From IMG/VR virus record IMGVR_UViG_3300030450_001894, positions 1 through 31,885 of that record: 31,885 nt of DNA. One strand, 5' to 3'. Below, in pieces: positions 1-31,885 of this stretch. This DNA comes from a virus. Position numbers and translations under genes: made by a program. Numbering within the stretch: the first letter of the stretch is position 1; each line of letters begins with the position of its first letter. Below the pieces are notes generated by a model. The model saw only the letters and a list, made by a program, of their open reading frames with translations, was not told the origin of the DNA and did not search any database.

Positions 1-40
1 ACGCATTTTTCAGTAATTATTCTGGTTTTCCCAAACAATT
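1..40. repeat. Terminal direct repeat, left copy
   Basis: These 40 bases recur at 31825-31864. Matching contig ends mean either a circular or circularly permuted genome closed by the assembler, or short direct termini. The match stops where the right copy carries an extra 22-bp unit. Confidence 0.9.
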
Positions 41-160
41 TATCATTTTTAATAAATTTTTCCGCTGTAACTCACAAAAACATCTACTTTATCAGACAGC
101 CCTTAAAAACACATAAATTATTAATAATATTTAACTTATCTAACATAAAGCTACCTAGTA

Positions 161-185
161 ACCCCCCTTGTTGATAAGGGAGGGT
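161..185. repeat. GC-rich hairpin in the control region
   Basis: ACCCCCCTT at 161-169 pairs with AAGGGAGGGT at 176-185, giving nine base pairs with one bulged A and a six-base loop. No T-tract follows on either strand, so it is not a textbook intrinsic terminator. It could still end leftward transcription from the gene at 303-575, or be part of an origin. Confidence 0.6.
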
Positions 186-265
186 ATACTCTACTATACT
201 ATACTCTACTATACTCCTATTTCTACTGGTAGAAATACCATACTCTATCGTACTCTATCGTACTC
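185..265. repeat. 10-bp iteron array (TAYYRTACTC) in two clusters
   Basis: Five full 10-base units are visible: 197-206 and 207-216 (TACTATACTC), 236-245 (TACCATACTC), 246-255 and 256-265 (TATCGTACTC), plus a partial unit at 185-191. The clusters flank the palindrome TTTCTAC-TG-GTAGAAA at 220-235. A period of about one helical turn suggests cooperative protein binding on one DNA face. Confidence 0.75.
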
Positions 266-272
266 AAGTACG
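259..272. promoter_or_regulatory. Perfect palindrome CGTACT-CA-AGTACG
   Basis: Two 6-base arms with a 2-base centre overlap the last iteron, so this looks like a dimer-binding site at the edge of the iteron array. No binding protein can be assigned. Confidence 0.45.
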
Positions 273-275
273 AAA

Positions 276-325
276 AGCATACACCAGTAGGCTGTATTAA
301 AATTAAGAGCATACACCAGTAGGCT
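276..325. repeat. 18-bp direct repeat, two copies
   Basis: AGCATACACCAGTAGGCT occurs at 276-293 and again at 308-325, spaced 32 bases start to start. The second copy forms the last codons of the gene at 303-575, so part of that C-terminus has been duplicated into, or copied from, the intergenic region. Confidence 0.85.
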
Positions 326-575
326 TTTTGCAATCTGGACATGTTTTTCTTTTTTTGCCTATTGTTGGGATTGTTTGATCTGTATACTTTACCCATCTTT
401 CTTTACTTATAAATCTTTCTACTTTTTCCCATAAAAAACCACAATCATTACAAACAAAAACATGCTTATCAACATTTTCTGCCTTCCATTTTCTTTTTTT
501 TCTTTCAAAAGTTCTGTATCTCCAATACTGTTGAATTTTTAAAATATAATCAATAATATGCTCTTCATCTTTCAT
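303..575 (-). CDS. Small zinc-finger-like protein
   Basis: A 90-residue basic protein of unknown function. It has two CxxC pairs, in VCNDCGFLW (about residues 41-49) and TCPDCKKP (about 78-85), that could form one zinc ribbon. Its ATG overlaps the stop of the gene upstream (ATGA), so the two are translationally coupled. It is the last gene of the leftward early operon. Its final codons lie in an 18-bp repeat. A nucleic-acid-binding or regulatory role is inference from the cysteines and charge. Confidence 0.7.
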   Translation of the reverse strand: MKDEEHIIDYILKIQQYWRYRTFERKKRKWKAENVDKHVFVCNDCGFLWEKVERFISKERWVKYTDQTIPTIGKKRKTCPDCKKPTGVCS

Positions 576-757
576 TCTTTAATGTTTTTAAATTTACATT
601 CTTTACAAGTTATTCTGGGGAGTCCGTAAGTAGGCATGTGATCATAATGAATCTCCTTACCAAAGTATAAAACATTTACCTCATAAACTCTTTTACAATC
701 TAAACAATATTTTAATCTTCTAGCCTCTTTTATATGTTGATTTTTTCTAATTACCAT
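572..757 (-). CDS. Small CxxC protein
   Basis: A 61-residue basic protein with CLDC near residue 18 and CKEC near residue 51, a likely zinc-binding pair of knuckles. GAGG lies about ten bases before its ATG. It follows the replication initiator and overlaps the next gene by four bases. Function unknown; two adjacent small zinc-knuckle genes may have related DNA- or RNA-binding roles. Confidence 0.65.
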   Translation of the reverse strand: MVIRKNQHIKEARRLKYCLDCKRVYEVNVLYFGKEIHYDHMPTYGLPRITCKECKFKNIKE

Positions 758-774
758 TTGCTCATTCCTCTTTT

Positions 775-1728
775 TTATTTTAAATATTTACTAAGATGAT
801 TCATTCCCCTTGCTTTTGGATTTTGTTTTTTAAATGATTCAAAATCAACCCCACCCCCTTTATAGTCTGTTCCTTCTTCATAAGCTATAATATCTTCTTT
901 ATTAGTTGCAATAATATTATCTACAGCCTTTTGAAATGGCTTATTTGTGTATTCAACAGCACAACATGATGAGCCTCTTTGAATATCAAATTTATTACTT
1001 GGCATTTCTTTTTTTCCACATTTAGAACACCATGCCTTATAAAACATTCCAGATTTAACTTTTGCAAATTCAGATTCTATTTTTTTAATTGGATTTTTTT
1101 TAATACTCCACTCTTTGTCATTATCTTTCCATTTAACCAATCTTCTTTTTATGTCAAATGTCTTTTGCATCTCAAATCTCATCTTTTTACCATTCTCATT
1201 GGATTCTGTCCAATAATCAATAAAGTTATCAACTTGTTTTTCACTAATATCATTTACCTCTAATCCAATAAATAAAGTTTTATTTTTAAACTCTTGCTCT
1301 CTTATTTTTTTATCTTTTTCTTTTACTTTATCTTTATCTTTATTTTTATCTTTATCTTTAGGGGTTATATTTTTACTTTTAAGGGTATCTATACCCTTTA
1401 ACAAACCCTTATCATTCAATCTTTTAATTACTGATAAATGAGGTTTACTATTTTCTTTTAATACTCCATATTGAAACTCTATAAAAGAGGGTATATAATA
1501 TTGATCTTCTCCTTGTATATAATTCATCTTATCTTGTATTATTTCTGGAAGATCATTAAATGAAACAGTTTCCCCTATAAAGAACTCCGCGGCTTCCCAG
1601 TCTGCATCCCAGATTCCAGCATGATCACACTTAGTCAATATATATATCCAGAGTAATTTATTCTTAGTTGTTAATTTTCTAAACCATGCTTTATCCCATA
1701 TTTTTGTATCTATAAATCTTTTAGCCAT
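775..1728 (-). CDS. Replication initiation protein (phage replisome organiser type)
   Basis: A 317-residue protein. The N-terminus (residues 1-110), with WDKAWFRKL, KLLWIYILTKCDHAGIW and a later FIEFQYG, resembles the winged-helix N-terminal domain of phage replication initiators such as DnaD/organiser-type proteins. A lysine-aspartate tract (about 122-142) links it to a C-terminal half with FDIKRRLVKW and a CSKCG...SCC zinc cluster near 234-257. It probably binds the phage origin and recruits a host helicase, since no helicase or polymerase gene is present. GAGGAG precedes the ATG, which overlaps the stop of the HNH gene. Family assignment is by recalled pattern. Confidence 0.65.
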   Translation of the reverse strand: MAKRFIDTKIWDKAWFRKLTTKNKLLWIYILTKCDHAGIWDADWEAAEFFIGETVSFNDLPEIIQDKMNYIQGEDQYYIPSFIEFQYGVLKENSKPHLSVIKRLNDKGLLKGIDTLKSKNITPKDKDKNKDKDKVKEKDKKIREQEFKNKTLFIGLEVNDISEKQVDNFIDYWTESNENGKKMRFEMQKTFDIKRRLVKWKDNDKEWSIKKNPIKKIESEFAKVKSGMFYKAWCSKCGKKEMPSNKFDIQRGSSCCAVEYTNKPFQKAVDNIIATNKEDIIAYEEGTDYKGGGVDFESFKKQNPKARGMNHLSKYLK

Positions 1729-2077
1729 AATTTTTTAGCTCCTCTTCTAGTTGTTCTTTAATTGCTTTAAAATCCCATAAACTTTTATCTATTGTATTTG
1801 CTCTCCTTTTTAGTTTCATTAATCTAGTCCTGCCTAATGCTTTTTCTGCCCAATCTTTAGCCTCTAAAGGGTGTTTATGCCACCAATAGAGATGGCATCC
1901 TAAACATAAAGCCTTAACATTTAATGGCTCAAATTGCATTTTAGGAAATTTACCTCTGGGATAAATATGAGAGGCATGAAGATTATCACTCTTACCACAT
2001 TTTAAACATCTTTTATCCCTAAGTAAAACTAACTCTCTTACTAATTTACTTAGTTTAATTTTCTGTTGCTTGTTCAT
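1721..2077 (-). CDS. HNH endonuclease (NinG-like)
   Basis: A 118-residue protein. RCLKCG (about 23-28), HASHIYPRGKF (about 34-44), and NVKALCLGCHLYWWHKHP (about 53-70) form a zinc-stabilised HNH/beta-beta-alpha-metal nuclease core with a CxxC...CxxC frame. The SHI histidine and the CH...H residues are the expected metal ligands. Phage NinG-like nucleases act in recombination or junction processing; a homing or packaging nuclease is possible, but its place in a compact early operon beside the initiator favours replication or recombination. It overlaps both neighbours. Confidence 0.8.
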   Translation of the reverse strand: MNKQQKIKLSKLVRELVLLRDKRCLKCGKSDNLHASHIYPRGKFPKMQFEPLNVKALCLGCHLYWWHKHPLEAKDWAEKALGRTRLMKLKRRANTIDKSLWDFKAIKEQLEEELKNYG

Positions 2078-2231
2078 AATTTCTTACTTTAAGTTGGTTC
2101 ATTCTTTTGTGAGCCGCTCCACCTATTTTAATAATTCCTCTTTTTAATAAGTCTCTGTAAAAATTAACTATTGCAAATCTTCCTTGTAGTTCTCCAGAAA
2201 TCTTTTTCTTAGGTTTCTTAGAATAGCTCAC
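2055..2231 (-). CDS. Small basic protein of unknown function
   Basis: I prefer the GTG at 2231 (58 residues, beginning MSYSKKPKKK) because GAGGAG lies seven bases upstream; an ATG at 2249 gives 64 residues but no better ribosome site. It has a lysine-rich N-terminus and a helical middle (GRFAIVNFYRDLLKRG). It starts inside the end of the SSB-like gene and overlaps the HNH gene, so it is coupled to both. DNA binding is likely from charge alone. Confidence 0.6.
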   Translation of the reverse strand: MSYSKKPKKKISGELQGRFAIVNFYRDLLKRGIIKIGGAAHKRMNQLKVRNYEQATEN

Positions 2232-2823
2232 TTTCAGACTCCTCAACATCTAATTCCTCTTTTGTTTTTTCCATGCTACAAGCAATTTTAAACATTTCTG
2301 GCATTATCTCTTCTACAAGTAAAACTTTTTGATTTGGGGTTATATCACTTAGTGTAGCAACTAATCTAGTTGCATTATTAAATGCCATTCCCCACTTAAT
2401 ATCATCTCCTCTATTATCATTATTATAGTTATTGTTTTTTGCTGGTTCTTTTTCAATATCATCTTTATCATTTAGGTTTTCTATGTCATTTTTTGTTGCT
2501 GGTTTAATATCATAGAGAAAACCACCACTTGATCTAGGTTTCATGTTTATATAAACAAGCTCTTTTTCTTGAAAATTGACAATTTTTTTATATAAAGAAT
2601 CAGACATTTTAAAATCAACTTTTTGCCCTGCATTAATTTTATATGAATCTTCTCCTTGTGTAAAATATTCTTGTCCTATGTTTTCTACCTCTATACTAAA
2701 CTCTAAAAAAGTTTTACCATTAAACTCTTTAGCTAGTCCATTAATAGATTCTGGATTTTCTAATAATTTGATAATTATTGGTTTATCAATATGATAGTTT
2801 TTATTTAATTGTAAAAATCCCAT
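2218..2823 (-). CDS. Putative single-stranded DNA-binding-like protein
   Basis: A 201-residue protein. The first 110 residues are beta-rich and could be an OB fold. A polar asparagine/aspartate linker (about 115-145) leads to IKWGMAFNNATRL (about 146-158), a helical segment and a very acidic tail ending SESELF. A flexible linker plus an acidic tip with a terminal aromatic is the layout of SSB-type proteins, and the gene sits in the replication block, but no diagnostic family motif is seen. GGAGTAAAATAAA precedes the ATG. Confidence 0.45.
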   Translation of the reverse strand: MGFLQLNKNYHIDKPIIIKLLENPESINGLAKEFNGKTFLEFSIEVENIGQEYFTQGEDSYKINAGQKVDFKMSDSLYKKIVNFQEKELVYINMKPRSSGGFLYDIKPATKNDIENLNDKDDIEKEPAKNNNYNNDNRGDDIKWGMAFNNATRLVATLSDITPNQKVLLVEEIMPEMFKIACSMEKTKEELDVEESESELF

Positions 2824-2824
2824 T

Positions 2825-2929
2825 TTATTTTACTCCTTTTTTAGATTTTATTTTTCTTTTTAGTTCTTCTAAATACTTCTTAGCTCCATATTCTCCTAAC
2901 TCTGTAACTAATGATTTTATCTTGCTCAA
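2825..2929 (-). CDS. 34-residue basic peptide
   Basis: A short ORF with TTG start and AAGGAG six bases upstream, starting just after the preceding stop and ending just before the SSB-like gene. Lysine-rich, amphipathic helix predicted by eye (KSLVTELGEYGAKKYLEE). Gene-like spacing and ribosome site support it; function unknown. Confidence 0.5.
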   Translation of the reverse strand: MSKIKSLVTELGEYGAKKYLEELKRKIKSKKGVK

Positions 2930-2930
2930 A

Positions 2931-3059
2931 TTAAACTCCTTGTGTTTTTAAAAAATTATATACAACCATTATAGCTAAAATTAAAATCCATAGTTTTATT
3001 GACCTATTTAACCAATATTCTAACAAATCAATAAAATCATCTATTAAATTAAGCATCAT
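2931..3059 (-). CDS. 42-residue single-pass membrane peptide
   Basis: Starts with two ATGs (3059 and 3056) inside the end of the upstream gene, with GGAGATATT ahead of them. Residues 23-36 (LWILILAIMVVYNF) form one membrane segment after an acidic N-terminal helix. It is the third of three consecutive tiny membrane-protein genes. Role unknown; a host-membrane or superinfection function is guesswork. Confidence 0.55.
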   Translation of the reverse strand: MMLNLIDDFIDLLEYWLNRSIKLWILILAIMVVYNFLKTQGV

Positions 3060-3261
3060 AATATCTCCTTGTTTCTATTATTGTATTTAAAAATCTAGTT
3101 TGTTTTAATTGTTCTTTTTTTATTTCTTTTATTTCTTTCAGTATAGTTACAAGCCTTAATATAATCAAAAGAAAAAAACAAGTAGTCAAAAAAACAAACA
3201 TCTCCCAGCCTAAAATGAAAGTAAGATTATCATTAAATAATGAATTAAAATAATGCCTCAT
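3049..3261 (-). CDS. 70-residue membrane protein with coiled coil
   Basis: One hydrophobic segment at about residues 20-40 (EMFVFLTTCFFLLIILRLV) is followed by a charged heptad-like helix (KEIKEIKKEQLKQ). Its ATG overlaps the upstream TGA (ATGA), with GGAG upstream. This layout occurs in small phage holin-like or membrane-anchoring proteins, but the lysis genes are elsewhere (15095-16665), so the role is open. Confidence 0.65.
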   Translation of the reverse strand: MRHYFNSLFNDNLTFILGWEMFVFLTTCFFLLIILRLVTILKEIKEIKKEQLKQTRFLNTIIETRRYYDA

Positions 3262-3416
3262 TTCTTACTCCACCATCTTTCTACTATCATTTGAACTGAA
3301 AACATAAAAAAAGTGAAAAACCCTAAAAAAATTCCAATATATAAAAGCGATATTGCAAAAATATTGAAATTCATATTCCAATCCAAAATATCCCCCATAA
3401 AAATTGCTAATAACAT
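3258..3416 (-). CDS. 52-residue hydrophobic membrane peptide
   Basis: The ATG at 3416 follows GGAGATATA; the TGA overlaps the next ATG. Residues 17-45 are strongly hydrophobic and phenylalanine-rich (ISLLYIGIFLGFFTFFMF), then VERWWSKK gives a positive cytoplasmic end. First gene of a three-gene cluster of tiny membrane proteins. No family recognised. Confidence 0.6.
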   Translation of the reverse strand: MLLAIFMGDILDWNMNFNIFAISLLYIGIFLGFFTFFMFSVQMIVERWWSKK

Positions 3417-3425
3417 TATATCTCC

Positions 3426-3656
3426 TTAAAATAATTTGGTTTGAGCTTTATTTCCTTCTGGATTTAAAGCGAAGTATTGTGAGTATCTTTTTCCATTTAA
3501 TGCTACTATTGTTTTTGATCCAATAGCCATGCCTTCTTTTTTTAAATCATTAATCCTACTAGCCAATCTCATGCAACCAAATAAATTAAAAGCCTCTAAG
3601 CTAGTTAATCTATTACCATGATTAAGATATTTTTTTATTTCCCTATTTTGACTCAT
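3426..3656 (-). CDS. Phage helix-turn-helix protein (HTH_39-like)
   Basis: A 76-residue protein with RLTSLEAFNLFGCMRLASRI (residues 16-35) followed by NDLKKEGMAIGSK and GKRYSQYFALN. This matches the small phage helix-turn-helix family in which 'LTslEA..lfg..RLasRI.dLk..G' is the conserved core. It probably binds DNA as a regulator. Its ATG overlaps the upstream stop (TAATG) and GGAGCAA lies before it. Confidence 0.7.
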   Translation of the reverse strand: MSQNREIKKYLNHGNRLTSLEAFNLFGCMRLASRINDLKKEGMAIGSKTIVALNGKRYSQYFALNPEGNKAQTKLF

Positions 3657-4045
3657 TATTGCTCCTCTTTTAAAGTGATCTTATTTAATAAATCTTTGTA
3701 TTTACTAGAATCATTATCTATTTCCCACATACAAATAAAATGCTCAACACATTCAATTAATCTCTCTGTCTCTTCCACACTTAATGAAACAGCAGGGAGC
3801 TTTGGGGTAGTGTGAATAGCATCCCCTTTGAACATGACATCAATCACTCCCTGCTTAATTTTTGAAAATCTTTCTGTAATTTCATTTAATCTAATAGATA
3901 ATGCTCCAAGATGTCTAGCTTTTAATTCATCAGTATTTAAATCCTCTCCCTCTGTAATAGTTAAGAGAGATTCAACTGCATTAAATAAATTAATAAAATT
4001 AGTTTCTAATTCTAGATACTGTTTTTCTGAATGTTTATTTATCAT
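3656..4045 (-). CDS. Hypothetical helical protein
   Basis: A 129-residue mainly helical acidic protein with no family recognised. TTGGAGCAAAA precedes the ATG, which overlaps the upstream TGA (ATGA). Located between a zinc-knuckle protein and an HTH protein in the early block, so probably a host-interaction or regulatory protein. Confidence 0.6.
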   Translation of the reverse strand: MINKHSEKQYLELETNFINLFNAVESLLTITEGEDLNTDELKARHLGALSIRLNEITERFSKIKQGVIDVMFKGDAIHTTPKLPAVSLSVEETERLIECVEHFICMWEIDNDSSKYKDLLNKITLKEEQ

Positions 4046-4353
4046 TTTTGCTCCAATAGTTTAAGTGCTTTTTTTTCATCTATATATTTTCCATCTATTA
4101 CATCTGTAATACTTAGAATTTTTATATTTGGACAACCACCTAAACTTGGATGCCATTTATCTTTTTTTGCTTGTTTAAATTCAAGCATTAACCCACCAAG
4201 AGTATTAGAAATAAGCACCCCATAATCTAAATTGGGATGCTCAAATTCTACTTCCATAGCAAACCTTTGCTTTCCTAAACAATGATTACACATCTTGTGG
4301 AATTGATCATATTGTAGATCATCAAACTTATTATCACATTGAATACACATCAT
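4042..4353 (-). CDS. Hypothetical protein with N-terminal zinc knuckle
   Basis: A 103-residue protein whose first 26 residues contain CIQC and CNHC, likely one zinc-binding site. The rest (EFEHPNLDYGVLISNTLGG and so on) is unlike anything I recognise. Two ATGs are possible (4353 or 4350). Part of the early block. Confidence 0.6.
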   Translation of the reverse strand: MMCIQCDNKFDDLQYDQFHKMCNHCLGKQRFAMEVEFEHPNLDYGVLISNTLGGLMLEFKQAKKDKWHPSLGGCPNIKILSITDVIDGKYIDEKKALKLLEQK

Positions 4354-4358
4354 ATTAT

Positions 4359-4679
4359 TTACTTGCCCCCTTCAAAATTTAAACAACCTAACTGAAAAGT
4401 TAAATTTTTTAATCTATCTAAACCACTATAATTCTCATAATTAGCTTTTTGAAATTGCTCATTAAGAGATAAAACATTAGGTTCATTGTCATAATCATTT
4501 TGTACAGTAACAACTCCCTTTTTTACTAGAGAACTTAAAGCACCTTTAATTTGATTTACATCATAATCCCAAATGTCATTCTCCCAATTGCAATAACAGC
4601 CAAAACCATCATCAGAAAACTCAGACTCAACGATTGCCCATAAAACAGCTTGTTCCATTAATGTTATAAAAATTTTCAT
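4359..4679 (-). CDS. Putative winged-helix protein
   Basis: A 106-residue protein. VNQIKGALSSLVKKGVVTV (about residues 41-59) looks like the recognition helix and wing of a winged-helix domain, as in small phage proteins with 'vrGvlsSLvkKG'. The C-terminal GGK codons double as the ribosome site of the next gene. A transcriptional role is likely but unproven. Confidence 0.6.
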   Translation of the reverse strand: MKIFITLMEQAVLWAIVESEFSDDGFGCYCNWENDIWDYDVNQIKGALSSLVKKGVVTVQNDYDNEPNVLSLNEQFQKANYENYSGLDRLKNLTFQLGCLNFEGGK

Positions 4680-4694
4680 ATCAATACCCCCCCC

Positions 4695-5012
4695 TTAGAC
4701 TTTTCTTGATAAAATGGTTGCTTGAGTATGACAGTAGTCTTGAGTTGATTTAGCAAACTTCAAAAACTCTGGCTTTATGTTACAGCATTTTTTACAGCTA
4801 CCCTTTTGAGCAACTTTAACTGTCTTAGTTTTACCCCCTACAGTTGTGTGTTGATCCATTAGAGTTTTCATGCCATCTTGCTTAACCTTTACAACCATCT
4901 TAAAAACTAGGTCTTTAACTGCTCTATTTATGCCATCAAAAGCCGATGCACTAATTCTGAACCCTAATGTCTTAACTAGCTTTTTTATAGAGGATTTTTG
5001 TATATAAGTCAT
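4695..5012 (-). CDS. Histone-fold-like DNA-binding protein (candidate)
   Basis: A 105-residue basic protein. Residues 6-56 read like an archaeal-type histone: helix SSIKKLVKTLG, loop RIS (compare RVS), long helix from about 22 to 47, then GMKT (compare GRKT) before LMDQHTTV. Against HMfB the long helix is about one turn shorter. The C-terminal 45 residues carry CKKCC and a further C (near 94), perhaps a zinc site. AGGGGGTAAGTAAT precedes the ATG and overlaps the upstream stop. Expected role: compacting or organising phage or host DNA early in infection. The alignment is by eye. Confidence 0.45.
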   Translation of the reverse strand: MTYIQKSSIKKLVKTLGFRISASAFDGINRAVKDLVFKMVVKVKQDGMKTLMDQHTTVGGKTKTVKVAQKGSCKKCCNIKPEFLKFAKSTQDYCHTQATILSRKV

Positions 5013-5013
5013 A

Positions 5014-5376
5014 TTACTTACCCCCTTCTAAATCAGTAGATTTAAAATTTTTAAGAATCTCTACTGTTTTTGTATTATCCTGCTCCAAATCAAACAAATT
5101 CCCTATAATAAAATCATTTGGTGCTACTTCTAAATCAATTTCGCCACTATTATCTACTGTTATTGGTAAAACCATTGTTTTGAAATTTCTAAAATTACCT
5201 CTGCAATCAAGATGCTGAATTGAAGATTTTACATAAAAAAATCCATAATAAATTAAATCTCCATTTAACCATTCTGTATTACAAAATTCATGTTTTTTTA
5301 TTTTTATTCCAGCATCTTCTAATGATTTTTTAATTAATTGTTGTGCAAGAATACTTTTGTCTTTAAGTGTTGTCAT
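5014..5376 (-). CDS. First early gene, hypothetical
   Basis: I choose the ATG at 5376 (120 residues, MTTLKDKSIL) because GGAG lies eight bases upstream; the upstream GTG at 5412 lies where transcription should begin. The protein has a short amphipathic helix, then a beta-rich domain with DLEVAPNDFIIGNLFDLE. No family recognised. As first gene behind a strong promoter it may be a host-takeover protein. Confidence 0.65.
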   Translation of the reverse strand: MTTLKDKSILAQQLIKKSLEDAGIKIKKHEFCNTEWLNGDLIYYGFFYVKSSIQHLDCRGNFRNFKTMVLPITVDNSGEIDLEVAPNDFIIGNLFDLEQDNTKTVEILKNFKSTDLEGGK

Positions 5377-5403
5377 GTTAGCTCCATTTGTTTGTTTATA
5401 ATT

Positions 5404-5446
5404 ACTATTCACATAACCAATATACTACATAATTTTATTATGTCAA
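5404..5446 (-). promoter_or_regulatory. Sigma70-like promoter and possible operator of the early operon
   Basis: On the minus strand TTGACA (5441-5446) and TATATT (5419-5424) are 16 bases apart. Directly downstream is GTTATGTGAATAGT (5404-5417), which is repeated exactly beside the promoter of the amidoligase operon (30525-30538). An AAAGAGTTAAA block lies further upstream at 5472-5482. A shared operator or activator site is inferred. Confidence 0.65.
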
Positions 5447-5482
5447 AGGGTTTATTTAATTATTTATAGGGTTTAACTCTTT

Positions 5483-5488
5483 TATAAT
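5483..5488 (+). promoter_or_regulatory. Consensus TATAAT box on the plus strand
   Basis: A perfect TATAAT with a weak TTATTT 17 bases upstream (5460-5465). Transcription would begin near 5494, exactly where the structured element at 5496-5563 starts. AT-rich DNA gives such boxes by chance, so the position rather than the sequence makes it notable. Confidence 0.35.
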
Positions 5489-5495
5489 GAGGGGG

Positions 5496-5563
5496 ACTTA
5501 GGGGAGCGAGGTAGTTGTGAATAGGTATGATAACGGAGCAAGTTATCAAGGACTCCCCTAAGT
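5496..5563. ncRNA. Two-stem structured element, possible small RNA or terminator
   Basis: An 11-base outer stem, ACTTAGGGGAG (5496-5506) with CTCCCCTAAGT (5553-5563), encloses a 7-base inner hairpin, TGATAAC (5528-5534) with GTTATCA (5542-5548). The inner loop is GGAGCAA on plus and TTGCTCC on minus. The minus-strand loop is complementary to the ribosome sites GGAGCAA of genes starting at 30496, 4045 and 3656. It sits between the last tail gene and the early promoter. No tRNA D-arm or T-arm fits. It may also stop late transcription. Confidence 0.5.
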
Positions 5564-5589
5564 TGAGGGAAAAAGTTAATCTTTTATAT

Positions 5590-6609
5590 TTAAAATTCCT
5601 CAGTAATTTTTAAATTAATATTAAAAGTATCTAAAGCTACTTGTTTCATGCTTAAAGAATCTTGATCAAATCTAGCAAAAATATGATCTGCTTCTGAATT
5701 ATTTCCTGTGCTAGTGTTATCTACTGAAAAAATAAAAGGCAAATGCTTTCCATTAGTACGATTCCAAACATCTTCTATAATTGCATCATCACTTAAATTA
5801 GAGGCATCCATTTCATTAGGCATAATATCTGTACTTGCTAAATAACTAAAGTTCATATTAAAGCTCATTCGACCTCCATAAGTTTTATTAGAATAAGATT
5901 CTGTATTAAATGGGCTTTTAGTTGTTGTTGTGCTTTCTCTACCATAATTAACCATAGTAGAATATCTTTGACCTCCTAAAGATTCAGATTGAATTACTTT
6001 ATCAAATTCAATACTTCTTGTTAAATTTAAATCCGGAGCATGAGGCATATCATAATATTCCCCCACTAAAATACAACCAACAAATAGGTTATCACTTCCA
6101 TCAAATGCACTAGCTCCCTCAAATTGTATTCCAAAATATCTATCATCTGTTTCATCAAAGGTTATAATAGTATGACCATCTGTAGCTGGTTCAATTATAC
6201 TGCTACTAATACTATCTGCGTTCATTACTTCAACTGGATTAGCCAATACAGTACCACTTCCTAAATCAACATCATCAACATTAGTTAAAGTATCATTTGT
6301 TCTTATGTGTACTTTAGCATTTGCTGTTTTCATATTATGATTTAAAATTGCAACAAAATTTTTTTTAAATGTACTTGTGTTAATATTGACCATAACATGA
6401 TCACTAGTTGCCGAACTTGTATTAAAAGTAACTTTATTTAGTGGTCTTAAATCAAACAACTCTGCTTCTGATCCAGTTACAAATGTCCCCATAAAACCAG
6501 ATCCAGTTGGTTTAACATCAAGATTTCCATCTTGAGTCATCCCCCTACTTAATAAATATGCTGATATATCTGTATAAAATCTTGGTGTTCTTATATTTTG
6601 ATTAGCCAT
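5590..6609 (-). CDS. Virion structural protein, probable tail-tip component
   Basis: A 339-residue beta-rich protein, last gene of the structural operon, right after the large hub-like gene. N-terminus NQNIRTPRFYTDISAYLLSR; many serine, threonine and asparagine residues, no membrane segment or signal. AAGGA precedes the ATG. Position and composition fit a distal tail or baseplate protein. No enzyme motif seen. Confidence 0.55.
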   Translation of the reverse strand: MANQNIRTPRFYTDISAYLLSRGMTQDGNLDVKPTGSGFMGTFVTGSEAELFDLRPLNKVTFNTSSATSDHVMVNINTSTFKKNFVAILNHNMKTANAKVHIRTNDTLTNVDDVDLGSGTVLANPVEVMNADSISSSIIEPATDGHTIITFDETDDRYFGIQFEGASAFDGSDNLFVGCILVGEYYDMPHAPDLNLTRSIEFDKVIQSESLGGQRYSTMVNYGRESTTTTKSPFNTESYSNKTYGGRMSFNMNFSYLASTDIMPNEMDASNLSDDAIIEDVWNRTNGKHLPFIFSVDNTSTGNNSEADHIFARFDQDSLSMKQVALDTFNINLKITEEF

Positions 6610-6619
6610 AATTAAATCC

Positions 6620-8929
6620 TTATGAAATTTGCCTTGCTTTTATTTTTAATTTTCCTCTACTTCTTGAGGTATTAATAATCATAAAATTAATATTAGCCCA
6701 ACTTCCAGAATTATAACCAAAAGGAGTTTCTGGAAACATATTACTATTATCAAAAGCAATAATTGAACCTACTTCTAAATCATAAAAAGCAGGATTAACC
6801 GCTGTAAAACTTATTTCTAATTTTATATCTCCAAATAAATTATAATAATAGCTAATAAAGGTTTGTAATGTTCCAGCATCATATTCTACATCATTAGGAT
6901 TTTTAACATAATCTAAAGTAAATGTTTTAATATTTTCTTTTGTTCCTATATTATATTTAGTTCTGTTTGCATCAACTTTATGAGTTTCTTGTTTTCTTCT
7001 ATCTGATACAGATGGAGAGGGATGCCTTCCAAAATTAACTACCATACTTGTAATTACTTCATTAAAATTTGTATGATTTAACTTAACATTTGCTATATCC
7101 ATTTTAGTTAAAGTTGTAATTTCACTAGAAGAATATGAATCTTTTACATAAATGTATTGTGGTTGAGTAGAGTCTCCTTGTTTATACCTAAAAATAAAAC
7201 ATCCTTCAAATTGCATTTGTTCCAAAACTGATTTTAAATCTTTTTCTTCATTAATCCATACTCTAACATCCCAATCACTTCTATTACTTTCTAAACTACT
7301 CCAACCATCTATATTAGTAGCTGGATTTGTAGCTACATCTAAACCAGTAAATCTATTTAATAAGTCTAAATGTGCTGTATGTATATCTAATGAATCACTA
7401 CTTGCTAACCCTGTTGTACCAGCAGATAAGCCATCATTAGCTATATATAATGTTTTTGGAGGTTCTTTTTCTTCTCTACTCGCAATAACCTTAACATCAT
7501 AAATTTTAAAACTTCCAGCGGTAGAACCAGCAGAACTGCCATCCCAAACCATAGCAAGATAAATTTTACCTCCATTACTTGAAGAATATGGAATTTGTAA
7601 ATTATTTTTAGCAATATCTGCTGTTATAGCATCACTAGTATAATTTTCTGATGGGTTTCCTACAGCAAATATTACTGAGCCTCCATCTGTTGTTTCATCC
7701 CATTCATAACTAATATCTAATAAATTAAGATTTTTAGTTACATATATTTCCTCATCATCAGAATGAACAATAGCTGTAGTATTATATCTTCCTCTTTCTA
7801 CTGTTAATGTGTGTTTACCACTACTTACACTCCCCACATTAGTAATCGTCATGATCTCTTCTTTTAATTTAATAACTGAACCAGCAAAAATATCATTTGT
7901 GCTAAACCCAGTTGCAATTTTAAAAGTAGTTGCACTAGCATTAAATCCACCAGAATCATCAACTAAAATTCTCAATCCATCAGAATCAACAACTTTTTTA
8001 AAAGATTCATCTCTTTCTGGCATATTAATATCAAAAACATATATAGCAGTCAATAATGAACTTGTACTGCTAGTAAACTGTGCATAAGTATTTACATCTG
8101 CATCTAACATATTTTCAGTATTTGATGCTGTAATTCCAGAATCTAATTGATATTGGGTTACTGTGTTGGGTCTAACTGCAAAAACATGCCTACAAGAGGG
8201 GTCTATTTTTGCATGATTGGCATTATCTGTACTTACAGTTGAAGAAACACCATCTAATAAGGGAATTAAAACATTAAATTGCTCATTATATATTGCTAAT
8301 TCTCCATCACTAGATGCACTATTTGCATTTACATATATAGCAAAATTATTATCTATTTTATTAAATTCTACTGGTCTATATGAATAAGATGTTAAAGATG
8401 TTGTTGATTGAGGACTAGCAAAAGTAGAGGCTGAATTTTTAGTATAATTTCCATAAGCAACAGGAATTATTTTATTTTTATCAGTAGTCCTAGTATTTGG
8501 AATAGTAATTTTATCCCACGCTCTATGAGAGTTTAGTTTTATATTAATTTTTATACCATCTGTATCTATTTCAGAGACTCTAAATGAGCCAATTTTAACA
8601 GGAGTATCATTATTTATTATTGAATGAATAGTACATTCTCTATTTATATAGGTATTGCTTCCCCCAAACAATTCTTTGCTTATAAGAGATGATCCATTAT
8701 ACTGAAAATCTGGAATAGTTATGCTTATTCCACTTGTAGTAGCTGTACTTGCTGATAAATCAATATTTTCTCTAATGGCTGGATTATTTAAAATTACTCC
8801 ATGATAAAAATTGGAATTATATTCTATGTTGCTAAATGCTAAGTAAATAAAACCACTATTATTATTTGACAATGCAAAAAGCCAGTTTTCTTTAATATTG
8901 CTTAATTTTATTGAATTTCCAAAAGCCAT
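6620..8929 (-). CDS. Tail-tip hub / large tail protein
   Basis: A 769-residue beta-rich protein directly after the tape measure, where siphoviruses encode distal-tail and hub (Dit/Tal-like) proteins. The N-terminal 180 residues have alternating strands (GSFRVSEIDTDGIKINIKL) and the C-terminal third (from about 540) contains WDVRVWINEEKDLKSVLEQM and VNFGRHPSPSVSDRR, which resembles hub domains. No lysozyme or peptidase motif seen. GGAAG lies four bases before the ATG. Probably forms the tail tip and contacts the receptor-binding apparatus. Confidence 0.6.
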   Translation of the reverse strand: MAFGNSIKLSNIKENWLFALSNNNSGFIYLAFSNIEYNSNFYHGVILNNPAIRENIDLSASTATTSGISITIPDFQYNGSSLISKELFGGSNTYINRECTIHSIINNDTPVKIGSFRVSEIDTDGIKINIKLNSHRAWDKITIPNTRTTDKNKIIPVAYGNYTKNSASTFASPQSTTSLTSYSYRPVEFNKIDNNFAIYVNANSASSDGELAIYNEQFNVLIPLLDGVSSTVSTDNANHAKIDPSCRHVFAVRPNTVTQYQLDSGITASNTENMLDADVNTYAQFTSSTSSLLTAIYVFDINMPERDESFKKVVDSDGLRILVDDSGGFNASATTFKIATGFSTNDIFAGSVIKLKEEIMTITNVGSVSSGKHTLTVERGRYNTTAIVHSDDEEIYVTKNLNLLDISYEWDETTDGGSVIFAVGNPSENYTSDAITADIAKNNLQIPYSSSNGGKIYLAMVWDGSSAGSTAGSFKIYDVKVIASREEKEPPKTLYIANDGLSAGTTGLASSDSLDIHTAHLDLLNRFTGLDVATNPATNIDGWSSLESNRSDWDVRVWINEEKDLKSVLEQMQFEGCFIFRYKQGDSTQPQYIYVKDSYSSSEITTLTKMDIANVKLNHTNFNEVITSMVVNFGRHPSPSVSDRRKQETHKVDANRTKYNIGTKENIKTFTLDYVKNPNDVEYDAGTLQTFISYYYNLFGDIKLEISFTAVNPAFYDLEVGSIIAFDNSNMFPETPFGYNSGSWANINFMIINTSRSRGKLKIKARQIS

Positions 8930-10756
8930 CTATCTTCCAAAAGTGGTTAGGGTTGCCCTACCTTCACCTAAAGCAGATTGAATCGCAGGAATAATAGTAT
9001 CTACTATGGTTTCATCCACTAAAGGAGCAGAAATATTTAATGTAATGCCTCCCATGTTTCCAGTAAGGTTTTCCTGTTGAGCTTGATTTAAAATAACCTC
9101 TCCTGCTGTAAGCATAGCTGGGACAACATCTCCCTCACTTGGATTTCCATCTACAATCCCACCCTCTGCAAAATTTCTTTGAATTGCACTACTCATTAAT
9201 GAACCAAAAGCCGCCCCACCAGCTAAAGCAAGAGGAGCAGAAATAAGTGGGGGTAAGGGAGTTGTTATTAGAAATTTACTAATATATGATGCTACTGCTT
9301 TTTGAATTTCTGCACTTACAAAAGTTACAGCAGATCGCTTAGCCGCTTCTCCAGCAGAGCCTAGAGCATCACTTGTTGAGGATATAGAACTGGCTGTTGC
9401 TATACTCCCTGCTACAGCTTTATCTAAATTTTTATTAAATGTATCCCAAGAATATCCAGCTTTTTCTGTTTCTTTACTAATTAAACCTAGCTGACTTGCT
9501 AAAACAGGATTTTGAGCAATTATTCTAGCGTTTAAGCCTTCTTCTTCTCTTTGAGCCTGTATTTTTGCTTTTAAAGACTCAACATGCTCTTTAAAAACAG
9601 TATCAACCTCTATTATAGAATCTGAATCTGATTTTCTTAATGCTCCAGATACTTCTATAGTTTGATTTAATTTTTTTTGCTCTTCTTTAGTACGCCCTAA
9701 TATGTTTTTTAACTCTTGATACCTTTCAAATAAAACTTCTGCTTTTTGATTTTCTAACTCTTGAGATTTAGTAAGTTGTCCAGACATAAGAACTTGATTA
9801 TTTATAGTGTTTGTATAAACAACCATCCCCTTATTTGCTTTGTTCATAGCATTAAGTTGATTTTTTAAATCTTCTTGAGATAATCCTTGAATTGATGCTC
9901 TAAATTTTTCTATTTCTTGTTGAGCTAGTACAGTTTTATCTAATAATACAGCATCAACTTCTTTTCCAAAATTTTTAAATCTAGTAATAACAGTTCCAAC
10001 CCCTTCTGCTAATGTTTTAATTCCCTTTGCTGTTGTTATAACCATAGGAGCAAGAAGTTCTCCTAATGCCTCTCCAGCATCTCCTACAGCATTTCCCATC
10101 TGATCTAGTGATCCAGTCATTGTTTCAGTAGTTGCTCTAGCAAGTCCACCAAATTGAGTTTCTAATTCTCCTAAAATAACTTTTTGAGCAGAGGCAATAT
10201 CTCCCAACTCAGTAAAACTTTTTATTTGCTCTTTTTGATCTTCTGTTAATTGAACACCTACTCTGGATAATGCACTAATTCCAAGCACAGGATCATTTAA
10301 AGCCTTACCTAGTTGAATGGTAGCACTTTGTAAGTCTTGCCCCATAGCTGTAGACATATTAAGAATAGTCTCAGTTGCTTTAGGAAAAACATCTTCTCCA
10401 ACTTTAGTAAAAGTAAGCAATAAGCTCTGAGCTTCTATAATAGCCTCATCTCCAAAACTTGTAACATCTTGCAACCTATCAGCCATTTTTTTCAATTCAG
10501 TAGCAGTTAATCCAGCAACTCCAGCAGTAGATTTTAAAACTGCATTTAACTTAGCTTCTGCCTGTTCTTGCCTTCCTGCTAGTTCTATTACTTTTCCAAA
10601 CCCTCTAATTAATCCAGTAGCTCCAAAATAAGCCGCTGAGGCAATCCCTACAGCTTTCCCCATTTTAGAAATAGCACCATCTACTCCTTTTAAGCCTTGT
10701 TCAGCTTGTTTATGCCCTTTTAAACCGACTTTAATATTTAAGTTTTTATCTGCCAT
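8930..10756 (-). CDS. Tape measure protein
   Basis: A 608-residue protein. The first 60 residues are helical and alanine/glycine-rich; residues 80-230 form the conserved tape-measure core (SLLLTFTKVGEDVFPKATE, ATIQLGKALNDPVLGISALS). A helical ruler region follows, then a hydrophobic stretch (about 490-525), and a C-terminal FAEGGIVDG...GEVILNQAQQ motif typical of the end of tape measures. At about 0.15 nm per residue it predicts a tail of about 90 nm. Located between the tail chaperone and tail-tip genes, as expected. Confidence 0.9.
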   Translation of the reverse strand: MADKNLNIKVGLKGHKQAEQGLKGVDGAISKMGKAVGIASAAYFGATGLIRGFGKVIELAGRQEQAEAKLNAVLKSTAGVAGLTATELKKMADRLQDVTSFGDEAIIEAQSLLLTFTKVGEDVFPKATETILNMSTAMGQDLQSATIQLGKALNDPVLGISALSRVGVQLTEDQKEQIKSFTELGDIASAQKVILGELETQFGGLARATTETMTGSLDQMGNAVGDAGEALGELLAPMVITTAKGIKTLAEGVGTVITRFKNFGKEVDAVLLDKTVLAQQEIEKFRASIQGLSQEDLKNQLNAMNKANKGMVVYTNTINNQVLMSGQLTKSQELENQKAEVLFERYQELKNILGRTKEEQKKLNQTIEVSGALRKSDSDSIIEVDTVFKEHVESLKAKIQAQREEEGLNARIIAQNPVLASQLGLISKETEKAGYSWDTFNKNLDKAVAGSIATASSISSTSDALGSAGEAAKRSAVTFVSAEIQKAVASYISKFLITTPLPPLISAPLALAGGAAFGSLMSSAIQRNFAEGGIVDGNPSEGDVVPAMLTAGEVILNQAQQENLTGNMGGITLNISAPLVDETIVDTIIPAIQSALGEGRATLTTFGR

Positions 10757-11422
10757 TTTCTTTCTCAGTTTTATTTTTTAAAGCTAATCCCATTTCATTC
10801 TTAATAATATTAAACATTGTTAATTTTTCTGCATCTGTTTCATCTAAAGTCTTTCCTAATGGAATATTATAATCAGTAACATAATGATACTCATTTATTA
10901 AGTTAAAATGTTCATCATTAATAATATAAACAGGATTGGCAAATAATGGAAGTAAATAGAATAATTGCTGACCAATGCTATAATCATTTTTTGTTGATAT
11001 AAGCTCAATCTCTTTCCAAATATCCTCAACTGTTATAAACTCCTTCTTTTGCTTTGTAATAGGGGATTGAGCAACATAAGGCAACATGAGTTGATCATGA
11101 GGTTTTTTATTAAAAACCCAATACCAAACAGTATAACTTAATCCCCATTTTCTTTTTTTAATGTATTACTTAATCCTAAATAATCCATTAAACATTGAGA
11201 TAATATTTTTAATTGAAAATCATAATCATATTTTTTTAAATCTTCTTCTGGATTAGCAAAAGCTATTTCTGCAACATTACCTAATAGAATATTAAACTCT
11301 TTTTGTTTTACTTTTTGAGTTCCATTTTTATAAACATCTGCAAACTCTCCCTGTAATCCTAATTTATCTTTATATGATATGTTTTTTACTAATATCTCTT
11401 TATCATCTATTTTTAATTTCAT
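10746..11422 (-). CDS. Tail assembly chaperone fusion (gpGT-like) by -1 frameshift
   Basis: Reading 11422 to 11153 in the first frame, slipping back one base at the A7 run (11153-11159, A-AAA-AAA), then reading 11153 to 10746 without a stop gives about 225 residues. The -1 frame continues RKWGLSYTVWYWVFNKK and then the sequence of the downstream ORF. Downstream of the slip site GGTTTTT-AATA-AAAAACC can form a hairpin. This copies the lambda G/GT arrangement at the same place, just before the tape measure. The downstream ORF alone could start at the ATG at 11087 but has no clear ribosome site. Confidence 0.8.
11138..11422 (-). CDS. Tail assembly chaperone (gpG-like), short product
   Basis: A 94-residue acidic helical protein from the ATG at 11422; a TTG at 11431 would add three residues. 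It lies between the tail tube and tape measure genes. By analogy with lambda gpG it binds the tape measure and helps tail tube polymerisation but is not in the virion. The last codons hold the slippery A run. Confidence 0.75.
   Translation of the reverse strand: MKLKIDDKEILVKNISYKDKLGLQGEFADVYKNGTQKVKQKEFNILLGNVAEIAFANPEEDLKKYDYDFQLKILSQCLMDYLGLSNTLKKENGD
11153..11159 (-). other. Slippery heptamer for -1 ribosomal frameshifting
   Basis: The minus-strand codons are TTA AAA AAA GAA, giving the heptamer A AAA AAA. Lys-tRNA re-pairing one base back gives AGA AAA TGG and so on. The first-frame stop is 13 bases further on (11138-11140). Confidence 0.8.
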
Positions 11423-11424
11423 AT

Positions 11425-12432
11425 TTAGCAAGTTATTTCAATTAAATCTGCACTAGAACCAATTCCAGACCCTAAAGCCTTAACACCTATATCAAGCATC
11501 ATAACACTTCCTTCATTAAAAGCTACATCTGTTATAATTGATTTTGGCATCTGAAATGCAAAAAGACCATCAGCAGGATCAGCATCATCATTCATTAGGG
11601 TAATTCCTTGTGATGCTCCAGTTGATTGATTGTTGAAAGTTTGAAACATTCCTACAAAATTATTATCATAAACTACACTAAAATTTGCTGTAGCAGAAAC
11701 TTCTCCCGCTCTTGTTGCTACTTCAAATCCTGTTGAAGAAATACCACTAAACACAACTGGATTAACTAAATCGAGACTAAAAGAACTAACAACTGCATCA
11801 GCAGTTCCTGCTATTATTCTATCATCAGCATCCCAGCTACTCATATAATAATTATTTCTAGTAATTACTGTATCTATTGCAGTTGATCCACCAGTTAAAT
11901 CTTGAACTGCTGAACCAGTTTGAAATGTAGCAGAAAATTTAATCCTTCCTCCTTCTGTTCCAGCATCTCCAGAAAAACTTAATGCTGTGCATAGACAATC
12001 TTTAAAAGCTAAATCAGCATTTGTTCCATAAGCAGATTTAATTGTAATAGATAAAATTTGATTTGTTGTTGTTGATGTTCCAGCTTTATAACTTGCTGTA
12101 GCTAAATTACTAGCAAGAACATAGGGAACCGCTGTATCTAATGTAAAATGACTTAATAATAAATCAAGAACTTCAGTTGTTGCTGTTCCACTTACGCTAA
12201 TCTCTTTTACAGATTGTGTTATTGATTGATGAAAATCAGTTTCTTGTAATACTCTAGACCCACTCCTTACATCCATAGCCTGTACTACTCCTAATGTTGG
12301 CGATCCAATAGAATCCACATCTACAGCAATAAAAGCATTATCAGATGCACCATTTACAGTACCATAAGCATCCTGCTCTGCTATTAGAAATGAAAAACCT
12401 TTAGGATCGTATGCTGTTCCAGATACTGCCAT
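11425..12432 (-). CDS. Major tail tube protein
   Basis: A 335-residue beta-rich protein rich in Ser, Thr, Ala and Gly, with no signal or enzyme motif. It lies between the tail terminator and the tail chaperone, the standard tail tube position. N-terminus with FSFLIAEQDAYGTVNG and strand-rich body with EISVSGTATTEVLDLLL. GGAG lies ahead of the ATG. It is longer than simple tube proteins, so it may carry an extra surface domain. Confidence 0.75.
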   Translation of the reverse strand: MAVSGTAYDPKGFSFLIAEQDAYGTVNGASDNAFIAVDVDSIGSPTLGVVQAMDVRSGSRVLQETDFHQSITQSVKEISVSGTATTEVLDLLLSHFTLDTAVPYVLASNLATASYKAGTSTTTNQILSITIKSAYGTNADLAFKDCLCTALSFSGDAGTEGGRIKFSATFQTGSAVQDLTGGSTAIDTVITRNNYYMSSWDADDRIIAGTADAVVSSFSLDLVNPVVFSGISSTGFEVATRAGEVSATANFSVVYDNNFVGMFQTFNNQSTGASQGITLMNDDADPADGLFAFQMPKSIITDVAFNEGSVMMLDIGVKALGSGIGSSADLIEITC

Positions 12433-12455
12433 TTTATGACTCCTTTTTTGTTAAA

Positions 12456-12875
12456 TTATACTGCTTCAAAAGTTTGAACAGTTAAAGTTATTATTGCTCT
12501 TATCTTATTATCTTCCTCATCTTTTTCATATTCAATAGACTGAACTTGTCCCCCAAAATAATCTGTTCCATCTTTAGCATTATTATCTGGAGCAAATAAT
12601 CTTTTAATATGTTCAGCTATGTTTGATACTTGTTTAAAATTTTTAACATTTATCTCTCCACCTAAATTAATTTCATAAATAATAGATAGAGTTACTTCCC
12701 TTTGTTGTCCACTTGCAAAAGTTTCTACTAAGTTATCTGATAATGGGTTTATTACAATACTAGATGATCCCTTATGGCTGTCCATATAAACAGGAATAGA
12801 TAGCTCTCCTCCAATAGTTTTCCTCATATTAGATAACACCCTATCATAAATAATATTTGTGTAATCTATAGCCAT
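12456..12875 (-). CDS. Tail terminator / tail completion protein
   Basis: A 139-residue protein: N-terminal helix (YTNIIYDRVLSNMRKTI), a beta sheet and a C-terminal strand (AIITLTVQTF), in keeping with the tail-terminator fold (gpU / HK97 gp10-like). It sits between the neck adaptor and the tail tube. The ATG overlaps the preceding stop (TAATG), with AGGAAGAG upstream. Confidence 0.6.
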   Translation of the reverse strand: MAIDYTNIIYDRVLSNMRKTIGGELSIPVYMDSHKGSSSIVINPLSDNLVETFASGQQREVTLSIIYEINLGGEINVKNFKQVSNIAEHIKRLFAPDNNAKDGTDYFGGQVQSIEYEKDEEDNKIRAIITLTVQTFEAV

Positions 12876-13846
12876 TAAACTCTTCCTACTCTTCCATATT
12901 TAATAGGTTGTGTTCTAGTAGCTATTCTAGGGTTTGTTTCAAGTTCCCATTCATCATTAGTTGTATATACCCCATCAGAGGCTAAAATTTCCATATTATT
13001 ACCCGCTATATCCCAATTCCCACTAAGAGTCTGGCTATCAATTATTTTATTGATTTTTAAACCATTACTAGCTTTTCCATAAACATCAAAAGTAATACTA
13101 GATGCAGAGCCATAGCTAAGAGTTCCCCCAGAAGTAATTTTAATTTTTAATTTATCCCATTGGGTAGGAACACCCCTAACATCTATAATTGATCCAGTTG
13201 TGTTTGAATGAATTGAGACTTCTTTTATAATTCCAGTAAGTTTTTCACTAGTTTCATCTTGATATAAAACTATATTTCCATTTCTTATTTTATCTAAATC
13301 TCCAGTTCCTTCATCATTAGTAACCCTAGATTTTAACTCATTAGCTTTTTCTAAATCATAGGGAGCTATAAGGTAATAACAAGCCATAGCCGCTGTAGAT
13401 AAAACAATAACCTCTGGAAAATCATGTCCAGTAGCAGATGCAGTAGAAACACCTTTTCTTTTATAAATAGGGACTCCAGCAACAGACCTAACATAATCAC
13501 TAGCTCTGGATATAGCTGTAGAAATATGTGTACTAAAATCTATTCCAGATTCAACAATAGATGAATTAAGGGTATTAGCTGATCCTCCATTTTGAAATAA
13601 TTCAAGTAAATCAGTTGTAGAATTATATTTATATTCATTATCTGCATTAGGTGTATCAGCAACTAGAGTCATTTCAACACCATCTACATAACATTGATCT
13701 ATTGTACCAGAATCATATAAATAAAATAAATGAGTTGTCCCACTAGCAACCCAGTTACTAGGTAATATTCTTTTAGAATCATATTGATCTATACTAGGAA
13801 CTAAAAATCTAAGATCAGCACCATCACAATAACTAAACTCACTCAT
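12875..13846 (-). CDS. Head-tail adaptor / neck protein
   Basis: A 323-residue protein immediately before the tail terminator. The middle holds a helical part (HISTAISRASDYVRSVAGVP and VLSTAAMACYYLIAPYDLEK) like head-tail connector proteins of the gp6 type, and the C-terminal 120 residues are beta-rich. ATGA coupling with the upstream gene. Assignment by position and helix pattern; longer than usual adaptors because of N-terminal and C-terminal additions. Confidence 0.55.
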   Translation of the reverse strand: MSEFSYCDGADLRFLVPSIDQYDSKRILPSNWVASGTTHLFYLYDSGTIDQCYVDGVEMTLVADTPNADNEYKYNSTTDLLELFQNGGSANTLNSSIVESGIDFSTHISTAISRASDYVRSVAGVPIYKRKGVSTASATGHDFPEVIVLSTAAMACYYLIAPYDLEKANELKSRVTNDEGTGDLDKIRNGNIVLYQDETSEKLTGIIKEVSIHSNTTGSIIDVRGVPTQWDKLKIKITSGGTLSYGSASSITFDVYGKASNGLKINKIIDSQTLSGNWDIAGNNMEILASDGVYTTNDEWELETNPRIATRTQPIKYGRVGRV

Positions 13847-14067
13847 GCTTCTGCCTCTGGTCTTATTGGGTTATCAATTATATCTATTTCTAAACTTTTT
13901 ATCATTTCAATTAAATCTATTAGCATTTCTTTTTCCTCATAACATTGATTATCTATAATAATATTTGTTAAATCTAAATGCTCTGCTATTCTTTTGCATT
14001 TTACAATAATCTCAAAAGCATTAAAATCTGTATCTAGTGTTGTTGCTATTTCTGTGATCTTTTCCAT
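13843..14067 (-). CDS. Small acidic hypothetical protein
   Basis: A 74-residue helical acidic protein overlapping the phosphoesterase by 22 bases and the neck gene by four bases. One CKR and one CYE cysteine only. No family recognised; the tight coupling implies a role with head-tail joining. Confidence 0.55.
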   Translation of the reverse strand: MEKITEIATTLDTDFNAFEIIVKCKRIAEHLDLTNIIIDNQCYEEKEMLIDLIEMIKSLEIDIIDNPIRPEAEA

Positions 14068-15104
14068 GTTAAATAATCTGCCGCTTCATGTGGGTCAAAA
14101 ATTGTTGTTATTAATCTATTGTCATCATCTCCATATTTAGGATCAATTATTGTTACAGGACAATTAAATATATTTTTATCATCTAAGCCGTTTCTTGTAG
14201 CATATTCATCCATCCTCTTAAAACTTCCTACTTGTAAGGCATGAGAAATTAACCCAGAACTGGGGTCTTTTAAAACTTGATAACCAGAAACATGTATATG
14301 TCCCGCTGTTAAAATGTGATCTCTCCACCCCATTTGAATTGCTCTACTAATAGCATGAGCAGTATTCCACATTGAATGTCCCTTAAACTGATGCCTTGCA
14401 TTAACCCTTACTTGCTTTTTATTAGGAAATTTTAAATTGATTCTTACTCCATGATTTGAATAAACTGTTTCACTATTTCTAATAATAAACTCTAATGGGT
14501 CGCCATCTCCAGACCATACATCATGATTCCCCCCTACTAAATAGAGCCATTCTAAACTTTTCACAAAATGCTCTGAAAGCATCCATGATTCTTTTGCTGT
14601 GGTAGTTTGATTTGCATATAACCTAGCCAATCTTCCTATCCAGTTGTTTTGTATATCTCCCAAATTACCAGCAAACATTCCATCAGTTTTATTAATTAAA
14701 TTTGTAATAGAAAATATTTCAGATAAATCTGTTCCATCATCATCAACATGAGGATCACCAAAATGGGCAATTCCTATAGCTCCATCTATATTTATATTTA
14801 TATTTACTATTTTTTCATAAAAATCTCTTTTTTGTTTTACCTTAAATTTTTTAACTCTATATTTAATTAAATCCTCAATATCCATCTCTTTATTAGGAGG
14901 AAATTTTTCTTGATTAAAGTCTTTATTATATATAATATTTGTTTTTACACTTCTTCTTTTACAATCTAAACAACTATATCTCTGTTTATCATATTGAGTT
15001 CTTCCATTTTTATGTATTCTAATAGAATTACAATAAATACAGCTTAATATGTTTTTATCTTTATCATATATTTTAGAACCTTTCTCTTTGGGAGTTACTT
15101 GCAT
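14046..15104 (-). CDS. Zinc-ribbon metallophosphoesterase
   Basis: A 352-residue protein in two parts. Residues 20-52 form a zinc ribbon (C22, C25, C45, C48; CIYC...YSCLDCKRRS) like those of IS1 InsA-type transposase N-termini. Residues 110-300 form a calcineurin-like phosphoesterase with GDPH (116-119), GNLGD (146-150), GGNHD (191-195), H238 and GHIHVSG (268-274), so all metal ligands seem present. A nucleic-acid phosphodiesterase is likely. It is oddly placed between endolysin and neck genes; the ATG lies in the end of the endolysin gene. Confidence 0.8.
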   Translation of the reverse strand: MQVTPKEKGSKIYDKDKNILSCIYCNSIRIHKNGRTQYDKQRYSCLDCKRRSVKTNIIYNKDFNQEKFPPNKEMDIEDLIKYRVKKFKVKQKRDFYEKIVNININIDGAIGIAHFGDPHVDDDGTDLSEIFSITNLINKTDGMFAGNLGDIQNNWIGRLARLYANQTTTAKESWMLSEHFVKSLEWLYLVGGNHDVWSGDGDPLEFIIRNSETVYSNHGVRINLKFPNKKQVRVNARHQFKGHSMWNTAHAISRAIQMGWRDHILTAGHIHVSGYQVLKDPSSGLISHALQVGSFKRMDEYATRNGLDDKNIFNCPVTIIDPKYGDDDNRLITTIFDPHEAADYLTWKRSQK

Positions 15105-15568
15105 ATATCCAAAAATTTTTCTACTGTCCCTTTACCGCCCAGAGTATTATAATATTTTTTCCAATATTTAGCCTGTTCTTCTAAGGTTTTTGGAAGAGGC
15201 TTGGGGACTCTTCTATAATGAATCCTACACATAATAATACTAAATGCAAGATTTGTTGTTAATAAAAACTCTAAATCTTCTTTTTGTGCATTTGCTAACA
15301 CAAAATGATTTAAAAAACAAATGTTTTCTATTTCACTCATTAACTTAGGTCTATAACATAAATAATTTTTACAAATATCTATTGCTGTATCTCCTTCCAT
15401 TTGAAAAAACCCCCTAGCAATAGGATTTCCAAGTTGCATTAAATATTTATATCTAGATTCTACTAAACCAGTATTATAAATCAAATTAACAGCTTTATCA
15501 GAATAATATTTAGAATCTAATCTTTTTAAAACATTTTCTATTATATCTAATATTTGATCTTTATCCAT
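15095..15568 (-). CDS. Endolysin, lysozyme/transglycosylase-like
   Basis: A 157-residue protein without a signal peptide. AVNLIYNTGLVESRY (26-40) with E37 as probable catalytic acid, then LMQLGNPIARGFFQME (43-58), follows the 'hES...Q.gGpArGlfQiE.tT' pattern of phage transglycosylase/lysozyme-like endolysins. It follows a run of small membrane proteins and so completes a lysis cassette. TAATG coupling with the gene upstream. Cleavage of the glycan strands is inferred. Confidence 0.75.
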   Translation of the reverse strand: MDKDQILDIIENVLKRLDSKYYSDKAVNLIYNTGLVESRYKYLMQLGNPIARGFFQMEGDTAIDICKNYLCYRPKLMSEIENICFLNHFVLANAQKEDLEFLLTTNLAFSIIMCRIHYRRVPKPLPKTLEEQAKYWKKYYNTLGGKGTVEKFLDICK

Positions 15569-15729
15569 TATTTTTTTTCTTTTTCTAGAATCTTTTTTAT
15601 TTTATCAAACATTTCATCATCTTTTTTAGTTGGAGTAATTTTTACAACCATTTTAGCAAACCAAAGTATAGCTCCAGCTTTTCCTCTTTTTGAAACCACT
15701 CTATCAACCCACTTAGAAAATAAACTCAT
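15568..15729 (-). CDS. 53-residue holin-like / lysis-associated peptide
   Basis: A short ORF with AAGGAG before the ATG and a TAATG overlap with the endolysin. Its core KMVVKITPTKKDDEMFDKI parallels KAVKMSPSDKDDILLDVV in the preceding peptide, so the two look like paralogues. One moderately hydrophobic stretch (about 19-30). Position directly before the endolysin suggests a role in lysis. Confidence 0.6.
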   Translation of the reverse strand: MSLFSKWVDRVVSKRGKAGAILWFAKMVVKITPTKKDDEMFDKIKKILEKEKK

Positions 15730-15731
15730 TT

Positions 15732-15881
15732 TTAACTCTCCTTATTTAACATTTTTTTTAGTCCATTAAAGACCACATCTAGCAATATATCATCTTTATC
15801 ACTAGGAGACATTTTAACGGCTTTTTCAAGCACCATAAAGGCTAATAAAACCCATTCCCAGTTATTACTCAACCATTCCAT
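15732..15881 (-). CDS. 49-residue holin-like membrane peptide
   Basis: AAGGAG lies six bases before the ATG at 15881. NWEWVLLAFMVLEKAV (residues 7-22) is a short membrane segment, followed by SPSDKDDILLDVV and a basic end. It resembles the small membrane peptides found beside phage endolysins. Paralogous to the next peptide (shared K-x-(V/I)-K-x-(S/T)P-x2-KDD motif). Holin function is inferred from place and topology. Confidence 0.6.
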   Translation of the reverse strand: MEWLSNNWEWVLLAFMVLEKAVKMSPSDKDDILLDVVFNGLKKMLNKES

Positions 15882-15884
15882 TTG

Positions 15885-16028
15885 TTACTCCTTTACTTTT
15901 TTAATTTTGTAATATAAATAAATAATATTCATAACCGCTATAGCTATACCTAAGAAATACGGCAACATATCCATAAAGACTATTACCTGACTTGTGAAAC
16001 TTGCTCCTGTTACTTTTAAACTATCCAT
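15885..16028 (-). CDS. 47-residue single-pass membrane peptide, candidate holin
   Basis: The ATG at 16028 overlaps the stop of the gene upstream (TAATG). Residues 22-40 (LPYFLGIAIAVMNIIYLYY) form one membrane segment, then the basic tail KIKKVKE; a short polar N-terminus precedes it. The pattern fits small class III-type or pinholin-like proteins. It lies four genes upstream of nothing but lysis genes. Confidence 0.6.
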   Translation of the reverse strand: MDSLKVTGASFTSQVIVFMDMLPYFLGIAIAVMNIIYLYYKIKKVKE

Positions 16029-16345
16029 TAATGTTTTCCATTTATTCTTGAAAGAGAGCCATCTATTCTTGATACTTGATTATCTAAATCATTTATTTCT
16101 TTTGTTAAAGCATCAAACTTTCTATCAAGTTTATCATCAGATTGATTCCATCTATTAATTAATTTTATAATCATCCCTTCTGTATTCTCTAATGTCTCAC
16201 TCTGACCTTTATTCTCAACTTTTAAATTTTCTAATGTCTCTTGTTGTTTGGCAGACTTATTAGATAGCGAAATAACCAGATAAACAAACATAGCTCCTAC
16301 AACTCCAATCATCCCAGCTTCGCCATATACTGCCATAAAATCCAT
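16028..16345 (-). CDS. Membrane-anchored coiled-coil lysis protein (holin- or spanin-like)
   Basis: I start it at the ATG at 16345 (105 residues), which overlaps the preceding stop as TAATG; a TTG at 16369 gives eight more residues. A membrane segment at about residues 10-30 (MIGVVGAMFVYLVISL) is followed by a long coiled coil to the end (LENLKVENKGQSETLENTEG, IDGSLSRINGK). Such proteins occur in phage lysis cassettes as holin or inner-membrane spanin. Which it is cannot be decided here. Confidence 0.65.
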   Translation of the reverse strand: MDFMAVYGEAGMIGVVGAMFVYLVISLSNKSAKQQETLENLKVENKGQSETLENTEGMIIKLINRWNQSDDKLDRKFDALTKEINDLDNQVSRIDGSLSRINGKH

Positions 16346-16665
16346 TATTTCTTTTTCCTTTTCCTCCAACTAAGAGGATTAATATTGAGTTCTTTTTCAT
16401 AAAACTTTAGTTTATTTTCAAGCTCTTCTAATTGTGTAGATTCTTCCAACTGATGTTTACCAACAAGCATCCGTATCTCAGCATTAGCCTCCATAACCTC
16501 ATCTTCAAGGCTTGAAATTCGCCCCTGCAAGTCCATCCAAGTGTAGCCAATACCAAAAATAAATACCCCAAGCTGAACCAATAACTTCCAGTTAATAGTA
16601 ATGTAAGCATTGTCATCAATAATCCCAGTACGATAAGACTTAGCAGTTTTAAATTCTTCATTCAC
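16345..16665 (-). CDS. Inner-membrane coiled-coil protein, candidate i-spanin
   Basis: A 106-residue protein from a GTG at 16665. A cytoplasmic N-terminus (about 25 residues), a membrane segment (KLLVQLGVFIFGIGYTWM, about 27-44), a long coiled coil (SSLEDEVMEANAEIRM, QLEELENKLKFYEKEL) and a lysine-rich end. This is the layout of inner-membrane spanins. The GTG overlaps a small lipoprotein-like ORF ending at 16658. An overlapping +1-frame ORF (16428-16661) exists but looks like a shadow. Confidence 0.65.
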   Translation of the reverse strand: MNEEFKTAKSYRTGIIDDNAYITINWKLLVQLGVFIFGIGYTWMDLQGRISSLEDEVMEANAEIRMLVGKHQLEESTQLEELENKLKFYEKELNINPLSWRKRKKK

Positions 16666-16756
16666 TTTGTTCTTCTGGTGCTTTATCTAAAGCATATCCC
16701 ATAACAGACCAGCCTTCACAGCTTGTTAGTAACATTCCCATAAAAATAAATTTAAT
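16658..16756 (-). CDS. Candidate tiny lipoprotein (o-spanin-like), start uncertain
   Basis: The frame ending at 16658 encodes IKFIFMGMLLTSCEG, a lysine, a short hydrophobic stretch and a lipobox (LTSC), then a short acidic end. That is what a minimal outer-membrane spanin lipoprotein needs. The only ATG (16741) would leave too short a signal; an ATT at 16756 or frameshifting from the upstream A8 run would be needed, and no ribosome site is seen. The stop overlaps the next gene's start. Lies in an otherwise unexplained gap of 122 bases. Confidence 0.35.
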   Translation of the reverse strand: MKFIFMGMLLTSCEGWSVMGYALDKAPEEQSE

Positions 16757-16787
16757 AGGAAGATTATAAGATGTTGAAGTTACCCAG

Positions 16788-17033
16788 TTATTTTTTTTCT
16801 TCTTTTTCTTCACTATCTTCCTTTTCTACACTAGCTTTTAAAGCATCTACAAAGGCTTGTTTACCAAACCTAAGTTGTTGAAGATTAAATTCACTAGAAC
16901 TAATTTTTCTATCTAAGTCAGCTACATGATTAATCATAACTTTTTGCTCATCAGATAATTCTGATTCTTTATACTCTTTATCAAAAAGATTAATCACTTG
17001 TTCTTTAGGCATTTCTTTTTCTTTTTTTGCCAT
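16788..17033 (-). CDS. DUF6447-like small phage protein
   Basis: An 81-residue charged helical protein. INLFDKEYKESELSDEQKV followed by DLDRKISSSEFNLQQL matches the recalled pattern of small marine-phage proteins (DUF6447: 'dG.eYd..dLsdEak.q...l...D.ki..lq.ql...q'). Ends in a Glu/Lys tract containing an A8 run. AGGAG lies ahead of the ATG. Function unknown; usually located near tail fibre and lysis genes, as here. Confidence 0.6.
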   Translation of the reverse strand: MAKKEKEMPKEQVINLFDKEYKESELSDEQKVMINHVADLDRKISSSEFNLQQLRFGKQAFVDALKASVEKEDSEEKEEKK

Positions 17034-17059
17034 TATTAACTCCTGTTGTTATTTGTTAT

Positions 17060-17386
17060 TTATAAATCTTTATAATCCTTAATAGCCTCTGCTAATCCAT
17101 CGCTATACTCTGTTGCTCTAGCTATATCATCATCATATCTTTTCTTTTCAAGCTCTAAATCAGATAGTGAGTATTCACGCTCTTGGTCATCTAACTTTTC
17201 TCCAGTTGTTGGATTCCAAGCATTTTGAACCATAGCTACATAATCTCTTTCTACCTTTGGCTCTGCCTTTGTTGTAACATTACCATCAGAATCTTTAACT
17301 TCTTCAACTGCTTCTTTAATTGTTTCTTTTTTCTTTGCAAAGTCTGCTGTTTTACCTTTCCTTGCTTTGTATTCTGACCAGTTCAT
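17060..17386 (-). CDS. Hypothetical helical protein
   Basis: A 108-residue charged protein with helical ends and a central NAWNPTTGEKLDDQEREY segment that resembles tail-fibre assembly or accessory proteins. GATAAGGAATAAGA precedes the ATG, two bases after the preceding stop. Part of a group of three small genes after the repeat adhesin; a chaperone for that protein is plausible. Confidence 0.55.
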   Translation of the reverse strand: MNWSEYKARKGKTADFAKKKETIKEAVEEVKDSDGNVTTKAEPKVERDYVAMVQNAWNPTTGEKLDDQEREYSLSDLELEKKRYDDDIARATEYSDGLAEAIKDYKDL

Positions 17387-17388
17387 TC

Positions 17389-17637
17389 TTATTCCTTATC
17401 TGCTTTTAGTTTATCTGACCATGCTTTCTTAACAGCATCAGTCCAAATTGCACCAGCTAAAGCCTTAATTTCATCTGATTCAGAAGAAATATCCATATCT
17501 GGTGTTAATACCTTTCTATGATAAGAATATGATATTTCCTTACCATCTTCCATAATTGAAGTTTTAGTTCTTACATTTATATGTTTGTAATCTGTACGAA
17601 CCTCATAATCATCTTTTATTTGTTTTTCTAAAGCCAT
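17389..17637 (-). CDS. Hypothetical protein
   Basis: An 82-residue protein (NVRTKTSIMEDGKEISYSYH, then WTDAVKKAWSDKLKADKE). No family recognised. AAGGAG lies seven bases before the ATG. Directly downstream of the repeat adhesin, so probably an accessory of the fibre. Confidence 0.6.
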   Translation of the reverse strand: MALEKQIKDDYEVRTDYKHINVRTKTSIMEDGKEISYSYHRKVLTPDMDISSESDEIKALAGAIWTDAVKKAWSDKLKADKE

Positions 17638-17661
17638 TTTATCTCCTTGTTTTTAATTCCA

Positions 17662-17679
17662 CTTAATTATCCAATTAAG
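17662..17679. terminator. Weak hairpin over the end of the adhesin gene
   Basis: CTTAATT (17662-17668) pairs with AATTAAG (17673-17679) around a four-base loop and includes the stop codon. AT-only stem; at most a mild attenuator or mRNA 3'-end stabiliser. Confidence 0.3.
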
Positions 17680-20338
17680 CTGTAAAATAAGTTATATTAA
17701 ACATTATATTTCCATCATCAGTCCATTCAGATGCTTGTACATAAGTGGTTCCAGTAGTAGCATCCCAAAGATGTAAATAAACATTAGTTGTATTTATTAC
17801 ACCATATCCACCTACTGCTTGTCCAGCAGTAATAGCTAATCCACTAGCATACCCAACATTAAGTGGAGTATAGGCAGTAGCATGATTAAGTATTGTAAAA
17901 GGTAGCCCAGTTAACATAATATCACCAGAACAGCTCCCAATACTACTAGTTGTTATAGACCCCATTACAGTAACCTGTCTACCAATCTTAGTGTAAGAAA
18001 CTGAACTTGCACTCATAGTCATTGGATTACTTCCATTGGTTTGTTTAATAACTATTGTTGCAGTACCTTCTTCATAAGAATCAAGAACTTCAGATGAAGA
18101 TGAACCCGAATCTGGGGCAGGTTGAGTAGCTGAAAAATCAATTCCAGCACAATGAACTGTTGCCCCACTATCTTGAGCCATATAAACTGCTGTTACACTA
18201 GCATTCCCTAGAGTTACTGAATTAGCCGCTTGACCAGTCGCATCAGCACCTATAACAATAGAATTTGCACCTCCACCAGTTGCACTTTCTCCAATAATAA
18301 CATTATCATTATCTGTCGCAGTACCTAAAGAAGTATTTGCCCCAACAAAAGTTCCCTCTCCATTTCCATCTGCATTTGCACCAGCTTGATACCCAATAGC
18401 TGTGTTATTAGTTTCTCCTCCATCTAATTGGTGTAATGCTTGGTATCCAACTGCTGTATTATAACTTCCAGTTGGCAATTCATCTAAAGATTGATACCCT
18501 ACAGCTGTATTTCCAGCTCCAGATGTTAGAGCAATTAAAGCGTTTGAACCAATAGCTACACTGCCATTTGCGGCACTTGTTAATGCCCCTTTTAATGTTT
18601 CTTTACCAAGTGCAACACAATAAGAAGCATCTCCTGCACCAGACAAAGACTCATAGCCTAAAGCTGTATTCCCAGCATTTGTATCAAAATTTCCACCAGA
18701 ACTATGCCCCACTAAAGTATTTTCGCCACCAGTTGTAATTGCATCTCCAGAATAAGCCCCAATTGCAGTATTGCCATCTCCACTTGTTGTTGCATTTAGA
18801 GTATTTACTCCTAAAGAAGTATTTTCATTAGCTCCATTTAAATTTCCCATAAATGAATAAGAACCAATGCAAGTATTATTATTAGATTCAGCGTCAGCCC
18901 AATCTCCACCACCAGCAGACCATCCCACAAAAACATTATCCCTATGTACCCTTGTACCCTCATCTGCTTGATACATAGCGTGATACCCAATCGCAGTATT
19001 TCTTAAAAGAGTAGATCCTTTCTCAAGAGCTTTGTAGCCAATAGCTGTATTTTGGTCTCCAGTAGTAATCCCGTTTCCAGCAAGATACCCCATAAAGACT
19101 GAACCAATAGCAGAAGTAAGACTTGCTCCAGCATCTTTACCTACAATAACTGTCCCATTTGCATCATCGTGGTTAATTGCAGTTCCAGCATTTCTACCTA
19201 TTAAAACACAATCTGATTGACTTGTTATGGCATCACCAGCGTTATTTCCAACTACTGTATTAGAACCTCCGTCTGTAATTACATATAATGCTTGATAACC
19301 TATTCCAACATTACTTGAATTGCTATTTCCACTAGCTCCTTGACCAGCTCCAGAACCTACCATTGTGTTATTTAAACCAGTCGCATTATGAAAAGAGGCG
19401 TTTGAACCTATAGCTGTATTATTGCCTGTTCCATCAGACGCATTGTAAGTATATCCAGCGGCATAGCCTATTGCAGTATTCATATCTCCAGTAACATTTG
19501 TTTTTAATGCTTCATATCCAAGAGCAGTATTAGCTTCTCCTGTTGTATTCGCAGTTAAAGCCGTATATCCAATTCCAAGATTCCATCTTCCAGATGTAAG
19601 AGCATTTAAAGCAGTTGTACCAATAGCTACAGTTCCATCCGCAGTAACTGCACCTCTCATAGCTTCGCTACCTATTACAACACAATAATCTGCACCATTA
19701 ACAGCTCCATCAAATGATTGATGTCCTACTACAACATTATCTCTCTCTGTATCAAAAGCTCCTCCAGCACCATCTCCTATTAAAACATTATTATTTCCTG
19801 TTGTAATAGCATCTCCAGTCTGATAGCCAATGGCAATATTTTCATCGCCTTCTGTTAAAGAAGCAAGAGCATTATATCCAAAAGCTGAATTGTATAAAGC
19901 TCCAGATACAGCACCAGTTCCCATAGCATTATGTCCAAACACAGTATTACCATCAGAGCCATTATTAGAACTAGCATTAAAGGCAGTATATCCAAATACT
20001 GTATTATTTGAATTGTTATCATTATTACTCAATGAAATGCGAGAGTTGGCATCTATTTTTAAGCTACCAGTCCCACCATTTAATTCTAATATAGTATCAG
20101 CTACTAAATCTAATGTTCCATCTGCTGATTGATGTATATAAGTACCATCATCTCCAAATTCTAGCCTATTTGTACTAGTAATCATTACTGCATCAGTTGC
20201 TAAAGTAATTGGGAATGTAGTACCATTATCCCCATCTTTTAATGCTACATGAGTTGTTCCATTTCCCCCACCATTATTATCTACATGTAATAATTGTTCA
20301 TAAGATGATGCTATTGATTGTGAGCCTAAAGCCGCCAT
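17675..20338 (-). CDS. Large repeat adhesin / head or tail fibre
   Basis: An 887-residue protein. Residues 1-110 contain LEFGDDGTYIHQSADGTLD, common in uncultured phage structural proteins. Residues 112-715 hold about 35 copies of a short repeat, xNT[AV][IVLF]Gx2[AS][LGM], at variable spacing, a YadA-head-like pattern expected to form a trimeric beta-roll. Residues 746-887 form a C-terminal head domain starting DSYEEGT, with YTKIGRQVTVMG and LTGLPF. It lies between capsid and lysis genes, so it may decorate the head or be the host-binding fibre. GGAG before ATG. Confidence 0.8.
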   Translation of the reverse strand: MAALGSQSIASSYEQLLHVDNNGGGNGTTHVALKDGDNGTTFPITLATDAVMITSTNRLEFGDDGTYIHQSADGTLDLVADTILELNGGTGSLKIDANSRISLSNNDNNSNNTVFGYTAFNASSNNGSDGNTVFGHNAMGTGAVSGALYNSAFGYNALASLTEGDENIAIGYQTGDAITTGNNNVLIGDGAGGAFDTERDNVVVGHQSFDGAVNGADYCVVIGSEAMRGAVTADGTVAIGTTALNALTSGRWNLGIGYTALTANTTGEANTALGYEALKTNVTGDMNTAIGYAAGYTYNASDGTGNNTAIGSNASFHNATGLNNTMVGSGAGQGASGNSNSSNVGIGYQALYVITDGGSNTVVGNNAGDAITSQSDCVLIGRNAGTAINHDDANGTVIVGKDAGASLTSAIGSVFMGYLAGNGITTGDQNTAIGYKALEKGSTLLRNTAIGYHAMYQADEGTRVHRDNVFVGWSAGGGDWADAESNNNTCIGSYSFMGNLNGANENTSLGVNTLNATTSGDGNTAIGAYSGDAITTGGENTLVGHSSGGNFDTNAGNTALGYESLSGAGDASYCVALGKETLKGALTSAANGSVAIGSNALIALTSGAGNTAVGYQSLDELPTGSYNTAVGYQALHQLDGGETNNTAIGYQAGANADGNGEGTFVGANTSLGTATDNDNVIIGESATGGGANSIVIGADATGQAANSVTLGNASVTAVYMAQDSGATVHCAGIDFSATQPAPDSGSSSSEVLDSYEEGTATIVIKQTNGSNPMTMSASSVSYTKIGRQVTVMGSITTSSIGSCSGDIMLTGLPFTILNHATAYTPLNVGYASGLAITAGQAVGGYGVINTTNVYLHLWDATTGTTYVQASEWTDDGNIMFNITYFTA

Positions 20339-20378
20339 TGTGTTCTCCTTTCCATGAGAGTTTTTCCTAGTCTATCTT

Positions 20379-20726
20379 CTAGGGGTTATCAAATTCTAAA
20401 TATGTTCTTCCTTCTGCGTTCCAAGCCTGTAATTGATCTGCCCAATTTGGAGTATCTCCTGCGAAATCTCCCACTAGTCCAGCTAAACTTGATTGAGTTG
20501 AGCCTGTTGCAGTTGCAAAAGCTAATTTTAAAGCAGAATTAACAGATAGATTAGATGTCCCAGCAGTAGCATTTGCCCATGCTCTTAACATAGAAGTAAT
20601 AGAGCCAGTATGCCCAGCAGATTCAAGTCCTAGTCTTAAACATGTGTTAAATGATTTCCCAGTAGCATCTGTTCCAGCTAAGTCTGCAAAATATTCTTTT
20701 AATATTGTATTATTACTTAATGCCAT
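20379..20726 (-). CDS. Small structural or capsid-accessory protein
   Basis: A 115-residue alanine-rich helical protein with aromatic C-terminus (WADQLQAWNAEGRTYLEF). It follows the major capsid gene. Its ATG has no visible ribosome site and lies nine bases after a strong hairpin, so expression may depend on processing or read-through. Candidate cement or head-fibre base protein; no family recognised. Confidence 0.6.
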   Translation of the reverse strand: MALSNNTILKEYFADLAGTDATGKSFNTCLRLGLESAGHTGSITSMLRAWANATAGTSNLSVNSALKLAFATATGSTQSSLAGLVGDFAGDTPNWADQLQAWNAEGRTYLEFDNP

Positions 20727-20735
20727 ATTTTATTT

Positions 20736-20767
20736 GATTAAGGGTCTAAATAAATAGACCCCTAATC
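20736..20767 (-). terminator. Strong hairpin between capsid gene and next gene
   Basis: GATTAAGGGTCTA (20736-20748) and TAGACCCCTAATC (20755-20767) pair at 12 of 13 positions around a six-base loop. On the minus strand it follows the major capsid gene and is trailed by AAATAAAAT rather than a T run, so it may be an mRNA-stabilising or partial-termination hairpin, letting capsid exceed downstream expression. Confidence 0.6.
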
Positions 20768-20782
20768 AGTTTATTTAGTTGA

Positions 20783-21646
20783 TCAAGTAACCTTGTGTTG
20801 CATTTCAACACCATAAGTATCAGCTAATTCTACAGAGCCACAAAAAATTGACCCTACATAATCAGTTTTTAATCTTACAGCATCTCTTTCAACTTCAACT
20901 CTCATTAATTGCCCTGCATAACCAAAACCAAGAGCCATTTTTGAGAAACATGCACCTATCGCATTATTTGAAGAGATTGAAATCTCTGGTGTTGTATAAA
21001 CATCAACTCCAGCTAATGTACCTAAGAATCCAGTTTTAAGCATATCAGATTGAGAAGTTGGTGAGCCACCAAATTGATCAGATGTAACTAAATCATTTGA
21101 TAGTCCATAACTCCCATATACTGCTCTAGGATTGTGTACAAAAGCGTATGGTCCGGGTGCTGAGTTTGCTTGAAGTGTTCCCAAAGCCGCAAAGATGTCA
21201 TCTACAGAAATTCCATTAGATGTATCATTTGAAGTGTTTGAAAAGTTATCAAAATTTGCTACAATCAAACTATCAACCTTAGCCGCTATAGCGTTTCCTA
21301 CTAGCTGACCACTAACACCAGTAATGTCATTAGCATTTGATAGTACAGCTTCATCATGAATAGGCACTCTGATTGAATACATATCTAGAGTGATTGTTTT
21401 CTTTACAGAATCTAATTCAGTAGCAGTTATTGCTGTTGAATCATGCTCTGAGTGAGCCGCCACATCTGCACTTGTAACTGTTGCACTTCCTAAGTTGTAA
21501 ACTGGGAATGTAATTGTGTCTGCTTTGTCTCTTGATTCAGTCATCACCAAAGGCATACAAACATTAGCCTTGCTGAAATGAACCATAGCATCTGATAGGA
21601 CTTCTACCAGCGACCCAGCGAAATCTCCTGTATCTCCTGTTGCCAT
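20783..21646 (-). CDS. Major capsid protein (HK97-fold type)
   Basis: A 287-residue protein right after the scaffold. GDFAGSLVEVLSDAMVHFSK at the N-terminus, a P-domain-like stretch (TITLDMYSIRVPIHDEA, residues about 88-104), PYAFVHNPRAVYGSYG in the middle, and an alpha/beta C-terminus (VEVERDAVRLKTDYVGSIFCG) match HK97-type capsid proteins. No protease gene is seen, so maturation cleavage is not expected. AAGGAAATAAAAA before the ATG. Confidence 0.85.
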   Translation of the reverse strand: MATGDTGDFAGSLVEVLSDAMVHFSKANVCMPLVMTESRDKADTITFPVYNLGSATVTSADVAAHSEHDSTAITATELDSVKKTITLDMYSIRVPIHDEAVLSNANDITGVSGQLVGNAIAAKVDSLIVANFDNFSNTSNDTSNGISVDDIFAALGTLQANSAPGPYAFVHNPRAVYGSYGLSNDLVTSDQFGGSPTSQSDMLKTGFLGTLAGVDVYTTPEISISSNNAIGACFSKMALGFGYAGQLMRVEVERDAVRLKTDYVGSIFCGSVELADTYGVEMQHKVT

Positions 21647-21649
21647 TTT

Positions 21650-21898
21650 TTATTTCCTTCTAAAGATTTTATCCCATTGTGCTTGGCTTATATGGCTAAA
21701 TGATGATCTAATAGTGTTTGGTGTCTTATCTTTACCTACTGATAAAGAAAAACCATCCTCTAAATTAACATCCTTGCCATCTAATTGATAAATCATCTCT
21801 CCATCTTTGGTATGCTGAGTAGTTACTCTGCCAGAAGTAGGGTCTACAAACCCATCTAAGCTAGTTGCTTTCTTAGGCTTGGTTCTGCCTAAAGGCAT
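21650..21898 (-). CDS. Hypothetical head-module protein
   Basis: I prefer the ATG at 21898 (82 residues, MPLGRTKPKK) because AAGG lies six bases upstream; ATGs at 21925 and 21958 are alternatives overlapping the scaffold gene further. Basic start, then a polar beta-rich part and SHISQAQWDKIFRRK at the end. No family recognised. Placement between scaffold and capsid suggests an assembly or decoration function. Confidence 0.55.
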   Translation of the reverse strand: MPLGRTKPKKATSLDGFVDPTSGRVTTQHTKDGEMIYQLDGKDVNLEDGFSLSVGKDKTPNTIRSSFSHISQAQWDKIFRRK

Positions 21899-22427
21899 TT
21901 TTAACCTTGTTGTAGATTGATTCATCAATGTTGCCTTTTTGATAGTCTCTAGCCGCATCTAAGAGGCTTCTATAGCCTTGTGTTGATGTAGCTGGAGAAG
22001 AACTATCCACAGATGGAACATTGTTATTATTATTAATTATTTTTGCATGAACTACTTTTAATTGTTGGTAATTCATACCTTTAAAAGCCTCCCTATCTTC
22101 TTCTGGGAAGTCTGTAAGCATTTTATCAATTTCAGTATTTTCAAAAGAGACATAATTTTCATATTTAGGCATAATATCATCTAGTTTTGTCTTAGCCTCT
22201 TGATATAATTTCTTATATTCTTCTTTTTTCTCAAGCTCTTCTAGTCTTTGATTCTCAAATTTCTTTTCAAGCTCTACTGCTCTTGATTCAGCTTTAGCAA
22301 TTCTTTCTTTCTTCTGCATGATTTCACGCAATAACTCAGATTCTCGATTGCTTAAAGATTCTGAACTATCTTGGTTTTCAGTTCCCAACTCTTGCTCTTT
22401 CTCTTGAGCTACTTCTGTTTCAGACAT
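21873..22427 (-). CDS. Capsid scaffolding protein
   Basis: A 184-residue acidic protein. Residues 25-85 form a long coiled coil (RESELLREIMQKKERIAKAE, EKKFENQRLEELEKKEEYKK); a helical C-terminal part (YRSLLDAARDYQKGNIDES, KVKNAFRQNQ) would bind capsid. This size, composition and place just before the capsid gene are typical of scaffolds. AGGAGAC precedes the ATG. Confidence 0.8.
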   Translation of the reverse strand: MSETEVAQEKEQELGTENQDSSESLSNRESELLREIMQKKERIAKAESRAVELEKKFENQRLEELEKKEEYKKLYQEAKTKLDDIMPKYENYVSFENTEIDKMLTDFPEEDREAFKGMNYQQLKVVHAKIINNNNNVPSVDSSSPATSTQGYRSLLDAARDYQKGNIDESIYNKVKNAFRQNQA

Positions 22428-22482
22428 AAAGTCTCCTATTATTTAATCTAATATAATACATTTATAAACTTTTATAAAATAA

Positions 22483-22698
22483 TCATCTATAAAGAAATGA
22501 TCTTTTTCTTTTTTCTTTAATTTCTTGCTCTGCTTTTTTAAAAAAATCTTTTGTATTTTTTTTAAGATTCTTAAAGTCTTTTCCAGACTCAACATCTCCT
22601 CCGATACTAAGCTGTTCTTTTCTTGTAAGTTTATCCCACACTCTTGTGTGCATTACAGCATTTAATCTTCTAGATAACTCTGGTTTTGCACCTATCAT
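22483..22698 (-). CDS. Small basic hypothetical protein
   Basis: A 71-residue lysine/arginine-rich helical protein with GGAGATTAA before its ATG. It lies between the MuF-type gene and the scaffold. No family recognised. Confidence 0.6.
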   Translation of the reverse strand: MIGAKPELSRRLNAVMHTRVWDKLTRKEQLSIGGDVESGKDFKNLKKNTKDFFKKAEQEIKEKRKRSFLYR

Positions 22699-22701
22699 TT
22701 T

Positions 22702-24252
22702 TTAATCTCCATAAATCCACTCCATTTTTTCCCTAGACCTTTTTACTTTCCCTGCTTTATCAACAAAAATCATTTTTGATCTATTTAACACAACTGAATA
22801 CCCAAGCTCTTCCCCATAAGCACCATCAAGACTTTTATTTATATGAATTAAATCAATCTTTTTATGGACTGCATAAGAGCCAACATCTTGTAAGTGATTA
22901 TACTTACCTCCATATTTAGGATTTAAATACTCTCCCATTCTAAAAAACTCTCCACTGCTCAAGCCTTTATCTTTAACAATATTTCCAACTAAAGAATTTC
23001 TTTCAGCTTTTAACATAGCTTCAACATCTGTAAAATTTGCAGTTTTTGATCCATTTTGCATGGTAAATTTAACTATCCAACCATTAGGATTTCCTAATTG
23101 TTCTGGCGTTCCTCTAGCGTATCCATTAGCTGTGGCAATAGATTCTCCTCCTTTTGTTCTAGGATTTGCACAGTAAATCCCATCCCCATAATAACCTTTT
23201 CCGCTATATGTATCTTTGCTTTTAAAATAAGATTCAGCAGATTTTTTATCAACATTAATACCCCTGTAATATACATCCCCATTACCCTCTGTTCTTAGTA
23301 TTTTATTAAATTCTTTATTAGTTACTGATTTAGGTTTTTCCCACATCCCTTCATCTTTTAAATATTGTTTAAGTAAAAAATTTTGTCTACCTATATCACT
23401 CCCCCCTGTAATAGCTTCATTAATACTCCATATCATATTATCATACATGTCCTCTAGTGTATCACTTGCGAAATCTGGATCAGTATATATTTTATAATAT
23501 GCTTTTTTTGCTAACTCTGGATTTTTTTGATAATTATCTAAAAAAGTTTTAGAATGTTTTAGTCTTTCAGCTTGATTTGCTTTTGTTACATCATAAGGAG
23601 AATCAGCTATACTTTTATTATATGCTATATCATCTAATCTTGCTGTTTTAATTGCCTCATCAAAAGATTTATTTCTTGCTCTAGTATTTTTTTCTAATTG
23701 AGTGAGCTTCTTTTTCTTTACTTGTTTAGGTTTAGGAGTTGGTTTCTTAACTGGAACTGCTTTTTTAACTGGAATTGGCTTCTTCTTTTTTCTTAATAGT
23801 GGTTTATCTAATCCTTTAGCTGTATAATTAGCTGGAATTAATTGACATCTACAATTATATCTGCATATACTAAAACCAGATTGAGGTAAACCAACTGTTT
23901 GCCAGAACTCAAGAGAGTCTACTTGTCCCTGTCTAGGTTCACAATCTGCACAAACTTTAGTATCCCCCACACTCTGCCATCTAAATTGTTTAATCCCTGC
24001 TTTTGTAAAAGTTGCTCTGGATGAGTTTCCAGCGGATATACCTACTCCAGTCTTAACAGTATTCTTTATTTGGTTTCTATAATTTCCAAATATTCTTCCC
24101 CCAGTTTTAAGATCATTTAGCAAGACATTCTTAATAGCTTTATTATCCATGCCAGATGCATTCATAGTAGAGACTAACTCTTGTAGGGTCATAGTAGTTT
24201 CTCCAGCAATAGTGGATAACTGCTCTCCTATAGTGATAGTCATGTTAGGCAT
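22702..24252 (-). CDS. MuF-like head protein fused to an ADP-ribosyltransferase-like domain
   Basis: A 516-residue protein. Residues 1-140 are MuF-like: a helical start, FRWQSVGDTKVCADCEPRQG (C101, C104) and CRYNCRCQLIP (C130, C134, C136). A lysine/proline linker (152-182) follows, then a helical part. Residues 325-495 look like an ADP-ribosyltransferase: YYRGI with R330, GKGYYGDGIYCA (351-362), and EELGYSVVLNRSK (481-493), where E481 or E482 may be catalytic. MuF proteins line the portal and can be injected, so this could deliver an effector into the host. The canonical STS and ExE motifs are not clear. Confidence 0.7.
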   Translation of the reverse strand: MPNMTITIGEQLSTIAGETTMTLQELVSTMNASGMDNKAIKNVLLNDLKTGGRIFGNYRNQIKNTVKTGVGISAGNSSRATFTKAGIKQFRWQSVGDTKVCADCEPRQGQVDSLEFWQTVGLPQSGFSICRYNCRCQLIPANYTAKGLDKPLLRKKKKPIPVKKAVPVKKPTPKPKQVKKKKLTQLEKNTRARNKSFDEAIKTARLDDIAYNKSIADSPYDVTKANQAERLKHSKTFLDNYQKNPELAKKAYYKIYTDPDFASDTLEDMYDNMIWSINEAITGGSDIGRQNFLLKQYLKDEGMWEKPKSVTNKEFNKILRTEGNGDVYYRGINVDKKSAESYFKSKDTYSGKGYYGDGIYCANPRTKGGESIATANGYARGTPEQLGNPNGWIVKFTMQNGSKTANFTDVEAMLKAERNSLVGNIVKDKGLSSGEFFRMGEYLNPKYGGKYNHLQDVGSYAVHKKIDLIHINKSLDGAYGEELGYSVVLNRSKMIFVDKAGKVKRSREKMEWIYGD

Positions 24253-24691
24253 TTTTAATTAGCTTCTCTATTCTTAGCTCTACTGCTTTTAAACATTGTT
24301 TCTCTGCCTTCTTAGTAATACCAAACCATTCTCTTTTAGGTAATCTTCCTGCTCCTGTTTGATGATATAATCCTATTTGAGCATTAGTAACACCATCTCT
24401 TTTTTGTTTCTTGCCCGGATGGATGTTTACAAATGGCTTTGCTTTAGTTGCTCTTGATCTTACTAAGTGCCTCATCTTATCTTTATCTACTAACACTTGA
24501 TCACTTCCTTTTCTAGCAACAGTTGCTGGTTTAAGTTGTTTCATCCCCTTGCCATTTGCATCAGTACCTACATTTAGTCTTTTAAAGTGATCTTTTACTA
24601 TTATATCGCCAGAAAAGTTTAATTCCTTGCTTAGGTCTAGCTTAATCTTTTTAAGATCAAAATTCTTATCTATTTGAATACCTTGTTTCAT
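24245..24691 (-). CDS. Virion morphogenesis / tail-completion-like protein
   Basis: A 148-residue basic protein. DANGKGMKQLKPATVARKG followed by LYHQTGAGRLPKREWFG and a helical end fits the phage virion-morphogenesis family (Mu gpG / P2 gpS type: 'A..HqtG....lPaReflG'). Such proteins join tails to heads. Its place between portal and MuF is known in Mu-like head modules. ATGA coupling with the upstream gene. Confidence 0.65.
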   Translation of the reverse strand: MKQGIQIDKNFDLKKIKLDLSKELNFSGDIIVKDHFKRLNVGTDANGKGMKQLKPATVARKGSDQVLVDKDKMRHLVRSRATKAKPFVNIHPGKKQKRDGVTNAQIGLYHQTGAGRLPKREWFGITKKAEKQCLKAVELRIEKLIKNA

Positions 24692-24918
24692 AATTGCTTA
24701 ATTACTTTACTAGCAAATTTCTTACCCTCTTTAGATGCTGTCTCTATTTCATCTATATGTTCTTTTAAAAAAGCATCTCCTAATGCTAATAAATATCCTT
24801 CTGGGTCTAACAATAATTGATCTATATCTATAACATTTAGAATATTATCAGCATTTCTATCTACTTCTTCATCTAATACATCTAATTTATCTAGGTAATT
24901 ACTGATCAACTTTGCCAA
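24688..24918 (-). CDS. Small acidic hypothetical protein
   Basis: A 76-residue helical acidic protein starting with TTG inside the end of the portal gene and overlapping the next gene (ATGA). No family recognised. Conserved linkage would suggest a portal accessory role. Confidence 0.5.
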   Translation of the reverse strand: MAKLISNYLDKLDVLDEEVDRNADNILNVIDIDQLLLDPEGYLLALGDAFLKEHIDEIETASKEGKKFASKVIKQL

Positions 24919-26254
24919 GTTTTCTCAATCCTTCAAATGCTGGAGCTTGTGGGGTTTCTGGTTCAGTAGGTTCTGGTTTTTCTTCTTCTACTTCTTTTAT
25001 CTTTTGATCTAGCTCTTCATCTGTTATATCTGGGTTAAAATGCCTCATTAAATCTTTCTTTGTAATTAAATCATTCTCCATCATAAACAACAGTTTATCT
25101 TTCTCTGCTGACCAATCATCTGGAAAACTTGCTTCTGCGAAGTCTACAGCATAGGACTCATCAAAAGATTTTCCAGTATGAGTTTCTATTATCTTTCTAT
25201 CAACATTATATCTCATCTCTTCAAACTCTTGGAACAATGGTATATCTGATTCCCTGCTTTCTATGTTCTCTATACTTAGGATTTTTAAGGCTTGTCCACT
25301 AGGGATCTGCCCCTGCTCTCCCCATCTAACAGATAGAGCATGATTTTGTCCAGTAACATTTAATAACTGTTTAATACTTTCTATCATACTTGGTATGTTT
25401 GAGGGCGGAGATACAAATTGCATGGAGCTTCCTTCTGGAAGAGAAATTAATCTATCTACTCCCCATTTTAAATCTGGAACTGCTTGATCTATTCCAGTAA
25501 TAACTGGAGAACCCATTTGATAACGAGTAGCTAACATTACTTCTGTAAAAGCTATTGAGGCATGTAGACTAGCAAACACAACGTCATAAGCATGATATGG
25601 ATAAGATGCCCTACTAATAGGATTGATTCCATAAGGATTGATCATTTCAGTATTGTCCCCTATAGGGTGCATCCTACCTTCTAAATCAAATTTAAAGTGC
25701 ATCCCCTGTTCTCCATCCCTATCTTCTGACCAAAAAACAAATTGCCTATCCCCATTCTCTTTTTTCTCTATCTCATAAGAGTAGCCATGAGGCTCACTTT
25801 CTCCTATGTGATAATATTCTTTAACAAATGGCAATAGATGATACTCTATCTGTTGTCTCCTTTCATTCCATGTAGACTTCATGTGCATATTACCCAGTAA
25901 CCAACATAGCTCTGAAAAAGCTCTAGATTGTGAATTGAGATGATAGGTGTAATTTAAATATTCTTCTGCTAGTTCCCCTCCTACATATCTATCAGCGGGT
26001 TTTTTATATAACATCATTCTAGCTTTAGCAAATCTAGGAACTAATCTAAGAGGTAATACTGGAATCTGGCTTAATGATACTCCAGAAAAGTATTCTTCTA
26101 TGTGGGTTTCCATATTCTGATTATAATAAAAGTCTAATGCTGTTTCTCTTTTGGCATACTCTTCATTTAATAAAGTATCTTCTGCATTCTTAACACTATA
26201 TAATACTGCTTTTCTTCCCAGATTTGGGATTGTTATTTTATCATGATATTCCAT
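24899..26254 (-). CDS. Portal protein
   Basis: A 451-residue protein directly after the terminase. It has the size and mixed alpha/beta character of portals, with RLVPRFAKARMMLYKKPADR (about 69-88) and PYGINPISRASYPYHAYDV, and an acidic Pro/Glu-rich C-terminal tail. Forms the dodecameric DNA channel at one capsid vertex. The ATG overlaps the TerL stop, with GGAATGG ahead. Confidence 0.8.
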   Translation of the reverse strand: MEYHDKITIPNLGRKAVLYSVKNAEDTLLNEEYAKRETALDFYYNQNMETHIEEYFSGVSLSQIPVLPLRLVPRFAKARMMLYKKPADRYVGGELAEEYLNYTYHLNSQSRAFSELCWLLGNMHMKSTWNERRQQIEYHLLPFVKEYYHIGESEPHGYSYEIEKKENGDRQFVFWSEDRDGEQGMHFKFDLEGRMHPIGDNTEMINPYGINPISRASYPYHAYDVVFASLHASIAFTEVMLATRYQMGSPVITGIDQAVPDLKWGVDRLISLPEGSSMQFVSPPSNIPSMIESIKQLLNVTGQNHALSVRWGEQGQIPSGQALKILSIENIESRESDIPLFQEFEEMRYNVDRKIIETHTGKSFDESYAVDFAEASFPDDWSAEKDKLLFMMENDLITKKDLMRHFNPDITDEELDQKIKEVEEEKPEPTEPETPQAPAFEGLRKLGKVDQ

Positions 26255-26255
26255 T

Positions 26256-27458
26256 TTACCATTCCATACTTAGAGGTTGTCTATTAACTATAGGATGTTT
26301 ATAAGCTATATAGTAGCTACTTGCATCCAGCATATGAGTGAGCTTTATATCACTCTTATCTATCTTCCCATCCCTTGTGCGTTGGACTTGCTCTAAGTCT
26401 TTTATTAAAAATCTACATCTAGGGTCTACTGTCATCCTAATTTTACCATTAGTATCTTTCAACATTCTATTTAATGCGTTTAATCTATCTATTACTGGAG
26501 GATTAGCCTTCTTAGATATTACATTATAACCATGATCCCTTAGAATTTGATGATCCGAACGATTGCTTGAAGTTGATCTGGCTGATCCTGCACTATCTGG
26601 ATAAACTGGAATATTAGGAGCTATCTTCTTCATGGCTAAAGCCATTTCATTGGTATTTGAGTTAGTTAATCTGATCTCATCTAGGTAATGAATAGACCCA
26701 TCAGAATACTCTACTATAAGAACTGCACTCATATAATCAACATTGAAATCTAAGCCCCATGCTAATCTATCTGTAATCTGCTGTGCCTTTTTAATGTGGA
26801 CACTTCTATCAAAGTTATAAGCCGCTCTATTTCCAGTTGTTTCAAATGATCCTAAGAACTCAGTTTTAAATGCCCTTTCATCCATCATTGATTTAGCTTT
26901 TTCTATCTCTTCTTTAGATACATAGCCCCCATCTACTGTGGTATAATGCCATGATTCCCAATCTGGATTGCCCCCTTGTCCTAACATGTAGACATCATAT
27001 AAGTGATCATAACCATTAGGAGTGCCTATAAATAAAGCCTCTCCATCTGTAGTGGTAAGCATAGGATAGATGATTTCATCCCAAACATGGGGCTTTATAT
27101 ATGAATACTCTTCCAGAACAACCATATCTAACCCTGCCCCTCTTAAATTGTTCTCTTGTTCTGCCCCCTTAATAGCTATCTCTGAATTATTAGGCAGTTT
27201 AATTAATAGCTCACTCTCATTGATTTGGCAATCTTGATTTCTAAATATAGACCTCATGAGCTTCCAAGTTGTTGTCTTTCCTTGTCTATAAGTAGGGGTA
27301 ATTACCCATCTTCTCTCATCAGATTGAATAGGCTTAGTGAGTAGCCAGATTAAACTTAAATGAGACTTACCAAATCTTCTTCCCGCTACAAGAACTTTTC
27401 TTTTAGCAGTAGAATCAATAATTTCTTTTCTTTTTTTATCTATATTCCAGCTAATCAA
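26256..27458 (-). CDS. terL: Terminase large subunit
   Basis: A 400-residue packaging motor. Walker A GRRFGKS (26-32), Walker B VVLEE (113-117), coupling motif GTPNG (145-149), then an RNase H-like nuclease with D237 (GLDFN), D288 (YPDSAG) and D378 (HMLDAS). All key residues are present. The start is a TTG at 27458 because a stop lies nine bases upstream and the next Met comes after Walker A; it overlaps the TerS gene by eight bases, so coupling probably compensates. Confidence 0.92.
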   Translation of the reverse strand: MISWNIDKKRKEIIDSTAKRKVLVAGRRFGKSHLSLIWLLTKPIQSDERRWVITPTYRQGKTTTWKLMRSIFRNQDCQINESELLIKLPNNSEIAIKGAEQENNLRGAGLDMVVLEEYSYIKPHVWDEIIYPMLTTTDGEALFIGTPNGYDHLYDVYMLGQGGNPDWESWHYTTVDGGYVSKEEIEKAKSMMDERAFKTEFLGSFETTGNRAAYNFDRSVHIKKAQQITDRLAWGLDFNVDYMSAVLIVEYSDGSIHYLDEIRLTNSNTNEMALAMKKIAPNIPVYPDSAGSARSTSSNRSDHQILRDHGYNVISKKANPPVIDRLNALNRMLKDTNGKIRMTVDPRCRFLIKDLEQVQRTRDGKIDKSDIKLTHMLDASSYYIAYKHPIVNRQPLSMEW

Positions 27459-27777
27459 TGGACATTATCTGAATAGGTTCTGATTTATGGGTAACTTCCT
27501 TAAACTCTCTACTCTTACCCTCTAAACGCTCTACAATAAATTGTATTGCCCTCATATCTCCCCTTTCAGCTAATTGAAATAGCTTACTAACAACTTTAGC
27601 TCTTCTTTCCACATCATTTATTTTAGTATAACTGTAATCTTTTATAAGATCACTATATGCACTTCTCCTCCCATTAGGGTTTCCAGACTCGCCCTTTTTC
27701 CATCTCTTTCCTAATGTATTGCCTTTAGCAAACTCTCCATTTGGTCGTCTGTTCTTGGTTTGTTTAGTTTTACTCAT
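27451..27777 (-). CDS. Small terminase subunit-like (DUF5681-type)
   Basis: A 108-residue basic protein. GKRWKKGESGNPNGRR (23-38) is the conserved core of the DUF5681-type phage proteins, followed by helical segments (VVSKLFQLAERGDMRAIQFI). Its place immediately before TerL supports a DNA-recognising small subunit. Confidence 0.65.
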   Translation of the reverse strand: MSKTKQTKNRRPNGEFAKGNTLGKRWKKGESGNPNGRRSAYSDLIKDYSYTKINDVERRAKVVSKLFQLAERGDMRAIQFIVERLEGKSREFKEVTHKSEPIQIMSID

Positions 27778-27952
27778 ACTCTACTAAAGCCATAACATAG
27801 GCTGTATTAATTTTATCTATTAATTCTTTTACTTTTGGAGTGTCAATTTCATATACATCAAACTCTAACCTATAACAGTTCTGAGTTTTTAAATTCTTAA
27901 TTCCAACTAATTCACTAGTTAGAACCACCCCTTCTTCTTTTTTTGGAGGCAA
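27770..27952 (-). CDS. Small hypothetical protein upstream of terminase
   Basis: A 60-residue protein with a TTG start and AAGGA upstream. Beta/alpha character (CYRLEFDVYEIDTPKVKEL). It overlaps the next gene. No family recognised; the start is uncertain because an A-rich stretch lies nearby. Confidence 0.5.
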   Translation of the reverse strand: MPPKKEEGVVLTSELVGIKNLKTQNCYRLEFDVYEIDTPKVKELIDKINTAYVMALVEYE

Positions 27953-28007
27953 CTTTCCTTACCCTTTTTTTTATTTTATACTTTTTAGGCATATAAAACT
28001 AATATAA

Positions 28008-28604
28008 TTATACTTTGTAAGTTAATTTATCTCCATGCTCTTTTACAATACCTCTTAAAATACAATCTCTAAGAAATACAGCCTCTGATTCTGTTTTTAA
28101 ATCCAGCTTACTTCTTAGCTTAACTAACTCCATATAATCTTTATTAGTGGGTGCTAGTTCCCCATCAAAGAATCTCATATGAAATACAATCTTGTCTGCT
28201 GTGTCGGTGTGCTTTCTGCCATCTACAATAACATTAAATAACACCTTACTATCATCTATATCCCAATAATAGAGGCTTTCCTCTATATGATGTGTAGGTC
28301 TTCCCCAGATATAAACCTTAACTCTAACTCCTCTTAAATCTTCTAGTGTGATGCTACGCTCTTTTCTGAAATACAAGCTCCCTTCTCCCTCTAGTCTATC
28401 TAAGTTTAATAAAGTTTTATTGTTTATCTGATAAATTTCCCCATAAACAGAACTTCCCTCATTCATAATAGCCGCTGGAAATCCATATCCAGTTTCTATC
28501 AATGTTAATTCTGGAAATAAAAAGTGCTGAACAAATTTAGAATCTTTTAAATAGTGATGGTTATGTCCCCCCATCTTTAAAGTACCATATACAAATACAA
28601 ACAT
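28008..28604 (-). CDS. Gamma-glutamylcyclotransferase / AIG2-like protein
   Basis: A 198-residue protein. The N-terminal VYGTLK (5-10), VYGEIYQI (53-60) and LDRLEGE (68-74) with likely catalytic E72 define the AIG2/GGCT fold, which releases 5-oxoproline from gamma-glutamyl amines or amides. The C-terminal 100 residues are extra to the core. AAGGAGATAAA at the end of the preceding gene is its ribosome site. Together with the two genes upstream it forms the amidoligase/GATase/cyclotransferase set, where it might trim a gamma-glutamyl group. Confidence 0.8.
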   Translation of the reverse strand: MFVFVYGTLKMGGHNHHYLKDSKFVQHFLFPELTLIETGYGFPAAIMNEGSSVYGEIYQINNKTLLNLDRLEGEGSLYFRKERSITLEDLRGVRVKVYIWGRPTHHIEESLYYWDIDDSKVLFNVIVDGRKHTDTADKIVFHMRFFDGELAPTNKDYMELVKLRSKLDLKTESEAVFLRDCILRGIVKEHGDKLTYKV

Positions 28605-28608
28605 TATT

Positions 28609-29496
28609 TTATCTCCTTATAGTTGATCCATCATTAGCTAAATACTTTTTAAATAATTCTCTCTGTTTATCCTTCCAAGAGTATCTAGGAACAAAATTAG
28701 ATACTGTTTTTTGATATATTCCTAAGTCCTTATTATAGTAAGATGATTTCTTTTTAATTGGTTGTGTAATAGTGATAGTTTTAGTTCTTCTAGATAATGT
28801 TCTAGTGTTAATCCTCATCATAGTATTTGCTTTAATGCTTATCGGCTCATATATGCCCCAATTCCCTGCATTAATTATAACATTGGTACTTCCATAGACT
28901 ATGACATCTAGCTCTGAAATATAAACCATTTCTAATGGGTTATTAGCTTTAACAATATACACATAATTTGGATACTCTAAATCTGCCCAAACAATAGCAA
29001 CTCTACCCCTAACTAATGGCAATCTATTTTCTGAAAAATCTTTTGCAGATTGCGATGTTTCATATAGTCTAAAAATAGCCTCAGAATCCACTTGAGCATA
29101 TCTTTCCATCTCAAACTTACTAAAAAGCTCTTTGTGATTATGTATAGAGCCATTATGAGTACCTATAGTATTTCCTGCCCTTATTGGATGATTATTTTTA
29201 TTTATACTAGGAGAGCCTAAAGTAGCATATCTAGTATGACCCATTAAACAAGTGATATTTTTTGTAATAGAATCAATATTATTATCTACTTGATCATCTT
29301 CTAGGAATCTGTAAGCATCTTGATTCTTTTTACATAATAAATAATCCCCATGTTTATCTATCATAGCAAAGCCCGTTGCATGTCCACCTCTACTATCTGC
29401 CTCTATAAGCATTTCTTTAAAAGAGCTAGATATTTTTTCTAGCTCTTTTTTTGTTCTATCTTTTTGTTTTAAAATAATTCCTGCTAATCCACACAT
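28609..29496 (-). CDS. Class II glutamine amidotransferase
   Basis: A 295-residue protein with Cys2 as the N-terminal nucleophile (MCGLAGI), SRGGHATGF (35-43), GHTRYAT (86-92), NNHPI (101-105), GTHNG (112-116) and DSE (137-139): an intact glutaminase domain as in GlmS and PurF. No synthase domain follows, so ammonia is probably passed to a partner, the amidoligase encoded immediately upstream. GGGAG precedes the ATG. Confidence 0.85.
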   Translation of the reverse strand: MCGLAGIILKQKDRTKKELEKISSSFKEMLIEADSRGGHATGFAMIDKHGDYLLCKKNQDAYRFLEDDQVDNNIDSITKNITCLMGHTRYATLGSPSINKNNHPIRAGNTIGTHNGSIHNHKELFSKFEMERYAQVDSEAIFRLYETSQSAKDFSENRLPLVRGRVAIVWADLEYPNYVYIVKANNPLEMVYISELDVIVYGSTNVIINAGNWGIYEPISIKANTMMRINTRTLSRRTKTITITQPIKKKSSYYNKDLGIYQKTVSNFVPRYSWKDKQRELFKKYLANDGSTIRR

Positions 29497-29497
29497 T

Positions 29498-30496
29498 TTA
29501 ATTACTCCCTACATTATTAACTATTTCTGAATAATATCTTGATGTTGCTCTTCTTAACTCTTTTCCTTGAGTATTCATAGCTTTAAATCTTTTTAAGATT
29601 TCTTTATTAGCAAATGCTGTTTCTTCACATTGTTGATCTTGCCCTATGAAACCAATAGCTCTTCTGAAATGAAACAAACCATGCTCATTAGATTGAACAG
29701 TAGTGAATTTAACTGTTTTTGAATCTCTTGCTGAGTTCACGATTGCTTGAGTTAAAACAATCCATGCCCATAATTTATTAAAATTTAAAGTTCCTTGATG
29801 ATAACGAAACTCTACAGAACCCCTAGTCCAAATATTTCTAAGATTCAAACCACAGTATCTAGTGTTCTGAGTTTTTCTTAATCTATGAGTTGCATTAGGT
29901 CTTCTATATTTATGATCTACCTCTGATTTAAGATTTTTTAAAACTCTTTTAGCTATCCATTTTGCTGACATGTCAAAACCTCTTCCACCAGCAAAAATTG
30001 CTCTTGCTGGAATAGTCCACCAACCATTTCCAACTCTCATTAGCCTTGATGGAGAAATTAATCTATAGATAATGTTCTCATATTTTAAAACAGTTTTAAT
30101 AAGTCTGTTAAGAAATGATGTTTCATATTCTTTACTTATCATCATTTCAGCAGTAACATCATGATGAACATGAGTCCCACAACTTATATTAACAGTACAG
30201 CCTAAATCATTCATAAGTTTTAAAACAGTTTTTAACTGCCTCTTACCATCTTGACCATATAACTTAGGAGATACCATCTCATTTCTACCTAATTGAGAGT
30301 TATTTGTAGCTCTTACAGTACAATCCGGAACTATCTTCCAATAAGTAGAAGTATTATGATTATATCCTTCTACATAAGTAACAACATCTCTTAATCTTAG
30401 TAGTTCTGCAATTCGCTCTTTAGATACATTTGCTGGTCTTGAAAACTCTAGCTCTACTCCGAATGCTTTGTCGTTTTGAAATTTACCTTTTGTCAT
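29498..30496 (-). CDS. Amidoligase (COOH-NH2 ligase, GCS/glutamine-synthetase fold)
   Basis: A 332-residue protein from the ATG at 30496 (GGAGCAA upstream; a TTG at 30508 lies in that ribosome site). GVELEF (13-18), WKIVPD (53-58), NEMVSP (72-77), CGTHVHHD (106-113) and VEFRYHQGTLN (228-238) match the phage/bacterial amidoligase family (PF12224-type). It should activate a carboxylate with ATP and join it to an amine. It leads an operon with a GATase II and a cyclotransferase. The substrate is unknown. Confidence 0.85.
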   Translation of the reverse strand: MTKGKFQNDKAFGVELEFSRPANVSKERIAELLRLRDVVTYVEGYNHNTSTYWKIVPDCTVRATNNSQLGRNEMVSPKLYGQDGKRQLKTVLKLMNDLGCTVNISCGTHVHHDVTAEMMISKEYETSFLNRLIKTVLKYENIIYRLISPSRLMRVGNGWWTIPARAIFAGGRGFDMSAKWIAKRVLKNLKSEVDHKYRRPNATHRLRKTQNTRYCGLNLRNIWTRGSVEFRYHQGTLNFNKLWAWIVLTQAIVNSARDSKTVKFTTVQSNEHGLFHFRRAIGFIGQDQQCEETAFANKEILKRFKAMNTQGKELRRATSRYYSEIVNNVGSN

Positions 30497-30524
30497 GTCT
30501 TGCTCCAATATTTAATATTTAATA

Positions 30525-30568
30525 ACTATTCACATAACAATACTACTGATCCCAGCGGATAGATGCAA
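30525..30568 (-). promoter_or_regulatory. Promoter and possible operator of the amidoligase/structural operon
   Basis: On the minus strand TTGCAT (30563-30568) and TAGTAT (30540-30545) are 17 bases apart. GTTATGTGAATAGT (30525-30538), identical to the block beside the early promoter, follows the -10 box, and AAAGAGTTAAA (30577-30587) lies upstream as at the other promoter. Confidence 0.55.
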
Positions 30569-30600
30569 GAACTTTCTTTAACTCTTTAATTTTTTTTTAT

Positions 30601-30632
30601 AAGGGTTTGCCTACTAGGTAGAATCCACCCTT
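30601..30632. repeat. Imperfect inverted repeat
   Basis: AAGGGT (30601-30606) pairs with ACCCTT (30627-30632), with CTAC/GTAG pairing inside. Beside an A/T-rich run. It may belong to the terminator region between the glycosyltransferase and the amidoligase operon. Confidence 0.4.
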
Positions 30633-30647
30633 TAGTACACCATTAGG

Positions 30648-30692
30648 ATACTACTTGAACCCATATTTAGCTTTTTAGGGTCTAAGTAGTAT
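30648..30692 (-). terminator. Strong inverted repeat after the glycosyltransferase gene
   Basis: ATACTACTTGAACCC (30648-30662) and GGGTCTAAGTAGTAT (30678-30692) pair at 13 of 15 positions around a 15-base loop, starting four bases after the glycosyltransferase stop codon. No T run follows on the minus strand; termination, RNA processing or dimer binding are all possible. Confidence 0.6.
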
Positions 30693-30696
30693 ATTA

Positions 30697-31539
30697 TTAC
30701 ATTTTAGTAGGCAATTTTACAAGTCTCATTCCATAATTATTAATTCTATCTGGAATATTTAAGTTTTTTTTCATAATTAATTTATTATTTTTAAATGGAT
30801 TATAATTTACCTCATGTTGCCATCTACCAAATTTTCTTTTTATAGTTACTATTTTTGGATGTTGTTTTTGTAGTGATTGAGCCATTTTCAATCTACCATC
30901 CTCTATTTCATATAAATCCTCAGTATTTCCACCGCTCATGGTCATAGTAGTTGTTTTATCTCCCATAAAAATATTAAATAAAATAGTACAATAGCCATCT
31001 TTTAAAATTCTAATAGATAAATCTGTATCTTCATTATATTTACCTCTCCATCTATACTTAACATCATTAGACAGTAGAATCATTGAGTAAACTCTAGTAT
31101 TTAAGGTAAATGGAGGTCTTCTAGAACTATAAGGATTAACAAAAGCCATATAATTTAATCCTGCCATTGGAACATTTTCATATCTATCTACAAAGTCCTC
31201 TGAACATCTTAGGAATGATCCAGTCCCTAGAGCTAATCTTTTATTATTATTAAGTCTGTAAAAAGTGTTTATATTATCATCAAATATCCAATGTTTTTTT
31301 GCTCCTAGTTTTATGCTATGCTCCCAGACCCAATTTCTAGCAGGAATACTTCCTTGCCCTAAATTCCTAAATGGTAAGACTAATATTTTATCTGGATTAA
31401 TTGTTGTGCAATAATTGTCATATTCTTGAGGCTCTATAACAATTTTATATGAAACTTTGATTTTATCAAAATTCCTAGCTGTTTTTGGATTGTCCCATCT
31501 TCCCTTAGATATTATATAAATCGGGTATTTAGGACTCAT
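30697..31539 (-). CDS. TET-associated-type glycosyltransferase
   Basis: A 280-residue GT-A-fold glycosyltransferase. I prefer the ATG at 31539 (MSPKYPIYI) because GAGG lies six bases upstream; ATGs at 31545 and 31551 are possible. ISKGRWDNP (10-18), EPQEYDNY (36-43), GQGSIPARNWVWEH (61-74), WIFDDNI (84-90) and NEDTDLSIRI (169-178) match the TAGT family (PF20691-type), known from phages that glycosylate hydroxymethylated bases made by TET/JBP enzymes. No TET/JBP or base-hydroxymethylase gene is present here. The overlap with the upstream gene suggests joint expression. Confidence 0.85.
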   Translation of the reverse strand: MSPKYPIYIISKGRWDNPKTARNFDKIKVSYKIVIEPQEYDNYCTTINPDKILVLPFRNLGQGSIPARNWVWEHSIKLGAKKHWIFDDNINTFYRLNNNKRLALGTGSFLRCSEDFVDRYENVPMAGLNYMAFVNPYSSRRPPFTLNTRVYSMILLSNDVKYRWRGKYNEDTDLSIRILKDGYCTILFNIFMGDKTTTMTMSGGNTEDLYEIEDGRLKMAQSLQKQHPKIVTIKRKFGRWQHEVNYNPFKNNKLIMKKNLNIPDRINNYGMRLVKLPTKM

Positions 31540-31801
31540 CTTCATCCTCATTTACATATAAATACTCTTTAGGGCTAAAATCTTTTTTAGGATAATTAAT
31601 ATATTGAGTTTTTTCTGTTATTGTTTGATCAATCAGTTTAGCAAATTTTTCTTTAGCCTCTTTTGTTAATAAATGTAGTTTAACTGTTAAATATGGTTTT
31701 ACATCTTCATTTTTAAACTCTGGCATATTTTTCCAATGTTTATTCCAATGGTTAAAATCATCCATATTTTCAAATAATGATTCTTGCTCTTTTTTACTCA
31801 T
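31529..31801 (-). CDS. Small conserved phage protein (WKxMPEF type)
   Basis: A 90-residue acidic protein. NHWNKHWKNMPEF (17-29), TVKLHLLTKEAKEKFAKLI (39-57) and ITEKTQYINYP (61-71) follow a pattern I recall from phage proteins beside DNA-modification genes ('W..MPEF.q....p...i.v.f.t.ed...Fa.lig..it.kTksiwyP'). No catalytic residues evident. GGAGCGG precedes the ATG. Overlaps the glycosyltransferase, hence a partner or specificity factor is plausible. Confidence 0.65.
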   Translation of the reverse strand: MSKKEQESLFENMDDFNHWNKHWKNMPEFKNEDVKPYLTVKLHLLTKEAKEKFAKLIDQTITEKTQYINYPKKDFSPKEYLYVNEDEDES

Positions 31802-31824
31802 ATCCGCTCCTAGATTAAATTTTT

Positions 31825-31864
31825 ACGCATTTTTCAGTAATTATTCTGGTTTTCCCAAACAATT
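31825..31864. repeat. Terminal direct repeat, right copy
   Basis: Identical to 1-40. It lies just upstream of the first gene of the rightmost operon, so if circular this region leads straight into 1-302. Confidence 0.9.
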
Positions 31865-31882
31865 ATTCTGGTTTTCCCAAAC
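31839..31882. repeat. Two tandem copies of a 22-bp repeat
   Basis: Units 31839-31860 and 31861-31882 are identical; one copy lies at 15-36. The window ends three bases into a third unit. Copy number therefore differs between the two contig ends. Confidence 0.85.
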
Positions 31883-31885
31883 AAT

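Follow-up and report, generated by a model that had tools for sequence, protein, structure and literature searches.

An accessory amidoligase, amidotransferase and cyclotransferase gene unit beside an exchangeable glycosyltransferase in a small tailed phage

Introduction

Three adjacent phage genes that encode a glutamine synthetase (GS)-like amidoligase (AMD), a class II glutamine amidotransferase (GAT) and a gamma-glutamyl(amine) cyclotransferase (GGCT) raise the question of what a phage gains from making and breaking amide bonds, and whether it does so in concert with the TAGT glycosyltransferase encoded next door. The three genes (here, the trio) lie on the minus strand, at 28008-30496, of the window, that is, the whole 31,885-nucleotide stretch of viral DNA analysed (IMG/VR record IMGVR_UViG_3300030450_001894). 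Predictions of amidoligase cassettes in phages date back to 2009, and the literature searched yielded no biochemical test of their substrate. The examples known from LUZ24/tf/UFV-P2, phiEco32 and RIO-1/PSA-HP1 go back to Iyer 2009 and Hardies 2013 (cited by PMC5498523 and PMC10580990; also PMC3890496). Here we examine the trio and its surroundings in related phages, which are referred to by locus number (L).

Results

The locus lies in a complete phage genome

The window is a complete circular phage genome of about 31.8 kb, because its ends overlap by 40 nt (1-40 equals 31825-31864) and because the relative L002 reads through the junction of its ends. Terminase, portal, capsid, tape measure and tail spike genes identify a small tailed phage. 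The genome also encodes a metallophosphoesterase-like DNA repair exonuclease (14046-15104, phrog_7339), apparently with an InsA-type zinc ribbon joined at its N-terminus. In its minor-head (Mu F-like) protein (22702-24252), the long C-terminal region differs wholly from that of L003 (7793-9046), which suggests that the tails of these proteins are exchangeable between phages.

Table 1. Positions of the trio and flanking features in the window
Feature	Position	Strand	Family or remark
GS-like amidoligase (AMD), 332 aa	29498..30496	-	PF12224, phrog_2443 amidoligase
Class II glutamine amidotransferase (GAT), 295 aa	28609..29496	-	PF13522
Gamma-glutamyl(amine) cyclotransferase with C-terminal extension (GGCT), 198 aa	28008..28604	-	PF06094
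GGCT C-terminal extension, residues 113-198	28008..28268	-	Conserved; without known family
Conserved non-coding leader between TAGT and AMD	30509..30696	-	Aligned with L002 and L003
TAGT glycosyltransferase, exchangeable neighbour	30697..31539	-	PF20691, E=1.4e-42
90-aa partner ORF of TAGT	31529..31801	-	Homologues at TAGT loci

Within the trio, gaps of only 1 and 4 nt separate the genes. A Shine-Dalgarno-like sequence (ggag, gggag, aaggag) precedes every start; for AMD a TTG start at 30508 can also be read, and the ATG at 30496 has the better site. Comparison of the window with L003 gave dN/dS values of 0.29 for AMD, 0.14 for GAT and 0.20 for GGCT, and the reading frames are therefore under purifying selection. 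The leader upstream of AMD aligns with the corresponding DNA of L002 and L003 and is a possible promoter region; searches of it found no promoter signal above chance and no tRNA or Rfam element. A Bacteroidota-type promoter (TTG-N20-TAnnTTTG) upstream of the L003 AMD was considered as a host clue and set aside, as it is not enriched in the window. Likewise, the motif TTATGTGAATAG, common to the regions upstream of AMD and upstream of the gene that begins at 5412, occurs at chance level when two mismatches are permitted. As a further host clue, GTDB genomes offered only distant amidoligases, at 28-36% identity.

Three enzymes with conserved catalytic residues

AMD matches Amidoligase_2 with E=1.3e-20 and 74.7 bits (curated cut-off 22) and belongs to the PHROGs amidoligase family. 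Its E15xE17, H109xH111 and E229xR231 residues are invariant in 18 sequences, G107-H109-H111 forming a GxHxH motif, and the order of the three motifs (ExE, GxHxH, ExR) is that of FGPEPEF, NGSGMHCH and RIEVRF in GlnA when the two are compared by eye. An AlphaFold2 model of AMD (pLDDT 89, pTM 0.91) has GS, GmaS, GshF or Dop structures as all of its top 18 PDB matches; the best solved folds, which include gamma-glutamylmethylamide synthetase and glutamine synthetases, are matched at borderline E-values (best E=1.7e-3, just above 0.001; TM 0.2-0.44). At the level of sequence, AMD has no significant similarity to E. coli GlnA or PuuA, and no match to a solved structure was found.

GAT matches GATase_6 with E=5.4e-16, above the curated cut-off, and the glutaminase domain of GlmS in a profile comparison (7e-25). 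Residues C2, H87-T88-R89, T92, N115-G116 and D137 are invariant among relatives (18-19 sequences), and the catalytic Cys2 and the glutamine-binding residues line up with GlmS, in which we take the latter to be R73, N98-G99 and D123. By these residues, GAT is a predicted class II glutamine amidotransferase with glutaminase residues of the GlmS type.

GGCT matches the GGACT family with E=1.6e-21 and 77.5 bits (curated cut-off 22.8), and its AlphaFold2 model matches human GGACT (3juc, 3jud and 3jub, the matches including the E82Q mutant entry), with a Foldseek probability of 1.00 to 3juc and 3jud. The Y6-G7-x-L9 motif and E72, invariant in 19 sequences, align with the GGACT motif, and E72 occupies the position of the catalytic glutamate (E82 in human GGACT), where the profile alignment places an arginine in E. 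coli YtfP. Beyond this fold, the GGCTs of all trio loci found through AMD have in common a C-terminal extension of about 85 residues, in which V140, R144, F146, D147, Y157, M158, R164, E174 and F177 are invariant in 19 sequences. The extension has no Pfam match, and its matches in PHROGs are weak, for example that of the L114 extension to the uncharacterised phrog_35003 (E=0.006).

On the combined strength of motifs and predicted folds, the three enzymes look catalytically competent. The initial annotation, made from the letters of the window, had named these same enzymes, described their catalytic motifs as seemingly intact and proposed a tightly packed operon; the family profiles, all above curated cut-offs, the absence of any substitution of catalytic residues in 18-19 relatives and the short gaps with their Shine-Dalgarno-like sequences agree with it on each count.

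The trio is kept together as a unit

A search with the AMD alignment recovered about 20 loci with the fixed order AMD-GAT-GGCT, which is kept across terminase identities down to 55%. An independent search of IMG/VR, anchored in the GGCT extension, recovered 33 loci (about 22 distinct sequences, since some of the GGCT proteins are identical), and in all 33 the extension is fused to GGCT, so that the idea of a free-standing domain was rejected. GAT lies upstream of GGCT in 32 of these loci, the remaining contig starting only 540 bases upstream, and in the compact layout AMD is present wherever enough upstream DNA is available; in L294-L297 GAT and GGCT are set apart by several intervening genes. 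In the pair L098 and L110, whose terminases are 99% identical, AMD and GAT are only 48% and 59% identical; the block has therefore been exchanged, yet all three genes are present in both phages. AMD, GAT and GGCT thus form one selectively kept accessory unit.

In more distant phages, GGCT accompanies the amidoligase more often than GAT does, and in Phage C75C1 GAT and GGCT are fused. The fusion supports joint action of the two proteins, and together these arrangements suggest that gamma-glutamyl chemistry is the core of the system and ammonia supply an aid to it.

A cargo hotspot next to the terminase genes

Replication-type genes on one side and terminase genes on the other bound the hotspot that houses the trio and also gathers DNA-modification genes. 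Upstream of AMD there are C5-cytosine methylases in L107 and L110 (and, encoded on the opposite strand, in L111-L113), an N4/N6 methylase in L108 and, by resemblance, L276, and genes for a dUTPase, a thymidylate-synthase-like protein and a dCMP deaminase in L101 and partly, by resemblance, in L109 and L271. In L114, L116 and L117 the trio is found in another genome setting. A gene resembling Pyr_excise, of the pyrimidine dimer glycosylase family (phrog_624), is absent from the window and stands beside the trio in several relatives (L098 10122-10610, L019 10905-11417, L023 14396-14863 and also L110).

In many phages related through their terminases (67-82%) no trio is present in the region that can be seen, in records that may be fragments; in L189 and several others the hotspot is contiguous and filled by other genes, and the longer records of terminase-close relatives that were checked contained no AMD or GAT match in a search that detected its positive controls. 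The trio is therefore dispensable accessory cargo, and its reading as part of a core phage gene set was rejected, so many terminase-close relatives being without it near TerL.

The glycosyltransferase is an exchangeable neighbour

TAGT matches its Pfam family above the curated cut-off, and the initial annotation had taken its proximity as a sign of one pathway with the trio. The distribution of the two speaks against this. Nine trio records of 21-48 kb are without TAGT in a search in which five records, including the window genome, were positive; the trio is absent at most of about 80 TAGT loci; and the near relative L189 (terminase 86%) has no trio but has kept a TAGT-like gene. Furthermore, in two close pairs TAGT has been swapped at the same place for C5-cytosine methyltransferase genes with the trio homologues kept: L098 has a TAGT cassette at 6057-7435 and L110 a C5-methylase cassette at 6066-7882, and a corresponding swap of cassettes separates L106 (5926-7897) from L107 (6090-7884), the terminases of which are 94% identical. 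The disappearance of neighbouring genes from close relatives had been named beforehand as grounds for refutation, and it divides the original claim: the trio stays together in the 33 loci found through the extension, its tie to the glycosyltransferase is broken in close relatives, and the trio as a whole proves accessory. TAGT is an exchangeable neighbour and not part of the trio. The swaps with C5-methylases do hint that TAGT itself may act on DNA in the swap-pair phages.

TAGT has associations of its own. A homologue of the 90-aa ORF, which has no Pfam family, lies directly upstream of TAGT or near it in 74 of about 81 IMG/VR loci, and in Aeromonas and Vibrio phages translations show it fused to the N-terminus of TAGT; in L019 a methyltransferase lies between the two. 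A nucleotide-sugar epimerase gene adjoins TAGT in 13 of the about 81 loci, including L023 (10831-11697), L105 and L106.

These observations bear directly on a DNA hypermodification reading, in which the trio and TAGT would add an amide-bearing group to phage DNA. TAGT does adjoin the trio, and where the trio is close to the terminase genes, a DNA-modification or nucleotide gene almost invariably precedes it directly upstream. Against this, no TET/JBP dioxygenase, hydroxymethylase or thymidylate-synthase-like protein was found in the complete window genome, despite the presence of TAGT; the trio persists with TAGT, C5-methylase, N4/N6-methylase or dUTPase/thymidylate synthase cargo alike and has no adjacent DNA-modification cargo in L114, L116 and L117; and relatives without the trio hold similar cargo in the same hotspot. 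We regard this reading as improbable.

Discussion

It is informative to compare the trio with the better-known cassettes of LUZ24-, phiEco32- and RIO-1-like phages, in which the same three enzyme types are accompanied by ATP-grasp and COOH-NH2 ligases and are proposed to alter peptidoglycan (PMC5498523, PMC11945000). As in those cassettes, a PF12224 amidoligase is followed by a class II amidotransferase, and GGCT belongs to the cluster as well; the initial annotation, which likened the genes to phage systems predicted from comparative genomics, is in this sense well founded. Nevertheless, the window trio differs from the LUZ24 and RIO-1 cassettes in consisting of three genes only, in the C-terminal extension of GGCT and in lying on the terminase side and not with replication genes. 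LUZ24-derived profiles for the ATP-grasp and COOH-NH2 ligases had no match, nor was any such Pfam family present in the 46 other proteins of the genome. With these two parts absent, we keep the trio apart from the full cassette; by gene content it is a minimal variant of a known cassette type. The differences also bear on whether the trio serves strictly in peptidoglycan modification and superinfection exclusion, amidating or re-linking the D-Glu/DAP wall peptide of the host in the way put forward for LUZ24, phiEco32 and RIO-1. The same enzyme types and the LUZ24 gene order favour such a role, and the missing ligases, the different location and the fact that the model is itself a proposal count against it; we consider it possible but on balance somewhat unlikely.

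Partial versions of the trio occur elsewhere. Arthrobacter phages Ottawa and Salgado have an amidoligase-amidotransferase pair in the same AMD-GAT order, at about 30% identity, and differ in having no GGCT annotated beside it; in Bacillus 031MP004 and Geobacillus GR1, AMD and GGCT are close together as in the window, and there it is GAT that is not annotated nearby. The Puu pathway of E. coli works in a comparable manner, with the GS-fold ligase PuuA making a gamma-glutamyl amide and the hydrolase PuuD removing it; as noted above, PuuA has no significant sequence similarity to AMD. To our knowledge, PuuD falls outside the class II Ntn enzymes.

With these comparisons in mind, we favour the reading that the trio is an accessory unit for making and breaking gamma-glutamyl or carboxamide bonds on the host cell wall or host metabolites, to which we give a probability of roughly 55%. 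GAT would convert glutamine to glutamate and ammonia by Cys2 Ntn-type chemistry, AMD would use ATP to activate a carboxylate, most likely that of a glutamyl group, and condense it with this ammonia or with an amine, and GGCT would release gamma-glutamyl groups as 5-oxoproline through Glu72, either stripping a host modification or reversing and editing the AMD product. A host cell-wall peptide or soluble gamma-glutamyl compound seems a likelier target than phage DNA, because no base-hydroxylating enzyme was found in the genome and the trio persists with every DNA-modification cargo seen. The unit, placed in the cargo hotspot by the terminase genes, would work without its exchangeable DNA-modification neighbours, and the benefit to the phage might be host takeover or the hindering of competing phages. 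Some observations pull the other way: the borderline fold match of AMD and its lack of significant sequence similarity to GlnA and PuuA, the many related phages that do without the trio, and a hotspot rich in DNA-modification genes, which makes a DNA-related or counter-defence role possible.

Counter-defence would mean that the trio makes or destroys an amide or gamma-glutamyl signal or modification of host immunity. The status of the trio as accessory cargo, rapidly exchanged within a hotspot that also contains DNA methyltransferases, would fit such a role, as would the dN/dS of AMD, which lies above that of the structural genes; we know of no defence with such chemistry that was matched here, and consider the idea unlikely.

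It is also worth considering that the trio might serve auxiliary nitrogen and amino-acid metabolism, feeding ammonia and glutamate into host biosynthesis. Hosts have high-flux enzymes of their own for this supply, and the strict three-gene unit would be left unexplained. Such a role has been claimed for Phage-ZRK32, the genome of which has amidoligase, amidotransferase and cyclotransferase genes and a preparation of which is reported to promote growth (PMC10945688). However, the case is weakened by the cassette DNA of that phage (L004, OP650935.1), which matches Pseudomonas phage SCYZ1 with 84% identity over 96%, an identity on account of which the assignment to a planctomycete host deserves to be checked. 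This metabolic role appears to us highly improbable.

A bolder reading is that the three proteins form an autonomous GS-type amidation complex, supplied with ammonia, that would alter a gamma-glutamyl mark carried by a host molecule, with the extension fused to GGCT as its binding or assembly module. We hesitate to press this proposal, which is speculative and unlikely; if it is true, the complex would represent a counter-defence or wall-editing chemistry not described biochemically. The conserved extension may mark the complex or its substrate. In this phage lineage the cassette is cut down to three genes, which recombination leaves together. Separated from the glycosyltransferase and from its DNA-modification neighbours, the trio becomes a compact and well-defined set for expression and assay, and the natural swap pairs L098/L110 and L106/L107 allow phages to be compared in which the trio is kept and the neighbouring cargo differs.
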